From contig NZ_CP128846.1 of the NCBI RefSeq assembly GCF_030388665.1, positions 2,108,001 to 2,172,000 on the forward strand: a DNA stretch of 64,000 nucleotides. The letters run 5' to 3'. The notes beneath the pieces were generated by a model. That model saw nothing but the letters and a program-made list of their open reading frames with translations. It was not told the origin of the DNA and ran no database searches. Positions within the stretch are counted from its first letter, which is position 1. Every line of letters starts with the position of its first letter. This stretch comes from Streptomyces flavofungini. Its GTDB lineage: Bacteria; Actinomycetota; Actinomycetes; Streptomycetales; Streptomycetaceae. Of the stretch, positions 1-64,000 are shown in pieces. The translations under genes and the position numbers were made by a program.

Positions 1-2
1 TG

Positions 3-461
3 CTCGCCCTCGTGCTCCACCCGGACCAGCTGGGCGCGCTGCGGTCGGGGGCGGCCCCGATGCCCGGCGCGGTGGAGGAGCTGCTGCGCTGGCATCCGCC
101 GGTCCTCACCTTCCGGCGGACGGCGGCTCGCGACACCGTTCTCGCCGGGACGCCGATCCGGCGCGGCGACAAGGTCGTGGTCTTCCACGCCTCGGCCAAC
201 CGCGACGAGCGGGTGTTCACCGAGCCCGACCGCCTCGACCTGCGGCGCACGCCGAACCCGCACGTGTCGTTCGGCGGCGGCCCGCACGTCTGCCTGGGCG
301 CGCACTTCGCACGGCTGCAACTCGCGCTCTTCTACGAGGAGTTCCTCGCCGCCGTGCCAAACCCGCGCCTGGCCGGGGCGCCGGTCCGCCTGGTCTCGCA
401 CTTCATCAACAGCCTCAAGTCGCTGCCCCTGCGGATGGCGGACCGAAGGATGGCGGACTGA
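3..461 (+). CDS. Cytochrome P450, C-terminal part (5' end outside window)
   Basis: Only the C-terminal ~150 residues are present; the frame is open to the left edge. The cysteine-loop heme-binding signature FGGGPHVCLGAHFAR is intact, with the Cys that ligates heme iron. Upstream lie a VEELLRW segment (end of the K-helix region) and the meander. The tail is usual for bacterial soluble class I P450s, which take electrons from ferredoxin and hydroxylate small molecules. The substrate cannot be inferred from this fragment. The next gene on the same strand starts 91 bp later. Confidence 0.93.
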   Translation, partial: LALVLHPDQLGALRSGAAPMPGAVEELLRWHPPVLTFRRTAARDTVLAGTPIRRGDKVVVFHASANRDERVFTEPDRLDLRRTPNPHVSFGGGPHVCLGAHFARLQLALFYEEFLAAVPNPRLAGAPVRLVSHFINSLKSLPLRMADRRMAD

Positions 462-552
462 AAGGGGAGCCCTCGGGCCCGCCGTACCGCATTCGCCTCG
501 TCGGATACCGTTCGGGAAAGATCATCCCCAGCACGGAAGCGAGCATCCGGCC

Positions 553-1812
553 ATGTACGCGGCAGCCGAAGACGACTACCACGACGACGTGTTCCCGGTC
601 GTGCCGGCTCCGCAGGACGGCACCCGCTGGCAGGCGCCCGCCGATCTGGAGGCGCACCTGTACGAGCTGGCCGAGGCCGAGGACGGCTACGCCTATCTGC
701 GGGCGCTCGCCGTCGAGGGCCTGTACCGCCCGGTGCCGCTCACGGACCTCGCCGCGGCGCCGGAAGCGCCGCCCCTGTTCAGCGTGGAGGTCCCCGACGG
801 CCGCCGGGTGGCGCAGGTGTACACGGCCGGCCTGCTGCCGCGCCCGCACCCCGACGTGGTGTACGAGTACGTCACGCTCGGCACCCTGGCGCGCCAGTGG
901 CCCGAGGACATCGACGTCATGGTGGTCAACACCCGGACGCCGTGCGAGCAGTACTACCTGACCACGAAGGAGGAGCGGCAGGTCTGGGCCGACCTGCACG
1001 ACGAGCACCACCGTCCCGGCCGGATCGACGACCGCGTGGACACCCGCCGCACCGGCGCGCCGGAAGGACCCGTCCTGCACGGCCTGGCCTGCGGCGCCCA
1101 CCTGTGCTTCGCCAACGGCGCGCCCTGGAACACCCTCGACTGGCACGGCGCGGGCTACACCAACGAGGTGACGCGCCTCGAGGAGTGGTGGGGCGTGCGG
1201 GACCGCGAGGAGTGGCGGGGCGTCCAGGAACGCCTCCTGGACCGCGAAGTCAGCCCCTGGTACTGGGACTTCGTCCTCGGCGCCCGCACCGCCGTGCTCG
1301 CCGAACAGGGGCCGCCCGTGGACGCGGAGCTGTGGCGCCGCTGCGTCGAGGTGACCCTGCGCAACCGCGTCGTCGAGACCGGCGGCCCCGACGTGCCGCA
1401 CCGACCCGGCGACGACCCGGAGCTCGACCAGTTCGTGGACGCGCTGCGCGCCCTGGTCGGCAAGGTCCTGCGCTACGAGGCCCGGTTCCGCGCCGACGGC
1501 CTGCTCCCGCCGGACGGGCACGTCGCGAGTGTCGCGGCCTGGGATCTCGGCCGCGCCTCCAAGATGGCCCGCTGGGGCCGGGGCGCCCGCTACGCCACCC
1601 ACAGCGAACTCCTCACCGCCCTCGAACGCGTCGCCCGCGAGTCCCGCGCGGCGTACGCCTCCTGGGAGGAGTTCTCCGCGGGCTACGTCCTGGGCCGCTG
1701 CCTCCACTTCGACGAGGAGGAGTTCGGCACGTGGTACACCTCGGTCCTGCGGGCCCACCACGCCCTCACCACGGACCCGGACAGCCCGTGGCAGCAGGTC
1801 GCTTTCCTCTGA
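553..1812 (+). CDS. DUF1266 domain protein
   Basis: A 419-residue soluble protein without signal peptide or membrane segment. The C-terminal ~90 residues show the DUF1266 pattern: WDLGRASKMARWGRGARY, then a helix, then SWEEFSAGYVLGR. The N-terminal ~150 residues resemble the SseB-like part often fused to such proteins, but this is weaker. Function is unknown; in Streptomyces these proteins are often near type VII or surface-associated loci, which is not seen here. The ATG is preceded by GGAAGCGAGCATCCGGCC. Its TGA stop is also the first TGA of a five-copy 10-bp tandem repeat. Confidence 0.75.
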   Translation: MYAAAEDDYHDDVFPVVPAPQDGTRWQAPADLEAHLYELAEAEDGYAYLRALAVEGLYRPVPLTDLAAAPEAPPLFSVEVPDGRRVAQVYTAGLLPRPHPDVVYEYVTLGTLARQWPEDIDVMVVNTRTPCEQYYLTTKEERQVWADLHDEHHRPGRIDDRVDTRRTGAPEGPVLHGLACGAHLCFANGAPWNTLDWHGAGYTNEVTRLEEWWGVRDREEWRGVQERLLDREVSPWYWDFVLGARTAVLAEQGPPVDAELWRRCVEVTLRNRVVETGGPDVPHRPGDDPELDQFVDALRALVGKVLRYEARFRADGLLPPDGHVASVAAWDLGRASKMARWGRGARYATHSELLTALERVARESRAAYASWEEFSAGYVLGRCLHFDEEEFGTWYTSVLRAHHALTTDPDSPWQQVAFL

Positions 1813-1859
1813 AGCCCCCTGAAGCCCTCTGAAGTTCCCTGAAGTCCCCTGAAGTTCCT
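1810..1859 (+). repeat. Five tandem 10-bp repeats (TGAAGYYCCC)
   Basis: TGAAG recurs at 1810, 1820, 1830, 1840 and 1850 with an exact 10-bp period. The other half of each unit varies among CCCCC, CCCTC, TTCCC, TCCCC and TTCCT. The first unit contains the stop codon of the DUF1266 gene. The array lies between this gene and the NB-ARC gene. Confidence 0.9.
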
Positions 1860-2045
1860 GTGACGCTCGACGCGACCGCCGCCCTCCGGGCGAGCGCGAC
1901 CCGGGCGCCCACCTCCGGCCGGGGGGGGGCGCGTTTCGGCCGCCTCAGGGCCCCGAGGGCCGCCCCGCGGATATCGCTCGCGCGTACGGAAAGGATGCCC
2001 TCAGAACAGCAAAGGGAGCCGGTACGCGAGTGGAGGGGGTGCTCG

Positions 2046-4271
2046 GTGCGGGGGCAGGAGCAGGGCGGCCAGAACGAGTTGAGCGGGACGGTGCACGGCC
2101 CGGCCGTACAGGCGCAGGCCGTGTACGGCGGCATCCACATCCAGCCGCCCGCGCCCAAGGAGGCGCCACGCCCCCGCCCGCCCTGGCAGCTCCCGCCCCC
2201 CACCCGCATCACCGACCGCACCACCGAGCTGCGCCTCCTCGAACGCCAGCGCCGCCGCTCCGGCGGCGCGGGCCACCACACGCTGGTGGCGGTCAGCGGC
2301 CTCGGCGGCGTCGGCAAGACCGCACTGGCCCTCGCCTGGCTGCACGCCCTGCGAGCGGACTTTCCCGACGGCCAGCTGTACGCCGACCTCGGCGCCCAGT
2401 CGCCCGGCGGCCCCACCGACCCGGGCGAGGTCATCGGCCGTTTCCTGCGCGCCCTCGGCGTACCGGCCGCACAGGTCCCGGCCGGGCTCGCCGAACGAGC
2501 CGCGCTGTACCGCTCGTTGACGTCGCAGCAGAGGCTCGTGGTGCTCCTGGACGACGCCGCGTCCGCCGCGCAGGTCCGCCCGCTCCTCCCCGGCGGCACC
2601 GGCGTGACCGCCGTGACCAGCCGGTGGCGGATGCCCGGCCTGACCGTCGACGGCTGTCACTCCGTACAGCTGGAACCGCTGGGCGTGGAGGAGGCCGTGG
2701 AACTGCTCGCCGCCACCCTCGCCGACGGCCGGGTGGACGCCCAGCCCGAACAGGCCCGTGCCCTGGTCGAGTTGTGCGCGGGGCTGCCGCTCGCGGTGCG
2801 CGTCGCGGGGGCGCGGCTCGCGGCCCGGCCCCGGCGCGGGATCACCACGATGGTGCGGGCGCTCACCGAGGAGCACGACCGGCTGGAGGGGTTGGCGATC
2901 GACGGCGACCACAACGTGCGGGCGGCCCTCGACCTCACGTACCAGGAACTGCCGCCGGAGGCCGCCCGCCTCTACCGGCTCCTCGGCCTGCACCCGGGCA
3001 CGGAGTTCGGCGACGCCGTGGCCATCGCCGCGCTGGCCCGGCCCGACCCGGCGCCTACCGACCCGGCGCCCACCGGCGCGGGGGCGCCTCCCGCGCCCGC
3101 GCGGTCCGCACCGGCGGCCACCTCCCCCGGCGCCGCCCGGACCCGCGCACTGCTCGACCTGCTGCACGAGGCGAACCTGCTCACCGACGCCGAGGAGGAC
3201 CGCCACCGCTTCCACGACCTGGTCCGGCTGCACGCGGCCGCGAAGGCCGTGCAGGACGAGCCGCCGTGGGAGCGCGCGGCCGCGCTGCGCCGGATCGCCG
3301 ACCACTACCTCGCCACGGCGACCGCGGCGGAGTGGGCCGTCGACCCGCAGCACCGCACGCTGCCCCGCGACCACGGCCCCGGACCCGTCCTCACGGAGGA
3401 GTTCGGCGCGGGCCCGGAGGCCGCCCTCGACTGGCAGGAACGCGAACTGCCCAACCTGATGGCGGTGTTGCGCCTCGCCCGCACCGTCTTCCCCACGGTC
3501 ACCTGGCAGCTCGCCGACGCCCTGTGGCCCCTCTTCCTGCGCCGCAAGTTCTACGCCGAGTGGCGGGCCGCCCACGACGAGGGTCTCGCCGCGGCCGAGG
3601 GCCTCGGCGACACGGCGGCGCAGTGCCGGATGCTGACCTCCGGTGGCGTGGGCGAGCTGGGCATGGGCTGCCACGAGCGGGCCCTCGCCATGTTCGAGCG
3701 CGCGGCCCGTCAGTTCCGGGCCGACGGCAACGCCCTCGGGCACGCCCGGACGCTCAACTACCGGGGCCTGGCCCATCAGCGCCTCGGGCGGCTCGACGAG
3801 GCGGCCCGGTACTTCACGCGGGCCGCGGAGACCCTGCCGGGCGTCGGCGACGTCCGCGCGGGCGGGCTCGCCCGCCTCAACCTCGCCGACGTGGCCCTCG
3901 CCCGGCGCCGCCCCACCGAGGCGGCGCGGCACGCGGCCGTCGCCCAGGCGACGCTGCGGGAGGCGGGCGACACGTACAACGCGGCCCGCGCCTCCGTCCT
4001 CCTCGGGCGCGCCCACCTGGCCCGCGACGAACCCGACCTGGCCGAGTCCCACCTGTCCCCCGCCCTCACCGCCCTGCGCGCCATGTCGGCCGCCTACGAG
4101 ACGGCCCGCACCCTGCACGCCCTGGCGGAACTGGCCGAACACCGCGCCGATCCGACCACGGCCCGCGCCCACTACACCGAGGCCCTCACCCTCTACGGCA
4201 CGGCGGGCCGCGCCACGTCCCCGGACGCAAGAACGGCCAGGTCCCGCCTGGAGTCCCTGCCGGACCAGTGA
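2046..4271 (+). CDS. STAND-class NB-ARC ATPase with TPR repeats and N-terminal amyloid-like motif
   Basis: About 741 residues from GTG 2046, chosen because GGAGGGGG sits 7 nt upstream; an ATG at 1995 has its purine run abutting the start. Residues ~10-32 carry a Gly/Gln-rich motif (SGTVHGPAVQAQAVYGGI) of the kind called bacterial amyloid signalling motifs. A short Pro-rich linker leads to the NB-ARC ATPase, with Walker A GLGGVGKTALA near residue 85 and Walker B RLVVLLDDA. A winged-helix region and about six TPR-like repeats fill the C-terminal half. There is no DNA-binding or BTAD domain, so it is not a SARP. Such STAND proteins oligomerise on ligand sensing and pass a signal to an effector; no effector with the same motif is visible nearby. 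Confidence 0.85.
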   Translation: MRGQEQGGQNELSGTVHGPAVQAQAVYGGIHIQPPAPKEAPRPRPPWQLPPPTRITDRTTELRLLERQRRRSGGAGHHTLVAVSGLGGVGKTALALAWLHALRADFPDGQLYADLGAQSPGGPTDPGEVIGRFLRALGVPAAQVPAGLAERAALYRSLTSQQRLVVLLDDAASAAQVRPLLPGGTGVTAVTSRWRMPGLTVDGCHSVQLEPLGVEEAVELLAATLADGRVDAQPEQARALVELCAGLPLAVRVAGARLAARPRRGITTMVRALTEEHDRLEGLAIDGDHNVRAALDLTYQELPPEAARLYRLLGLHPGTEFGDAVAIAALARPDPAPTDPAPTGAGAPPAPARSAPAATSPGAARTRALLDLLHEANLLTDAEEDRHRFHDLVRLHAAAKAVQDEPPWERAAALRRIADHYLATATAAEWAVDPQHRTLPRDHGPGPVLTEEFGAGPEAALDWQERELPNLMAVLRLARTVFPTVTWQLADALWPLFLRRKFYAEWRAAHDEGLAAAEGLGDTAAQCRMLTSGGVGELGMGCHERALAMFERAARQFRADGNALGHARTLNYRGLAHQRLGRLDEAARYFTRAAETLPGVGDVRAGGLARLNLADVALARRRPTEAARHAAVAQATLREAGDTYNAARASVLLGRAHLARDEPDLAESHLSPALTALRAMSAAYETARTLHALAELAEHRADPTTARAHYTEALTLYGTAGRATSPDARTARSRLESLPDQ

Positions 4272-4380
4272 CCGCCCCCGGCCGGGTCCATGCCGCAGGC
4301 CCACACCGTCGTCCCTGTCGCCGTGACCTGTGCCCACCGCAGCGCAACCGTCGACGGTGATCACCCCCCAGGGGACACGG

Positions 4381-4821
4381 TCACCATCCGGTCGGCTGGG
4401 AACGCGTGGGCGGGTGGGAGACATCCGCCGCGGCAGTGGCGGAGAACCACCCACCACCCGCACCGGCGAAGGCATGCGCCAGCGAAGCGATCACCGGCCA
4501 GGGCGGCACCCCGCACGGCCCCGCGCGCAGCAGCACCTCGCGCCCGCACGCCCCGACCCGAAGGCGGCACGCCTCACCGTCAGACACGGCCACGACCAAC
4601 GCACCCGGGTACCGCGAAGCGAGCCACTCCGCCCGCCCCGGCGCAGCCGACTCCTCGTGGAGCACGTCACCGAGCCGCGCCCAACCCTCCGGCGCGGGCA
4701 GCGCCACCCGGACGTGCTCGTCCACGAAGCCCGCGCCGCGTCCGGGGCACCGCAGCGTCACCCGGACACGCTCGACGCGCGGCACCACGGCCGCGGGGGC
4801 CACGTGGACCGTCAGCGCCAT
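4381..4821 (-). CDS. Conserved hypothetical protein, translationally coupled to the upstream gene
   Basis: 146 residues beginning MALTVHVAPAAV. Its ATG overlaps the 3' end of the upstream minus-strand gene by 10 bp (that gene stops at 4812), which suggests translational coupling. No signal peptide or clear membrane segment is visible. The sequence has a beta-rich look and ends in a Ser/Thr/Pro-containing tail. I do not recognise a family. A function linked to the glycerophosphotransferase-like neighbour is inferred only from the overlap. Confidence 0.6.
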   Translation of the reverse strand: MALTVHVAPAAVVPRVERVRVTLRCPGRGAGFVDEHVRVALPAPEGWARLGDVLHEESAAPGRAEWLASRYPGALVVAVSDGEACRLRVGACGREVLLRAGPCGVPPWPVIASLAHAFAGAGGGWFSATAAADVSHPPTRSQPTGW

Positions 4822-6071
4822 GACGCGACGCTCCCCGGCTCGTCGTACGACAGGACACGAGGCAGCCGGGCGGGCTCCGTGGCGGGGAGGCCGCCGGGCG
4901 GACGCAGCCGCAGCTTGCGGTAGAGCAGCGCGCGCATCCTGCGCGCGAACCGCCCGGGCTCGGAGCTGATGCGCGCGGCGACCCGCGCGTGCAGATCCGC
5001 GCGGTACGTCGCGACGGCGCGCGCGAGCTGTCGGCGTACCGGCTTGTCGTCGCGCAGCCGCGGCGCGAACGAGCCGAGTTCGGCCATCGGCGACCCGGGG
5101 TCGACATCGGCGTCCGGCAGACAGGCGAGCAGCACCGGCCGCCCGGTCATGGCGCCGTACAGCGTCACGGAGCCGTGGTCGCCCACGACGAAGTCGGCGG
5201 CGACGAGCGCGCCGACCCAGTCGGCGCGGGGGCTGACGACGCCGAGCCCGTCCCGGCCGAGCCCCGCGAACCAGCTGCGGACCTGCCATTCGCTGTGGGA
5301 GTACCACACGTGCGGGTGCAGCAGCACGGCCACCCGGTAGTCCGCGGACGGCAGTTCGGCCAGCAGCCGCTCGATCGGCTCCCGGCCGCAGGAGCCGAGG
5401 AGCGACCCCGGGCCCCAGGTGGAGCAGACGAGGACGAGCCGCTGCCCGGCGCCGGTCCGCAGGGCCTGCCGGTACAGCGCCCGCGCGGGCCTGCTCGCGG
5501 TGACGCGGTCGTAGCAGGGGTCGCCGACGACCTCGGCGACCGGCACCGCCTCCGGGCACTCGCGGCCGAGCCGCGCCAGCTCCTCGCGGTGGGCGAGGAC
5601 GATCGCCTCGGGGACCACCGACCCGTCGCGTACGAGCCGCTGCCTGCTCAGCCCGTACACGCCCCGCGCGGCGGCGGCCCCGCCCCGCCGGGCCCGCACG
5701 ATCTTGTTGTGTCCGGCGCCGTGCGGCAGCACGACCACCGGCGCGTGCAGTTCGTGCAGGCCGCCGTGGCCGGCCGCGAGCGCGAGGTCGAAGACCGTCT
5801 GCACGGCCTGGCTCCAGGGCAGCACCAGGGCCCGCAGCTCGTCGAGGAAGTCGGCGACCCCGCCGCTGAACACGTCGGGGGCCGCGGTGAAGAACACCTG
5901 CACCCGCCAGTCGCCTTCGAGGAGCCGCACGGCGTCGAGGAGCCGCCGCCCCGACGTCACCGTGTGCACCACGGCGAGCACACGCCGCCGCACGGGGCGG
6001 GTGGCCCAGCGCTCCACGTCCGGGCGTACGGGCACGGGCTGCCCGTACGCTTCCAGCATCGTCACACTCAT
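4812..6071 (-). CDS. CDP-glycerol glycerophosphotransferase-like (GT-B fold) protein
   Basis: 419 residues starting MSVTMLEAYGQPV; this ATG has GGGGGAC ~7 nt upstream and is preferred to longer in-frame starts. The C-terminal half has the organisation of the GT-B-type CDP-glycerol:glycerophosphate transferases: VLVCSTWGPGSLLG, LLHPHVWYSHSEW, then DWVGALVAADFVVGDHGSV, a typical donor-site DxGS-like stretch. An earlier PHGAGHNK segment fits the acceptor domain. Members transfer polyol-phosphate in wall teichoic acid synthesis, but many Streptomyces homologues are orphan and sometimes mislabelled as translation initiation factor 2. A 15-nt palindrome lies in its upstream region. Confidence 0.6.
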   Translation of the reverse strand: MSVTMLEAYGQPVPVRPDVERWATRPVRRRVLAVVHTVTSGRRLLDAVRLLEGDWRVQVFFTAAPDVFSGGVADFLDELRALVLPWSQAVQTVFDLALAAGHGGLHELHAPVVVLPHGAGHNKIVRARRGGAAAARGVYGLSRQRLVRDGSVVPEAIVLAHREELARLGRECPEAVPVAEVVGDPCYDRVTASRPARALYRQALRTGAGQRLVLVCSTWGPGSLLGSCGREPIERLLAELPSADYRVAVLLHPHVWYSHSEWQVRSWFAGLGRDGLGVVSPRADWVGALVAADFVVGDHGSVTLYGAMTGRPVLLACLPDADVDPGSPMAELGSFAPRLRDDKPVRRQLARAVATYRADLHARVAARISSEPGRFARRMRALLYRKLRLRPPGGLPATEPARLPRVLSYDEPGSVASWR

Positions 6072-6155
6072 GTCGTGTCCCCCGTCTCTCCGCCGTCCGG
6101 CCGGCGGTGTCGCTCGGACGCGCCCAGCGTGCAGGGTGGGACTGGATGGCCGACT

Positions 6156-6170
6156 TGCAGGAATCCTGCA
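6156..6170. promoter_or_regulatory. 15-nt palindrome in divergent promoter region
   Basis: TGCAGGA-A-TCCTGCA is a perfect 7-1-7 inverted repeat. It sits 85 bp upstream of the glycerophosphotransferase-like gene (minus) and 170 bp upstream of the AfsR-like gene (plus). It could be an operator for either; there is no direct evidence. Confidence 0.35.
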
Positions 6171-6339
6171 GTCCGAGTGCCGCTCGCCGAGGGCACAGGC
6201 CAGCACTCCGGCTCGCACCGGCGCACACCACCCTCACCCCAACTCCCTTGTTCGCAACGCCTGTTGAGGTTCACCTGGCCGGTCGTGGGAATGTTCCGCC
6301 CATGGACACACGTGCGGGAAGGCCGACAGCGGCGGCGCG

Positions 6340-9300
6340 ATGTGCCCGCCGGGCGTGCACCCATCGGGGGTGACGGTGGACTTACGGGCCCTCGGGCCGC
6401 TCGAACTCTGGCAGGACGGCCGACGCTGCGAGCTGGGGTCGCCGAAGGAACTCTGCGTGCTCGCGGTCCTGGTGCACGCCCGCGGCGAACCGGTCTCCCT
6501 CGACACCCTGATGGACCGCGTGTGGGACGACGATCCGCCCCGCACCGCCCAGGACACCTTGCAGAGCTATCTGTCGCGCCTGCGCTCGCGGCTGACCCGG
6601 GCGGCGGGCGAACAGGCCCGCCTGGAGCGGTACGCGCCCCGCCTGTACCGATTACGGGTCGCGCCGGACACCCTCGACCTGCTGCGCTACCGACGGCTGC
6701 GCACCGAGGCCGCGGTGGCCGCCCGGCAGGGCGAGCGGGGGCGCGCCGTCGACCTGCTCCGCGCCGCCGAATCGCTGTGGCGCGGCGAGCCGTTGACGGA
6801 GTTCACGGGCGCCTGGGCGCGGTCGGCGCGGGCCCGCCTCCTGGAGGACCACCGGCGGGTGCGCGAGGAACGCATCCGTCTCGAACTCGACCTCGGCCGG
6901 CACGCCGACCTCATCGGCGAACTGCGTGAGCTGGCCGCGCAGAACCCCCTGGCCCAGCGGGTGATCGCCGCCCTGATGCTGGCCCTGTACCGCTCGGGCC
7001 GCGACGACGAGGCCCTCGGCCTGTACCGCGCGACCCGGGCCCGGCTGCGGAGCGGCCAGGGCATCGAGCCCTGCGCCGAACTCCAGGAGCTGCACCTGCG
7101 CATCCTGGAACAGGACCGCGTCCTTATGACGACCACGCCGGACCCCCGGGGGCCGTCACCGTCCGCCGTGTCCGCCCCGGCCGCGGAGCCCGCGCGGGCC
7201 ACTGGTCCTCACGGGGTGGCCTCGCCCGCCGACGCCCCGGAGGAGGGCGGCCGGGAGAGCGGCGCCCCCGGGGAGGACGGCCACGGGAAGGACAACCCCG
7301 GCAAGGACGGCCAGGGCCGCGGCGAGGGCCCCCGCTCCAACCTGCCGCGCGACATCCGGGACTTCACCGGGCGCACCAGTGAACTACGCGTCCTGCTGGA
7401 CCAGTTCACGGCGGCCGGACCCACGGATGCCGCAGCCGCCACGGACCCCGCCGATCCCGCCGATCCCGCCGACGCCGTCCCCTCCCCCCGCACCTCCCTC
7501 CCCCTCACCGTCATCCACGGCATGCCCGGCGTCGGCAAGACCGCGTTGGCGCTGCACGCCGCGCACCGCCTGCACACCGCATGCCCGGACGGCCAGTTCT
7601 ATGTGGACCTGCGCGGATACGGCGCGCTGCCCCCGTACGACCCGGCCGAGGCCTTGGCCGTCCTGCTGCACGCGGCGGGGTTCACCGGCGAGCTGCCCGG
7701 CTCGCTCGACGCGCGCGTGACGCGGTGGCGGGAGTGGACGGCGCGGCGGCGCGTCCTCATCGTCCTCGACAACGCCCGCGACGCCGAGCAGGTGCGCCCG
7801 CTGCTGCCCGGGGCCGCGTCCTGCCGTGTCCTCGTGACCAGCAGGAACCGGCTGACGGGCCTGGCCGGTGCGACGCCGCTGTACTTGGAGGTGCTGTCCA
7901 CGGCGGAGGCCGCGACGCTGTTCACGCGCGTCGCCGGAGCGGGCCGGCTGCCCGCCGACGCCTCGGCGCTGACGCGGACCGTGGCCGCGTGCGGCCGCCA
8001 CCCGCTCGCGCTCCAGCTCCTCGCGAGCCAGTTCCGGCACCGGGACTCCTGGAGTCTGGACCACCTCACGGACCGGCTCGTCCAGGCGGCCGATCCGCTG
8101 GAGGAGTTCGACAGCGACGCGGTGGCGTCGGCCTTCTCCCTCTCGTACACCGAACTGCCCCCGCAGGAGGCCAGGTTGCTGCGGCGCCTGGCGCTGCACC
8201 CGGGCCCCGACATCACCCTGCGCGCGGCGACGGCGCTCGCCGCGGCGCACCAGGCTCCGGCGCGCGGGGCCGACGAGGCCGTTCCCGACCCGCCCCTGGA
8301 GACCGCCCGCACCCGCAAGGTCCTCGATCAGCTCCTCGACCGCAACCTCGTCGAGGAGCCGGTGGCCGACCGCTACCGCCTGCACGACCTCACCCGCGCG
8401 TTCGGCCTGCGGATGTGCACCCGCGACGAGCCGCACTCCGCCCGCCGCGCGGCGCTCGCGCGGCTGCTCAACTGCTATCTGACGGGGGCGTACCGCGCGG
8501 CCGTCCGCGTCGACCCGCACCGCCGCGTCCTGCCACCGGGTCCACACCTGACCTGCCCGTACGCACCGGACTTCGGCGGGGCGGACGCGGGCGACGACGG
8601 CGCGGACGAGGCCGCGGCCTGGCTGAGCGTGGAGCGCGGCAACCTCATCGCCGTGGCCCGCGCCGCGGCCGCCCAGTCGCCGGAGCACGCGGTCCTGTTC
8701 CCGCACGTCCTGGCCACGTCGCTGCGGCTGTGGGGTACATGGGACCTGGCGGCGGAGCTGTTCGAGGCGGCGGTGGCCTCGGCCCGGCTGCGCGAGGACC
8801 GGGGGGCGCTGGCCCGCACCCTGGTCGAGCACGCCGACGTACTGACGCAGAAGGACCACGCCAAGGCCCTGCACCGGGCGACCGAGGCGCTGTTGCTCTT
8901 TCAGGACTTGAACGACGTGCGCGGCCGCGCGGACGCCCTCCTCCAGTCCGGCCGGGCCCACTTCGCCGCGGGCCGCGGCGCCCTGTGCCTGCGGGTGCTG
9001 CGGGCGGCGCACACCCTGTACGAGCGCGTCGACGACCCGTGCGGCCGGGCGGACGTCGTCAACATGATGGGGGTGGCCCTGCACGCGGCGGGCCGTCACC
9101 GGGAGGCCCTGGAGCAGTTCCGCACGGTGCTGCGCATCCACGAGGACACCGGCTCCCTGTACGGCCAGTTGAGGGCGTTGAACAACGTGGGCGAGGTGTA
9201 CCGGCTCGACGGCCGCCTCGACGAGGCCCGCGCCCACTTCGAGCGCTCCCTGCGCCTGGCCCACCGCGTCGGGGGCAGGCAGGAGCGCGCGAACCTCCTC

Positions 9301-9828
9301 TCGAACCTGGGCAGCGTCTGCGAGGCCACCGGCCAGGTGGAGCAGGCCCTCACGTACTTCCGCCGGGCCCTGACCAGTTACCGCGCGGCGGGCGACGCCC
9401 GGGGCGAGTCGGACACCCTGATCAGCCTGGGCTCGGCGTACACCGGCGACCGGCGGCCCGGCGAGGCCCTGTGGCACTTCGCGGAGGCGGAGCGCATCGC
9501 CCGCAGCATCGGCAGCCCCTTCGACCTGCAGGCCGCGCTCCTCGGCACCGGCACGGCGCTGCGGCTGCTCGGCCGGTACGAGGCGGCACTCGACGCGCTC
9601 CGGGAGGCGCTGCGCCTGGCCCGTGAGGTCGGCAGTCCGCTGGCGGCGGCCCGGTCCCTCGACGGCCTCGCCCGCACGGCCCCGCACACGCAGGACGCGC
9701 CCTCCGCACGGGGTTTCGCGGAGGACGCGCTGGACTTGTACGAACAGATCGGCTGTGCCGGGCGGGCGCGGGATCTCCGCCTCGCCCTCACGGAGCCCGG
9801 GGCGACTAGCCCCGCCAGATCCACATGA
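6340..9828 (+). CDS. AfsR-type regulator: SARP DNA-binding/BTAD, NB-ARC ATPase and TPR repeats
   Basis: Up to 1162 residues. Domain order: OmpR-type winged helix (~10-100, RALGPLELW, DTLMDRVWDD), BTAD (~105-255), low-complexity linker (~265-340), NB-ARC with Walker A GMPGVGKTALA near 390 and RRVLIVLDNARD near 470, then ~10 TPR units (~790-1140; NNVGEVYRLDGRLDEARAHF is one). This is the layout of AfsR, a pleiotropic activator of secondary metabolism. GTG codons at 6370 or 6376 are alternative starts with a GGGGG run close by. Codon 105 (6652-6654) is TTA, read by the bldA tRNA in Streptomyces, so translation may be limited to late growth. A tiny opposite-strand ORF overlaps the 3' end. Confidence 0.9.
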   Translation: MCPPGVHPSGVTVDLRALGPLELWQDGRRCELGSPKELCVLAVLVHARGEPVSLDTLMDRVWDDDPPRTAQDTLQSYLSRLRSRLTRAAGEQARLERYAPRLYRLRVAPDTLDLLRYRRLRTEAAVAARQGERGRAVDLLRAAESLWRGEPLTEFTGAWARSARARLLEDHRRVREERIRLELDLGRHADLIGELRELAAQNPLAQRVIAALMLALYRSGRDDEALGLYRATRARLRSGQGIEPCAELQELHLRILEQDRVLMTTTPDPRGPSPSAVSAPAAEPARATGPHGVASPADAPEEGGRESGAPGEDGHGKDNPGKDGQGRGEGPRSNLPRDIRDFTGRTSELRVLLDQFTAAGPTDAAAATDPADPADPADAVPSPRTSLPLTVIHGMPGVGKTALALHAAHRLHTACPDGQFYVDLRGYGALPPYDPAEALAVLLHAAGFTGELPGSLDARVTRWREWTARRRVLIVLDNARDAEQVRPLLPGAASCRVLVTSRNRLTGLAGATPLYLEVLSTAEAATLFTRVAGAGRLPADASALTRTVAACGRHPLALQLLASQFRHRDSWSLDHLTDRLVQAADPLEEFDSDAVASAFSLSYTELPPQEARLLRRLALHPGPDITLRAATALAAAHQAPARGADEAVPDPPLETARTRKVLDQLLDRNLVEEPVADRYRLHDLTRAFGLRMCTRDEPHSARRAALARLLNCYLTGAYRAAVRVDPHRRVLPPGPHLTCPYAPDFGGADAGDDGADEAAAWLSVERGNLIAVARAAAAQSPEHAVLFPHVLATSLRLWGTWDLAAELFEAAVASARLREDRGALARTLVEHADVLTQKDHAKALHRATEALLLFQDLNDVRGRADALLQSGRAHFAAGRGALCLRVLRAAHTLYERVDDPCGRADVVNMMGVALHAAGRHREALEQFRTVLRIHEDTGSLYGQLRALNNVGEVYRLDGRLDEARAHFERSLRLAHRVGGRQERANLLSNLGSVCEATGQVEQALTYFRRALTSYRAAGDARGESDTLISLGSAYTGDRRPGEALWHFAEAERIARSIGSPFDLQAALLGTGTALRLLGRYEAALDALREALRLAREVGSPLAAARSLDGLARTAPHTQDAPSARGFAEDALDLYEQIGCAGRARDLRLALTEPGATSPARST

Positions 9829-9895
9829 AGATGCTCTCCTCGCCCGGCAGCGGGGCGGAGAGGTCGTGCGAGTTCCAGCGTCGTGCAGCAATCAC
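9806..9895 (-). CDS. Putative 29-residue Trp-rich peptide
   Basis: GTG at 9895 has GGAG 6 nt upstream (GGAGTCGCACGTG), an excellent ribosome-binding site, and the frame closes with TAG after 29 codons. Three of 29 residues are Trp and the C-terminus reads FMWIWRG. The N-terminal part is charged and Pro-containing, somewhat like a leader of a ribosomally made peptide. It overlaps the end of the AfsR-like gene by 23 bp in convergent orientation. It is too short for usual gene callers. I recognise no family, and no modifying enzyme is adjacent. Chance occurrence is possible. Confidence 0.45.
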   Translation of the reverse strand: MIAARRWNSHDLSAPLPGEESIFMWIWRG

Positions 9896-10074
9896 GTGCG
9901 ACTCCGTGTTCCTTGTTCCTGAGTGAACGGCGCCCCCGAGTTGACGGATACCGTAGCCAAGTAAACAAAGATCCGGAACGCATTGTTCGGGGAAATCTCA
10001 CGGCGCACGGGAGCGCACTGTCGGCGCACGACCAAAATCCCGTCACACGCCCCTCAGCAGCCCCAGCAGTCCCC

Positions 10075-10602
10075 TCAACTCGCCCCGTTCCCCCGCTCCC
10101 CCGGCGGCAGTTGGTCGGCGTACCCCGCCTCGTCCCACACGAGGCGCTTGAACTGCTCCGGCGTCAGAAGGCCCTGCCACGGCTCCCCTCGGGGGCAGAA
10201 CACGCACTCGCACCCTCGGCAGTAGTGCGCGGGGTCCCAGAACGCGGCGGCGCGCTCCGCACCGGCCCGCTCCGCGGCCTTCTCACGGCCGTCGCCGCGC
10301 ACCACGACGATCGTGGCGATGAACAGGAGGACGGCGAGGACGATCCCGCCCCAGACGTACAGCGGCTTCTCGGGGTCCGTCCCCATCCACGCCCAGGCGA
10401 GGGAGAGGGCGACGAGCACCATGCCCTCGACGAAGTGCCGCAGTGCGTCGCCGGACTTGCCCGGCCCCTTGGCGAGCCGGGCCGCCAGCTCCTTGCGGGC
10501 GGCGCCCCCGCCGCCCACGGCCTCCCGCACCGGGGCGACGTCCGCGCCGCCGCAGCCGGGACACCGCACTCCAACCGGCCCGCGAGCACCCGTGGTCGAC
10601 AT
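10075..10602 (-). CDS. Two-membrane-segment protein with N- and C-terminal zinc-ribbon cysteines
   Basis: 175 residues. A CPGCG knuckle near residue 14 and a CRGCECVFCPRG cluster near 128-140 could bind zinc. Between them are two hydrophobic helices (VEGMVLVALSLAWAWMG and VWGGIVLAVLLFIATIVVV) separated by a short loop, so both zinc-binding ends are probably cytoplasmic. The tail after the second cluster is acidic and hydrophilic. A conserved actinobacterial protein of unknown function, next to msrB on the same strand. Confidence 0.7.
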   Translation of the reverse strand: MSTTGARGPVGVRCPGCGGADVAPVREAVGGGGAARKELAARLAKGPGKSGDALRHFVEGMVLVALSLAWAWMGTDPEKPLYVWGGIVLAVLLFIATIVVVRGDGREKAAERAGAERAAAFWDPAHYCRGCECVFCPRGEPWQGLLTPEQFKRLVWDEAGYADQLPPGERGNGAS

Positions 10603-10649
10603 GCCCTCACGCTAGTCGCGGACCACGCCGCCGCTGAGCCGGGATCAGG

Positions 10650-11057
10650 TCAGCTCTCGTCGGCGGTCAGCCGCAGCGAGATGGAGTTGATGCAGTACCG
10701 CTGGTCCGTCGGCGTCGGATAACCCTCGCCCTCGAAGACGTGCCCGAGGTGCGAGCCGCACCGGGCGCAGCGCACCTCGGTGCGGACCATGCCGTGCGAG
10801 GTGTCCTGGACCAGCTCGACGGCCTCGGAGTCCCGCGGGTCGTAGAAGCTCGGCCAGCCGCAGTGCGACTCGAACTTCTCGTTCGAGGTGAAGAGGTCGG
10901 CGCCGCAGGCCCGGCAGGAGTAGACGCCCTTGGTCTTGGTGTCGGTGTACTCGCCGCGGAACGCGGGCTCCGTGCCGGCCTGCCGGAGGACCTGGTACTC
11001 GGCGGGGGTCAGCTCCGCGCGCCACTGCTCGTCGGACTTCTCGACGTCGTACGACAT
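10650..11057 (-). CDS. msrB: Peptide-methionine (R)-S-oxide reductase MsrB
   Basis: Reduces the R-epimer of methionine sulfoxide in proteins, with thioredoxin as reductant; cytoplasmic. From ATG 11057 it is 135 residues. Zinc cysteines pair as CRAC (48, 51) and CARC (97, 100). The catalytic Cys is in RYCINS (~122), and HCGWPSF and GSHLGHVFEGEG are family signatures. The start at 11057 has AAGGGG 8 nt upstream; the in-frame ATG at 11081 lacks a good site. It follows murC on the same strand after 43 bp. Confidence 0.95.
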   Translation of the reverse strand: MSYDVEKSDEQWRAELTPAEYQVLRQAGTEPAFRGEYTDTKTKGVYSCRACGADLFTSNEKFESHCGWPSFYDPRDSEAVELVQDTSHGMVRTEVRCARCGSHLGHVFEGEGYPTPTDQRYCINSISLRLTADES

Positions 11058-11100
11058 GGGTCGCATCCCCTTCGTGGACATTCCGGCCCGCCGGGGCGGG

Positions 11101-12486
11101 CTACTTCGACAGCTCGGCCAGGATCAGCGGGCCGAGGTCGGTGACGTCGCCCGCTCCCATGGTGAGAACGAGATCGCCGGGCCGCGCCATTCCCGCGATC
11201 ACCGCGGGTGCGGCTTCCTTGTCGGCCACGGCCCGCACGTCGGCGCCCGCCGCGCGCGCGGCGTCGATGATGAGGCCGCTGGTCACGCCGGGGATCGGGT
11301 CCTCGCGGGCGGGGTAGATGTCCAGGACCACGGAGGCGTCGGCGAGCGCGAGGGCCGCGCCCATCTCGGTGCCGAGCTCCTGGGTGCGGGAGAACAGGTG
11401 CGGCTGGAAGAGCACCAGGAGGCGGGCCTCGGCGGCGGCGCCGCGCATGGCCTCCAGGTCGGCGGTCATCTCCGTCGGGTGGTGCGCGTAGGAGTCGACG
11501 ACCTGCACCCCGGCACTCTCGCCCTTGAGCTGGAGGCGGCGCTTGACGCCCGTGTACGAGGCCAGGGCGGGGGCCAGCTCGGCGGCCGGAATGCCGAGGG
11601 CCACGCCCGCGGCGAGGGCGGCGACGGCGTTGTGCGCGTAGTGCCTGCCGGGCACGGAGACGGCGAAGCGCAGCTCGGCGCCGTCGATGACGGCGGTCAC
11701 GTCGCTCTTGAGGCCCTGCGGTGTCACGCCGGTGATCCGCACGTCGGCGTCGGCGGACTCGCCGTAGGTGACGACCCGCAGATCGGGCTTGCGCTTGACG
11801 ATGCGCCGGGTCAGCTCCCTGGCGCCCTCGTGGTCCGCCGCGATCACCAGCGTCCCGCCGGGCACGATCCGGTCGGCGAAGGTCTCGAAGGACTCGTAGA
11901 TCTCGTCCATCGAGGCGTAGTTGGCGTGGTGGTCCAGCTCCACGTTGAGGACGATGGCGACCTCGGGCGCGTACTTGTGGAAGCTGCGGTCGCTCTCGTC
12001 GGCCTCCGCCACGAAGATCTCGCCGCTGCCGTGGTCGGCGTTGGAGCCGGGCGCGTCCAGGTCGCCGCCGATCGCGTACGAGGGGTGCAGGCCGAGCGCG
12101 GCGAGGCTGACCGCGAGCATCGACGTGGTGGTGGTCTTGCCGTGGGTGCCCGCGACGGCGATCGGGCGCAGGCCGTCCATGAGCGAGGCCAGCGCGTCCG
12201 AGCGGTGCACCACCGGGATGCCGCGCTCGGCGGCGCGGGCCAGCTCCGGGTTGTCGGCGCGGATCGCGGAGGAGACGACGACGCAGGTCGCGTCGTCGGC
12301 CAGGTGGTCGGCGGCGTGGCCGATGTGCACCCGGACGCCGAGGGCACGCAGGGCCTCGGCGGTGGCGGAGTCCTTGGCGTCGCTGCCCGCGACCTTCGCG
12401 CCGCGCTGGGCGAGGATCTTCGCGATGCCCGACATTCCGGCGCCGCCGATGCCGATGAAGTGCGGTCGGTCCATGGCGGTGGGCAT
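11101..12486 (-). CDS. murC: UDP-N-acetylmuramate--L-alanine ligase MurC
   Basis: Adds L-Ala to UDP-MurNAc with ATP, the first step of the peptidoglycan stem peptide; cytoplasmic. 461 residues from ATG 12486 (GGAGAG 6 nt upstream). HFIGIGGAGMSGIAKIL forms the N-terminal UDP-binding Rossmann fold. GTHGKTTTTS (~113-122) is the Mur-ligase P-loop. Later motifs include EADESDRSF, VLNVELDHHANY, HNAVAALAAGVALG and DSYAHHPTEM. Length is normal. It is isolated from the dcw cluster, as is usual for Streptomyces. Confidence 0.96.
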   Translation of the reverse strand: MPTAMDRPHFIGIGGAGMSGIAKILAQRGAKVAGSDAKDSATAEALRALGVRVHIGHAADHLADDATCVVVSSAIRADNPELARAAERGIPVVHRSDALASLMDGLRPIAVAGTHGKTTTTSMLAVSLAALGLHPSYAIGGDLDAPGSNADHGSGEIFVAEADESDRSFHKYAPEVAIVLNVELDHHANYASMDEIYESFETFADRIVPGGTLVIAADHEGARELTRRIVKRKPDLRVVTYGESADADVRITGVTPQGLKSDVTAVIDGAELRFAVSVPGRHYAHNAVAALAAGVALGIPAAELAPALASYTGVKRRLQLKGESAGVQVVDSYAHHPTEMTADLEAMRGAAAEARLLVLFQPHLFSRTQELGTEMGAALALADASVVLDIYPAREDPIPGVTSGLIIDAARAAGADVRAVADKEAAPAVIAGMARPGDLVLTMGAGDVTDLGPLILAELSK

Positions 12487-12570
12487 CGAGTTCTCTCCGA
12501 AGGGTGGGACGGTCACGTGCGCGGGGCCAGCCTACTGGGCTCCGCCGCCCCCGGTTGATCGGCCCGCGGC

Positions 12571-12651
12571 CTCGTCCTCAAGCCCTGAACGAGCGGGGAT
12601 GCCGCCACGACGGGCAGGAACCAGCCCGTGCGGCGCTTGAGGACGAGCGCG
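12571..12651. repeat. Dispersed Streptomyces-type intergenic repeat with 12-bp inverted arms
   Basis: CTCGTCCTCAAG (12571-12582) and CTTGAGGACGAG (12636-12647) form a perfect 12-bp inverted repeat with a 53-nt interior. The right arm is embedded in ACCAGCCCGTGCGGCGCTTG..., which recurs almost identically at 38078. It lies between two minus-strand genes and could act as a terminator for the gene ending at 12689. Confidence 0.7.
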
Positions 12652-12688
12652 CGGCGCGATCACCCCGGGCCACGGCCCCGTGCCGGCG

Positions 12689-13159
12689 TCACGTGCTGTG
12701 GGAGAACAGCTTCAGGACCGGTACGCCCACCTTGTGGCGGGCCCGGGAGGCCCAGTCGCGGTGGAAGAACTCCTCGACCAGGTGCGGCTCGGTCAGGACG
12801 ATGACCTCGTCCGCGCCCTCGTCGTCGACCACCTCCTGGAGCACGTCCAGGGGGTGGGCCTCGACGAGGCGGCCGGTGGCCTCGCTGCCCGCCGCCCGCA
12901 GCGCGGCGAGGGACACGTTGAGCGCCCGCTCGGCCGGGGCCACCGCGTCCTCGCCCTCGGGCACCTCGCCCTCGCGGACGGCCTCGTCGAGCTCGCCGAG
13001 CGCCACGTCGTCGATGGCCCGCAGCAGGCGGTCCGCCTGGTCGCCACGGGGCTGCAGCAGTACGTGGAAGGTGACCGGCTCGTCGCTGTGCAAGGTGGTG
13101 ACGAACTCCACGTCGGCGGACGTCAGGGCCTTCTCGATCATCAATACGCTTGTGAACAC
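12689..13159 (-). CDS. Conserved actinobacterial hypothetical protein
   Basis: 156 residues from GTG 13159, which has AAGGG ~9 nt and GGAGGAG ~15 nt upstream; the next ATG (13141) has no site. A small alpha/beta protein with an acidic middle (ELDEAVREGEVPEGED) and the segment DEVIVLTEPHLVEEFFHRDWASRARHK near the end. In databases such proteins are sometimes named indole-3-glycerol phosphate synthase, but the conserved barrel motifs are absent. The alternation of VVDDEGADEVIVLTEP is reminiscent of nucleotide-binding USP-like folds. Function unknown. Confidence 0.7.
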   Translation of the reverse strand: MFTSVLMIEKALTSADVEFVTTLHSDEPVTFHVLLQPRGDQADRLLRAIDDVALGELDEAVREGEVPEGEDAVAPAERALNVSLAALRAAGSEATGRLVEAHPLDVLQEVVDDEGADEVIVLTEPHLVEEFFHRDWASRARHKVGVPVLKLFSHST

Positions 13160-13292
13160 GGCAGGCGCCCTTCTCCTCCGTGGGCCGGGCTTCCGGCCCC
13201 CTGCGGAAACCATCCTGCCCCCGCCTGAGCGGGGGCTGCGAGATTTAGTGTGCCCCGCGAAAGCGAAACGGAACGGAATATTCCGCTGATTG

Positions 13293-14105
13293 TCAGGAGC
13301 CCCGGCGGTATCGGGTGAACAGGAACCCGGACTCCTCCAGAACGGACGCCAGTGCGAATGTCCCGGGCGCCGCGAGGCCGGGCCCCACCGCGATGCGCTG
13401 GGCATCCCCCGACGTCAGCATCGGCGACACCGTCAGGCACAGCTCGTCGAGCGCGTCCGCCGCCACGAACTGGCCGAGCAGCCTCGGTCCGCCCTCGGTG
13501 AGCTGCCGGGTGAGCCCCCGCTCGCCGAGCTCCCGCACGACCCGGGCGGGGTCGGCCCCGGTGCCCTCGCCCGCGACCACGACGTCCACGCCCGCCTGCC
13601 GGGCCGCGGCCATCCGGTCGGCGGCCGCGGCGGCGCCGGTGACCAGCAGGGTGGGGGTGAGCGGGGCGGTGAACAGGGGCAGCGTGAAGTCCAGGTCGAG
13701 GCTCGCGGTGACGACGGCGATCGCGGGGGCCGGGCCCTGTCCGGCCGCCTGCCTGCGGGCCGCGAAGGCGTCCCGGGCGCGGGCGGGCCGGTAGCCCTCC
13801 TGGCGTACCGTTTCCGCACCCACCACGACCACGTCGGCGAGCCCGCGCAGGGTGCCGAAGATCCGCATGTCGGTGGCGTTGGAGATGGGCTGGGAGCGGC
13901 CCTCGTGCTGGGCGGCGCCGTCCAGCGTCGAGACCATGTTGGCGCGCAGCCAGGGGCCGGTCCCGGCGGGGTAGGCGTACGCGTCGGCCAGCTCGTCCAG
14001 GGACCACTCGCGGTCCTCGGCGGCCCGGTCCCGGGCGGCCGCCGGGGCGCTCCCGTCCGGGGTCGATTCGACTGTGTGGTCGGTCACAGGGAACAGGCGT
14101 CGCAT
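13293..14105 (-). CDS. Pyrimidine reductase family protein (RibD C-terminal-like)
   Basis: 270 residues from ATG 14105. NMVSTLDGAAQ (~57-67), SNATDMRIFGTLRGLADVVVVGAETVRQEGY and LTEGGPRLLGQFV match the RibD C-terminal/dihydrofolate-reductase-like NADPH reductase fold that reduces the ribosylamino group in riboflavin synthesis. The N-terminal deaminase domain is missing, so it is a stand-alone reductase whose substrate is uncertain. It diverges from zapE with only 47 bp between the two starts. Confidence 0.85.
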   Translation of the reverse strand: MRRLFPVTDHTVESTPDGSAPAAARDRAAEDREWSLDELADAYAYPAGTGPWLRANMVSTLDGAAQHEGRSQPISNATDMRIFGTLRGLADVVVVGAETVRQEGYRPARARDAFAARRQAAGQGPAPAIAVVTASLDLDFTLPLFTAPLTPTLLVTGAAAAADRMAAARQAGVDVVVAGEGTGADPARVVRELGERGLTRQLTEGGPRLLGQFVAADALDELCLTVSPMLTSGDAQRIAVGPGLAAPGTFALASVLEESGFLFTRYRRGS

Positions 14106-14152
14106 GCCGCGCAGTCTTACACGGGCCCGCGACGGCTCTACAGTGGAGAATC

Positions 14153-15247
14153 GTGTCAGCAACCTCCCCTGCCGCCGGGCAGAGCCCCATAGCCGAAGCG
14201 GGCCCCGTGTCCTTGTGCGCCCGCGAGCCGCAGGTGCCCGCGGACCGTCTCGTCGCCGAGATGGTGCCGCCGCCGCGCTTCGACTCGGTCCGCTTCGATA
14301 CGTACATCCCGGACCCGGGGCAGCCCAGCCAGAGCGAGGCCGTGCGGGTCCTCCGCTCCTTCGCTGGCGGGCTCGGCGGGGCGCACGCGTCGGGATCGGG
14401 CAAGCGGCGCTGGTTCTCCCGGGCCAAGCAGCCGGCTCCCGGCGGGCCCCGTGGCGTCTACCTGGACGGCGGCTACGGCGTCGGCAAGACCCACCTGCTC
14501 GCCTCCCTGTGGCACGCCACTCCGGCGGAGCCCGCCCTGAAGGCCTTCGGCACGTTCGTGGAGCTGACCAACCTCGTCGGCGCGCTCGGCTTCCAGCAGA
14601 CGGTGCGCACGCTCAGCGGCCACCGGCTGCTGTGCATCGACGAGTTCGAGCTGGACGACCCGGGCGACACCGTCCTGGTGTCGTCGCTGCTCGGCAAGCT
14701 CGTCGAGGAGGGCGTGGCGCTCGCCGCGACCTCCAACACGCTGCCCGGCAAGCTGGGCGAGGGCCGGTTCGCCGCCGCCGACTTCCTGCGCGAGATCCAG
14801 GGCCTCTCGGCCCACTTCAAGGCGCTGCGCATCGACGGCGAGGACTACCGCCACCGGGGGCTGCCCGAGGCCCCGACGCCGTACTCCGACGAGCAGGTCA
14901 CCAAGGCCGCGTACGCGACCGGGGGCGCGAGCCTCGACGACTTCCCGCACCTGCTCGGCCATCTCGCGCGCGTCCACCCGAGCCGGTACGGCGCCCTCAC
15001 CGACGGCGTCGCGGCCGTCTGCCTCACGGACGTCACCCCGGTGCCCGACCAGTCCACGGCGCTGCGCCTGGTCGTCCTCGCCGACCGCCTCTACGACCGG
15101 GAGGTGCCGGTGCTCGCCTCCGGCGTCCCGTTCGACCGGCTCTTCAGCGAGGAGATGCTGAACGGCGGCTACCGGAAGAAGTACTTCCGGGCGATCTCGC
15201 GCCTGACCGCGCTCGCGCGGGACGCCAAGGGGCTCGTGCGGGGCTGA
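14153..15247 (+). CDS. zapE: AFG1/ZapE-family ATPase
   Basis: 364 residues from GTG 14153. Walker A is GGYGVGKTHLL (~106-116) and Walker B LLCIDEFELDD (~160-170). LVEEGVALAATSNTLP resembles sensor-1, and the tail DRLFSEEMLNGGYRKKYFRAISRL is characteristic of the ZapE/AFG1 group. In Gram-negatives ZapE acts at the Z-ring and yeast Afg1 in mitochondrial quality control; the role in Streptomyces is not established. A GGAG is 4 nt from the start, and TACAGT lies 8 nt upstream, so leaderless transcription is also possible. Confidence 0.9.
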   Translation: MSATSPAAGQSPIAEAGPVSLCAREPQVPADRLVAEMVPPPRFDSVRFDTYIPDPGQPSQSEAVRVLRSFAGGLGGAHASGSGKRRWFSRAKQPAPGGPRGVYLDGGYGVGKTHLLASLWHATPAEPALKAFGTFVELTNLVGALGFQQTVRTLSGHRLLCIDEFELDDPGDTVLVSSLLGKLVEEGVALAATSNTLPGKLGEGRFAAADFLREIQGLSAHFKALRIDGEDYRHRGLPEAPTPYSDEQVTKAAYATGGASLDDFPHLLGHLARVHPSRYGALTDGVAAVCLTDVTPVPDQSTALRLVVLADRLYDREVPVLASGVPFDRLFSEEMLNGGYRKKYFRAISRLTALARDAKGLVRG

Positions 15248-15298
15248 CCGGCCGTCCCGGCGACGGCTGATCACCGGCCGTCCCGGCGACGGTCCATC
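15247..15298 (+). repeat. 26-bp direct duplication
   Basis: ACCGGCCGTCCCGGCGACGG occurs at 15247-15266 and again at 15273-15292, in two adjacent 26-bp units (CTGATC and TCCATC complete them). It begins at the stop codon of zapE. Confidence 0.9.
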
Positions 15299-15386
15299 GC
15301 GTGGGTGTCCAAACCCTCGTGCGCGGGGCGCCTGCGTGCTACACACGTGCGGGTCATGTTCCTGTCCGCCAGCAGGAGGTTGCCCC

Positions 15387-16769
15387 ATGTCAGACGCCAA
15401 GCCGTCCACGACCAGACGTCAAGTGCTCGCCGGCACCGGAGCCCTGGGGGCGTCCATCGCCTTCACCGGCGCCCTGTCGGAGCTGTTCGCGGGCACGGCC
15501 ACCGCGGCCACCCAGGGCAAGGCCGGGTACGGCCCGCTCGTACCGGACCCCGATGGCCTGCTCGACCTGCCGAAAGGATTCCGCTACCGGGTCCTGTCCC
15601 GCGAGGGCGACGAACTGCGCTCGGGCGAGGGCAAGGTCCCCGGCAACCACGACGGGATGGCCGCCTTCCGTGGCCGCCGCGGCGGGGTCCACCTCGTCCG
15701 CAACCACGAGAACCGCGTCACCGCGAAGCTCGGCGTCCCGACGGTCAAGGGCCTCACCTACGACCCGATGGCCAAGGGCGGCTGTACGGCGCTCGGGCTC
15801 GACCGGCACGGCCGGGTGGTCGACGAGCGCGTGGCCATCGCCGGTACGGCCGTCAACTGCGCGGGCGGCCCGACCCCTTGGGGCACCTGGCTGACCTGCG
15901 AGGAGACCGAGGACAAGGCCGGCACGAACGGCTACACCAAGGACCACGGCTTCGTCTTCGAGGTCGACCCGGTGGATCCGCGGCGCACGGGAGCCGTGCC
16001 GCTGACCGCCATGGGGCGCTTCCAGCACGAGGCGGTCGCCGTCGACCCGTGGCGCGGTGTCGTCTACGAGACGGAGGACGCCTTCCAGAAGCCGTTCGGC
16101 CTGTTCTACCGCTTCCTGCCGGACAAGCCCGAGGGCGGCAGGGGCTCGCTGCGCGCGGGCGGACGGCTCCAGGCGATGCGCGTGCCCGGCGTGCCGGACC
16201 TGTCCGCGATCCAGGAGACCGGCGCCACCTTCGACGGCGTCGAATGGGCCGACGTACCCGACCCGCTCGCCGCCCGCACGCCCATCCGCAACCAGGACTT
16301 CGGCCCGAAGGGCATCACCCACGCCCAGAAGCTGGAGGGCTGCTACTGGGGCGGGCGCTGCGTGTACTTCGTCTCCAGCTACGCGCGCAGCGCGGAGGGC
16401 TCCGCCGGTGACCACTACGGCCAGGTCTGGCGCTACGACCCGGCGCGCCGCCGCCTCACCCTCGTGATCGTCTTCGGCCCCGACACCGACATCCAGCTCC
16501 CCGGCGAGTCCCCGGACAACATCTGCCTCGCGCCCAGCGGCGGTCTGATGGTGTGCGAGGACGGCGGCGGCACCCAGCACGTGTACGGCGTGACACGCGG
16601 CGGCAAGGTGTACGCGATGGCGCGCAACGCCCAGAACACCGGCACCCCCGAAGAGCCCGAGTGGGGCGAGTTCGCGGGCGTCACGTTCTCCCCCGACCAC
16701 GACACCATGTACGTGAACTGCTACACGCCCGGCACCACGTTCGCCGTGACGGGCCCCTGGCACCGGTAG
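15387..16769 (+). CDS. Tat-exported PhoX-family (DUF839) protein
   Basis: 460 residues. The start at 15387 has AGGAGGT 7 nt upstream. TTRRQVLAGTGALGASIAF is a twin-arginine signal (R10-R11) with a cleavage region near TATAAT. The body is the DUF839/PhoX beta-propeller: RVLSREGDELRSGEG, VPGNHDGMA, LVRNHENR, TPWGTWLTCEET, GRFQHEAVAVDP, VYETEDAF and NICLAPSGGLMVCEDGGG are conserved. PhoX enzymes are Ca/Fe-dependent extracellular phosphatases. A phosphatase role is likely but not proven. A strong hairpin follows. Confidence 0.88.
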   Translation: MSDAKPSTTRRQVLAGTGALGASIAFTGALSELFAGTATAATQGKAGYGPLVPDPDGLLDLPKGFRYRVLSREGDELRSGEGKVPGNHDGMAAFRGRRGGVHLVRNHENRVTAKLGVPTVKGLTYDPMAKGGCTALGLDRHGRVVDERVAIAGTAVNCAGGPTPWGTWLTCEETEDKAGTNGYTKDHGFVFEVDPVDPRRTGAVPLTAMGRFQHEAVAVDPWRGVVYETEDAFQKPFGLFYRFLPDKPEGGRGSLRAGGRLQAMRVPGVPDLSAIQETGATFDGVEWADVPDPLAARTPIRNQDFGPKGITHAQKLEGCYWGGRCVYFVSSYARSAEGSAGDHYGQVWRYDPARRRLTLVIVFGPDTDIQLPGESPDNICLAPSGGLMVCEDGGGTQHVYGVTRGGKVYAMARNAQNTGTPEEPEWGEFAGVTFSPDHDTMYVNCYTPGTTFAVTGPWHR

Positions 16770-16837
16770 CACCGCGGCACAGATAGCGCCGTCGCCTGCC
16801 CCGGCGCACGATCGGGCCAGGCGACCGGAAGAGGTGT

Positions 16838-16874
16838 GGGCTGTGGCCAAGCGCGAAGGGGGTGGCCACAGCCC
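16838..16874 (+). terminator. GC-rich hairpin after the PhoX-family gene
   Basis: GGGCTGTGGCCA (16838-16849) pairs perfectly with TGGCCACAGCCC (16863-16874) around a 13-nt loop, 69 nt after the stop codon. It has no T-run, as usual in Streptomyces. It separates the phosphatase from the toxin-antitoxin pair. Confidence 0.7.
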
Positions 16875-16900
16875 GCTTCGGGCCAGCGGAGCACACGCAA

Positions 16901-16918
16901 GTAGTACCATGTAGTACA
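16901..16918 (+). promoter_or_regulatory. Direct-repeat operator/promoter at the antitoxin start
   Basis: GTAGTACCAT and GTAGTACATG are tandem copies immediately before and over the antitoxin ATG. Each holds a GTAC palindrome. TACCAT (16905-16910) lies 7 nt before the ATG and fits a -10 box of a leaderless transcript. Binding of the Phd-type antitoxin here would give autoregulation. Confidence 0.5.
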
Positions 16919-17166
16919 TGGAAACGACTGCGCGCGAGTTCAACCAGAGATCCTCGCAGATCCTTGCCGCCGCCGAGCGCGGCGAGACCATCACCGTCAC
17001 CAAGAACGGCCGCCCCGTCGCCACCATCGCCCCCTACCGCGAGACGGAAGTCCCGCCCTACCCCACCGGCCCCATCGCAGACAGCATCGACATCCCCGAA
17101 CTGGACCTAGGCGGCGATCTCAGCAACGACGACATGGAGGAGATCCTGAAAGGCATGGGATCTTGA
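16918..17166 (+). CDS. Phd/YefM-family antitoxin
   Basis: 82 residues. METTAREFNQRSSQILAAAE followed by GETITVTKNGRPVATIAPY is the classical Phd/YefM DNA-binding fold. The acidic C-terminal part (ELDLGGDLSNDDMEEILKGM) is the expected disordered toxin-binding segment. There is no Shine-Dalgarno sequence before the ATG. Its TGA stop overlaps the TTG start of the PIN toxin (TTGA at 17163), so the pair is translationally coupled. It neutralises the toxin and probably represses its own operon. Confidence 0.92.
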   Translation: METTAREFNQRSSQILAAAERGETITVTKNGRPVATIAPYRETEVPPYPTGPIADSIDIPELDLGGDLSNDDMEEILKGMGS

Positions 17167-17606
17167 GCATCGCCATCGCCGACACGAACGCCCTCGTCCG
17201 GCTCCTGGACCCGAAGATGACCGGCCACGCCGAACACAAGCGCGCCTTCGCCACCATCGGGCACCTGATCGTCTCCCCGCTCGTCCTCGCTGAACTGGAC
17301 TACCTGATCAGCGCGCGCTCCGGCGCCAGGCAGGCGCTCACAGCAGCCCGGTTCGTCGAGACCAACGCCGCACGGCGGCGCTTCGAAGTCCCCGACGTCG
17401 CCGCCCACCTGAACACCGCGATCGCCGTCGCCGACGGCTGCAAAGACGCGGACGGCGGCAAGGGAATCGGCCTGGCGGACGCCATGAACGTGGCCCTGGC
17501 CGCCGCCTACGGCACCGCCGTCATGTTCACGTCCGACCGTCACTTCCGCATGATCCGGCCACTGACCGGGCACGAGGCATTCCACCTCCTGCCCGACGAC
17601 ATGTAG
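17163..17606 (+). CDS. vapC: PIN-domain toxin (VapC-like ribonuclease)
   Basis: 147 residues from a TTG overlapping the antitoxin stop. Acidic active-site residues of PIN nucleases are visible: Asp7 in IADTNAL, Glu in VLAELDYL (~43), Asp in GLADAMNVALA (~103) and Asp in FTSDRHF (~121). VapC toxins cleave tRNA or rRNA and halt translation when the antitoxin is degraded. The partner here is Phd-type rather than VapB, a combination common in actinobacteria. Length and motifs look intact. Confidence 0.9.
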   Translation: MSIAIADTNALVRLLDPKMTGHAEHKRAFATIGHLIVSPLVLAELDYLISARSGARQALTAARFVETNAARRRFEVPDVAAHLNTAIAVADGCKDADGGKGIGLADAMNVALAAAYGTAVMFTSDRHFRMIRPLTGHEAFHLLPDDM

Positions 17607-17682
17607 GACGCTCCCCGGCCGTGCGGCCAGACCCCGCCGGCCTACGGGCTCTCCTGCCGTCGACGTGAACTCTGCCTGCAGT

Positions 17683-18921
17683 TCAGGCCGCCGGGGCGAG
17701 CCGCCACAGGGAGGTGACCTCGGCGGCGCGGGCCGTGTGCAGGGGGTCCGTGGTGTCGCTCGCGCGGGGGTGGCGGGGCTTGGCGTCGAGGCGGTCGACG
17801 ACGCGGAGACCGGCCGCGTCGAAGGCGCCGAGCAGTTCGTCGCGGGTCCGCAGGCCCAGGTGTTCGGCGAGGTCGGAGAGGATCAGCCAGCCCTCGCCGC
17901 CCGGCTCCAGGTGGTCGGCGAGCCCGTCGAGGAAGGCGCGCAGCATGGCGCTGTCCGGGTCGTACACGCCTTGTTCCACGGTGGAGGTGGGGCGGGCCGG
18001 GAGCCACGGCGGGTTGCAGACGACGAGGGCGGCGCGGCCCGCCGGGTAGAGGTCCCCGCTGTCGGTGACGTCCACGCGGTCGCCGATGCCGAGCCGTTCG
18101 ACGTTGTCGCGCGCGCAGGCGAGCGCGCGGGGACTGCTGTCGGTGGCGACGATCCGGCCCAGGCCGCGGTGGGCGAGGACGGCGGCGAGCACGCCGGTGC
18201 CGGTGCCGAGGTCGAAGGCGACCGCGGGGGCGCCCTGGGCGGCGGCGGGCAGCGGTGCGTCGCCGACGAGATCGACGTACTCGCCCCTGACCGGGGAGAA
18301 CACGCCGTAGTGCGGGTGGATGCGGGCGTCGAGCGCCGGGATCGGCACGCCCTTGCGGCGCCATTCGTGGGCGCCGATCACACCGAGCAGCTCGCGCAGC
18401 GACACGACCGTGCGGTGCCGGGGCGGGCCGTAGGCCTCGGTGCAGGCGGCCCGCACGTCGGGGGCGCGGCGCAGGGCGAGCCCGTGGTCGTCCTCCAGGA
18501 CGACGAGGAGCATGCCGAGGATCCTGGCCCGGTGGCCGCGGGCCTGCCGGTGCCGGTGGAACGTCTCGGCCGGGGTGGCCCCGGGCTTCGGAGTCCGCCG
18601 GTCGAGCCGCCGCCCGAGGGCACGCAGGAGCTGCCGCGCGCCCTGGTAGTCCCCGCGCCACAGCAGCGCGGTGCCCTCGCACACCAGGCGGTAGGCGGCG
18701 TCGGCCTTCATCCGGTCGTCGGCGACGATGACGCGCCGGGGGGCGGGGAGGCCGCTCTCGGAGTGCCAGGGGGCGGTGTGGGTGAGGCTGGTGGGGGCCG
18801 TGGGGGCGGTGGGAGTGCCGTCGGCGTGGCCGTCGCCGTCACCGGTGTCCGCCGTGCGTCCCCGCCGGGCCTTGGTCGGCCGGATGTCCTCGGTCCAGGT
18901 GATGTCGGTGTGGTCGGACAT
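17683..18921 (-). CDS. Class I SAM-dependent methyltransferase (MTS/N6-type)
   Basis: 412 residues. AVAFDLGTGTGVLAAVLA (~230-250) is motif I for S-adenosylmethionine. ATDSSPRALACARDN is motif II, and LVVCNPPWLPA is the NPPW catalytic motif of enzymes that methylate exocyclic amines of adenine/guanine or glutamine. The ~170-residue N-terminal part is helical and family-specific. The first ~55 residues are a low-complexity Thr/Pro/Gly stretch. RNA or release-factor methylation is possible; the substrate cannot be assigned. Confidence 0.85.
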   Translation of the reverse strand: MSDHTDITWTEDIRPTKARRGRTADTGDGDGHADGTPTAPTAPTSLTHTAPWHSESGLPAPRRVIVADDRMKADAAYRLVCEGTALLWRGDYQGARQLLRALGRRLDRRTPKPGATPAETFHRHRQARGHRARILGMLLVVLEDDHGLALRRAPDVRAACTEAYGPPRHRTVVSLRELLGVIGAHEWRRKGVPIPALDARIHPHYGVFSPVRGEYVDLVGDAPLPAAAQGAPAVAFDLGTGTGVLAAVLAHRGLGRIVATDSSPRALACARDNVERLGIGDRVDVTDSGDLYPAGRAALVVCNPPWLPARPTSTVEQGVYDPDSAMLRAFLDGLADHLEPGGEGWLILSDLAEHLGLRTRDELLGAFDAAGLRVVDRLDAKPRHPRASDTTDPLHTARAAEVTSLWRLAPAA

Positions 18922-19089
18922 CGACGGCTCGTCAACTCCTCGTGGTCGCGGGTGCGCGGGGCCCGGGGCCGCGGAGCGACCGGGAAGCGTCTGGGGAAGT
19001 CAGGGCCTCAGGACGATTCCACAGCGGCCGTCCCCTGGCAAACCCGGACTTCCCACGCGAACGCCGTCCGCCGCCGCGCCCCGCCCGTC

Positions 19090-19500
19090 TCACTCCGCCC
19101 CGGCCCCACCGCAGGTCACGGCCTCGCCCCGGTCCCGCTCCGCCGCACTGCGCAGCACACAGAACTCATTGCCCTCCGGGTCCGCGAAGACGACCCACCC
19201 CGTGCCGTCGGGCTCGCGCCGGTCGGCGAGCACGACCGCGCCGATCCCCTTCAGCCGCTCGACCTCCTCGTCGCGCGGGCCGTCCGGCTGGAGGCACACG
19301 TGCACGCGGTTCTTCACGGTCCTGGGCTCGGGGACGTTCTCGAAGTACAGATGCAGGCCGGTGGGCAGCGCGATCACGGCGGCGGGGTCGCCCGGCCGGT
19401 CCTCCTCGTCCAGCGGATGGCCCACCACCTCGCTCCAGAACCGCGCGAGTCCGTACGCGTCGACGCAGTCGAAGGCGACGTTGTAGAGGGAGGCGGGCAT
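19090..19500 (-). CDS. VOC-family (glyoxalase-like) protein
   Basis: 136 residues starting MPASLYNVAFDCVD. YGLARFWSEVVGHPL and LHLYFENVPEPRTVKNRVHVCLQP followed by VVFADPEGNEFCVL form the two beta-alpha-beta-beta-beta units of the VOC fold, of the Glyoxalase_6 type widespread in actinomycetes. Substrate unknown. ATG 19500 is chosen over the longer frame because homologues start at MPA. Confidence 0.88.
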   Translation of the reverse strand: MPASLYNVAFDCVDAYGLARFWSEVVGHPLDEEDRPGDPAAVIALPTGLHLYFENVPEPRTVKNRVHVCLQPDGPRDEEVERLKGIGAVVLADRREPDGTGWVVFADPEGNEFCVLRSAAERDRGEAVTCGGAGAE

Positions 19501-19602
19501 GGGGCACGTCCTTTCCGTACGCTCCCGGGCTGGGCGCGCATTGTCTCCCGCGCCTCCCCTCATCTCCCACGGATTTCCGCCGGGCGTCCCCTCACGCAGT
19601 CA

Positions 19603-19646
19603 GTACGCAGGGCGTACGCAGGCAGTACGGAGGCAGTACGCAGGCC
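19603..19646 (+). repeat. Four tandem 11-bp repeats (GTACGCAGGCA)
   Basis: GTACGCAGGGC, GTACGCAGGCA, GTACGGAGGCA and GTACGCAGGCC follow one another without gaps. Looser related GCAGG units continue to about 19735. The array separates the VOC gene from the deacetylase. Confidence 0.85.
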
Positions 19647-19777
19647 GCGCTCATGCCTCGCGCGGGCGTGAGGCAGGTCGTGCGCAGCCCTGAGGCAGGT
19701 CGCGCGCAGGCTCCGGGCAGGCCTCGGGCACGCCCCGCCTACCCGATTAATCCTATTTGCACAGTTATCTTCGCCGC

Positions 19778-20707
19778 ATGATCACTCGTGCACAGCAGCG
19801 GGCCGCCCGCACCTCCCTGATCGCCCTCGCTGCGGCGACCCTGACCACCCTCAGCGCCTGCTCCTCGTCCCCCACACCCGCGTCGCACCCCCACCGACCC
19901 GCCCCCCACCACAGCTCCCCCGCCGAGAAGGCGGCCCCGCCCACCCTCGCCCCCGGCCCCCAGGGCCTCACCCCGGTCTTCAAGAACGCCCCCCGCGCGC
20001 GGCAGGGGGCGCCCACCGTCGCCCTCACCTTCGACGCCGACATGACGGCCGGTCAGGGCCCCCGTGCCCGGGCGGGCGAGCGCTTCGACAATCCGGCCCT
20101 GGTCGACACCCTGCGCCGCCTGAAGGTCCCGGCCACGTTCTTCCTGACGGGCCGGTGGGCGCAGGAGTACCCGGCGCAGGCCAGGGCCATCGGCCGCGAC
20201 CCCCTCTTCGAGGTCGCCAACCACTCGTACAGCCACTACTCCTTCACCCCCGACTGCTACGGCCTGCCCAGCGTCGCCCCGCACCGCATGCGCGCCGACG
20301 TGGAGCGCGCCTTCACCGCCTTCCGCGCGGCAGGCGTGGAGCGGCCGGTGCCGTACTTCCGCTTCCCGGGCGGCTGTTACGACCAGCGGGCGCTGCGCGC
20401 GCTCGCCCCGGCCGGGGTGACCGCCGTGCAGTGGGACGTGGTGGGCGGCGACGCGTTCGCCACGGACCCCGACGCGGTGGCCCGGCAGGTGCTCGACGGG
20501 GTGCGGCCCGGCTCGGTCGTCGTCCTGCACTGCACGCGCAGCGCGGCCCCCGCGACGGAGCGTGCCCTGCGCACGGTCGTCCCGAAGCTGCGCGAGCGCG
20601 GGTTCCGCTTCGTCCGGGTCTCGGAGCAGATCGGGGCCGCGCGCACCGCGCGGGAGGTGCGGTCGGCCGCAGCCGACGGGTCGGCGGGGCGTCGCCCGCA
20701 GGCCTGA
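19778..20707 (+). CDS. Polysaccharide deacetylase (NodB domain) lipoprotein
   Basis: 309 residues with a lipoprotein signal ending TTLSACSSS (lipobox LSAC). After a Pro/His-rich linker, the NodB domain begins at VALTFDADMT, with the catalytic/metal Asp pair. ANHSYSHYSF supplies the zinc histidines (H-x3-H), and YFRFPGGCYD is motif 3. Late motifs include VVLHCTRS, where the family usually has LxH. It likely removes acetyl groups from cell-wall or capsule glycans outside the membrane. TATCTT sits 6 nt before the ATG and no Shine-Dalgarno is visible, so the mRNA may be leaderless. Confidence 0.9.
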   Translation: MITRAQQRAARTSLIALAAATLTTLSACSSSPTPASHPHRPAPHHSSPAEKAAPPTLAPGPQGLTPVFKNAPRARQGAPTVALTFDADMTAGQGPRARAGERFDNPALVDTLRRLKVPATFFLTGRWAQEYPAQARAIGRDPLFEVANHSYSHYSFTPDCYGLPSVAPHRMRADVERAFTAFRAAGVERPVPYFRFPGGCYDQRALRALAPAGVTAVQWDVVGGDAFATDPDAVARQVLDGVRPGSVVVLHCTRSAAPATERALRTVVPKLRERGFRFVRVSEQIGAARTAREVRSAAADGSAGRRPQA

Positions 20708-20839
20708 CCGCACCCTTCCGGCCCCTCGGCGGCGGCACCGGCGTGACGTGGTGTCCGATGCGATGTGCGCGCGCAGACCCTCCCGCGCAGACCCTCCTCC
20801 GCCTCATCGGCCTCGGCTGACGCGGCGCCCGGAAGCTGC

Positions 20840-20877
20840 CCGGTGGGCCCGAGGCCGTCCGGTGGGCCCGAGGCCGT
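20840..20877 (+). repeat. 19-bp tandem duplication
   Basis: CCGGTGGGCCCGAGGCCGT is present twice head-to-tail (20840-20858 and 20859-20877), in the gap before the small zinc protein gene. Confidence 0.9.
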
Positions 20878-20929
20878 CGATGGGCGGGCCCGGTCATCCG
20901 GCCCGCCGGACGGAACCTAGGCTCGCCTC

Positions 20930-21115
20930 ATGGCGGACGACGACGAGTACTGCGCCCCTGCCCCCACGACCGGCCCCCACCCGGCGGCCGGTCCCCCGTT
21001 CGCGGAGTGCGTGCTGTGCCGGGAGCCCACGGAGTACCCGGAGTCCCACCGTGGCATCACGCTGTGCCCGGTCTGCGAGTGGCAGGAGGCTCAGCGGACG
21101 GCTTGCTCGGGCTGA
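20930..21115 (+). CDS. Small zinc-ribbon protein
   Basis: 61 residues with two CxxC knuckles (CVLCREP and CPVCEW) joined by a 20-residue beta-hairpin-like segment, as in one-finger zinc ribbons. No other domain is present. TAGGCT lies 6 nt before the ATG, and there is no Shine-Dalgarno sequence, which suggests a leaderless mRNA. Its 3' end overlaps the end of the convergent permease remnant by 25 bp. Confidence 0.65.
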   Translation: MADDDEYCAPAPTTGPHPAAGPPFAECVLCREPTEYPESHRGITLCPVCEWQEAQRTACSG

Positions 21116-21351
21116 GCGCGAGCAGGAGCGGGAGCAGGAACGGCCCGTCCGGGCGAGCGCAGCAACGGTCGGCTGGTGAGGGCTCCGACGGCCGTGCCGA
21201 GGACGGCCGTGGCGAGGAACGTGGTGAGGTCGAGCACGGGCTGCCCGCCCTGGACGCCGACGGCGAGGAACGCGGCGTACAGGACGACCGGCGCGAGCCA
21301 GCGCTGGGAGCGCAGGAGGAGAGCGGTCTGGTAGCGCAGCAGGGCGATCAC
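21091..21351 (-). pseudogene. ABC transporter permease remnant with internal deletion
   Basis: 86 residues from GTG 21351, which overlaps the upstream stop codon (GTGA coupling). The N-terminus (VIALLRYQTALLLRSQRW, then a membrane helix) reads like the start of a multi-span ABC permease. After GGQPVLD it jumps straight to a terminal helix (LTTFLATAVLGTAVGALTS) and a basic tail. Only two membrane segments remain where about six are expected. An in-frame internal deletion is inferred. Confidence 0.55.
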
Positions 21352-21986
21352 CGGCGCAGGTCCTCGTCGTTGAGCAGGTGCTGGTGCTGGTGCTGGTGCT
21401 GGTGCTGGTGCTGGTGCCCGGGCTCGGGCCTGGGCTCGGCTGCGGCTCTGCCGCCGGGCCCGGCGGCCGGTACGCGTCGAGCACCCGGTACGTCGCCCCG
21501 CCCGTCGCCGTCCGCTGCCGCGCCCCCGACCGCCCCGCCCTCCTTCCTCCGGTTCACCGACACCACGTGCCATGGCGGGTGGGCCGTGAGGAGCGCGCGC
21601 AGGGCGAGGTCCGAGTGGGCCGCGGCGACGGCCAGGCGGGTGGTACCGTCCGGGCCGGGGGTGACGGTGCCGTCGGCGCGGGTCACCGTCTCGGGGAGCG
21701 GGGGCGGCGTCCCGTGGGGCCCGCGGGCCTCGATGACGACGACGGGACCGCGGGACACCCCCGGTCCGGGTGCCGCCCCGGCCGAACTCCCCTTTCCCGC
21801 CACCTGGTTCACGGCGGTCCCCGTGATCGCGTACGTCTCGTCGGCGTGCCCCGCGAGGCGGCGCGGGTCGTGGTCGACGTGGACGCCGGCCCGCACGTCG
21901 AGGGCGACGTCCCGGAGCACCCACGGGCCGCGGAGGCCGTAGCGGCGGCCGACGGCGTCGAGGCGCAGCAGGGGGTCGCTGGTCAT
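21348..21986 (-). pseudogene. ABC transporter ATP-binding protein lacking its nucleotide-binding core
   Basis: 212 residues. The start LLRLDAVGRRYGLRGPWVL then RDVALDVRAG is the normal opening of an ABC ATPase. Walker A, the Q-loop, the LSGGQ signature and Walker B are all missing. The text resumes at DHDPRRLAGHADETY, which is the region after the H-loop. The rest is the C-terminal accessory part. About 150 residues appear deleted in frame. Near the end is a (His-Gln)6-7 tract from a 6-bp microsatellite. It cannot hydrolyse ATP as it stands. Confidence 0.6.
21377..21412 (+). repeat. Hexanucleotide microsatellite (GGTGCT)6
   Basis: Six perfect GGTGCT units plus a partial one. On the minus strand they encode alternating His-Gln near the C-terminus of the ATPase remnant. 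Confidence 0.95.
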
Positions 21987-22079
21987 GCGCCTCATCCTCG
22001 CGCACGGCCTCGCGCGGGCCCGGATCCGGGGGTGCGGGCCGCACCGGAGCCGCGATCACCGCCCTGGCAGACTGGACGG

Positions 22080-22859
22080 GTGACCAGCAACACGCCCCGC
22101 CCGGACGACTCCCCGCAATCGCAGGCTTCCCAGGACACCGGGGCCGCCGAGGGTGCCGCCCCCGACAGCCCCTTCCGTGTCGCGCGCACACCGCGCGACG
22201 AGGCCCCGCAGTTCGTGCTGCCCCTGGTGGCCCGGATCGAGCGGTCCGCGGCCCCGGCCCGTACGGACGCGCTGGAGACGGCGGCCCGCGCGGTCCTGAC
22301 GATCCTCAGCGACGAGCGGGCGCTCGGCGAGGGAGAGTGGGCGCGGGCGATGCGGGACTGGCAGGACGCCCGCATCCGCAAGGTGGTGCGCAGGGCGCGC
22401 GGCGCGGAGTGGCGGCGGGCCGAGGCGCTGGACGGCATCACGGTGACGGGCAAGTCGGCCGAGGTGCGGGTGTATCCGCCGGTGCCGCTCGACGGCTGGC
22501 CCAAGGACCTGGCCCGGCTCCAGGTCTCCGGCACGGACCTGGACGACCCGGAGCCCCCGCGGGACCCCGACCCGGCCACGCCCGTCCTCTGGCTGAACCC
22601 CGACATCACCATGTCGGCGGGCAAGGCGATGGCCCAGGCGGGCCACGGCGCCCAGCTGGCCTGGTGGGACCTCTCCGCCGGGGACCGCACGGCCTGGCGC
22701 GAGGCCGGCTTCCCCCTGTCCGTCCGCACCGCCCCCGCGGCCCGTTGGCCCGAACTGACCACGAGCGGCCTCCCCGTGGTCCGCGACGCGGGCTTCACGG
22801 AGATCGCCCCCGGCTCCTGCACGGTGGTGGCCGACCACCCGGCGCTGCGGCGCGCCTGA
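22080..22859 (+). CDS. Peptidyl-tRNA hydrolase Pth2-like protein
   Basis: 259 residues from GTG 22080. The C-terminal ~110 residues contain LNPDITMSAGKAMAQAGHGAQLAW, the glycine/lysine-rich active-site region of the Pth2 (PF01981) fold, followed by VVRDAGFTEIAPGSCTVVA. The N-terminal half (VLPLVARIERSAAP, RDWQDARIRKVVRRARG) is an actinobacterial extension. Hydrolysis of peptidyl-tRNA is inferred; this Pth2-like type coexists with ordinary Pth in Streptomyces. CAGACT lies 6 nt before the start, and no good ribosome-binding site is visible. Confidence 0.75.
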   Translation: MTSNTPRPDDSPQSQASQDTGAAEGAAPDSPFRVARTPRDEAPQFVLPLVARIERSAAPARTDALETAARAVLTILSDERALGEGEWARAMRDWQDARIRKVVRRARGAEWRRAEALDGITVTGKSAEVRVYPPVPLDGWPKDLARLQVSGTDLDDPEPPRDPDPATPVLWLNPDITMSAGKAMAQAGHGAQLAWWDLSAGDRTAWREAGFPLSVRTAPAARWPELTTSGLPVVRDAGFTEIAPGSCTVVADHPALRRA

Positions 22860-22872
22860 GCTCCGCCCCGCC

Positions 22873-23547
22873 CTACTTCACCTTCCCCCCGAAGATCGCC
22901 GCCTCCGTCTCGAAGTCCGGTGTGACCTCGATCTGCAGGTACTTCTGCGACTTGGGCAGTTCGCAGCCCAGCGTCGCCGTGATGGAACGGCCGGGGCGCA
23001 GATGGGTCTGGGGCGGGCCGTCCAGGCCGTTCTCGCTGTCGAAGATCTGCTCGCCGTCCTTGGCCTCGTCCCCGTACTGGCACAGGACCGACAGCGCGCT
23101 CATGTCGATGACCTTGTCCGTGCCGTTCTTGAGCCTCAGGGTGAACTTGACGTACGGAGTGCGCTCCGGTGAGGCGTACGGGCCCGAGACGCCGCGGGAG
23201 AAGCCGGACAGCGACACCTCGTTCTTGTTCTCGTAGACCGCGGTGCCGGTGAGCCCGTGGGTGTCGTCCTTGGAGTCGGTGGCCGCGCCGGGCTCGGACT
23301 CGGCGTCGGGCGACGGTTCGGAGTCCGATCCCTCCGAGCCGGCGGGCGCGTCGTCCGCCGTGACGGTCTTGGTGACCGTCACGGCGGGGCGCGGCTTGTC
23401 GCCGTCGCCGCAGGCGGTGAGCGCGGTGCCGAGCGCGAGCACCGCGGCCGCGGCGAACAGGGTGCTCCTGACCGCGATGCCGGTGCGCGAGGCGGCTCCG
23501 GCGTCACCTCTGGCGTCCGCGCCGCTGTCAGCCGTTTCGACGTTCAT
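22873..23547 (-). CDS. Lipoprotein of unknown function (DUF4352-like)
   Basis: 224 residues from ATG 23547 (GGGGGGA 6 nt upstream). The signal segment ends LGTALTACGDG (lipobox LTAC). An acidic Ser/Asp/Glu linker (~50-90) leads to a beta-sandwich domain with YVKFTLRLKNGTDKVIDMSALSV, as in DUF4352 immunoglobulin-like lipoproteins. It would be anchored outside the membrane. Convergent with the Pth2-like gene, 13 bp apart. Confidence 0.75.
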   Translation of the reverse strand: MNVETADSGADARGDAGAASRTGIAVRSTLFAAAAVLALGTALTACGDGDKPRPAVTVTKTVTADDAPAGSEGSDSEPSPDAESEPGAATDSKDDTHGLTGTAVYENKNEVSLSGFSRGVSGPYASPERTPYVKFTLRLKNGTDKVIDMSALSVLCQYGDEAKDGEQIFDSENGLDGPPQTHLRPGRSITATLGCELPKSQKYLQIEVTPDFETEAAIFGGKVK

Positions 23548-23658
23548 GTGCAGTCCCCCCAAGGACGGTGCGTAGACGTCCGATTGTGGAGGATGTGTGA
23601 ACGGCGGTGGTGGCGTGCGCACGCATCGTGGCCGAGCCGTGACACGGCCGCCCGCGCC

Positions 23659-24102
23659 TCACCCTTGCAGCGCCCCCTCCACCGGCCACGCCCGCAGCGT
23701 CGCGTCCAGCCGGTCGTACGCCTCGTCGAACCACTCGTCGGTGAGCGTGACGGTCGCCGTGACCGTGGTCAGGGACATCGTGTGGTCGGCGATCGTGACG
23801 TGGGCGCGCTCGCCGTCCGGGTCGAGTTCGACGAGGAGTTCGGGGGCGCGGCCACCCTCGCGCCAGGCGCTGTCGTCGCCGCCGTCCAGGGCGTCGAGGG
23901 TCTCACGCCACTGCGTGAGGTCCTCCGGCGACACCGACGTGGCGAGCGTGCCCCGGACGAAGGCGGTGTCGACGAGGATCTCGCCGACGAGTTCGTCGAT
24001 TCCGGGGCGTCCCGGAGCGGGACGCTTCCCGGTGATCCTGACGACGACGCTGTTGTCCTCGCCCTCAAGGCGGATCAGGTCGATCGGCTCCGCAGGCGTC
24101 AT
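23659..24102 (-). CDS. DUF5959-like protein
   Basis: 147 residues from ATG 24102 (GGGAGGGGCC directly upstream). PIDLIRLEGEDNSVVVRITGK and TVTATVTLTDEWFDEAYDRLDATLRAWPVE match the small actinomycete family I know as DUF5959. It is acidic, beta-rich and has no export signal. Function unknown. A Pro/Gly-rich set of GGCCCGTTCCCCG repeats precedes it at 24130-24185. Confidence 0.65.
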   Translation of the reverse strand: MTPAEPIDLIRLEGEDNSVVVRITGKRPAPGRPGIDELVGEILVDTAFVRGTLATSVSPEDLTQWRETLDALDGGDDSAWREGGRAPELLVELDPDGERAHVTIADHTMSLTTVTATVTLTDEWFDEAYDRLDATLRAWPVEGALQG

Positions 24103-24376
24103 GGCCCCTCCCATTTCCCCGTGTGGTGTCCCCGTGCGGCCCGTTCACGCACGGGCCGTTCCCCGCATGGCCCGTTCCCCGTGCGGCCCGCGTCCTTCCG
24201 GACCCTAGTGGACGGCACTGACAACGCCGAGGCCGCGCACCACCCGCCCACACACCCACGGAACGTGACCCCCGTCACAGAACCTTCACGTCGCTGAACA
24301 TCGCCTCCGCCCCTCCCGTACCTTCCCGTACCACCAAGTGGCCCGGCCCCGGCCGGGATGCGACTCGGGAGGCACT

Positions 24377-25162
24377 TTGCAGCGCATCAGGCACATGGGG
24401 CGTATCAACGGCACGGCCCTGATCATCGCGGCCCTCGTCGTCACCGTGGGGGCCCTCGCCTTCCCGGTATGGTCCTACGCCGACCGCTCGGGCACGGGCG
24501 AGGCGAACCTCAACGCCGGGAGCGTGTCGACGCGTTGGGGGCCGCTGTCCGCCACCGACCGGGACTTCCTCGTGAAGGTGCGCCTCGCCGGACTCTGGGA
24601 GATACCCGCCGGACAGCAGGCCGTGGAACGCGCGCCGAGCAAGGCCGTCAAGGAGGCGGGCGACCATCTGATCGTCGGCCACACCGACCTCGACCAGCGG
24701 GTGCGGGGTGTCGCCTCACAGCTGAGCGTCGAGCTGCCGAACCAGCCCAACGCCCAGCAGCAGGGCTGGCTACGGGAGTTGACCGACGCGAGCGGCGAGG
24801 ACTACCAGCGCAAGTTCGCCAACCTGCTGCGCGTCTCGCACGGCAAGGTCTTCGCCCTCATCGCCCAGGTCCGGGACACCACCCGCAACTCCCTCGTGCG
24901 CCAGCTCGCCTCCGACGCCAACCAGACCGTCCTCGACCACATCACGATGCTCGAGGGCACCGGCTACGTCGACTTCGACGCCATCGCGAACGACACCGCG
25001 GGCAAGTCCACCGCGAGCCCCACCGGCCCCCCGCCGCCCGACGGCGACACTCCCCCGCAGCCCGCCCCCGCGAGCCCCACCGGCGACGTCTCCGGCACCT
25101 CGCGGCCCTCCCCCGGCCCTCCGGGCACCGTCAACACCGATCGGCCCGAACCTCAAATGTAG
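24377..25162 (+). CDS. DUF4142 membrane-anchored protein (paralogue 1)
   Basis: 261 residues if TTG 24377 is used (GGGAGG 4 nt upstream); ATG 24395 is the alternative. One N-terminal helix (TALIIAALVVTVGALAFPVW) anchors or exports it. The DUF4142 four-helix region runs from DRDFLVKVRLAGLWEIPAGQ to LDHITMLEGTGYVDFD, with paired histidines (GDHLIVGHTDLD). A Pro/Ser/Thr-rich tail of ~55 residues follows. Closely similar in order and motifs to the gene at 26879; the DUF692 gene lies between the two. Confidence 0.8.
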   Translation: MQRIRHMGRINGTALIIAALVVTVGALAFPVWSYADRSGTGEANLNAGSVSTRWGPLSATDRDFLVKVRLAGLWEIPAGQQAVERAPSKAVKEAGDHLIVGHTDLDQRVRGVASQLSVELPNQPNAQQQGWLRELTDASGEDYQRKFANLLRVSHGKVFALIAQVRDTTRNSLVRQLASDANQTVLDHITMLEGTGYVDFDAIANDTAGKSTASPTGPPPPDGDTPPQPAPASPTGDVSGTSRPSPGPPGTVNTDRPEPQM

Positions 25163-25264
25163 CTCTGAAACCCCTGATCAGAAGGTTCACCCCGGTCTGG
25201 CGCGGTCATGACTACGGCTACGTGAACGTCCGGGGAGGACCAGCGGCAAGGAGGGGGAACGACG

Positions 25265-26776
25265 ATGACCGCACGGGGGACGACAGCGGTACGGGAGACA
25301 GCAGCGGCACAGGAGACAGCGGTAACCGCACGAGGAACGACGACCCAACTGGGGACCGGCATCGGATGGCGACCGGAGATCGCCGACGCCGTCGAGCGCA
25401 TGCCCGGCATCGACTGGGTCGAGGCCGTCGCCGAGAACGTGTGCCCGGGCCACCTGCCCGACTCGCTGCTGCGGCTGCGCGAGCGCGGCGTGGCCGTCGT
25501 GCCGCACGGCGTCTCGCTCGGCCTCGGCGGCGCGGAGCGCCCGGACGAGGCCCGGCTCACCGCGCTCGCGGAGCGCGCGCAGGCACTCGGCTCACCGCTC
25601 GTCACCGAGCACATCGCCTTCGTACGGGCCGGTGGCGCCCTCACCGCGTCGCCGCACCTCGAAGCGGGACACCTGCTGCCCGTGCCGCGCACCCGCGACG
25701 CGCTCGCCGTGCTGTGCGAGAACGTCCGCATCGCCCAGGACGCGCTGCCCGTACCGCTCGCCGTCGAGAACATCGCCGCCCTCATCTCCTGGCCCGGCGA
25801 GGAGATGACGGAGGGGCAGTTCCTGTACGAGCTGGTGGAGCGGACCGGCGTCCGGCTGCTCATCGACGTCGCCAACCTGCACACCAACCACGTCAACCGG
25901 GGCGAGGACCCGGCCCGCGCCCTGGACGAGCTGCCGGTGGAGGCCATCGCGTACGTCCACGTGGCGGGCGGCTTCGAGCGGGACGGCGTCTGGCACGACA
26001 GCCACGCCCACCCCGTGCCCCGGCCCGTCCTCGACATCCTCGCCGACCTCGCCGCGCGCACCCGGCCGCCGGGGGTGCTCCTGGAGCGGGACGAGAACTT
26101 CCCCGAGGGCGACGAGCTGGAGCGGGAGCTGGCGGCGATCCGGGACACGGTGGCGACGGCGACGACCACGTCCACGGCGTCCACGGCGTCGGCGGCGCTC
26201 CCGGAGGCGTTTCCGGCGGCGGCCCCAGCTCCGGACCGCGCGCCGGACCCGGCCGCCGGACCCGCGCCCACCACGCCCGCGCCCGAGCCGGCCGCCACCC
26301 CCGAAGCCCGCCAGCGCGTCGCCCTCGCCCAGGCCGCCCTGCTCTCCGCCCTCGTCGCCGGCACCCCCGCGCCGGAGGGCTTCGACGGGGCACGCCTGAG
26401 GGTGCAGAGCCGGGCGCTGGCCGCCAAGCGGGCCGACGTGGTGGCGAAGGTCGCCCCCGAACTCCCGTGGATCGTCGGCGAGACGTACCGCGCGGACTTC
26501 CTCGGCTACGCCCGCACCCGCCCCATGACGGGCGGCTACCGCCAGGACGCGCTGGACTTCGCCGAGCACCTGCTGCTCGCCGGGCGGCCCGAGGACGCGG
26601 CGGCGCGGGGCGAGCTGACGGCCTGGTGGCTGGAGCGCTCGGGCCCGAAGCCGCTCGACGGGCGCCCCCTCACCCGCTGGCTGCGCACCCGGGCGGCCCG
26701 GATCGCGCTGCGCAAGGCGCGGCGGCGCACCCCCGGCCACGCAGGCGTGGACGCCGACCCCGCCCCGGCGACGTAG
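25265..26776 (+). CDS. DUF692 (multinuclear iron oxygenase family) protein with C-terminal helical domain
   Basis: 503 residues; ATG with GGAGGGGG upstream. The TIM-barrel DUF692 domain covers ~30-295. Likely iron ligands are His81 (PHGVSLGLG), His116 (TEHIAF), Glu168 (AVENIAAL), Asp201 and His206 ([12 protein letters not shown]), His232 (YVHVAGG), the HDSHAHP loop (~244-250) and Glu274 (LLERDENFP). MbnB and TglH of this family rebuild cysteine in peptides. A Thr/Ala/Pro linker (~297-345) joins a C-terminal helical domain (~350-490; [20 protein letters not shown]) that I associate with SCO6045-type proteins. The peptide substrate is unknown. Confidence 0.85.
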
Positions 26777-26878
26777 CCAACTGCCCCATTTCGTACAGCC
26801 GTTGACGTACTCCGTCCGGTATGCGGGACGCCTCCCCCGCGCCGCGCACTAGCGTGCGGTGGCGCGACAGGAGGCGTC

Positions 26879-27634
26879 ATGCGTTCCCGAATCATCAGCG
26901 GCACCGGTCTCGTCCTCACGGGGCTCGTGGCCACGCTGGCCGCGCTGGTCTATCCCGTGTGGTCGTACGAGGACCGCTCGGGCACCGGCCTCGACGCGCT
27001 CACCTCGCAGACCGTGTCGACCGACTACGGACCGCTGTCCGCGCTCGACCGGGACTTCATCACCAAGGTGCGGCTCGCGGGCCTGTGGGAGCTGCCCGCG
27101 GGCCAGCAGGCCGGGGAGCGCGGCACCACCCGGGCCGTGCACGTCGCGGGCAAGCACCTGGTCGAGGGGCACACGTTCCTGGACGCGCGGGTGCGCGAGG
27201 TGGCGGCGGCGCTGCGGCTCGAACTGCCCAGCCAGCCCAGCGCCCAGCAGCGGCGCTGGCTCGCGGAGCTGAGCGCGGAGCGCGGCACGGCGTACGACGT
27301 GAAGTTCGCGAACATCCTGCGGCGCGCGCACGGCACGGTCTTCTCGCTGGTGGCGGAGGTCCGCGCCACCACCCGCAACTCCCAGGTGCGCGCACTCGCC
27401 GACGACGCGAACACCACGGTCCTCGACCACATCAAGGTCCTGGAGGGGACGGGCCTCGTCGACTTCGACGGCCTGGCCCGCGACGCCGCCACGTCCACGA
27501 CCCCGCCACCGGACCGCTCCCCCGCGCCCCCCGGCCCCCAGGACTCCCCGCCCCCCGCGGCACCGGTGTCCCCGACTCCCACGTACTCCCTGCCCCCCGC
27601 CGTCTCACGGCCCGCGCCCGGACTGCGCGACTGA
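26879..27634 (+). CDS. DUF4142 membrane-anchored protein (paralogue 2)
   Basis: 251 residues; AGGAGG 5-6 nt before ATG. An N-terminal helix (TGLVLTGLVATLAALVYPVW) precedes the DUF4142 domain (DRDFITKVRLAGLWELPAGQ to LDHIKVLEGTGLVDFDG) and a Pro-rich tail. It shares most conserved positions with the 24377 protein, so this is a local duplication. A TAGCGT promoter box at 26850-26855 fits a short leader carrying the ribosome-binding site. Confidence 0.82.
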   Translation: MRSRIISGTGLVLTGLVATLAALVYPVWSYEDRSGTGLDALTSQTVSTDYGPLSALDRDFITKVRLAGLWELPAGQQAGERGTTRAVHVAGKHLVEGHTFLDARVREVAAALRLELPSQPSAQQRRWLAELSAERGTAYDVKFANILRRAHGTVFSLVAEVRATTRNSQVRALADDANTTVLDHIKVLEGTGLVDFDGLARDAATSTTPPPDRSPAPPGPQDSPPPAAPVSPTPTYSLPPAVSRPAPGLRD

Positions 27635-27739
27635 GGCAGGACGGTGGGGCCGGACCGGCGGGACAGCCAGTGCGGCGGGGGCGTCCACATCGTGGAATAC
27701 CGGTAGCGGCGTCACAGCTCCTTCACATAGAAATCCGGC

Positions 27740-28510
27740 ATGTTCTGGGTCCCGCTGCTGCTCCTCGCCTGTGCTCTCGCCGCGCTGTCCTGCGGCCGAC
27801 TCTGCGTGGCGGCCGTGCGGGCCGCGGCCAGTGAGCCGCGCGGGGCGCACGAGGGACGGCGTCTGACGCTGTACGAGGCGGCGTTCCTGTCGGGCGGGCC
27901 CGGCCGGGTCGTCGACGTGGCACTGCTCTCGATGGCGCGGGGGCGGCGGCTCCTGCTCGCGCACACGGGATGGGCGACCGTGGTGGATCCGGTGCCCGGG
28001 GACGACCTGGAGCGGTCGGTGCTCGGGGCGATAGGTCCGGCCGGGCAGTCGCGGATCGCGCCGGTGCGCACGGCCGCGGCGGCCGGTGACGGGGTGCGGG
28101 CGCTCGCGGACCGGCTGGTCGCGGCGGGACTCGCGGTGCCGGACGGGATGTGGTCGGGGATCGCGGGCGCGGCGCGGCAGGTGCGGGCGGCCGCGGTCGC
28201 CGTCGTGGTCCTCGGGGCGTGCGCGACGCTGCTTCCCGCCGAGGGTCGGGAGGGGGAGCTGCCGGTCGCGGTCTGGTTCGCGCTGCCGTTCTTCCTCACC
28301 GTGAGCTGCCTGGCCATCGCCCGCTTCGAGGTGCCGACCACGCGCTGGGCGTCCCCGGCGGGGCGGCGGCTGCTCGGCGCGCTGCCCTCGCGGGACGACC
28401 TGACGTCGGTGGCCGTGCGGGGCCTGCGCGCCCTGGAGGACCCGGCGCTGCGCGCCGCGCTCTCCCACCGGGACCCGAACCTCGACGGGTACCGCGACGC
28501 CCGGCCGTAG
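27740..28510 (+). CDS. TIGR04222-like membrane protein
   Basis: 256 residues. One helix at the N-terminus (FWVPLLLLACALAAL), a soluble domain (~40-150; LTLYEAAFLSGGPGRVVDVALLSMARG, GWATVVDPVPGDD), then two adjacent helices (~155-205). LYEAAFLSGGPGRVV is the part I recognise from TIGR04222 proteins, which often accompany DUF692 genes. The Gly/Cys-rich tail seen in many relatives is absent. TAGAAA lies 6 nt before the ATG. Confidence 0.65.
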   Translation: MFWVPLLLLACALAALSCGRLCVAAVRAAASEPRGAHEGRRLTLYEAAFLSGGPGRVVDVALLSMARGRRLLLAHTGWATVVDPVPGDDLERSVLGAIGPAGQSRIAPVRTAAAAGDGVRALADRLVAAGLAVPDGMWSGIAGAARQVRAAAVAVVVLGACATLLPAEGREGELPVAVWFALPFFLTVSCLAIARFEVPTTRWASPAGRRLLGALPSRDDLTSVAVRGLRALEDPALRAALSHRDPNLDGYRDARP

Positions 28511-28672
28511 GGCTGCGCGCGGCCGGTTCGAGGGGCCATTGGGGCGCGACTCGCGACGCCCGCGGGCCGGTGCTGGACTTTGCCGCCCTTCGAACTAAGT
28601 ATCCCTTTTGTTGTGATTTTGCGATTTACGCGATCACTTGGGCCCGCGCCGCGAAAGGGACACAGAACAGCG

Positions 28673-30316
28673 ATGAGAGCACCAGCAACCGCCGCCGCCC
28701 GGTACAGAGCCGTCAGAGCCGTCGGCACCATCGGCTCCCTCGCCCTGACCGCCCTCGCCGCGGCCCCCGCGAGCGCCGCCCCCCTCTCCGGCGCCTTGGC
28801 CACCCCCTCCTCCGAGACCCTCGGCACCGCCCTCGCCGCCCAGCGCGCCCAGATCGCCGGCATCGACTTCGGCCCCTGCCCGCGGGTGGAGAACCTGCCG
28901 CCGTCCGTGGAGTGCGGCACGGTCGCCGTCCCCCTCGACTACGCCCACCCCGACGGCAAGCAGATCCGGCTCACCGTCAGCCGCGTCGAGGCCACCGGGA
29001 AGTCGGGCCGGGCCGTGGTGTCGCGGCAGGGCGCGCTCGTCTTCAACCCGGGCGGCCCGGGCGCGTCCGGGATGTACTTCCCGATGGTCGGCCCGATGCC
29101 GGAGTGGCGGCGCATCGCGGCGGCGTACGACCTCGTCGGCTACGCCCCGCGCGGGGTGGGCCGCTCCGCGCCGCTGTCCTGCCAGGACCCCGAGCAGTTC
29201 ACCAAGGCGCCCACCAACTCGCCGACGCACCCCGACGCCTCGTACAAGGCGGAGCGCATCGCGCGGGCGAAGGCCTACGCACGCGGCTGCGCCCGGCACG
29301 CGGGCCCGGACCTGCGGCACTACACCACCCTCAACAACGCCCGGGACCTGGACGTCCTCCGCGCCGCGCTCGGCGAGCGGAAGCTGACGTTCATGGGCGC
29401 CTCGTACGGCACCTACATCGGCTCCGTCTACGCGACGCTGTTCCCCGGGCACGTGCGCCGCATGGTCTTCGACTCGGCGGTCAACCCGTCCCCGGACCAG
29501 ATCTGGTACGCCAACAACCTGGACCAGTCCTTCGCCTTCGAGCGACGCTGGGCGGACTTCCGCACCTGGGTCGCCAAGCACCACAAGACGTACCGCCTGG
29601 GCACCACGCCCGAGGAGGTGCAGCGCTCCTACGAGACCGTCCGCGCCGAGCTGACGCACAAGCCCGCGGGCGGCAAGGTCGGCTCCTCGCAGCTGCGGGC
29701 GGCGTTCCTGCGGGCCGCGTACTACGACGACTACTGGCCGATGCGGGCGACGGCCCTCTCACAGTATCTGAAGGGCAACCCGCAGCCGCTGATCCAGCAG
29801 GCCGCGCCGCATCCGGCGGCGGCCGCCGAGGACGAGAACGGCAACGCCGTCTACACGGCCGTCGAGTGCAACGACGCCGCCTGGCCCACCGACTTCCCCA
29901 CCTGGGACCGCGACAACTCCGCCCTCGCGCGCATCGCCCCGTTCGAGACCTGGGACAACGCCTGGATGAACCTGCCGTGCGCCTACTGGCCCGCGCCGCG
30001 CCAGCAGCCCCTGGACGTGCGCACCGCCCCGGGCGCGCTGCCCCCGACCCTGATCCTGGCCGCCGAGCGGGACGCGGCGACGCCGTACGAGGGCGCTCTC
30101 GAACTGCACCACCGGCTCGCGGGTTCGGTCCTCGTGACCGAGAAGGACGCGGGCACGCACGGCATCGCGGGCGGCCCGAACGCCTGCGTCAACGGCCACA
30201 CGGAGGCGTATCTCCTGGAGGGCGAGCTCCCGGTGCGGCGCGCGTCGTGCGCGCCGCACCCGGAACCGAAGCCGCTGTCGACGGGACGGGCGGCGGGTCT
30301 TCCCAAGCCGCTCTAG
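28673..30316 (+). CDS. Secreted alpha/beta hydrolase, tripeptidyl-aminopeptidase (SlpD/Tap) type
   Basis: 547 residues starting MRAPATAAARYR (GAAAGGGA ~10 nt upstream). The Sec signal is cleaved near ALAAAPASAAP. Nucleophile Ser is in FMGASYGTYIGSVYA. LVFNPGGPGASG is the oxyanion segment, the Asp is in LAAERDAATPYEGA, and the His is in DAGTHGIAGG. The C-terminal TAP-like domain is present. Members trim N-terminal tripeptides from secreted proteins or peptides. An unusually AT-rich patch (28592-28635) just upstream is probably the promoter. Confidence 0.9.
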   Translation: MRAPATAAARYRAVRAVGTIGSLALTALAAAPASAAPLSGALATPSSETLGTALAAQRAQIAGIDFGPCPRVENLPPSVECGTVAVPLDYAHPDGKQIRLTVSRVEATGKSGRAVVSRQGALVFNPGGPGASGMYFPMVGPMPEWRRIAAAYDLVGYAPRGVGRSAPLSCQDPEQFTKAPTNSPTHPDASYKAERIARAKAYARGCARHAGPDLRHYTTLNNARDLDVLRAALGERKLTFMGASYGTYIGSVYATLFPGHVRRMVFDSAVNPSPDQIWYANNLDQSFAFERRWADFRTWVAKHHKTYRLGTTPEEVQRSYETVRAELTHKPAGGKVGSSQLRAAFLRAAYYDDYWPMRATALSQYLKGNPQPLIQQAAPHPAAAAEDENGNAVYTAVECNDAAWPTDFPTWDRDNSALARIAPFETWDNAWMNLPCAYWPAPRQQPLDVRTAPGALPPTLILAAERDAATPYEGALELHHRLAGSVLVTEKDAGTHGIAGGPNACVNGHTEAYLLEGELPVRRASCAPHPEPKPLSTGRAAGLPKPL

Positions 30317-30319
30317 GCG

Positions 30320-30694
30320 TCAGAGCGCCCCCAGGCGCTCCAGCGGGAACGGCGGCTGGGCCAACGGACGCACCGCCAGCCGCGTCAGCGGCAGGACGTT
30401 GTCATCGCCGGCGGTGCGGTTGGCATGCAGTACGCCACAGTGGGTGCAGCGGTGGACGAGGACCCACTCGCCGTCTCCTCGTACGGAGATGGCGAGGGGT
30501 TCCATCCTGGCTCCGCAGTCCGCCGCCCGGTCGCCCGGGGTGTCGTCGAGGTGACGGCTCCACAGGCAGTTCGGGCAGTGGTTGCGGTGGTCGGTGCCCG
30601 GTGCGGTCATCGACACGTCGAGACCGCACTGCAGGCAGCGGAAGGACTGGGCGCGAGCTTCAGTGCGCGCCCGCCGCGAGGTGTTGCGTGACAT
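30320..30694 (-). CDS. RNHCP-domain zinc protein
   Basis: 124 residues from ATG 30694 (GGAG ~11 nt upstream). SFRCLQCGLDVS, RNHCPNCLWSRHLD and HRCTHCGVLHANR are the CxxC knuckles of the RNHCP domain, giving six zinc-type cysteines. It is a small cytoplasmic protein of unknown role, possibly nucleic-acid binding. Convergent with the peptidase gene, 3 bp apart. Confidence 0.88.
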   Translation of the reverse strand: MSRNTSRRARTEARAQSFRCLQCGLDVSMTAPGTDHRNHCPNCLWSRHLDDTPGDRAADCGARMEPLAISVRGDGEWVLVHRCTHCGVLHANRTAGDDNVLPLTRLAVRPLAQPPFPLERLGAL

Positions 30695-30876
30695 GGGAGA
30701 GAGAACTCCTGAGCGATGCGGAACGGGGTGAACTCGAGAGATTCCGCAGGGCCCTGGGCATACAACACCGGCTTCCATCAGAGGGGTTCGACTGAAGGGT
30801 CGTTCGACCTCTCAGGCAGAGGTTCGACCTCTCGATGAAACCCTCCGCGCGGCGGGCGCGGCAACCGGATTTCGGC

Positions 30877-31596
30877 TCAGGCGAGGCCCGCCACGAGGTC
30901 CGCCACGGACTTGCGGCGGCCGGTGAAGAACGGGACCTCCTCGCGGACGTGCATGCGGGCCTCGGAGGCGCGCAGGTGCCGCATGAGGTCGACGATGCGG
31001 TACAGCTCGTCGGCCTCGAAGGCCAGCAGCCACTCGTAGTCGCCGAGGGAGAACGAGGCGACCGTGTTGGCGCGCACGTCGGGGAAGCCGCGGGCCATCT
31101 TGCCGTGGTCGGCGAGCATGCGGCGGCGGTCCTCGTCGGGCAGCAGGTACCAGTCGTAGGAGCGCACGAAGGGGTACACCGAGACGTAGTCGCGGGGCGT
31201 CTCGTCGGCGAGGAACGCCGGGATGTGCGACTTGTTGAACTCGGCGGGGCGGTGCAGCGCCATGTTCGACCAGACCGGCTCCAGGGCGCGGCCGAGCTTG
31301 GTGCGCCGGAAGAGGTTGTACGCCTCCTGGAGCTCGTCGGCGGTCTCCGCGTGCCACCAGATCATGACGTCGGCGTCGGCGCGCAGGCCGGACACGTCGT
31401 AGGTGCCGCGGACGGTGATGTCACGGGCCGCGAGCTTGTCGAACAGCTCCTGGACCTCGTCGGCGTACCCGAGGCGGCTCTCGGGCAGGACGTCGCGCAG
31501 CTTGAAGACGGACCACAGGGTGTAGCGGATGACCTCGTTGAGGTCCTTGGCCTTCTTGCCGGCGTTCGGGATCTTGGCGGGGGCGTCGTCACTCAT
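30877..31596 (-). CDS. hemQ: Coproheme decarboxylase HemQ (chlorite-dismutase family)
   Basis: 239 residues from ATG 31596. It oxidatively decarboxylates coproheme to heme b, the last step of the coproporphyrin-dependent pathway of Gram-positives. [31 protein letters not shown], the proximal-His segment [18 protein letters not shown], and [17 protein letters not shown] with [19 protein letters not shown] are family signatures. It lies 86 bp downstream of hemY on the same strand, so they probably form one operon. Confidence 0.95.
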
Positions 31597-31682
31597 GCGG
31601 CCATTCTCCCGCGCCGCCGCGCAGGCTCCGCACCGGGTTCGCGGTGAGCTCGCGCACGCCCGCCCGTCGCCCACCACCACCC

Positions 31683-33173
31683 TCAACCGAAGCGCTGCGC
31701 GCTGTCCCTCTTGCCTGCGACATCCCCCGTCTTGCCGCCGACATCCCCCGTCAGCCGGTCCACCGCCGCGTTGGCGCTGGCGATGCAGGCGGGGATGCCC
31801 ACTCCGTCGTACGCGGCCCCGCAGACCGCGAGGCCCGGCATCCGCCCCACGTGCTCGCGGACGCGGGCCACGCGCGCGTGGTGGCCCACGGGGTACTGCG
31901 GCAGGCCGCTGTCCCAGCGGGTGACGGCCGAGGCGACGGGCGCCGCGTCGAGGCCGGTGGCGGCGCGCAGATCCCCCCGCGACACGTCGACCAGCTCGTC
32001 GTCCGGGCGGCCCAGGTCCTTCTCGTCGCCGTACCGCCCCACGGACGTGCGCAGCACGAACAGCTCCGGGTCCTGGTCCGCGATCCACCCCCACTTCTGG
32101 CTCGCGAACGTCGACGCCTTGATGGTCCGCCCGTCCACGGGCGGCACCAGGAACCCGCTCCCCTCGGGCAGCGCGCCCACGTCGGCCCTGCGGTAGGCGA
32201 GGGTGATCAGCGCCATGGAGGCGTACTCGACGGCGCGCAGCTCGGCGGCGGCGCCGGGGACGTCGTGCTCCAGGAGACGGGCGGCGTGCGGGGCGGGCAC
32301 GGCGAGGACGACGGCGTCGGCCTCCAGGTCCCAGTCGTCGACGTACACCTCCCAGCCGTCCTCGACCCGGCGCAGCCCGTGGACGGCGCTCTTCAGGAGG
32401 ATCTCGCCGCCCCGCGCCCGCACCGACTCCGCGACGGCGAGCGGCAGTCGGCCGACGCCGCCGTCGATGCCCATGAAGACGGGGCCCTGCTGCTGGTTCC
32501 CGGCGGCGCGGGCCTGGAGGTCGCGGACGCCCTCGGTGAGGGAGGTGTGGGTGCGGGCGGCCTCGAAGAGCTGCGGGACGGCGGAGCGCATCGAGATGCG
32601 GTACGCGTCCCCGGCGTACACCCCGCCGAGCAGGGGCTCCACCAGGCGGTCCACGACCTCGCGGCCGACCCGGCGGGCGACGTACTCCCCGACCGCGACG
32701 TCGTCACCGACCTCGGTGGGCGGCAGTTCGCGGTCCCGCCCGATACGGCGCAGGCCCTCGTCGGAGAGCACCCCGGCGACGGCGGACGCGTCGCCGGGCA
32801 CGCCCATGACGTGCCCCTTGGGCATGGGCCGCAGCGCGCCGCGGGTCCAGATCGCGGCGCTCGCCGTCGCCGGTGCCTGAAGCCGGTCGCCGAGGCCCAC
32901 CTCGCGGGCCAGACCGACCGCCTCCGGCCTGCGGGCCAGCATGGACTCGGCGCCGAGGTCGACGTGTACGCCCGCGATCTCGCCCGCGCGCAGCTTCCCG
33001 CCGAGCCGGTCGGAGGCCTCGAGGACGGTGACGCGCGCTCCGGCGTCGAGGAGTCGGTGCGCGGCGGCGAGACCCGCGATGCCGCCACCGATGACGACGA
33101 CGTGGCCGAGGCCGCCCGGGGGGCCGTCGGGGGCGGAGGGGTGCTGGCTCGTCCGTGTGTCCGCTGCGCGCAT
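31683..33173 (-). CDS. hemY: Coproporphyrinogen/protoporphyrinogen oxidase HemY
   Basis: 496 residues. [21 protein letters not shown] (~25-45) is the FAD-binding Rossmann motif, followed by [35 protein letters not shown]-like tail and [22 protein letters not shown] (C-terminal FAD contact) are typical of oxygen-dependent HemY. It acts on coproporphyrinogen III in actinobacteria, feeding ferrochelatase and HemQ. Same strand and order as hemQ. Confidence 0.94.
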
Positions 33174-33383
33174 GCCCCCACTCTCTCAGAGCCCCTCCGC
33201 AGTGCTTCCGGGCACCTGAACGCCTCCGGCCCAGTCACCCGCACACCCTCCGGTCCCCGGCACGCTTCCGGACGAGTCCCGTCCGTGACCGCGCCGGAAC
33301 CTCATCGGGACCACCCGGACCGAACATCGTGACCGGCCCCGGCGTCGTAGGAGCACACTCACCACGATCTCGGGGGTACGTCG

Positions 33384-34661
33384 ATGCACACGTCCAGCAC
33401 GTCAGGGTCATCCGGTACGGGCGGCGGGCCCGCGCCCGCCGGGGCGCCACCGGCCCCGGGCGCGCCGACGCCCCGCGGCCGGGCGGGGCGCACCGCGCGG
33501 CGGGGTCCGCTCACCGGGCTCGCCGCGGTGCTCCTCACCGTGACGCTCGCGCTCGCGGGGTGCGGCGCGGGCGGCGACAGCGACGACAAGAGCAGTGACT
33601 CCGGCGGCGACCGGGCCGCGGGGGCGCAGGCCAGCCAGGGGCCCGCCGACGGCGGCGGCGCCCTGACCGACGAGAGCGGGGCGCGGGACGGCGCCAAGGC
33701 GGACGGCGAACGCGCCGGGAGCGGGAAGGAGCGCGCGGGCGGCGACGCCCGGAATCCGTCCGGGCCGCTGCGGGCGGCCGACACCCACATCATCCGCACG
33801 GCCTCCCTGACCGTACGCGTCAAGGACGTGCCGCGGGCCCTGGAGCGGGCGCGGACGGCGGCCGAGGGCGCGGGCGGTCTGGTCGGCGACGAGTCCACGG
33901 ACCGCGACCGGCGCGGCCACGACCGCTCCCGCGTCGTGCTCCGCGTCCCCCAGGACCGCTACGAGCAGGTCCTCTCCGACCTCGCGGGCACGGGGAAGCT
34001 GATCAGCCGCAACGCCAAGGCCGAGGACGTCACCGAGGAGGTCGTGGACGTCGAGAGCCGGATCAGGACGCAGCGGGCGAGCGTGGCGCGGGTGCGGGCG
34101 CTGATGGACAAGGCCACGAAGATCAGCGACATCGTCTCGCTGGAGGGCGAGCTGAGCGGCCGTCAGGCGGACCTGGAGGCCCTGCTCGCGCGGCAGTCCT
34201 CGCTGAAGGACCGTACGACGATGGCCACCATCACGCTCACGCTCACCGAGTCGCCCCTGAGCGGCAGGGACAGTGAGGACGACGAGGGCCCGACGTTCGC
34301 GGGCGCGCTGTCCGGCGGCTGGGGCGCGTTCGTGACCATGCTGGGCTGGCTGGCGGTCGCCCTGGCGGCGGCCCTGCCGTTCGCGGCGGTCGCGGCGCTG
34401 CTGGTGCTGCTGTGGCTGAGGGTGGTGCGGCCGAGGGCGGCGCGGCGGGCGGTGGCGGTGCCCGCGGGGCCGGGCACGGGGGTGGCCGCGGGCTCGGGCG
34501 GGACGGCACCTCCCGCCGGGCCGGGAGGCACGGGGGCCTCTGGTGCCGACGGCACGGGCGGCTCCGGCAGCGGCGGCGGCACCGCCGGGACCGGTCCGGG
34601 CAGCGGCGGCGCGAGCGGCCCCGAGGCCCCCAAGGCCCCGAAGGCCCCGGGCGGTTCGTGA
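33384..34661 (+). CDS. DUF4349 lipoprotein
   Basis: 425 residues. A long N-terminal Pro/Gly segment precedes an export helix ending TLALAGCGAG (lipobox LAGC). After an acidic/Gly linker comes the DUF4349 domain: HIIRTASLTVRVKDVPRALERA, VPQDRYEQVLSDLAGTGKLI and VDVESRIRTQRASVARVRALM, with a helical region probably forming a coiled coil (~215-280). A C-terminal membrane helix (~315-350) and a Gly/Pro-rich cytoplasmic tail follow. Role unknown; often an envelope sensor-like protein. ATG has GGGGGTACGTCG upstream. Confidence 0.8.
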   Translation: MHTSSTSGSSGTGGGPAPAGAPPAPGAPTPRGRAGRTARRGPLTGLAAVLLTVTLALAGCGAGGDSDDKSSDSGGDRAAGAQASQGPADGGGALTDESGARDGAKADGERAGSGKERAGGDARNPSGPLRAADTHIIRTASLTVRVKDVPRALERARTAAEGAGGLVGDESTDRDRRGHDRSRVVLRVPQDRYEQVLSDLAGTGKLISRNAKAEDVTEEVVDVESRIRTQRASVARVRALMDKATKISDIVSLEGELSGRQADLEALLARQSSLKDRTTMATITLTLTESPLSGRDSEDDEGPTFAGALSGGWGAFVTMLGWLAVALAAALPFAAVAALLVLLWLRVVRPRAARRAVAVPAGPGTGVAAGSGGTAPPAGPGGTGASGADGTGGSGSGGGTAGTGPGSGGASGPEAPKAPKAPGGS

Positions 34662-34746
34662 CCGACGCGGGGGCGGTGCAGGGTCCCGGTGCCGTGCCGG
34701 GGGCGGCGCCGGGGCCCGAACTGACCCCGCCCCGTAGCGTGTCCGC

Positions 34747-36132
34747 ATGAGTGAACGACTGGTGGTCATCGGAGGGGACGCGGCCGGGATGTCGGCCGCG
34801 TCGCAGGCGCGCAGGCTGAAGTCGCCGCAGGAGCTGGAGATCGTCGCGTTCGAGCGGGGCAACTTCACCTCGTTCTCGGCGTGCGGGATCCCCTACTGGG
34901 TGGGCGGCGAGGTCGCCGAGCGGGACGACCTGATCGCGCGGACGCCCGCGGAGCACCGGGAACGCGCGATCGACCTGCGGATGCGCACCGAGGTCGTCGA
35001 GATCGACGCGCGGGAGCGGCGGGTGTGGTCGCGGGACCTCACCTCGGGCGCCGAGGAGTGGACCGCGTACGACAAGCTCGTGATCGCCACCGGCGCCCGG
35101 CCGCTGCGCCCGGACCTGCCCGGCATCGACGCGCCGGGCGTGCACGGCGTGCAGACCCTGGACGACGGCCAGGCGCTGCTCGACGCCCTCACGCGGACGG
35201 AGGGCCGCCGTGCCGTCGTGATCGGCGCGGGCTACATCGGCGTCGAGATGGCGGAGGCCCTGCTCCGCCGCGGCTACGAGGTCACAGTGGTCAACCGCGG
35301 CCAGGAGCCGATGTCCACGCTCGACCCGGACATGGGCCGCCTGGTGCACGAGGCGATGACCGGCATGGGCATCACGATGGTGAACGACGCCGAGGTCACC
35401 AAGATCCTCACCGGGGACGACGGGCGCGCCAGGGCCGTGGCCACCGAGGACCGCGAGTTCCCCGCGGACGTGGTGGTGCTCGGGATCGGCGTACGCCCCG
35501 AGACGGCGCTCGCGCGCGCCGCGGGCCTGCCCCTCGGGGAGCACGGCGGGCTGCTCACCGACCCGGCGATGCGGGTGCGCGGGCCGGTCGCGGACGGGAC
35601 GATCTGGGCGGGCGGCGACTGCGTGGAGGTCCTGGACCTGGTCTCGGGCCGACAGCGGCACATCGCGCTCGGCACGCACGCGAACAAGCACGGGCAGGTC
35701 ATCGGGGCGAACGTCGGCGGCGGGTACGCCACGTTCCCCGGCGTCGTCGGCACCGCCGTGAGCAAGGTCTGCGACCTGGAGATCGCCCGCACGGGCCTGC
35801 GCGAGAAGGACGCAGGGGCGGTGGGCCTGCAGTACGTGACGGTGACCATCGAGTCGACGAGCCGGGCCGGGTACTACCCCGGGGCGGCCCTGATGACGGT
35901 GAAGATGCTGGCCGAGCGGCGCACGGGCCGACTGCTCGGCGTCCAGATCGTGGGCCGTGAGGGCGCGGCCAAGCGGGTCGACGTGGCGGCCGTGGCGCTG
36001 ACGGCGGGCATGACGGTCGAGCAGATGACGGCGCTCGACCTCGGGTACGCGCCGCCGTTCTCACCCGTGTGGGACCCGGTCCTGGTGGCGGCGCGCAAGG
36101 CGGTGGCGGCGGTGCGGGCCGGCGGGGCCTGA
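34747..36132 (+). CDS. CoA-disulfide reductase/NADH oxidase-like flavoprotein
   Basis: 461 residues. LVVIGGDAAGMSAASQARRL binds FAD. SFSACGIPYWVGG carries the redox-active Cys (~45) of the one-cysteine CoADR/Nox group. VVIGAGYIGVEMAEALLRRG binds NAD(P)H, IWAGGDCVEV is the second FAD motif, and the C-terminal dimerisation domain has YAPPFSPVWDP. Substrate could be CoA disulfide, a persulfide or O2. TAGCGT lies 6 nt before the ATG without a Shine-Dalgarno sequence, so the mRNA is probably leaderless. Confidence 0.88.
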   Translation: MSERLVVIGGDAAGMSAASQARRLKSPQELEIVAFERGNFTSFSACGIPYWVGGEVAERDDLIARTPAEHRERAIDLRMRTEVVEIDARERRVWSRDLTSGAEEWTAYDKLVIATGARPLRPDLPGIDAPGVHGVQTLDDGQALLDALTRTEGRRAVVIGAGYIGVEMAEALLRRGYEVTVVNRGQEPMSTLDPDMGRLVHEAMTGMGITMVNDAEVTKILTGDDGRARAVATEDREFPADVVVLGIGVRPETALARAAGLPLGEHGGLLTDPAMRVRGPVADGTIWAGGDCVEVLDLVSGRQRHIALGTHANKHGQVIGANVGGGYATFPGVVGTAVSKVCDLEIARTGLREKDAGAVGLQYVTVTIESTSRAGYYPGAALMTVKMLAERRTGRLLGVQIVGREGAAKRVDVAAVALTAGMTVEQMTALDLGYAPPFSPVWDPVLVAARKAVAAVRAGGA

Positions 36133-36677
36133 GGGGCGGCGGGACCGGCCCCGGGGGGTGGCGCGGTCCGCACCCTTGCGGCGGCGGGTCCCGGGGGCAC
36201 GCCCGGCCGACGCGGCGCGCGATGGGACGCGGGGCCGGATACCCCCCGCCCACCGCTCCCCCGGAACGCGACTCTCTCGCAGGTCAGAACGCGCTTTCCT
36301 CCATTCCGACGCGGCATCCGGCAACCCCTGGGGCGTGGCCGATTCCCGTCATTGGTCCGGTCCACTGAAAAAAGCCGAACACACCGGGCGCACGCCCCAT
36401 ACATGCACATGCCACGCACTACGGCTCCGAGGCAGCCCGAACCCCGCTGAGCGGCCACGCGGTCCTCACCATCGGACACCCGGCGACACCACGCCCACCC
36501 CTATCGACCCCATCCGCCCCATGTCGCACCTCTCATCAGCTACCCGCTCTTTTCCGCCACTTTTCACAGAATCGGCACGGGCCTCACAGCCGAGCCGCAC
36601 CATGTGACGCGTCAGAGTGGAACGAACACGCACGGCAACATGCGTTCGATTCACCGTGGGGGGGGAGCCGCCACGGG

Positions 36678-36715
36678 CCGGACTCCCACCCGTCGGGGGG
36701 CGGGTGGGAGTCCGG
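36678..36715 (-). terminator. Perfect 15-bp hairpin downstream of hemE
   Basis: CCGGACTCCCACCCG (36678-36692) and CGGGTGGGAGTCCGG (36701-36715) pair fully around an 8-nt G-rich loop. Confidence 0.75.
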
Positions 36716-36787
36716 CAGGCGGATGGGGGGGCTCCCTCCCGGGCCCAGGGGGGCGTCGTACGGCGTCGGGCCCGGGGAGGGACGCAC

Positions 36788-36838
36788 GCGAGCCGCCGCT
36801 CCGGCCTCCGCCAGGAGGGGGCCGGGGCAGCGGCTCGC
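36788..36838 (-). terminator. Hairpin directly after hemE
   Basis: GCGAGCCGC (36788-36796) pairs with GCGGCTCGC (36830-36838), with further imperfect pairing inside, starting 14 nt beyond the hemE stop. With the 36678 hairpin it forms a tandem terminator. Confidence 0.65.
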
Positions 36839-36852
36839 GCTGTGCTCGTCCC

Positions 36853-37917
36853 TCAGGCGGTACGCGTGTGGACGTACTCCACGAGCCGGGTGAGGGCGTC
36901 GGGGTCGGTGCTGGGCAGCACGCCGTGGCCGAGGTTGAAGACGTGGCCCTCGAGACCGGCGGCCGCGGCGAGCACCTCGTCGGCCTTCGCCTCGACGGCC
37001 TCGCGGGAGGAGAAGAGGACGGCGGGGTCGATGTTGCCCTGGAGCGCCTTGCCGGGGCCCACCCGCCGGGCGGCCTCGTCCAGCGGCACCCGCCAGTCGA
37101 CGCCGACCACGTCGGCCCCGGCCTCGCCGAGCAGCCCGAGCAGTTCGCCGGTGCCGACGCCGAAGTGGATGCGCGGCACGCCGTACCCGGCGACGGCGTC
37201 GAAGACCTTGGTGGACGCGGGCATCACGGAGCGGCGGTAGTCGGCGGGGGCCAGGGCGCCCACCCAGGAGTCGAAGAGCTGCACGGCGCTGGCGCCGGCC
37301 TCGATCTGCACCTTCAGGAAGGCGCCGGTGATCTCCGCGAGCCGGTCGAGCAGGTCGGCCCACAGCTGCGGGTCGCCGTACATCATGGCCTTGGTGTGCT
37401 CGTGGTTACGGCTCGGACCGCCCTCGACGAGGTAACTCGCGAGGGTGAAAGGCGCACCGGCGAATCCGATGAGCGGCGTCTCGCCCAGTTCGCGGGTGAG
37501 CATCCCGATGGCCTCGGTGACGTACGAGACGTCCTCGGGCGTGAGGTCCCGCAGCCGCGCGAGGTCGGCGCGGGAGCGGATGGGCTGCTCGACGACGGGC
37601 CCGACGCCGGGCTTGATGTCGAGGTCGATGCCGATGGCCTTGAGGGGGACGACGATGTCGCTGAAGTAGATCGCCGCGTCCACGCCGTGGCGGCGCACCG
37701 GCTGCAGCGTGATCTCCGTGACCAGCTCCGGCATCATGCAGGACTCCAGCATGGCCGTGCCCTCACGGACCTTGCGGTACTCGGGCAGTGAGCGCCCCGC
37801 CTGCCGCATGAACCACACCGGCGTGTGCGGCACCGGCTCGCGCCTGCACGCCTTCAGGAATGCGGAGTCGTACGTAGCTGCGTTTCGCCGGCCCGTGGCC
37901 TCGTCATTGACACTCAC
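36853..37917 (-). CDS. hemE: Uroporphyrinogen decarboxylase HemE
   Basis: 354 residues from GTG 37917, reading [10 protein letters not shown] at the start; longer frames run into low-complexity DNA. It decarboxylates uroporphyrinogen III to coproporphyrinogen III, the substrate for hemY nearby. [16 protein letters not shown] is the substrate-binding signature, with the catalytic Asp in [30 protein letters not shown] and [26 protein letters not shown] are also present. Normal length, cytoplasmic. Confidence 0.96.
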
Positions 37918-38077
37918 CCGCAAAGTCTCGCACGCGCCCCACGGCACGGGACGCCGGGTCAACCGGACGAAACCCACCCACGCCCGAGCGAACTCACCCC
38001 GCCCGGCAACCGACTCAGCCCACCCGGAGACAGACTCAGCCCGTCCGGCGCCGGAGCAAAGACCGCAACCAGGAGGG

Positions 38078-38117
38078 ACCAGCCCGTCCGGCGCTTGAGG
38101 ACAAGCGAGCGAGCGCG
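38078..38117 (+). repeat. Second copy of the dispersed intergenic repeat
   Basis: ACCAGCCCGTCCGGCGCTTG, continuing GAGGACAAGCGAGCG, matches the element at 12620 with few changes. A partial copy CAGCCCGTCCGGCG lies at 38037-38050, preceded by related GACTCAGCCC units, within the 302-bp gap between hemE and the DUF3000 gene. No gene is seen in this gap. Confidence 0.7.
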
Positions 38118-38161
38118 ACACCCGAAGACCACCCGGGCCCGGGGCAAGGAGTGAGCAAAGC

Positions 38162-38198
38162 GCGCCCCGAGAGGGGCGCCTCCCTGCACGGAGGCGCC
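38162..38198 (+). promoter_or_regulatory. Two overlapping hairpins upstream of DUF3000
   Basis: GCGCCCCGAGAGGGGCGC (38162-38179) and GGCGCCTCC...GGAGGCGCC (38175-38198, 6-nt loop) share bases 38175-38179, so only one can form at a time. They end 21 nt before the next start codon. Confidence 0.5.
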
Positions 38199-38219
38199 GT
38201 TCCCCTTAATCTTCCCCGC

Positions 38220-38879
38220 ATGGCTGCGGCTCAAGGACAACGGTCGGACGACGCGGGCGAGATGGACGGCGCGCAGGGGGTGGTGGCGGACGCGGGTCCG
38301 CCGCCGTTCCGTGCTGCGGTCGACGCCCTGCGCGGGGCACGGCTGCGGCCGCAGATCGAGGTCGAACAGACCCGGTCGCCGAAGCGGCTCGCCCCCTACG
38401 CGTACGCGCTGGAGGCGGCCGTCGTGGACGGTGACGAGGACCTGGCGGACGGCAGGCTGGTGCTGCTGCACGACCCGGACGGGCACGACGCCTGGCAGGG
38501 GACGTTCCGGCTCGTGACGCTGGTGCGGGCGGAGCTGGAGCCGGAGATGGCGGCGGACCCGCTGCTCCCCGAGGTGTGCTGGACCTGGCTGACGGGGGCG
38601 CTCGCCGCCCGGGGCCTGGCGTGCGGGGAGCCCAGCGGGACGGTGACGCGGGCGGGCTCGCACTACTTCGGCGGGCTCGCCGAGCGCCCGCCCGCCTCCC
38701 AGATCGAGATCCGCGCGTCCTGGACACCGCGCGAGTCGGCCACCGGGGTGCCGGACACGGCGGCGCACCTGGCGGCGTGGTGCGACCTGCTGTGCCAGAT
38801 CGCGGGGCTGCCGCCGGTCGCGGCGGCCGACGGCTCGGTGGTGTCGCTGCCGCAGCGCCGGGGGCCCCGCTCCACCTGA
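38220..38879 (+). CDS. DUF3000 protein
   Basis: 219 residues. PPPFRAAVDALRGARLRPQIEVEQTRSPKRLAPYAYALEA and GRLVLLHDPDGHDAWQGTFRLVTLVRAELEPEM with CWTWLTGAL are the conserved blocks of this actinobacterial family, regularly found beside hemE. No signal or membrane segment. Function unknown. TAATCT lies 7 nt before the ATG, and there is no Shine-Dalgarno sequence, suggesting a leaderless mRNA. Confidence 0.85.
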   Translation: MAAAQGQRSDDAGEMDGAQGVVADAGPPPFRAAVDALRGARLRPQIEVEQTRSPKRLAPYAYALEAAVVDGDEDLADGRLVLLHDPDGHDAWQGTFRLVTLVRAELEPEMAADPLLPEVCWTWLTGALAARGLACGEPSGTVTRAGSHYFGGLAERPPASQIEIRASWTPRESATGVPDTAAHLAAWCDLLCQIAGLPPVAAADGSVVSLPQRRGPRST

Positions 38880-39000
38880 GGGCGCGGCACGGCGGTGCCC
38901 CCGGCGGTCACGGCGGTGCCCCGGGGGTCGCGGCGATGACCCACCGCGTTGACGTGGCCGGGGATTGAGCGCGGGCGACGGGAACGGCACGCCTGGTGAG

Positions 39001-39075
39001 AGGGGTTGATCGTCGGATGATCGATCACGTGTCCGAATCGCCCGAATTTGTTACTCACCAAATCGTGATCATCCC
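39001..39075. promoter_or_regulatory. GATC-rich palindromic region upstream of the response regulator
   Basis: In a 303-bp gene-free gap, TGATCGATCA (39018-39027) is a perfect palindrome. GGATGATC and CACG on the left face CGTGATCATCC (39065-39075) on the right across an AT-richer core (GAATTTGTTACTCACC). It looks like a promoter/operator zone; no factor can be named. Confidence 0.35.
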
Positions 39076-39182
39076 CTAAAGGCGGGTGCCATTGGTGCCG
39101 AAGAGGTCTGTGACCTTGAAACGTACGGTTCGTCCCGGCTTCATCCCCGAGCCGGTTCCGACCCGCCACCCCAGGAGGCCTG

Positions 39183-39845
39183 GTGTCCGTTCTCCTCGAG
39201 CAGCCCGCAAGCCTGGTCGCCTACCGCCCGAACAAGCCGACCGCCATGGTCGTCGTGGCCGACCCCCGCGTCCGCTCCACCGTGACCCGCCACCTGTGGG
39301 CCCTCGGTGTACGTGACGTCATCGAGGCCTCGTCCATCGCGGAGGCTCGTCCCCGCATCGGCAACCCCCGCGACATCTGCGTCGCCGACGTCCACCTTCC
39401 CGACGGCTCCGGCCTCACCCTCCTGTCCGAGACCCGCGCCGCGGGCTGGCCCAACGGACTCGCGCTCTCCGCCGCCGACGACATCGGCGCCGTGCGCAAC
39501 GCCCTCGCGGGCGGCGTCAAGGGCTACGTCGTCACCGGCACCCGAACCAACGTGGGCCTGCCCACCCGTCCCGGCGCCGCCCCCATCGGCTCCGCCGCCG
39601 CCCGTATGCACCGGCGCCCGCCGGGCACCCCGAGCCACCCGGGCGGCTACCGCGAACTGTCCGGCCGCGAGGTGGAGGTTCTCCGCCTGGTGGCCGAGGG
39701 GCAGTCCAACAAGGCCATCGGCGTCTCGATGGGCCTGTCCGCACTGACCGTCAAGAGCCACCTCGCCCGCATCGCCCGCAAGCTCGGCACCGGCGACCGG
39801 GCGGGAATGGTCGCAGTGGCCCTGCGCACGGGAATCATCCACTGA
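39183..39845 (+). CDS. LuxR/NarL-type response regulator with atypical receiver
   Basis: 220 residues from GTG 39183 (AGGAGG 4 nt upstream). The receiver domain (~20-120) has the phospho-acceptor-like Asp in CVADVHLPDGSG and Lys in GVKGYVV. The usual N-terminal acidic pair is reduced to one Asp (VVVADPRVR). The C-terminal LuxR helix-turn-helix is clear: LSGREVEVLRLVAEGQSNKA, then SALTVKSHLARIARKLG. There is no adjacent histidine kinase, so it is an orphan regulator. A terminator follows. Confidence 0.9.
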   Translation: MSVLLEQPASLVAYRPNKPTAMVVVADPRVRSTVTRHLWALGVRDVIEASSIAEARPRIGNPRDICVADVHLPDGSGLTLLSETRAAGWPNGLALSAADDIGAVRNALAGGVKGYVVTGTRTNVGLPTRPGAAPIGSAAARMHRRPPGTPSHPGGYRELSGREVEVLRLVAEGQSNKAIGVSMGLSALTVKSHLARIARKLGTGDRAGMVAVALRTGIIH

Positions 39846-39865
39846 CCGATTTACACCCCCCGGCC

Positions 39866-39895
39866 GCCCGTCGACGTAACGTTCCGTCGACGGGC
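39866..39895 (+). terminator. 11-bp perfect hairpin after the response regulator
   Basis: GCCCGTCGACG (39866-39876), loop TAACGTTC, CGTCGACGGGC (39885-39895), 21 nt after the stop. Confidence 0.8.
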
Positions 39896-39923
39896 GCCGT
39901 GCGTTCACAGATACCCTTGACAG

Positions 39924-41219
39924 GTGACCGACGCCCAAGAGACCGCAGCAGACAGTTCACTGCGAACCACCGGAGGCGCTCCTCCGGACGAAGGCGTCAC
40001 AGGCGTCTCCGTCGAAGGGACTCCCACCCCGCTCCTCGAACCGCGAGACGGCATTCCGCCCGTCGTGGCCGACTCCGCGACGCTCGCGCAGGTCATCGCG
40101 GCATTTGCCGCCGGTACGGGACCGGTGGCCGTGGACGCCGAGCGGGCGTCCGGCTACCGCTACGGCCAGCGCGCCTACCTGGTCCAGCTCCGCCGCGAGG
40201 GCGCGGGCACCGCGCTGATCGACCCCGTCGCCTGCCCCGACCTGTCCGAGCTCGGCGAGGCGCTCGCCGACACCGAGTGGGTGCTGCACGCCGCCACCCA
40301 GGATCTGCCGTGCCTGCGGGAAATAGGCATGGTCCCGGCCGGCATCTTCGACACCGAGCTCGCCGGGCGGCTCGCCGGATTCCCCCGGGTCGGACTCGGC
40401 GCCATGGTCGAGAGCGTCCTCGGGTACGTCCTGGAGAAGGGCCACTCCGCCGTCGACTGGTCGACCCGCCCCCTCCCCGAGCCCTGGCTGCGCTACGCCG
40501 CGCTGGACGTGGAACTGCTCGTCGACCTGCGTGACGCCCTCGAGAAGGAGCTGGACCGGCAGGGGAAGCTGGAGTGGGCCCGCGAGGAGTTCGACGCCAT
40601 CGCCTCCGCGCCGCCCGCGCCGCCCCGCAAGGACCCCTGGCGGCGCACGTCGGGGATGCACAAGGTCCGGCGACGGCGGCAGATGGCCGTCGTACGGGAA
40701 CTGTGGGTGACCCGGGACCGGATCGCGCAGCGGCGTGACGTCTCGCCCGGCAAGGTCCTCAGCGACGGCGCGATCGTCGAGGCGGCGCTGGCCCTGCCCC
40801 CGAACGTGCACGCGCTCACGGCGCTGCCCGGGTTCGGGCACCGGATGGGGCGGCGGCAGCTGGAGCAGTGGCAGGCCGGGGTCGACCGTGCCCGGGCCCT
40901 GCCGGACGTCGAGCTTCCGCAGCCCGGGCAGGCGGTGGCGGGGCCGCCGCCGCCCCGGTCCTGGGCCGACCGGGATCCGGCCGCCGCCGCGCGCCTCTCC
41001 GCGGCCCGGGCGGCCGTCTCCGCGCTCGCCGAGCGCCTGAACATGCCCCAGGAGAACCTGATCACGCCCGACACGGTCCGCCGCGTCTGCTGGGAGCCCC
41101 CGTCCGAGCTCACCCACGACGCGGTCGCCGCGGCCCTCACCACCCACGGCGCCCGCCCCTGGCAGATCACCCAGGTGACCCCCGCCCTCACCGCAGCCCT
41201 CACCACCCCGGCCCCGTAG
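39924..41219 (+). CDS. rnd: Ribonuclease D-like DEDDy 3'-5' exonuclease with HRDC domains
   Basis: 431 residues from GTG 39924. Exo I is GPVAVDAERASGYRYGQ (Asp-x-Glu), Exo II is LHAATQDLPCLRE, and Exo III is RYAALDVELLVDL with the tyrosine of the DEDDy class. The HRDC domain (~230-310) includes LPPNVHALTALPGFGHRMG, and a second C-terminal helical domain follows. It trims 3' ends of structured RNAs such as tRNA precursors. TACCCT lies 6 nt before GTG and no Shine-Dalgarno is visible, so the mRNA is probably leaderless. Confidence 0.93.
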   Translation: MTDAQETAADSSLRTTGGAPPDEGVTGVSVEGTPTPLLEPRDGIPPVVADSATLAQVIAAFAAGTGPVAVDAERASGYRYGQRAYLVQLRREGAGTALIDPVACPDLSELGEALADTEWVLHAATQDLPCLREIGMVPAGIFDTELAGRLAGFPRVGLGAMVESVLGYVLEKGHSAVDWSTRPLPEPWLRYAALDVELLVDLRDALEKELDRQGKLEWAREEFDAIASAPPAPPRKDPWRRTSGMHKVRRRRQMAVVRELWVTRDRIAQRRDVSPGKVLSDGAIVEAALALPPNVHALTALPGFGHRMGRRQLEQWQAGVDRARALPDVELPQPGQAVAGPPPPRSWADRDPAAAARLSAARAAVSALAERLNMPQENLITPDTVRRVCWEPPSELTHDAVAAALTTHGARPWQITQVTPALTAALTTPAP

Positions 41220-41258
41220 CCCGCCCGCACCCACCCGCCCCGCAGTCCCGCACCACCC

Positions 41259-41286
41259 GAGGCGCCCTCACCCCCGAGGGCGCCTC
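41259..41286 (+). terminator. 11-bp perfect hairpin after rnd
   Basis: GAGGCGCCCTC (41259-41269), loop ACCCCC, GAGGGCGCCTC (41276-41286). The 334-bp gap to the thiolase gene otherwise holds only a probable promoter near 41485-41510 (GTTACCGACAAGTAGC). Confidence 0.8.
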
Positions 41287-41553
41287 ACTCCTGCCCGGAC
41301 CGCCCACCCGCCCACCCCATCAACCGGAAGGCGCCCTGCGGGCCGACGTACCGCGGCGACCGCGGCCCAGAGGGCCACCCTCCCCGGGGCGCGGCCGGGA
41401 CCAGAGTTCGGGGCGGGCGGAGGCAGGCGGCGGACTGCGGCCCGCATGTGACGTGCGCCTCCCCGGACCAGCCCTTGGCCTCGTAGTTACCGACAAGTAG
41501 CATGGGTCGAGGAAGCGCGCCGCAGGCGCACCGCACCCTGGAGGAGAGCCATC

Positions 41554-42776
41554 GTGCCTCGTACCGTCAGGGACGTCGTCTTCGTCGACGGCGTCCGCAC
41601 CCCGTTCGGCAAGGCGGGCCCCAAGGGCATCTACCACGAGACCCGCGCCGACGACCTCATCGTCAAGGCCATCCGGGAACTGCTGCGCCGCAACCCGGCC
41701 CTGGACCCGGCCAAGATCGACGAGGTCGCGGTGGCCGCCACCACGCAGATCGGTGACCAGGGGCTCACGATCGGCCGCACGGCGGGCATCCTCGCGGGGC
41801 TCCCGCAGTCCGTTCCGGGCTACTCGATCGACCGCATGTGCGCGGGCGCGCTCACCGCCGTCACCACCACCGCGGGCTCCATCGCCTTCGGCGCGTACGA
41901 CGCGGTGATCGCCGGCGGTGTCGAGCACATGGGCCGCCACCCCATGGGCGAGGGCGTCGACCCGAACCCCCGGTTCGTGAGCGAGAAGCTGGTCGACGAG
42001 TCCGCCCTGTTCATGGGCATGACGGCGGAGAACCTGCACGACCGCTACCCGAGCATCACCAAGCGGCGCGCCGACGAGTACGCCGTGCGCTCGCAGGAGA
42101 AGGCCGCCAAGGCGTACGCCAACGGCAAGATCCAGCAGGACCTGGTGCCGATCTCCGTACGCCGCACCAACGAGGAGGCGGGCGAGACCGGTTGGGGCCT
42201 GGCCACCCAGGACGAGCCGATGCGCCCCGGCACGACGCTGGAGAACCTGTCCGGCCTGAAGACCCCGTTCCGTACGCACGGCCGCGTCACCGCGGGCAAC
42301 GCCGCCGGTCTCAACGACGGCGCCACCGCCTCGATCATCGCTTCCGAGGACTTCGCCCGGGAGAACGGCCTCCCCGTCAAGATGCGCCTCGTGTCGTACT
42401 CCTTCGCGGGTGTGGAGCCCGAGGTCATGGGCTACGGCCCGATCCCGGCGACCGAGAAGGCTCTCGCCCAGGCGGGCCTGAGCATCTCCGACATCGGCCT
42501 CTTCGAGATCAACGAGGCCTTCGCCGTCCAGGTCCTCGCGTTCCTCGAGCACTACGGCATCGCCGACGACGACGCCCGCGTCAACCAGTACGGCGGCGCC
42601 ATCGCCTTCGGACACCCGCTCGCCTCCTCCGGCGTCCGCCTGATGACGCAGCTGGCGCGGCAGTTCGAGGAGCAGCCCGAGGTCCGCTACGGCCTGACCA
42701 CCATGTGCGTCGGCTTCGGCATGGGCGCGACGGTCATCTGGGAGAACCCGCACCACAAGGACGCCGGAGGCGACAA

Positions 42777-42780
<4 letters not shown>
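41554..42780 (+). CDS. fadA: Acetyl-CoA C-acyltransferase (thiolase) FadA
   Basis: 408 residues from GTG 41554 (GGAGGAG ~7 nt upstream). It cleaves 3-ketoacyl-CoA to acetyl-CoA in fatty acid beta-oxidation. The acyl-accepting Cys is in SIDRMCAGALTAV (~96), the His in IAFGHPLASSGVRLM, and the second Cys in TTMCVGFGMGATV. GNAAGLNDGATA and EINEAFAVQ are further signatures. The stop overlaps the fadB GTG by 2 bases (GTGA), giving a coupled operon. Confidence 0.95.
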
Positions 42781-44909
<2,129 letters not shown>

Positions 44910-44920
44910 CGAGGACTCCC

Positions 44921-44956
44921 CAGTGCCCGGTACGCCGACTGGCGTGCCGGGCACTG
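44921..44956. terminator. Bidirectional 16-bp hairpin between fadB and the convergent gene
   Basis: CAGTGCCCGGTACGCC (44921-44936), loop GACT, GGCGTGCCGGGCACTG (44941-44956). All pairs match apart from one G-U type position. It starts 11 nt after the fadB stop. Confidence 0.85.
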
Positions 44957-45025
44957 TCGTCGTCCGGGCCCTCAAGGCGTCGCGGGCAGCCGGGACTTCG
45001 GCGGGACCGGACCAGGAGGCGCGGC

Positions 45026-46087
45026 CTAGATCGAGGCCGCCTGCTCCCAGGCCTTGAGGGCGAGGCCCGGCTCGTCCTTGCGGTGGGTCAGGCGCAGCGC
45101 TCCGGTGCCGGGCACGAAGGTCGCCGCGATCACCCGGCCCGCGGCGTCGGTGGCGAGGGCGACCCGGGCGTCCACCGGCAGGGCGGGGCCCGACTCGGTC
45201 CACCAGGCGCCCGCGGACTCCAGCTCGGTCGGGTAGGCGGCGAAGGCGACGCGGCCGCTCTCGGCGCGCTGGGCCAGCAGGGTGCAGTCGTGTCCTTCGA
45301 GTTCGCAGCGCACGGCCGAGACCGGGCCGGGGCCCGCGGCCGTGAGGAGGCGTACCGGCTCGTCGTCCGCGGTGCCGCGCCAGGCGCGCAGCTCGCCGTC
45401 CGCGTCCGTGAAGAACAGGGTGATGTGCTCGGCGGAGGTGGCGAGGGCGCGCAGGGTGCCGGGGCGGGCCGTGACGCGCAGCGGCTCCTCGTCGAGGGCG
45501 GGGACGGCGCCCGGCGAGGCCTGGCGCCAGCGCAGGATGCTGTCCGAGGTGGCCGCGTACGCCGTGACCAGGCCGGACTCGCCCGTCGCGACGGCGAGCG
45601 GGCCGCGCACCCCTTGGCCCTTGAGGTCGCGCCAGGGACCCCAGCCGCCCTTCTCCTTCTGGCCGCGCATGCTGACCCCGCCGCCCCGGTTGGGCACGAA
45701 CACATGGGCGCGGCCCTGGGCGTCGACGGTGACGGCGGGGACGCCGGTGCTCTGCCCCTTCTTGTTGGGGTGGCCGAGGGGGTTCCAGTCGAGGGCGGCG
45801 AGGTGCGGCTGGAAGTGGGTGGAGTGCACGAGGCCCGACTCGCCGGAGACCGTGGGCCGCCACGACACCAGGTGGACGTAGGTGTCGGCGCCCTGGGCGA
45901 CGGCGAGGACGGGATGGACGCGCTGGTCGCCGCCGACGACGCGGGGCGCGGTCCAGGGCTCGCCCGGGTGGCGCTGGGTGCGGCAGACCACGGCGTCGCT
46001 CTCGCAGGCGTAGACGGCGAGCCTGCCGTCGCGTGCGCGTATGAGCCAGTCGCCGTTCACGGTCGGTGGGGTGGGGGCTGGGGGCAT
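45026..46087 (-). CDS. Beta-propeller-like hypothetical protein
   Basis: 353 residues without signal peptide. Repeated blade-like units with Trp turns, for example GDWLIRARDGRLAVYACE, YVHLVSWRPTVSGESGLVHS, AHVFVPNRGGGVSMRGQ and ITLFFTDADGELRAWRGT, suggest a five- to six-bladed propeller. No catalytic motif is recognisable. ATG has GGAAACC upstream. It diverges from the 46180 gene. Confidence 0.6.
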   Translation of the reverse strand: MPPAPTPPTVNGDWLIRARDGRLAVYACESDAVVCRTQRHPGEPWTAPRVVGGDQRVHPVLAVAQGADTYVHLVSWRPTVSGESGLVHSTHFQPHLAALDWNPLGHPNKKGQSTGVPAVTVDAQGRAHVFVPNRGGGVSMRGQKEKGGWGPWRDLKGQGVRGPLAVATGESGLVTAYAATSDSILRWRQASPGAVPALDEEPLRVTARPGTLRALATSAEHITLFFTDADGELRAWRGTADDEPVRLLTAAGPGPVSAVRCELEGHDCTLLAQRAESGRVAFAAYPTELESAGAWWTESGPALPVDARVALATDAAGRVIAATFVPGTGALRLTHRKDEPGLALKAWEQAASI

Positions 46088-46179
46088 GCGGCGGTTTCCG
46101 TGGCCAGGGACGTCGGGTCACAGCAACTCTAATGGGCGAGGTGGGGGTGGGTGCACCCGGGCGTGCGAGGCTTGGCCGC

Positions 46180-46566
46180 ATGGACAGCCGCATGGACATG
46201 GACACCGTGACCCTCGTCGTGGACGCCGCCAATGTCGTGGGCTCCGTGCCGGACGGCTGGTGGCGGGACCGGCGGGGCGCGGCGGAGCGGCTGCGGGACC
46301 GTCTGGTGCCGCTCGCCGCGGCGGGCCTGCCCGAACTGCCGGGCCCCCTCGAGGTCGTCCTCGTCGTGGAGGGCCGGGCCCGCGGCGTCGGGTCCGTCCC
46401 GGGCGTGCGTGTCGACTCCGCCCCCGCCAGTGGCGACGACCGCATCGTGGAGCTGGTGGCCCAGGTCCCGGGTCCCTGCGTGGTGGTGACCGCGGACCGC
46501 GAACTGCGCCGCCGCGTGGGCGAGCTGGGGGCGGAGTGCGTGGGCCCGCGAACGGTCCGGAACTAG
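46180..46566 (+). CDS. NYN/PIN-like small protein
   Basis: 128 residues if ATG 46180 is used; ATG codons at 46192 and 46198 are also possible. TLVVDAANVVGSVPDGWWRDR has the Asp/Asn cluster of NYN or PIN-like nucleases. The rest (DDRIVELVAQVPGPCVVVTADRELRRRVGELGA) fits the second acidic site, with a conserved Asp in VTADREL. Homologues are often called NTP pyrophosphohydrolase, which the motifs do not support. RNA cleavage is an inference. Confidence 0.7.
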   Translation: MDSRMDMDTVTLVVDAANVVGSVPDGWWRDRRGAAERLRDRLVPLAAAGLPELPGPLEVVLVVEGRARGVGSVPGVRVDSAPASGDDRIVELVAQVPGPCVVVTADRELRRRVGELGAECVGPRTVRN

Positions 46567-46579
46567 CCCGCCACGGCGC

Positions 46580-47044
46580 TCAGTGCCAGTCCCCGCACCA
46601 CACCCGCGCGCCCGCGCCGTCGACCGTGCAGACCCTGACCTTCAGGTCCTTGATCTTGACCGCCGGGTCGGTGTGCAGGCTGGTGTGGCGGCCGCTGTCG
46701 CTGGCGTCCTCGACCGTGTTGAGGGTGCGCGTCACGGGCTTCCAGGTGGAGCCGTCGAGCCAGGAGTAGCCGGCCTGCAGGACGGCGTCGTTGCCGTCCT
46801 TCTTCAGGTCCCACGTGTTTCCGTAGACACCACCCTTGCCGGTCTCCCAGTCCACGCGGAGGACGGCGCGGGCGCCCTGGGTGCCGTCGTACGGGGTGAC
46901 GAACGAGCGGGATTCGGCGTAGTGGACCTCGCCGTCGGCCCAGTGCTCGGGGGCGGCCGTGGCGGGGGCGGCGAGGGCCGTGGTGGCGAGGGCGGCTCCG
47001 GCGAGCGGCAGCAGGACGCGCGCGGGCACCTTGGCGAACTTCAT
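46580..47044 (-). CDS. Small secreted protein
   Basis: 154 residues with a Sec signal (KFAKVPARVLLPLAGAALAT, cleavage after APATAA). The mature part is beta-rich: SFVTPYDGTQGARAVLRVDWETGKGG, LQAGYSWLDGSTWKPVTRTL, and two Cys (RVCTVDG, WCGDWH) that could form a disulfide. No family recognised. It is the last gene before the CapA-CapC-like locus, 193 bp downstream of the NlpC/P60 gene. Confidence 0.75.
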   Translation of the reverse strand: MKFAKVPARVLLPLAGAALATTALAAPATAAPEHWADGEVHYAESRSFVTPYDGTQGARAVLRVDWETGKGGVYGNTWDLKKDGNDAVLQAGYSWLDGSTWKPVTRTLNTVEDASDSGRHTSLHTDPAVKIKDLKVRVCTVDGAGARVWCGDWH

Positions 47045-47236
47045 GAACTCCCCCTTCTGCGGCCCGTGTTGGGGGCCGTCGACGATCAGGCGGCCCAGCC
47101 AAGCACGGCCTCGCGCGGCTTGTCATCAGCGATAGGGGCTTTCGCTCCTGTCACGGGTGGCGTTCTCGCCAGGTAGGGGGTGAGGAGGGGGCGGCGCTCC
47201 CGCGCGGACCTGTCCGGGCGCGCGGGAGCCCGGCGG

Positions 47237-48307
47237 CTAGAGGCGCTTGGCGCTGCGCAGCGCCTTGGCGTAGTAGCCGTTGCCGTCGAGGCGGGACGTG
47301 CCGCCCTTGTCGCCGATGGTGGGGCCGTTGACCTCTTCGCGGCTGGAGATGAATATCTTGTGGCCCTCGGCGTCGTGGCCGAGGAAGATCCCCACGTGGT
47401 CGAGGCGCTCCTTGGTGCGGGCGTCGAGCTTGAAGAACACCAGGTCGCCGGGCTGGACCACGTCGATCGTCTTCGGTCGGTCCGCGGCGCCGACGCCCTT
47501 GAGCGGGATGACGGGGGCGCCGAGCTTGCCGCGGGCCATGCCGTTGGCGGTGCGGGGCAGACCGTCGCCAGTGGTGTCGTTGGCCATCAGCGGGAACCGG
47601 GCGCGGTAGCCGAAGACGGTCCGGATGAAGCCGGAGCAGTCGATGGCGCGGGCCCGCTTGGCCTCGGGCTGGATCGTGGTGCCGTCGCGGAAGGTGTACG
47701 GGATGCCGAGGTAGTCGTAGAAGTCGGACTGCTCCAGGCGCAGGTCGTTGCCCTCGCTGCCGTCGGGGTTCAGCGGTCCGAAGCTGGCGTCACCGGCGTA
47801 GGCGATGCCCTCGTCGTCCTTCTTGACGGGCGCGCCCTCGACGTACTGGAACGCCATCGCGAAGATGTCGTCCTCCTCGCTGCCGGCGAACTCCTTGAAC
47901 CAGTCCTTGAACCACTTCTCCTTCTCCGCGCCCTTGCGCCACACCTCGGGCATCAGCCGCACCCAGTTGTTGGTGACGACCTTCGACTTGGTGTTGCTGG
48001 GCTCGGCGAAGGTGCGGCTCGGCCCGGAGAGGGTCGCCGTGCGGGCACCGTCGGTGAACGAGGCGAGGACCTTGCCGTCCTCGGTGCGCAGGACGGAGCG
48101 GTCAGGGTTGCGCAGCCGCTCCCACTTCTGCTTCCCGTCGGCCTGGCCGGTGCCGTTGGTCAGGTCCGGGGTGTCGGTGACGGACTGCACCTTCGGCGCC
48201 TTGTCCTGCTCGTCCTTGCGCAGCTCGACGGTCAGGTAGGTGCTGCCCGCGAGCAGGGCGAGGACGGTGACGGCGTGGACTGCGGGGCGCTTCTTCTTGG
48301 GCGGCAT
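47237..48307 (-). CDS. NlpC/P60-family cysteine peptidase, membrane-anchored
   Basis: 356 residues with one N-terminal helix (HAVTVLALLAGSTYLTVEL) as uncleaved anchor. The peptidase domain has Cys224 in ARAIDCSGFIRTVFGY, then QPGDLVFF and the His in RLDHVGIFLG (~307). An upstream 150-residue domain is rich in Trp/Lys (EVWRKGAEKEKWFKDWFKEF). Such enzymes cut peptide or gamma-glutamyl bonds in cell wall. Position 16 bp after the CapC-like gene suggests it acts on, or attaches, the polymer made by this locus. Confidence 0.85.
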   Translation of the reverse strand: MPPKKKRPAVHAVTVLALLAGSTYLTVELRKDEQDKAPKVQSVTDTPDLTNGTGQADGKQKWERLRNPDRSVLRTEDGKVLASFTDGARTATLSGPSRTFAEPSNTKSKVVTNNWVRLMPEVWRKGAEKEKWFKDWFKEFAGSEEDDIFAMAFQYVEGAPVKKDDEGIAYAGDASFGPLNPDGSEGNDLRLEQSDFYDYLGIPYTFRDGTTIQPEAKRARAIDCSGFIRTVFGYRARFPLMANDTTGDGLPRTANGMARGKLGAPVIPLKGVGAADRPKTIDVVQPGDLVFFKLDARTKERLDHVGIFLGHDAEGHKIFISSREEVNGPTIGDKGGTSRLDGNGYYAKALRSAKRL

Positions 48308-48323
48308 GTGTGGCTCCGATAGG

Positions 48324-48830
48324 TCAGGCGGAGGGCATGAAGCCGAGGAGGATCCCGGCCGTGAGGACGACGTAGGCCATGAGGGTCACCGATCCCGTGG
48401 CGAGCAGGGTGGGGCCCTTGGGCTGACGGACCAGCTGGTAGGCGATCAGACCCGGCACGATGAAGCCGAGGGTCTGGTTGCTGTACATCAGCGGGAACTC
48501 GATCGAGAGCACGATCATCACGGTGGCCTGGAGCACCACGCCGGTGAGCACGACCGCGGCGAACAGGCGCTTGCCGTAGAGGATCACGAACTTCTGCATC
48601 AGCAGGGTGCAGACGTACGTCAGGACGGTGACGCCGACCACCATGGCGGCGCGCTGGAGGTCCTCGACGAGGGTCAGCGCGAGCCAGCCGGGCGTGATCA
48701 TGCCGCCGGGCGACAGGTTGGTCGTCAGATAGCAGACGAGCGAGAACAGCAGCCCGAGCGCGATGCCGACCGCGGCGATCTCGGGGGTGAGGACGGACGG
48801 GATCAACGCTGCTCTCCTGGGCTGTGCCAC
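48324..48830 (-). CDS. capC: CapC/PgsC-like membrane protein
   Basis: 168 residues with about five membrane helices. EIAAVGIALGLLFSLVCYLTT at the start, LSPGGMITPGWLAL, and FVILYGKRLFAAVVLTGVV match the small poly-gamma-glutamate biosynthesis protein PgsC/CapC. The ATG lies 28 bp inside the CapB-like gene, so the two are coupled. CapB and CapC together form the membrane synthase in Bacillus. Confidence 0.82.
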   Translation of the reverse strand: MAQPRRAALIPSVLTPEIAAVGIALGLLFSLVCYLTTNLSPGGMITPGWLALTLVEDLQRAAMVVGVTVLTYVCTLLMQKFVILYGKRLFAAVVLTGVVLQATVMIVLSIEFPLMYSNQTLGFIVPGLIAYQLVRQPKGPTLLATGSVTLMAYVVLTAGILLGFMPSA

Positions 48831-50638
48831 TGCTGGGTTTCATCCGCGGCGGGCGGGGCGGGCGGGACGCGCGGCTCGAACAGGCCGCGGGGGGCGGGAG
48901 GGTGGGACGGGTCCTGCGGGGGCGCGGCGTGCGGCGCCCGGTAGGACTCGTGCGGCGCGTACTGATCGTGCGCGCCCTGGGGCTGGTGCGGGGCGTGCTG
49001 GTGGTGCTGGCCGTGGTGCGGGTGCGCGGCCTGCTGGTCGTACTGCGGGTGCTGGCCGTGCTGGCCCTGCTGTCCGTGGTGCGCGTGCGGGGCCTGCTGG
49101 TGCTGCTGGCCGTACGCGTCGTACGGGACCGACGTGTCGTACGACGCCTGCTGCGCCGCGTACGGTTCCTGCGCCGCGTACTGTCCCTGGCCCTGCTGGT
49201 ACGCGCCCTGCCCCGCGTAGGGGTCCTGGGCGGCCCGGCCGTCGTACTGCGGCGGATAGGGCTGCTGGGCGGTGCGCTGCACCGGCACCTGGGGCGCCGG
49301 GACCACCTGGAGCGACCCGGTGTTCGTGTACCGCGACTCGTACGCCTCCGGGTAGTGCTGGTAGGGGTCGATGTGCGGCTCGTACAGGTGGTGGCCGCCC
49401 GTGGTCTCGGACGCCGAGGCACCGGCCGGGGCGGCCGCGGGCGTCGGGTCCTCGCTCTCGTCGGCGGGCAGTTCGGCGAGGTGCTCCAGGAGCAGTTCGC
49501 CCTGGCCGTGGATGTTGCCGATGGCCACGAGCGAGGAGTCGGCGCCGAGCTGCCCGAGCAGCTGGCCCATGAACTCCTCCGGGTCGCGCCGGTCGCCGCC
49601 GAGGTCCACCGCGCGCGAACGCCAGTCGGCGGGGATCGCGTCGATGGCGGACTTGGCGGGGTGGCCGATGACGAAGACCTTGTCCGGCTGCAGGTCCGGG
49701 ATGATCTCGCCCATCTGGCCGTTGCGCTCGACGCGGTCGGGGCGGCAGTTGATGACGACGTTCAGGGGCCGGTGGATGGCGCCGAGGTCGAGCAGCTGGT
49801 TGATGTTCATCAGCGTCGACTCGGGGTCGTTGGCCGCGAAGACGTTGGCGAAGCGGAGCTTCTTGCCCTCCTCGGTGACGTACCGCTCGACGGAGAGGAC
49901 ACCGGGGTCCGGCGGCGCGTCGTACATGCCCTGGAGGGCGACCTCGCGGCCGACGCCGAGGAGTTCGGCGACCTTCAGCGCGATCGACACGTTCTCCTTG
50001 AAGGTGAACCAGCTGAAGCCGCGCAGCTCCTCGTCGGTGACCGTCTCCGGGTCCGCGTAGATCAGCTCGCAGTTCCGGGCGTCGGCCTCCTCCTTGAGGA
50101 TGTCGAAGCGGTCCTTCTCGGCGGTCACGCAGATGCCGTTCTCCGGCATGGAGCGGGAGAGCGAGCGGGCCACGTCGTCGAGGGTCGGGCCCATCTCGGC
50201 GAGGTGGTCCTCACGGACGTTGCAGAGCACGCCGATGGTGGAGCGGATCAGCTTGGACTGGTTGATCTCCTGGAGCGCGGGCATGACCGCCATGCACTCG
50301 ATGACCAGCGCGTCCGGGTTGTACGCGGCGGCGCGCCGCACGATGCCGATCTGCTCGACGACGTTGGCGATGCCGAACTTGCGGTAGACCGGCTCCTCGG
50401 TGGCGTCCGGGTGGATGAACCGGGCCGCGGTGCCGGTGGTCTTGGCGACCGTGGTCAGGTCGCCGCCGCGCAGGGCGCCCGCGCACAGGCGGGTGATGGA
50501 GCTCTTGCCGCGGATGCCGTTGACCAGCACCCGCGACGGTATGTGTTCCAGGTTGGTGAAGTGCCGTCGCTGCTCGATCACGCCCGCGACCAGCAGGACG
50601 GCGCAGCACACCACCAGGACGGTGTAGAGGAAGAGCAC
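48803..50638 (-). CDS. capB: CapB/PgsB-like poly-gamma-glutamate ligase with long low-complexity tail
   Basis: 611 residues. An N-terminal helix (LFLYTVLVVCCAVLLVAG) is followed by the Mur-ligase-like ATPase. VLVNGIRGKSSITRL (~38-52) is the P-loop, and AKTTGTAARFI, VIECMAVMPALQEINQSKLI, CNVREDHLAEMG and VVINCRPDRVERNGQMGE match PgsB. Residues ~400-611 are a His/Gln/Tyr/Pro/Ala-rich tail (HHGQQGQHGQHPQYDQQ is typical) not found in Bacillus PgsB. It would join glutamate, or another amino acid, through side-chain amides. Start ATG 50638 lies 6 bp after the upstream gene. Confidence 0.87.
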   Translation of the reverse strand: MLFLYTVLVVCCAVLLVAGVIEQRRHFTNLEHIPSRVLVNGIRGKSSITRLCAGALRGGDLTTVAKTTGTAARFIHPDATEEPVYRKFGIANVVEQIGIVRRAAAYNPDALVIECMAVMPALQEINQSKLIRSTIGVLCNVREDHLAEMGPTLDDVARSLSRSMPENGICVTAEKDRFDILKEEADARNCELIYADPETVTDEELRGFSWFTFKENVSIALKVAELLGVGREVALQGMYDAPPDPGVLSVERYVTEEGKKLRFANVFAANDPESTLMNINQLLDLGAIHRPLNVVINCRPDRVERNGQMGEIIPDLQPDKVFVIGHPAKSAIDAIPADWRSRAVDLGGDRRDPEEFMGQLLGQLGADSSLVAIGNIHGQGELLLEHLAELPADESEDPTPAAAPAGASASETTGGHHLYEPHIDPYQHYPEAYESRYTNTGSLQVVPAPQVPVQRTAQQPYPPQYDGRAAQDPYAGQGAYQQGQGQYAAQEPYAAQQASYDTSVPYDAYGQQHQQAPHAHHGQQGQHGQHPQYDQQAAHPHHGQHHQHAPHQPQGAHDQYAPHESYRAPHAAPPQDPSHPPAPRGLFEPRVPPAPPAADETQQWHSPGEQR

Positions 50639-50644
50639 GGCGGT

Positions 50645-52879
50645 TCAGTTCCTTCCGGCGAGGCCGGCGCTCGCGCCGTCCCGCTTTCGCTGCGTGCCCG
50701 ACGGCAGCTGCTGCCTGATCAGTTCGAGGCTGCGCGTGACGGCACCCACCTCGTCGTGGTGGACCGGGTAGAGGACGGTCTTGCGGTCGCCGTCGGCCAG
50801 TGCCTCGGCCTGGTCGGCGAGCTTGCGCAGCGGCCGCACCACGATGATGTGCAGCCAGCCGAGGCAGGCCGCGGCCGCCGTGAGGCCGAGCATGCCCGCG
50901 AGGACCGTGCGGTTCTGCAGGGTGTACTCGGGGATCTCGAGGTTCGACGCGGGCTGCCAGGTGACCACGGACCAGCCGAGCTGCTCGGCCGCGCCGCCGC
51001 CGGCGAACGGGGCGGCGGCCGCGATCTGGATGTCGCCGCCGTCGCGGTACAGCACGCCGCTCGGGCGCGGCTTGCCGCCGACCTTCTGCCCCGTGCCCTC
51101 GACGAGCCCGTTGAGGCGGCCGCTGGGCAGCCCCTGGAACTCGCGGTAGCCGTCGTTGCCGCCGAGCACCCGGCGCTTGGCGTCGACCACCCGGACCTCG
51201 CCGAGGCCGGGGCGCTTGAGCAGCGAGTTCAGGAACTCGATGCGGAACTCGCCCACCACGGCGGCGCCCTGGCGGCCCGGCACCTCGGCGGTGCCGATGA
51301 TCACCGGCTCCTTGCCGTCGTCGTCGATCACCCGGACCGGGTCGTCGGACGGCTTCTCGCCGGAGGGGCTGCGCGGGTCGTCGCCCGACTTGGAGAGGAC
51401 CTTGCCGTCCTTGTCGAGGACGTACAGCGAGCGGTAGCGGGAGTGCTGGTTGCGGGTGCTCTCCAGGACCTTGTCCATGTCCGACGGGTCGGTGCGGGCA
51501 CCGATGAGGGACGCGAGCGAGGTGAGGTCGGCGTGGCCCTCGTTGAGCGCGCGGCGGACCCGGTCGGAGAGGGTGTCGGTGCGCTCGCGCTGGTCGTTGA
51601 CCATCTGCTGCGGCACGCGGACGGTGTCCCCGGCGCGGTTGATGAGCAGCAGCAGCGGCGCCGACCAGACGAGCAGCAGCACACCGGCGACGGCGAGCAG
51701 GGTCCGGCTGCCGAGCCCCTTGCGCCTGGCCGGGGTCGCCTTGGCGGCCGGTTCGCCGTTGAGCTGGCGGCGCAGCCGTTCCAGGGCGCCGCCGATGCGG
51801 GCGGCCTCGCCGTACTTGGGCACGGACACCGGGCGGCTGAGGTCGCCGCGGGTGAGCCTGCGGCTCTCCAGGAACAGCCGGATGAGCGGGCGCTGCACGG
51901 TGCGCAGGAGCAGGAAGACCGTCAGGCCGCCGATGACGAGGAGCGCGCCCGCGGCGAACAGGCCGAGGGCGGAGCCCTTGGTGCGCTTGGTGTCCTCGGC
52001 GACCGGGACCATGGAGACGACGCTGAGGCCGAGGCGGGTGGCCACGGTGGACTCGCCCGCCTCCGGCGCGGCGAGCGAGGCGTAGCCGGCGATGGACCGC
52101 TCACCGAGGTGGCGGTCGCCGACCAGGTGGCCGCTGACGCCGAGATAGCCGCCGGAGCCGGGCTCCTTGGCCAGGATCGGGTGGCTGCGGGACTTCTTCG
52201 CGGAGGTCTCGGCGAAGGCCTTGAGCTGCTTCTCGGAGGCCTTGACCTCCTCGCGCTCCTGGTCGGTGCTGACCTGCTCGGGCTCGGGGATGCCGTCGGT
52301 GCTCAGGACCTTGCCGTCGTTGCCGACGACGGCGATGGAGCGGAAGTTGCCGAGGCTGATGCCGGGGAAGCGCAGGCTGCTCGATGCGACGAGGAGCTGC
52401 TGCGGCTGTCCCTTCCAGGCGAGGACGGCGAAGGTGAGCAGCCGGGTCTCGCCGCTCTCCAGGCGCACCATGCGGGGCGCGAGGCCGTCGTCGTCGGAGA
52501 GCTTCGAGCGGTCGATCGCGGCCAGCGGCACGTTCTCGCCGCGGGCGGCGAGGAGCTTGCCCGAGCGGATCTCGACGACGGCGGTGCCCATCCACTTCTG
52601 GTACACGCTGCTGATCTTGTCGAGCACGGCGTCGGCCGGCACCGGGTCGGACGCGTTGAACAGGTCCGCGGTCCGGGTGAGGTCGGTGACGCTCTCGTCG
52701 ATCGAGGCGCGCAGGGCGATGGCGCCGTCCTCGGCGAAGTGCTGCTGGGACGTCTTGACCGCCTCGGGGACGGCTTCCTGGCCGATGCGGCCAAGAGTGA
52801 GGGCGGTGACGCCCGCCAGGGCAAGGAGCAGGACCGACAGGGCGGCGATCGGCGGGCGGATGCCTCCGATCAGCGACAT
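50645..52879 (-). CDS. Membrane sensor-like protein with two extracytoplasmic domains and HAMP regions
   Basis: 744 residues from ATG 52879 (AAGGA 5 nt upstream). Helix (~9-30), ~270-residue outer domain, helix (~315-340), cytoplasmic HAMP-like stretch (RPLIRLFLESRRLTRGDLSR), another helix (~405-425), a second outer domain (~430-655, VLDKDGKVLSKSGDD), a fourth helix (~665-685) and a final HAMP (RPLRKLADQAEALADGDR). The outer parts resemble Cache sensors. No kinase, cyclase or methyl-accepting domain follows. It sits between capA and capB, so a structural or regulatory role in polymer export is inferred. Confidence 0.75.
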   Translation of the reverse strand: MSLIGGIRPPIAALSVLLLALAGVTALTLGRIGQEAVPEAVKTSQQHFAEDGAIALRASIDESVTDLTRTADLFNASDPVPADAVLDKISSVYQKWMGTAVVEIRSGKLLAARGENVPLAAIDRSKLSDDDGLAPRMVRLESGETRLLTFAVLAWKGQPQQLLVASSSLRFPGISLGNFRSIAVVGNDGKVLSTDGIPEPEQVSTDQEREEVKASEKQLKAFAETSAKKSRSHPILAKEPGSGGYLGVSGHLVGDRHLGERSIAGYASLAAPEAGESTVATRLGLSVVSMVPVAEDTKRTKGSALGLFAAGALLVIGGLTVFLLLRTVQRPLIRLFLESRRLTRGDLSRPVSVPKYGEAARIGGALERLRRQLNGEPAAKATPARRKGLGSRTLLAVAGVLLLVWSAPLLLLINRAGDTVRVPQQMVNDQRERTDTLSDRVRRALNEGHADLTSLASLIGARTDPSDMDKVLESTRNQHSRYRSLYVLDKDGKVLSKSGDDPRSPSGEKPSDDPVRVIDDDGKEPVIIGTAEVPGRQGAAVVGEFRIEFLNSLLKRPGLGEVRVVDAKRRVLGGNDGYREFQGLPSGRLNGLVEGTGQKVGGKPRPSGVLYRDGGDIQIAAAAPFAGGGAAEQLGWSVVTWQPASNLEIPEYTLQNRTVLAGMLGLTAAAACLGWLHIIVVRPLRKLADQAEALADGDRKTVLYPVHHDEVGAVTRSLELIRQQLPSGTQRKRDGASAGLAGRN

Positions 52880-53156
52880 GTCGGTCCTTCGGCGGACCTT
52901 GTGCCGCCGCTTCGTGGGCGAAGCGGCCAAGGGGGTGCTCCTCTCCTGGAGTGACACACTGAGTGACGCTGATGTGACACGGGGTGTGAATGTCGCGCCG
53001 CGGCGCGCGGGCACGCGGGTGCGATCGGAATGTCATGACCCATGACGGGCCCGGATGGATGTACGAACGTAGCGAGATGTGAGCTACATCAAAGATCCAC
53101 TCCCGGCACCCTTCACAGGGCCACCGGGCCGTTCATCCGGAGTTCTTCGGAATGTC

Positions 53157-54356
53157 TCAGTCCGGCAGCTTCTCCAGGGGCTCGAGGCCGTCCTTGCCGG
53201 CGCCGCGGTTGAGCAGAGTGCCCTGCGTACGCTCGAACGCGAGGCGGTAGCGGGCCCGTTGCTGGGTGGTGAGCTTGTCGCCGTTGCGCAGCGCGGTGAC
53301 CACGTCGAGCAGCCGGTGGTCCTTGACCGCGTCCTTGGGCAGCGCGGCGCCGTCCTCGTCGGGCTCCGGCGGGATCTCCGTGAAGGTGGGCGCGTACTTG
53401 GCCTTGACGTCCCAGTCGTCGCCGTCCTTGCGGAACTCGAACCAGCCGATGACGCCCTCCTCGGTCAGCCCGCTGGGCGCGTCGTGCCGGGCGATCTGGT
53501 TGCCGAGTCCGTACGCGATCCAGGTCCCGTCGACCTTCTCCATCGGCTGCACGACGTGCGCGTGGTGGCCGATCACGAGGTTGATCCCGGTCTCCTTGGC
53601 GATCCTGCGGCCGAGTTCGACCTGCTGGGCGGCGGCGTTGGGCTGGTGCTCCTTGCCCCAGTGGATGCTCAGGATCACGACCTCGGCGCCCGCGGCGCGG
53701 GCCTTCTTCTCGGCGGCGGCGATCCGGTCGAAGTCGGTCAGATTGGCGAGCCAGGGCTTGTCCTTGGGGACCTCACGCCCGTTGAAGCCGAGCGCGAAGG
53801 CGATCTGGCCCACCTTGACGCCCTTCACCTTGGTGATGAGCGGTTTGTCTGCCTCTGCCTGGTTCCGTGCCGTTCCGGTGTGCCGCAGGCCCGCCTTGTC
53901 GAGGGCGTTCAGGGTGCGCGTGACGCCCTCGGGGCCGTGGTCGAGGCTGTGGTTGGAGACGCTGGAGCACTGGTCGTAGCCGACGGCCTTGACGGCGGTG
54001 GTGATCTGCGGCGGGACCACGAAGTCCGGGAAGCCCTGGAACGGCCCGCCCGGTGCGCCGACGACCGGCTCGAAGTGGCAGATGCCGAGGTCGGCCTTGC
54101 TGATCACGGGCTTGATGCCGGCCATCATCGGGCCGAAGTCGATGCCCTTCTCACCCTTGCCCGTCGCCTTGCCGTCCTTGCGGGCCTGCTCGGTGAGTTC
54201 GGGATGGATGAGGATGTCGCCCGCGGCGGCGACGGTGAAGGCGGGGTCGCCGGCGGCGGAGTCGCCGTCGTCGCCGAAAGGGCCGCAGGCGGTGCCCGCG
54301 AGCAGGACGAGCGAGGCGGCGCAGGTCGCTATGAGCCTGCGAGAAGGACGTGTCAT
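53157..54356 (-). CDS. capA: CapA/PgsA-like lipoprotein (metallophosphatase fold)
   Basis: 399 residues from ATG 54356. The lipoprotein signal ends LVLLAGTACGPFG (lipobox GTAC). The CapA domain begins AFTVAAAGDILIHPELTEQA. DLGICHFEPVVGAPG, SNHSLDHGPEGVTRTL, VVILSIHWGKEHQP and VIGHHAHVVQPMEKVDGTWIAYGLGNQI are conserved metallophosphatase-like segments. In Bacillus, PgsA helps transport or polymerise poly-gamma-glutamate. It diverges from the 54380 gene with only 23 bp between starts. Confidence 0.9.
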   Translation of the reverse strand: MTRPSRRLIATCAASLVLLAGTACGPFGDDGDSAAGDPAFTVAAAGDILIHPELTEQARKDGKATGKGEKGIDFGPMMAGIKPVISKADLGICHFEPVVGAPGGPFQGFPDFVVPPQITTAVKAVGYDQCSSVSNHSLDHGPEGVTRTLNALDKAGLRHTGTARNQAEADKPLITKVKGVKVGQIAFALGFNGREVPKDKPWLANLTDFDRIAAAEKKARAAGAEVVILSIHWGKEHQPNAAAQQVELGRRIAKETGINLVIGHHAHVVQPMEKVDGTWIAYGLGNQIARHDAPSGLTEEGVIGWFEFRKDGDDWDVKAKYAPTFTEIPPEPDEDGAALPKDAVKDHRLLDVVTALRNGDKLTTQQRARYRLAFERTQGTLLNRGAGKDGLEPLEKLPD

Positions 54357-54379
54357 CACGAGGCTATCTTTATACAACC
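54357..54379. promoter_or_regulatory. 23-bp divergent promoter gap between capA and the 54380 gene
   Basis: The gap is AT-rich for this genome and contains TATCTT (54365-54370) and TTTATACAA. It can be read as -10 boxes toward either gene. Any -35 element must lie inside the opposite coding region. Confidence 0.45.
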
Positions 54380-55462
54380 ATGACTCACCCTCCAATTCGG
54401 TCGATAACAAAAGCAAAGCGGCGCAAGGGTCTTGTGGCGCTTGCCATCGTCCTGGCGAGCGTGTTGTGCCTCACACAGTGCTCCTCGGCGTCGGACAGCG
54501 AGAAGCCGCGCTCCGGGTGGGCCGAGCGCTCGCCGGACCGGCGCGGGACCGACCGTTCCCCGGAGGGCGAGGAACCGTCGGGGAAGGCGTCCCCCTCGGC
54601 CACCCCGTCGTCGCCGCCGTCGCCGCCGTCCCGCGGTCGCGTCCGGGCCGACCTGGAGCGCCGGGTCACCGCGTACGCCTCGGGCTTCTCCGAGGACAGC
54701 GGCTACCGCCGCCCCTCGGCCAGGGACCGGCGCACCGTCGCCGCGGGCGTGGCCCTCCTCCTGGACCGGCACCGCTCCCGGGCCGAACGCCGCCTGGCCG
54801 ACATCGACTTCCGGGTGCGCACGGTCACCGACACCGAGTCCGGGCGGCGCTACGCCGAGGTGTCCGACCTCTCCGAGGACTCCTCGGCGCCGCGCGGCTG
54901 GGGCCGCGTCTATGTGGACCTGGACGCCCCGATCCGCTGGTCCGTGCAGGTCCCCCACCCCGTGGCCGACCGTCACACCGAACGGCTCGGCGCCGCTCTT
55001 CTGAGCCGCTCCCCCGGTGGCGTCATGGTCATTGCGGGGGCACATCGCAAAGCTGGGCGCGACGACGAGGCGGATGTGGCGCACCGGCGGAAGAGCGTGT
55101 TCCACGCCATCTGCGACGAGTTGGCGAAGCGCGGCGTGCCCGGGATCCAGGTGCACGGGATGGCGGACGACTCGGCCCCCAAGTACGACGTGGTCGCCTC
55201 CACGGGCAAGGGTCGCGAGGCGGTCTCCGAGGGCCGGGACCTGGCGAACGCGCTGCGCCGGCGCGGCTACGACGTGTGCCGCGCCTGGGCCCGCTCCTGC
55301 CCCCTCGAAGGCAGGAAGAACGTCCAGGGCCGCAACGCCACCGCACAGGACACGGAGTTCCTGCACGTCGAGTTCGGCGCCCGGATCCGCGACCGCGAAC
55401 GGCACCTGCGGGCCGCGGTGTCGGCGATGGCGTCGGTGACGCGGGACTGGCGGCGGATGTAG
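54380..55462 (+). CDS. Lipoprotein of unknown function divergent from capA
   Basis: 360 residues. Basic N-terminus, export helix (LVALAIVLASVLCLTQCSSA) with lipobox LTQC, Ser/Pro linker, then a globular domain. GGVMVIAGAHRKAGRDDEADVAHRRKSVFHA and KRGVPGIQVHGMADDSAPKYDVVASTG give conserved-looking His residues (AGAHR, VAHRR, QVHGM), as in zinc-dependent amidohydrolases. FLHVEFGARIRDRE closes the domain. A polymer hydrolase role is a guess supported by position and histidines only. Confidence 0.6.
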   Translation: MTHPPIRSITKAKRRKGLVALAIVLASVLCLTQCSSASDSEKPRSGWAERSPDRRGTDRSPEGEEPSGKASPSATPSSPPSPPSRGRVRADLERRVTAYASGFSEDSGYRRPSARDRRTVAAGVALLLDRHRSRAERRLADIDFRVRTVTDTESGRRYAEVSDLSEDSSAPRGWGRVYVDLDAPIRWSVQVPHPVADRHTERLGAALLSRSPGGVMVIAGAHRKAGRDDEADVAHRRKSVFHAICDELAKRGVPGIQVHGMADDSAPKYDVVASTGKGREAVSEGRDLANALRRRGYDVCRAWARSCPLEGRKNVQGRNATAQDTEFLHVEFGARIRDRERHLRAAVSAMASVTRDWRRM

Positions 55463-55799
55463 CCGGTCGCGGTCCGCGGATGTAGCCGGTCGCGGTCGAC
55501 CGAACGCAACCGGATGTGTCCGGGGCGGGCGGAGGCGACCGGACGACGCGGTCCGGGGGTGCCCCTCGAAGGCCCGAGGGGCACCCCCGAGGGGCACCAA
55601 GGGGCACCCGCGCCGACCTCCGGGGCACCCGGGCCGCGCCCCCTGTGCCGAGCCCCCTCGCGGCTCCCCGTACGCACTCCGCCGCCCCGCCCACCGCCAC
55701 CACCGGCCCCGGGGCCCGTAGCCGGTCGGCGGCTGCCCCCGCCGGGCGCCCCAGGGGCAGGATTTGCAGCGCGACTGTGCCCGGAAGGGCGGTCCGGGA

Positions 55800-57323
55800 C
55801 TACTTGCCGTCGCGGCCCGGCGGGCGCAGCACTTCCCCCACCGACGTCTCCTCCTGCCGTCCCAGGCGGCTGTGCGAGCGGCCGTAGAGGAAGTACACGA
55901 CGACGCCGAGCGCCATCCACCCGGCGAACCGGACCCAGGTCTCGGCGGGCAGGTTGAGCATCAGCCACAGCGAGGCGGCGACGGACAGGATCGGCAGGAA
56001 AGGCACCCACGGGGTACGGAAGGAGCGGTGCAGGTCGGGGCGCGTCCTGCGGAGGATGATCACGCTGATCGCGACGATCACGAAGGCGAACAGGGTGCCG
56101 ATGTTCACCAGCTCGGCGAGTTCGCTCAGCGGCGTGAACCCGGCGACGACCGCGATGATCACACCGAGCAGGATGGTCGGCCGGTGCGGGGTCTTGAAGC
56201 GCGGGTGGACGCGGGAGAAGAAGCGCGGCAGCAGGCCGTCGCGGCTCATCGCGAAGAACACCCGGGTCTGGCCGAGGAGCAGGATCATGCAGACGGTGGT
56301 GAGGCCGACGGCGGCGCCGAAGCTGATGAAGCCCGCGTACCAGGGGTGTCCGGTGGCCTTGAAGGCGTCGGCGAGCGGGGCGTCCACGGAGAGCTGCGAG
56401 TAGTGCTGCATGCCGGTGACGACGATCGACACGGCCACGTAGAGCGTGGTGCAGATCAGCAGGGAGCCGAGGATGCCGCGGGGCATGTCCCGCTGCGGGT
56501 TCTTGGTCTCCTCGGCGGCGGTGGCGACGATGTCGAAGCCGATGAAGGCGAAGAAGACGACCGAGGCGGCGGTGAAGATGCCCATCACGCCGAAGTTCGC
56601 GGGGGCCCAGCCGAACATCAGCTGGATCAGCGGGGAGTGCAGTCCGCTGCCCGCCTCCACCTCCTGGGCCTTCGGGATGAACGGGTCGTAGTTGTCGGCC
56701 TTGATGAAGAAGGCGCCCGCGATGATCACGACCAGGACGACCGCCACCTTGATCGCGACGACGAGGGAGGTGATCCGCGCGGAGAGCTTCATGCCGAGGA
56801 CGAGGATGCCGGTGAGCACCAGGACCAGGGCGGCGGCCAGGATGTCGAAGCCGAAGCCGTCGGCGCCGTCCCGGCCGCTGAGCGCCTCCGGCAGCTGCCA
56901 GCCCGCGTTGTCGAGCAGGGATGCGATGTAGCCGGACCAGCCGACGGCGACCACCGCCGTGCCGAGCGCGAACTCCAGGACGAGGTCCCAGCCGATGATC
57001 CAGGCGGGCAGCTCGCCGAGTGAGGCGTACGAGAACGTGTACGCGGAGCCGGCCACCGGGAGGGTGGAGGCGAACTCGGCGTAGCAGAGGGCAGCGAGGG
57101 CGCAGACGACGCCCGCCACCACGAAGGCCAGGGCCACGGAGGGCCCGGCGTTGTTCTTGGCGACCGTACCAGTGAGGACGAAGATGCCGGTGCCGATGAT
57201 GACACCGACGCCGAAGACGGTCAGATCCAGCGCGGACAAGGATTTCTTGAGCGCGTGTTCTGGTTCCTCGGTGTCGAGGATGGACTGCTCGACCTTCTTC
57301 GTCCGGAAGAGGGTGCTGCTCAC
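55800..57323 (-). CDS. APC-family amino acid permease (cationic type)
   Basis: 507 residues with about 12-13 membrane helices. LSALDLTVFGVGVIIGTGIFVLTG is the conserved first helix with the GIG-type substrate site. CYAEFASTLPVAGSAYTFSY and FFAFIGFDIVATAAEETKNPQRDMP are signatures of the CAT/YfnA group. It imports amino acids with protons. The C-terminal tail is short and basic. It lies downstream of dxs behind an 18-bp hairpin, so it is probably transcribed separately. Confidence 0.93.
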   Translation of the reverse strand: MSSTLFRTKKVEQSILDTEEPEHALKKSLSALDLTVFGVGVIIGTGIFVLTGTVAKNNAGPSVALAFVVAGVVCALAALCYAEFASTLPVAGSAYTFSYASLGELPAWIIGWDLVLEFALGTAVVAVGWSGYIASLLDNAGWQLPEALSGRDGADGFGFDILAAALVLVLTGILVLGMKLSARITSLVVAIKVAVVLVVIIAGAFFIKADNYDPFIPKAQEVEAGSGLHSPLIQLMFGWAPANFGVMGIFTAASVVFFAFIGFDIVATAAEETKNPQRDMPRGILGSLLICTTLYVAVSIVVTGMQHYSQLSVDAPLADAFKATGHPWYAGFISFGAAVGLTTVCMILLLGQTRVFFAMSRDGLLPRFFSRVHPRFKTPHRPTILLGVIIAVVAGFTPLSELAELVNIGTLFAFVIVAISVIILRRTRPDLHRSFRTPWVPFLPILSVAASLWLMLNLPAETWVRFAGWMALGVVVYFLYGRSHSRLGRQEETSVGEVLRPPGRDGK

Positions 57324-57406
57324 GGCGTACCTCCCACGCTTGTCGTCCTCGACATGATCGAGAGGGCACGTACTGCGTATGCCCCGACGCGGGTGGATTC
57401 ACGCAA

Positions 57407-57450
57407 ATGGGCCGGTTTCACCACTCTTCACGGTGGTGAAACCGGCCCAT
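57407..57450 (-). terminator. Perfect 18-bp hairpin between dxs and the permease gene
   Basis: ATGGGCCGGTTTCACCAC (57407-57424) and GTGGTGAAACCGGCCCAT (57433-57450) pair fully around TCTTCACG, 61 nt beyond the dxs stop and 83 nt before the permease start. Confidence 0.8.
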
Positions 57451-57511
57451 CCGGACACAACGGTCGTTTACGTCGGTCCCGTACGGCTGTCGCGCGCGGC
57501 AGCCGCGTACG

Positions 57512-59440
57512 TCAGTCGCGCGCGGGCTCCACGGAGTCCACCGCGGCGCCCGCCCGCTCGAACCGGCCGTCCAGCTTGGCGACCAGACCGGTCACCTGGC
57601 GGGCGATGTCCGGAGCGGTGAGGCCGATCTCCGCCATGACCTCCTTGCGGGAGGCGTGGTCGAGGAAGCGCGGCGGGATGCCGAAGTCACGCAGCGGCAC
57701 GTCCACGCCCGCGTCCCTGAGGGCCTGGGCGATGGCCGAGCCGACGCCGCCCGCGCGGGAGTTGTCCTCGACGGTGACGACGACGCGGTGCTGCTCGGCG
57801 AGCGGCGCCATCGCCTCGTCGACCGGCTTGACCCAGCGGGGGTCGACGACGGTGGTGGAGATGCCCTGCTTGTCGAGCAGGTCGGCGATCTCCAGGCACA
57901 TCGGCGCGAGCGCGCCCACGGAGACGAGGAGCACGTCGGGCCGGTCCGTGCCCGCCTTGCGCAGCACGTCCATGCCGCCGACCTTGCCGACGGCCTGCAC
58001 CGCGGGGCCGACGGCGCCCTTGGAGTAGCGCACGACGGTCGGCGCGTCGTCGACCTCGACGGCCTCGCGGAGCTGGAGGCGGACCTGGTCGGCGTCGCGG
58101 GGCGCGGCGATGCGCAGGGTCGGCACGCACTGGAGGATCGACATGTCCCACATGCCGTTGTGCGAGGCGCCGTCCGTGCCGGTGACGCCCGCGCGGTCCA
58201 GGACGAAGGTGACGCCGCACTTGTGCAGGGCCACGTCCATCAGGAGCTGGTCGAAGGCGCGGTTGAGGAAGGTCGCGTACACGGCGAAGACGGGGTGTAC
58301 GCCGCCGGAGGCGAGGCCCGCGGCGCTGACGGCGGCGTGCTGCTCGGCGATGCCGACGTCGTAGACCCGGTCGGGGAAGGCCTTGGCGAACTTCTGCAGG
58401 CCGACGGGCTGGAGCATGGCCGCGGTGATGGCGACGATGTCGTCGCGCTCGTGGCCGAGCTTGACCATCTCCTCGCCGAAGACGGACGTCCAGTCCATGC
58501 CGCCCGCGGCGATCGGAAGGCCGGTGTCGGGGTGGATCGGGCCGATGCCGTGGAAGTGGTCGGCCTCGTCCTCCTCCGCGGGCTTGTAGCCGCGGCCCTT
58601 CTCCGTGATGCAGTGCACGATGACGGGGCCGTTGAAGCGCTTGGCGCGCTGCAGGGCGGACTCCAGGGCCTCGATGTCGTGGCCGTCGATGGGGCCGACG
58701 TACTTCAGGCCGAGGTCCTCGAACATGCCCTGCGGGGCGATGAAGTCCTTCAGGCCCTTCTTGGCGCCGTGCAGCGTCTCGTACAGCGGCTTGCCGACGA
58801 CCGGTGTGCGCTCCAGGAGGTCCTTGCCGCGGGCCAGGAAGCGTTCGTAGCCGTCGGTGGTGCGCAGGGTGGCGAGGTGGTTGGCGAGACCGCCGATGGT
58901 GGGGGCGTAGGAGCGCTCGTTGTCGTTGACGACGATGACGAGCGGGCGGTCCTTGGCGGCCGCGATGTTGTTCAGCGCTTCCCAGGCCATGCCGCCGGTG
59001 AGGGCGCCGTCGCCGATGACGGCGACCACGTGGTCGTCCTTGCCGCGCACCTCGTTGGCCTTGGCGAGGCCGTCGGCCCAGCCGAGGACGGTGGAGGCGT
59101 GGCTGTTCTCGATGACGTCGTGCTCGGACTCGGCGCGCGAGGGGTAGCCGGACAGGCCGCCCTTGGCGCGCAGCTTGGTGAAGTCCTGGCGTCCGGTGAG
59201 CAGCTTGTGGACGTAGGCCTGGTGGCCGGTGTCCCACAGGACCTTGTCCTTCGGCGACTCGAAGACGCGGTGCAGGGCGATGGTCAGCTCGACGACACCG
59301 AGGTTGGGGCCGAGGTGACCGCCGGTCTTGGAGACAGCGTCGACGAGGAAGCCGCGGATCTCGTTCGCCAGCTGGTTGAGCTGTTCCGGACCGAGCAGGT
59401 CCAGATCGCGCGGTCCCGTGATGCGGGTCAGCAGCGGCAC
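57512..59440 (-). CDS. dxs: 1-Deoxy-D-xylulose-5-phosphate synthase Dxs
   Basis: 642 residues from GTG 59440, which has AAGGAGG 5 nt upstream; an ATG 42 nt earlier is less likely. It condenses pyruvate and glyceraldehyde 3-phosphate, using thiamine diphosphate, in the MEP isoprenoid pathway. [21 protein letters not shown] holds an active-site His, and [18 protein letters not shown] is the ThDP motif. [31 protein letters not shown] (catalytic Glu) and [14 protein letters not shown] follow the transketolase order. Length is normal. Confidence 0.97.
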
Positions 59441-59611
59441 CCGTGCCTCCTTGCAGTAGAGCGTGTAGCGCTGTTCGAGCATTGCCGGGCCTGTCGAGTC
59501 TAATGTTCCGCCGCTGACGGCGTAGTCCAGGCCTGGGGTCCGGCGTCACGCGATCGGCTGTAAATCGACTGGTACGACCGGGGGCGGCCCGGGAATCCGG
59601 CCCTCGACACA

Positions 59612-59625
59612 GGAACAGATGTTCC
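59612..59625. promoter_or_regulatory. GGAACAGATGTTCC palindrome upstream of dxs
   Basis: Six-base arms GGAACA/TGTTCC with a 2-nt centre, 172 bp upstream of the dxs start and 83 bp downstream of the xylH end. A possible operator; the binding protein is unknown. Confidence 0.3.
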
Positions 59626-59640
59626 TATTCGGTGGCACAC

Positions 59641-59677
59641 CCGTGCCCGGTACCGGAATGTCCGGTACCGGGCACGG
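59641..59677 (-). terminator. 17-bp perfect hairpin after xylH
   Basis: CCGTGCCCGGTACCGGA (59641-59657) and TCCGGTACCGGGCACGG (59661-59677) pair around a 3-nt loop, 30 nt beyond the xylH stop. Confidence 0.85.
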
Positions 59678-59707
59678 ACGCGCGTGATCAAGCGCGGACC
59701 TGCGGGA

Positions 59708-61024
59708 TCAGGCGCGACCCGCGGACTTCTGGGTCTTGCGCGAGACCGAGTCGATCACGACGGCGGCGAGCAGGACCGCGCCGGTGATCATGTACTGGAT
59801 CTCGTTGGGCATGCCCTCCAGGTTCAGGCCCTGCTGGATCGACTGGATCACGAGCATGCCGAGCATGGCCGACCAGATCTTGCCGCGGCCGCCGAAGAGG
59901 CTGGTGCCGCCGATGACGGCCGCCGCGATCACCATCATCAGGGTGTTCCCGGCACCGAGGCTCTTGGTCGCACCGCCGGAGAGGCTCGCGATGAAGAGCC
60001 CGCCGAAGGCGGCGAGCATGCCGGAGATCGCGAACACGGTGATCCGCACCCGGTCCACGTTGATGCCCGCGCGACGCGCCGCTTCCGCGTTGCCGCCGAC
60101 CGCGAAGACCTGGCGGCCGAAGGTGGTGCGGCGGGCCACGAAGTCCGCGACGACGAGCACGGCGAGGAAGAGCACCAGGGCGAGCGGCAGGCCGCGGGCG
60201 CCCTCCGGCTCGTTCAGGAAGTACGCGGCGACGAACGCGAGGACCGCGAGCAGGCCGGTGCGCAGCAGGATCTCGCTGAGCGGCCGCGAGGGCAGCTCGG
60301 CGTTCTTGCGGCGGCGGGCGTCCAGGTACTGGGAGGCCCCGTAGGCGAGCACGGCGATCAGCGCGAGGCCGTACGCGGCGGCCTTGTCGGCGAAGAAGTG
60401 CGTGGTCAGGTCCTCGACGACGGAGCCGGTGGGCGTGTTGATGCTGCCCTCCTTGCCCATCAGCCAGATCTGCAGACCGCTCCAGCCGAGGAAGCCCGCC
60501 AGGGTGACCACGAAGGCCGGTACGCCGATCTTGGCGAAGAAGAAGCCGTGCAGCGCGCCGATCACCAGGCCGGAGGCGATGGCCACGAACACCGAGATCC
60601 AGTCGCCCCACCCGTGGGTCACGCTCATGACCGCCCAGACGGCGGCACCCACACCGGCGACGGAGCCGACGGACAGGTCGATCTCGCCCAGCAGCAGCAC
60701 GAAGACGATGCCGACCGACATGATGCCGACGCCGGAGGTGAACACCGCGATGTTGGCGAGGCTGGAGGCCGACAGGAACTTGTCGTTCTGGAGCTGGAAG
60801 ACCAGGGCGATGACGATGAGGCCGACGACGACGGGCAGCGAGCCGAGCTCACCGCCGCGGACCTTGCGGACGAACTCCGTCCAGTACCCGGCGAAGCCCT
60901 GCTCGCGCACGAGCAGGCGCGGGTCGACGGCCGCGGCGGGGGTCGCGGACGGCTCGGCGTCCACGGCGGTGCCGGTGGCCGTCTGGACCTTGTCGGTGTC
61001 GGGGGTCTTGGCGAGGTCGCTCAC
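59708..61024 (-). CDS. xylH: Sugar ABC transporter permease XylH
   Basis: 438 residues from GTG 61024, overlapping the xylG stop (GTGA). About ten membrane helices of the ribose/xylose permease family. LLLGEIDLSVGSVAGVGAAVWAVM and FFFAKIGVPAFVVTLAGFLGWSGLQI are signatures, and GGNAEAARRAGINVDRVR is the cytoplasmic EAA-like loop that docks the ATPase. Likely substrate is D-xylose, inferred from the XylF-like binding protein and synteny with SCO6011. Confidence 0.93.
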   Translation of the reverse strand: MSDLAKTPDTDKVQTATGTAVDAEPSATPAAAVDPRLLVREQGFAGYWTEFVRKVRGGELGSLPVVVGLIVIALVFQLQNDKFLSASSLANIAVFTSGVGIMSVGIVFVLLLGEIDLSVGSVAGVGAAVWAVMSVTHGWGDWISVFVAIASGLVIGALHGFFFAKIGVPAFVVTLAGFLGWSGLQIWLMGKEGSINTPTGSVVEDLTTHFFADKAAAYGLALIAVLAYGASQYLDARRRKNAELPSRPLSEILLRTGLLAVLAFVAAYFLNEPEGARGLPLALVLFLAVLVVADFVARRTTFGRQVFAVGGNAEAARRAGINVDRVRITVFAISGMLAAFGGLFIASLSGGATKSLGAGNTLMMVIAAAVIGGTSLFGGRGKIWSAMLGMLVIQSIQQGLNLEGMPNEIQYMITGAVLLAAVVIDSVSRKTQKSAGRA

Positions 61025-61812
61025 TTCGCGCCCTCCTTCGCTGCCGTGGCCGTGCGCGCCCTGCGGCGGGTGACGGCGTTGTCCGTGGCGCCGGTGATGG
61101 CGGCGATGACTTCCTCGGGCGAGGTGTCGGCGACCCGGAAGACGCCGTTGTTGCGGCCGAGCCGAAGGACCGCGACCCGGTCGGCGACGGCCTGGACGTC
61201 GGCCATGTTGTGGCTGATGAGGATCACGCCGTGGCCGCGCTCGCGCAGCCGCTCCACCAGGTCGAGGACCTGGGCGGTCTGCTCGACGCCGAGGGCGGCG
61301 GTGGGCTCGTCGAGGATGACCACCTTGGGGTCGCCGACCAGGGCGCGGGCGATGGCGACGACCTGCCGCTGGCCGCCGGAGAGGGCGGCGACGGGGATGC
61401 GGACGCTGGGGATGCGGATGGAGAGCGTGTCCAGGAGCACCCGGGCGCGCTTCTCCATCTTGATCTCGTCCAGGACGCTGGCGCTCTTCAGCTCGCTGCC
61501 GAGGAAGAGGTTGGCGACGACGTCGAGGTTGTCGCAGAGGGCGAGGTCCTGGTAGACGGTGGCCACGCCGAGGTGCTGGGCGTCGTGGGGCCGGCCGATG
61601 CGGACCTCCCTGCCCTCCCACTCGATGGCGCCCTCGTCGATGGGGTGGACCCCGGAAATGGTCTTGACGAGCGTGGACTTGCCGGCGCCGTTGTCGCCGA
61701 CGAGGGCGACCACCTCACCGGCGTGGATCTCCAGGTCTACGTCCGTGAGCGCCTGGACGGCGCCGAACCGCTTGGAGACCCCGCGCAACGCCAGCACGGG
61801 CGTAGCGGACAC
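61021..61812 (-). CDS. xylG: Sugar ABC transporter ATPase XylG (single nucleotide-binding domain)
   Basis: 263 residues from GTG 61812, which has AAGGAG 9 nt upstream; the ATG at 61821 abuts that site. VALVGDNGAGKSTLVKTISG is Walker A, AALSGGQRQVVAIARAL the signature, VVILDEPTAALG Walker B, and ILISHN the H-loop. E. coli XylG/RbsA has two fused domains (~500 residues); this one has a single domain and must act as a homodimer. Confidence 0.94.
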   Translation of the reverse strand: MSATPVLALRGVSKRFGAVQALTDVDLEIHAGEVVALVGDNGAGKSTLVKTISGVHPIDEGAIEWEGREVRIGRPHDAQHLGVATVYQDLALCDNLDVVANLFLGSELKSASVLDEIKMEKRARVLLDTLSIRIPSVRIPVAALSGGQRQVVAIARALVGDPKVVILDEPTAALGVEQTAQVLDLVERLRERGHGVILISHNMADVQAVADRVAVLRLGRNNGVFRVADTSPEEVIAAITGATDNAVTRRRARTATAAKEGAK

Positions 61813-61920
61813 GTGAATCATCTCCTTCGCCGCCTTGGAGGGCGGGGATGGTGGTGCGCGCGGGCGGCACGGGCCGCGTGTGCGGGGACACGGGCGCGTG
61901 CGGCACGCAGGACAAGGTGC

Positions 61921-61970
61921 CCGGTGCCCGCCCTCCGGCTGCGGGGCGGGAGGTAGTGGGCGGGCACCGG
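61921..61970 (-). terminator. 13-bp inverted repeat between xylF and xylG
   Basis: CCGGTGCCCGCCC (61921-61933) pairs with GGGCGGGCACCGG (61958-61970) around a 24-nt loop, in the 220-bp gap after xylF. It may partly stop transcription so that the binding protein exceeds the transporter. Confidence 0.6.
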
Positions 61971-62032
61971 ACCGCTGGGGAAGGTGTCTCGCGGCGCGCG
62001 GGCCGCGTCAACACCCATGACCTGACCGGGAG

Positions 62033-63130
62033 TTACTTGATCCCGGCCTCGTCGCAGGCCTTCTTGAACTGCTTGGTGCAGATCTCGCTGGCCTTGTAGA
62101 CCTTGTCCTTGACGATGGTGTCCGCCACCTCGTCCTTGGTGATCGCCTGGGCGTCGTACAGCTTGGCGGGGATGCCCTTGTAGTCGCCGCTGAGCGAGTT
62201 GACCTTGCGGTCGGTCAGGTCGTCGATCTTCTTGCCCTTGAGCAGGCGCACCGCGATCTCGGCGGTGGTCTCGGCCTCCGGCTTGATCTGCTTGTAGATC
62301 GTGAAGGCCTGGTCGCCGCTCAGCAGGCGCTGGACGCCGGCGAGCTCCGCGTCCTGGCCGCCGACGGGGACGTCGATGCCGCGCTGCTTGAGGGCGGTGA
62401 TGATGCCGCCCGCCATGCCGTCGTTGGCGGAGTAGACGCCGTCGATGCCGTCCTTGCCGAGCTTGTCGATGGCGGCGGACATCTTCCTGTTCGCCTCGTC
62501 CGGGGACCAGTCCGGGATGTCCTGCTCGTAGGCGACCTTCTTGACGTTCTTGTCGAGCACCGAGTGGGCGCCCTTCTTGAAGAAGGGGGCGTTCGGGTCG
62601 GTCGGGGAGCCGTTGATCATGACGACATTGGCGTCCTTGGCGTCGGAGCCGAGCGCCTTGACGAGCGCGCCGCCCTGGAGGCGGCCGATCTTCTCGTTGT
62701 CGTAGCTGACGTAGGCGGACAGCGGACCCTCGGCGAGCCGGTCGTACGCGACGACCTCGACGCCTTCCTTCTTGGCGCGCTCGACCCAGCCCTTGGTGGA
62801 CTTGTAGTCCACGGCGTCCAGGATGATCACCTTGACACCCTGCGTGATCAGCGCGTCGAACTGCTTCTTCTGGGTCTCGATGTCCTGCGCGGCGTTGTTG
62901 TACTTGACCTCGCAGTCGCCGCACAGCGACTTGATCTTCGACTCCATGATGGGGCGGTCGAAGGTCTCGTAGCGGGTGGTCTTGTTCTCCGGCAGGAGCA
63001 GGCCGATGGTCTTGCCGTCGCCGCCGCTGCCCTTGTCGTCGCCGTCACCGGCCTCGCCGCACGCGGCCAAGGCCAGCGCCATGGAAACGGTGACGGTGCC
63101 TATGCCGACGCGGCGCGTCAATGCGTTCAT
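62033..63130 (-). CDS. xylF: Sugar-binding lipoprotein XylF
   Basis: 365 residues. Signal and lipobox are at SMALALAACGEAG. The mature part is a periplasmic-binding-protein type I fold: TIGLLLPENKTTRYETFDRP, VIILDAVDYKSTKGW, VEVVAYDRLAEGPLSAYVSYDN, ANVVMINGSPTDPNAPFFKKG and DGVYSANDGMAGGII. These match D-xylose-binding proteins. Four cysteines besides the lipid Cys are unusual (CGDC pair and two near the end) and may form disulfides. GGGAGG lies upstream of the ATG. Confidence 0.93.
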   Translation of the reverse strand: MNALTRRVGIGTVTVSMALALAACGEAGDGDDKGSGGDGKTIGLLLPENKTTRYETFDRPIMESKIKSLCGDCEVKYNNAAQDIETQKKQFDALITQGVKVIILDAVDYKSTKGWVERAKKEGVEVVAYDRLAEGPLSAYVSYDNEKIGRLQGGALVKALGSDAKDANVVMINGSPTDPNAPFFKKGAHSVLDKNVKKVAYEQDIPDWSPDEANRKMSAAIDKLGKDGIDGVYSANDGMAGGIITALKQRGIDVPVGGQDAELAGVQRLLSGDQAFTIYKQIKPEAETTAEIAVRLLKGKKIDDLTDRKVNSLSGDYKGIPAKLYDAQAITKDEVADTIVKDKVYKASEICTKQFKKACDEAGIK

Positions 63131-63206
63131 TTGGGGGTGCCTCCCTGACGTGGCCGCGTCGCTGCGGCCGAGGTGGCTCGAAGTCAACTCGGCCGCCCGA
63201 CACGCG

Positions 63207-63225
63207 TCAAGGAGTAAATCCTTAA
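63207..63225. promoter_or_regulatory. Candidate ROK operator upstream of xylF
   Basis: TCAAGGA-GTAAA-TCCTTAA is a 7-5-7 inverted repeat with one mismatch, 77 bp upstream of the xylF start, in AT-richer DNA between the ROK gene end and the xyl operon. Confidence 0.4.
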
Positions 63226-63252
63226 CGAGATGACAACGGTGCCATGCGTTAT

Positions 63253-64000
63253 CTAAGTGAAGGCGGGTGCGGCGGTGGGGAGGGTCTCGTCCAAAAGGGT
63301 TGAATCCCCCATCTCGCTGAGCGCGAGGGCGAGCGCCCCCAGGACCTCGGCACGCGAGCCAAGTGCCCCCGGAAGCACGGAGAGTTGACGGGCCGCGCTG
63401 GGGATGGCGTAGCGCCCCACGGACTCCCTGATCGGCGCGAGGACCAGCTCCCCGGCCTCGGCGAGGGCACCACCGAGGACGACCCTGCTGGGGTTGAGGA
63501 GGTTGCACAGGTTCGCGACACCGCTGCCGATGTGCCGGCCGACGTCGGAGATCACCCGGCGGCAGCCCGGGTCCCCGTCGCGCGCGAGGGCGACCACGCG
63601 CTCCATGGTCAGATCGGTGCCGTGGCTGGACTGGAGCAGCGGCAGGACGTACCGGGCGGCGGTGAAGGTCTCCAGGCAGCCGCGGTTGCCGCAGCGGCAG
63701 ACGGGGCCGGACTCATCCAGGGTGATATGCCCGATTTCTCCCGCTGTGCCGCCGGGCCCGCGGTAGATCCGGCCGCTGATCACCAGACCGGCGCCGACAC
63801 CGCTCGCGACCTTGATGTACGCGAGGTCCTTGACCCCGCGGCCGCCGCCCCACACCAGCTCGCCGAGCGCGCCCAGGTTGGCGTCGTTGTCGACGTGCAC
63901 GGGCACCCCGAGGCGCTCCTTGAGCTCCTCGGCGGGCTTGGTGCCCGCCCACCCCGGCAGGATCGCGGTGGAGCCGAGCGTGCCGGACTCCACGTCGATG
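63253..64000 (-). CDS. rok7B7: ROK-family transcriptional regulator, C-terminal part (start beyond window)
   Basis: The last ~249 residues are present; the frame is open to the right edge, so the N-terminal winged helix is outside. VHVDNDANLGALGE and YIKVASGVGAGLVISGRIYRG are sugar-kinase-fold segments. GEIGHITL and CRCGNRGCLETF form the zinc site. By position beside xylFGH it corresponds to SCO6008 (Rok7B7), reported to affect xylose transport, carbon catabolite control and antibiotic production. Symbol is given from synteny, not proof. Confidence 0.85.
   Translation of the reverse strand, partial: IDVESGTLGSTAILPGWAGTKPAEELKERLGVPVHVDNDANLGALGELVWGGGRGVKDLAYIKVASGVGAGLVISGRIYRGPGGTAGEIGHITLDESGPVCRCGNRGCLETFTAARYVLPLLQSSHGTDLTMERVVALARDGDPGCRRVISDVGRHIGSGVANLCNLLNPSRVVLGGALAEAGELVLAPIRESVGRYAIPSAARQLSVLPGALGSRAEVLGALALALSEMGDSTLLDETLPTAAPAFT

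Follow-up and report, generated by a model that had tools for sequence, protein, structure and literature searches.

An arrangement in which a multinuclear iron oxygenase (MNIO, DUF692) lies beside a TIGR04222 membrane protein is already published. In the parts of the study available to us, Antoine et al. (2025, PMC12452194) describe this arrangement mostly from Actinomycetota, with a partner of PME-type 2, and put forward, purely as a proposal, the Cys-rich TIGR04222 tail as substrate of the MNIO. They further note some TIGR04222 proteins without C-terminal Cys and list an MNIO cluster with a peptidyl-tRNA hydrolase and TIGR04222. The TglHI system of 3-thiaglutamate consists of two separate proteins acting on a peptide Cys, and the nine iron ligands of TglH are H71, H107, E151, D184, N187, H216, D229, H231 and E258 (PMC10880893, in the sections available to us). 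In the bufferin systems, the maturase BufB/HvfB is accompanied by BufC (DUF2063-RRE).

We analysed a window of 64,000 nucleotides from Streptomyces flavofungini. Profile searches yield the order DUF4142, MNIO (DUF692), DUF4142, TIGR04222, all on the + strand, in agreement with a first-pass annotation that had described two paralogous DUF4142 proteins around a DUF692 protein with a TIGR04222-like protein downstream. Genome-wide (9.36 Mb), MNIO and TIGR04222 each give a single match and DUF4142 gives four, two of which belong to this locus. Compared with the clusters of Antoine et al., the locus differs in that (i) the presumed partner is fused to the enzyme, (ii) only a tail-less TIGR04222 paralogue is present and (iii) DUF4142 genes flank the enzyme. 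The features used below are the following:

20930..21115, + strand: 61-aa protein with six Cys and C-terminal ..RTACSG, 4.1 kb upstream of the MNIO; as an alternative substrate a weak candidate
24377..25162, + strand: DUF4142 protein A (PF13628, E 1.3e-20)
25265..26776, + strand: MNIO (DUF692), 503 aa with C-terminal extension (PF05114, E 8.9e-78)
25355..26149, + strand: catalytic TIM barrel of the MNIO, residues 31-295, with nine TglH-type iron ligands
26297..26776, + strand: helical domain at the C terminus of the MNIO (residues 345-503, approximately), probable fused partner of PME-type 2
26777..26878: 102-bp gap, site of TIGR04222a with a Ser/Gly/Cys tail in relatives
26879..27634, + strand: DUF4142 protein B, paralogue of A (PF13628, E 1.1e-18)
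27740..28510, + strand: TIGR04222b, tail-less paralogue, 256 aa (TIGR04222, E 3.2e-40), with conserved Cys C18 (27791), C22 (27803) and C190 (28307)
28580..30316, + strand: alpha/beta hydrolase (TAP-like), the usual downstream neighbour (PF08386, E 1.4e-27)

The window DUF692 protein is predicted to be an active-type MNIO. It matches PF05114 with 261.6 bits (curated cut-off 25) and carries equivalents of all nine TglH ligands, in the same order H81, H116, E168, D201, N204, H232, D245, H247 and E274, where H81 and H116 were mapped by motif and the other seven by alignment to TglH; the expectation that metal ligands are kept thus holds. Its closest solved relatives are TglH, 3bww and MbnB. TglH (PDB 8hci, 8hi7, 8hi8) shares the fold and is the best match in both sequence (E 8.4e-24) and structure (fold ranks 1 and 2). 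To our knowledge the TglHI system lacks a TIGR04222 protein, and its two separate chains contrast with the single chain of the window enzyme. The best-scoring NCBIfam relatives are MNIO_BufB (178.7 bits) and HvfB (144.7 bits), below their curated cut-offs of 310 and 360, so that the window MNIO falls outside the BufB equivalog NF050167. Like the bufferin systems, the locus would combine an enzyme with a partner, here of putative DUF2063 type; unlike them, no signal-peptide Cys precursor gene was found beside the window MNIO.

The extra C-terminal domain pointed out in the first-pass annotation is real and is most likely a fused partner of PME-type 2 with a putative substrate-delivering role, a reading that would account for the extension and rests mainly on gene order, similarity to DUF2063 being weak. 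The domain is a separate ORF after the MNIO in 9 of the 100 fetched Streptomyces loci; among 20 loci of other actinomycetes it is separate in 14, in the same ORF in 4 and undetected in 2. Homologues bear the precomputed domain PF26136, and some are named 'SCO6045-like C-terminal domain-containing'. DUF2063 matches weakly in 7 of 12 members of the domain family (best E 2.5e-4), the window's own copy not among them; of 10 homologues in other actinomycetes, none matches. The PME-type 1 partner PF09836 (DUF2063) has no match in the whole genome at E 0.001, while the control genome of Caulobacter vibrioides does match. The predicted model of the domain consists of helices, and its sequence retrieved no TglI, NGO1945 or 3dee match among solved structures. 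Enzyme and partner in one chain would make an MNIO of this type a one-chain enzyme.

We surveyed 150 Streptomyces genomes, 141 of which contain an MNIO match and 9 of which do not; 100 of the MNIO places listed were fetched as loci. The 162-row table omits L093, whose contig breaks off behind the MNIO, as well as 14 of 80 named loci in which <4.2 kb separate the MNIO start from the locus end (among them L177, which has a tail) and four named duplicates (L187, L196, L200, L214); a second tree additionally omits six long or short rows. From other genera, 20 of 22 co-localised loci were fetched, chosen because TIGR04222 lay nearby. A TIGR04222 copy was assigned to paralogue a at 3 Cys in the tail, for which reason L142 (35-residue tail, 1 Cys) counts as being without it; copies from other genera were counted without assignment to a or b. 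A DNA pattern for Cys-tail repeats, tried on the fetched loci, proved too noisy or too insensitive for whole genomes.

Streptomyces TIGR04222 proteins form two paralogues, TIGR04222a with and TIGR04222b without a Cys tail, and the label changes twice on a tree of 122 rows. The window protein (138.2 bits, cut-off 43) falls among the tail-less copies and is separate from those with a Cys tail: its domain stops at residue 232 of 256, and the 24 residues that follow contain no Cys and form no Cys-rich Ser/Gly tail. In L147/L200, L071, L178 and L225, TIGR04222a occupies the site of the 102-bp gap, where the window retains no TIGR04222 match, its single match genome-wide being TIGR04222b. TIGR04222a was not found in 103 of the 162 Streptomyces loci. 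This absence takes five changes on the MNIO tree, at least two of them forced by starred branches, a count that fits loss and gain alike; 100 tail-less rows as one clade are not rejected (AU p 0.29), with moderate support at the clade base. In other genera, 22 of 31 genomes with an MNIO have TIGR04222 no more than 5 kb from it (hand count); in the 20 fetched loci, preselected for a nearby TIGR04222, this protein is encoded upstream of the MNIO in 16 and has a tail of at least 3 Cys in 14. Absence of TIGR04222a from the window lineage is most likely a loss. The large tail-less group probably includes S. coelicolor, as judged from the locus tags SCO6041-SCO6045.

The enzyme is retained where TIGR04222a is missing. 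All nine ligands are present in 103/103 loci without TIGR04222a, in 58/59 with it and in 22/22 with neither paralogue; they are complete in 161 of 162 loci, the exception L141 being a broken MNIO gene, and the ligand loss that the first-pass annotation had named as evidence against its proposal was not seen. Median NG86 omega, computed on the catalytic part and some linker and valid in these GC-rich genes as a relative comparison only, is 0.259 without TIGR04222a, 0.298 with it and 0.286 without TIGR04222 nearby. MNIOs with and without TIGR04222a are thus under similar purifying selection. An omega of 1.07 for TIGR04222b in loci with TIGR04222a was set aside as an artefact, since both paralogues fall into one cluster. 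The paralogue split, the ligands kept without TIGR04222a, the fused-partner reading and the absence of DUF4142 from the 20 non-Streptomyces loci are new; the passages of PMC12452194 available to us contain neither the split nor loci that retain the enzyme without the tail copy nor a DUF4142 link, and DUF4142 occurs zero times in its main text.

The two DUF4142 proteins score 74.5 (A) and 68.3 bits (B) against a cut-off of 27 and are 57% identical; neither contains a Cys in its whole sequence. Protein A, starting at TTG 24377 or ATG 24395, has an N-terminal hydrophobic segment, a ferritin-like helical domain and a Pro/Ser/Thr-rich tail. Its predicted fold resembles CopM (TM-score by target 0.75-0.82), a DUF305 protein of S. 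coelicolor and YciF, at 10-14% identity to CopM/DUF305 and with Foldseek E values between about 4e-3 and 4e-2, all of them above 0.001; by sequence, only three designed TIM barrels were retrieved from solved structures (E 5.6e-4 to 3.3e-3), with no single stretch passing alone. Across 33 aligned copies, E, H and D residues are invariant. The most plausible reading of the DUF4142 proteins is as extracytoplasmic ferritin-like neighbours that may bind metal, which would give the locus a probable role in metal or oxidative stress at the envelope. We considered DUF4142 as a replacement for the missing tail protein and rejected this, as upstream DUF4142 also occurs in 22 of 59 tail-bearing loci and the window copies have no Cys.

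With moderate confidence, we propose that a one-chain enzyme persisted after its presumed substrate had gone and that its present target is a different protein. The ancestral actinomycete system would have comprised TIGR04222 with a Cys tail, then the MNIO, then the partner; the MNIO most likely oxidised Cys in the Ser/Gly/Cys tail of the membrane protein, which may have yielded an exposed metal-binding or redox-active tail. In the window lineage, TIGR04222a was most likely lost and the fused enzyme kept under selection. Because the enzyme stays intact although the Cys-tail gene is absent, it probably modifies something else. The chances that this is a protein encoded outside the locus appear about even; TIGR04222b, through its own conserved Cys, is a rather unlikely substrate, and the Cys-free DUF4142 proteins are an improbable one. 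More tentatively, loss of the Cys-tail substrate may date back to the early history of a large clade, after which the fused MNIO, widespread in Streptomyces, would have taken on a stand-alone role outside RiPP-like clusters, modifying one or several ordinary proteins of the cell in connection with oxidative or metal stress. If so, this MNIO would be a general protein-modifying oxygenase instead of a RiPP maturase. Tail-less strains offer a natural experiment: whatever the MNIO modifies there is not the TIGR04222a tail.

The first-pass annotation had raised the possibility that the four genes form one conserved envelope modification system, which, with the MNIO modifying the DUF4142 proteins, we consider quite improbable. 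DUF4142 copies stand on both sides of the window MNIO, their invariant His/Asp/Glu suggest a metal site, and a downstream copy accompanies the MNIO in 69 of 103 tail-less loci, compared with 7 of 59 that have TIGR04222a. This last link nevertheless finds no support in a test of independent pairs on the first 101 rows (median p 1, with 2 pairs on starred branches), DUF4142 is absent both upstream and downstream in 31 of 103 tail-less loci, and a profile built from Streptomyces copies finds it in 0 of 20 fetched loci of other actinomycetes. Some MNIOs act on residues other than Cys, but both window DUF4142 proteins are Cys-free. Of the 162 informative Streptomyces loci, 24 contain the window's full set of upstream DUF4142, MNIO, downstream DUF4142 and TIGR04222b, and TIGR04222a is missing from 20 of these; co-occurrence beyond close relatives holds for TIGR04222 and fails for DUF4142. 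Of that annotation, the ligands, the extra domain, the missing precursor and the idea of a protein as substrate in place of a short peptide are supported; the conserved four-family system is not. As it had remarked, no short Cys-rich gene was found inside the locus: among gene families in at least 12 of 162 loci, none is a short Cys-bearing gene adjoining the MNIO, the 61-aa protein coming nearest, in a scan (GC3-based gene caller, at least 30 aa) that recovered the MNIO itself in 151 of 162 loci and that rarer or shorter ORFs could escape. We likewise give little credence to the 61-aa six-Cys protein, or another short Cys protein of the same chromosomal region, as the substrate. The 61-aa protein occurs in 104 of 141 MNIO genomes and in 0 of 9 without MNIO (matches below E 1e-9; Fisher p 1.3e-5, not corrected for kinship; chance-level matches in G089, without MNIO, E 0.004, and G098, with MNIO, E 0.005, dropped), and its C-terminal RTACSG is nearly invariant. 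However, the gene that constantly accompanies it encodes a polysaccharide deacetylase (within 300 bp in 78 of 82), while the distance to the MNIO has a median of 2.5 kb and reaches 42 kb in G096, and it shares a strand with the MNIO in 62 of 91. Whether the 61-aa protein is present does not depend on TIGR04222a (p 0.49), and its CVLC..CPVC resembles a structural zinc ribbon.

That TIGR04222b is the true substrate in all Streptomyces, with membrane-proximal C18, C22 and C190 modified and the tail of TIGR04222a only a second substrate, seems unlikely to us, even though these positions are Cys in 108, 111 and 113 of 116 TIGR04222b copies. C22 is kept in 81/81 copies from tail-less loci and in 25/30 from loci with TIGR04222a, and a Val replaces it in the MNIO-free genomes G047 and G105, where TIGR04222b is kept beside the hydrolase, HemQ and protoporphyrinogen oxidase. 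Yet the losses of C22 amount to very few events (five related copies, two near-identical), and some tail-less loci have lost C18 and some C190. Moreover, the ligands persist in the 22 of 103 tail-less loci that lack TIGR04222b, and any TIGR04222 match is missing from 13 of 141 MNIO genomes, with ligands kept where inspected. This explanation overlaps one branch of the redirected one-chain enzyme proposed above. Still less probable than the four-gene and 61-aa alternatives is that the MNIO is a functionless leftover in the window lineage, carried along by inertia since its substrate was lost. Its neighbours do come and go (TIGR04222b 28, downstream DUF4142 19 and hydrolase 19 changes on the tree), and 9 of 150 Streptomyces have no MNIO match, but the complete ligands of all 103 tail-less MNIOs and a median omega no higher than in tail-bearing loci argue against decay. 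So does expression of the presumed S. coelicolor orthologue SCO6045, an assignment made from the domain name: in the portions of PMC4991794 available to us, H2O2 raises its expression 3.0-fold in the wild type, along with that of cysteine-biosynthesis genes, whereas an HbpS-SenS-SenR deletion shows no such induction of SCO6045.

A scan for promoters and terminators returned 0 and 0. The alpha/beta hydrolase is found in 129 of 162 Streptomyces loci, and HemQ and protoporphyrinogen oxidase follow downstream in many. A link to heme was rejected: both heme genes are also found in G047 and G105, which lack an MNIO, and their position near the MNIO is therefore read as synteny.

The four-gene set described in the first-pass annotation, a DUF692 (PF05114) multinuclear iron oxygenase (MNIO) framed by two DUF4142 proteins and followed by a TIGR04222-like protein, is real and lies far above chance, since ORFs, profile names and whole-genome match counts agree. 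The genome holds one match each for MNIO and TIGR04222 and four for DUF4142, two of them in this locus. The locus and its surroundings are organized as follows (four-gene set from ORF listing and family profiles).

20930-21115, + strand, 61-aa six-Cys protein, C-terminal sequence RTACSG
22101-22859, + strand, PTH2 peptidyl-tRNA hydrolase, upstream (PF01981, E 1.7e-8)
24377-25162, + strand, DUF4142-A
25265-26776, + strand, MNIO/DUF692
26879-27634, + strand, DUF4142-B
27740-28510, + strand, TIGR04222
28580-30316, + strand, alpha/beta hydrolase, next after the TIGR04222 gene
30877-33173, - strand, two genes a short way downstream, one of the chlorite dismutase family (HemQ-type), the other for a protoporphyrinogen-oxidase-like amine oxidoreductase

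We compared 162 informative Streptomyces loci (100 including the window and 62 further). Of these, 102 contain a member of the HemQ-type cluster and 141 one of the protoporphyrinogen-oxidase-like cluster; the position of the two genes beside the MNIO locus probably reflects synteny. The PTH2 cluster is represented in 89/162 loci; a peptidyl-tRNA hydrolase, under PF01195, is entered beside MNIO-TIGR04222 pairs in the available text of PMC12452194.

The nearest solved relatives of the window MNIO by sequence are TglH, the H. somnus DUF692 protein 3bww and MbnB, and the same three occupy ranks 1-9 of the structure matches to its predicted fold (mean pLDDT 74, with values of ≥80 for the majority of ten-residue blocks in the barrel). 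All nine TglH iron ligands, as given in the accessible part of PMC10880893, are present. Because its profile scores fall under the curated cut-offs of BufB, HvfB, ApyH, ChrH and MbnB, we place the enzyme at the level of the MNIO family and assign no specific chemistry. A few Streptomyces (G099, G090 and G031) carry, away from this locus, a second MNIO type with far higher PF05114 scores (L007, L008 and L009; E 1e-106 to 9e-111).

Two TIGR04222 paralogues are distinguished by a C-terminal Ser/Gly/Cys tail, which is present in TIGR04222a and lacking in TIGR04222b. In Streptomyces, TIGR04222a starts at the MNIO stop codon or close behind it, and its Ser/Gly tail mostly comprises ~30-120 residues with 3-11 Cys, most often 7-10 (threshold for the assignment, 3 Cys); a WCA motif opens most of the 40 tails inspected. 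On a 122-row TIGR04222 tree, two changes account for the distribution of the Cys-tail label. TIGR04222b conserves C18 (108/116 copies), C22 (111/116) and C190 (113/116), of which C18 and C22 are mostly missing from TIGR04222a cores; in the alignment of these cores the C190 column holds Cys in 30/63 rows, one of the 30 being the TIGR04222b of the window. Genome search and tree identify the sole TIGR04222 copy of the window as TIGR04222b.

The reading that lends itself best to testing holds that the MNIO has outlived its presumed substrate, the Cys tail of TIGR04222a. This paralogue is present in 59 and was not found in 103 of the 162 Streptomyces loci, and the nearest relatives of the window, S. 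alboflavus, S. aurantiacus, S. lasiicapitis and S. aureoverticillatus, also lack it. The nine ligands are complete in all 103 tail-less loci, in 58/59 loci with TIGR04222a and in 22/22 with neither paralogue in the locus; the corresponding median omega values of the MNIO, NG86 estimates usable for comparison only, are 0.259, 0.298 and 0.286. In one locus with TIGR04222a (L141, genome G085), the MNIO gene lies in pieces in different frames. Among 150 Streptomyces genomes, MNIO occurs in 141 and TIGR04222 in at least 131, where at most 17 candidates were scored per genome and some copies may have been missed; among the matches listed, 128 genomes have both, 13 MNIO alone, 3 TIGR04222 alone and 6 neither.

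Presence or absence of TIGR04222a requires five changes on the MNIO tree, at least two of them forced by starred branches, and a single clade for 100 of the tail-less rows was not rejected by the AU test (p 0.29). The trees do not separate loss from gain. We favour loss on two grounds: some loci have six genes including both paralogues, and outside Streptomyces the arrangement is a Cys-tail TIGR04222 beside the MNIO. Towards the base of the window's group in the tree, Streptomyces sp. WAC 01529, S. alfalfae and S. himalayensis show the order DUF4142, MNIO, TIGR04222a, DUF4142, TIGR04222b, hydrolase.

S. coelicolor most likely lacks TIGR04222a as well, judging from locus tags: in the available text of PMC5069765, protoporphyrinogen oxidase is SCO6041 and chlorite dismutase is SCO6042, so just SCO6043 and SCO6044 fit between SCO6042 and SCO6045, the presumed MNIO orthologue by domain name. 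According to the accessible portion of PMC4991794, SCO6045 is up-regulated 3.01-fold by 0.15 mM H2O2 in the wild type along with sulfate-to-cysteine biosynthesis genes; 28 genes pass the threshold in the wild type and none in the mutant without HbpS-SenS-SenR. The part of PMC12452194 available already covers the pairing of MNIO with TIGR04222, the proposal on the Cys tail and the existence of Cys-less TIGR04222 proteins; in the open-licence literature we found nothing on the split into two paralogues, on an enzyme kept where the tail copy is missing, on the fused partner discussed below or on the DUF4142 link.

Two leads bear on the present substrate. C22 of TIGR04222b is kept in 81/81 copies from tail-less loci and in 25/30 from loci with TIGR04222a, and is replaced by Val in two genomes without an MNIO match (G047 and G105), in which TIGR04222b, hydrolase, HemQ and protoporphyrinogen oxidase are still together. 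This pattern, comprising very few independent events, is suggestive of TIGR04222b as the substrate, although its absence from 22/103 tail-less loci counts against it. The other lead is the 61-aa six-Cys protein, which matches nothing in Pfam or NCBIfam over the cut-off. It is found in 98/162 Streptomyces loci and, at E <1e-9, in 104/141 MNIO-bearing and 0/9 MNIO-lacking genomes, but its constant neighbour, a polysaccharide deacetylase (78/82 within 300 bp), counts against it. Three copies upstream of MNIO (L072, L073 and L231) appear to share an in-frame insert of almost the same sequence, GVPPLERxREWG, which may be a small repeated element.

The extra C-terminal domain of the MNIO, helical in the whole-protein model, is a separate ORF 3′ of the MNIO in 9/100 fetched Streptomyces loci. 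Its homologues carry the precomputed domain PF26136, some under the source name 'SCO6045-like C-terminal domain-containing'. DUF2063 matches are weak (7/12 members, best E 2.5e-4), with none in the window's own domain in this test and 0/10 among the homologues tested from 18 found in other actinomycetes. The available description in PMC12452194 of PME-type 2 proteins, a class of MNIO partners, fits this domain: these proteins are DUF2063-like but lack the DUF2063 signature, vary in length, have N-terminal domains rich in helices and are encoded 3′ of the MNIO. We infer that the domain is a fused PME-type 2 partner.

In a class-level survey of 246 genomes, MNIO occurs in 31 outside Streptomyces, with TIGR04222 within 5 kb in 22 and not in 9 (hand count). 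Of the 22 co-localized loci we sampled 20; the C-terminal domain has an ORF of its own in 14 of them (one, L250, at just 23 bits), shares the MNIO ORF in 4 and was not detected in 2. TIGR04222 lies upstream of the MNIO in 16/20, with a tail of at least three Cys in 14; the Streptomyces-built profiles do not assign these copies to either paralogue. DUF4142 and the hydrolase were found in 0/20 with these profiles, which may miss distant relatives. On this gene content, Cys-tail TIGR04222, MNIO and partner appear to form the ancestral arrangement, with the MNIO-partner fusion and the link to DUF4142 as apparently derived features.

Across 33 aligned DUF4142 copies, E70, H92, H97, D101, H150, D182, H183 and E188 (first-row numbering) are invariant. 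In a structure search, the model (146/256 residues with pLDDT ≥90) matched CopM, some entries of which are metal-bound, as well as YciF and the S. coelicolor DUF305 protein; these matches lie at E ~4e-3 to 4e-2, and none reached E ≤0.001. We interpret DUF4142 as a putative extracytoplasmic ferritin-like metal-binding protein. The downstream copy is commoner without TIGR04222a (69/103 versus 7/59 with it), and an independent-pairs test did not support a link between the two. Six loci (L137, L145, L158, L206, L235 and L245) carry an extra tandem DUF4142 upstream of MNIO, and the two such copies aligned (L206 and L245) lack the Pro-rich tail.
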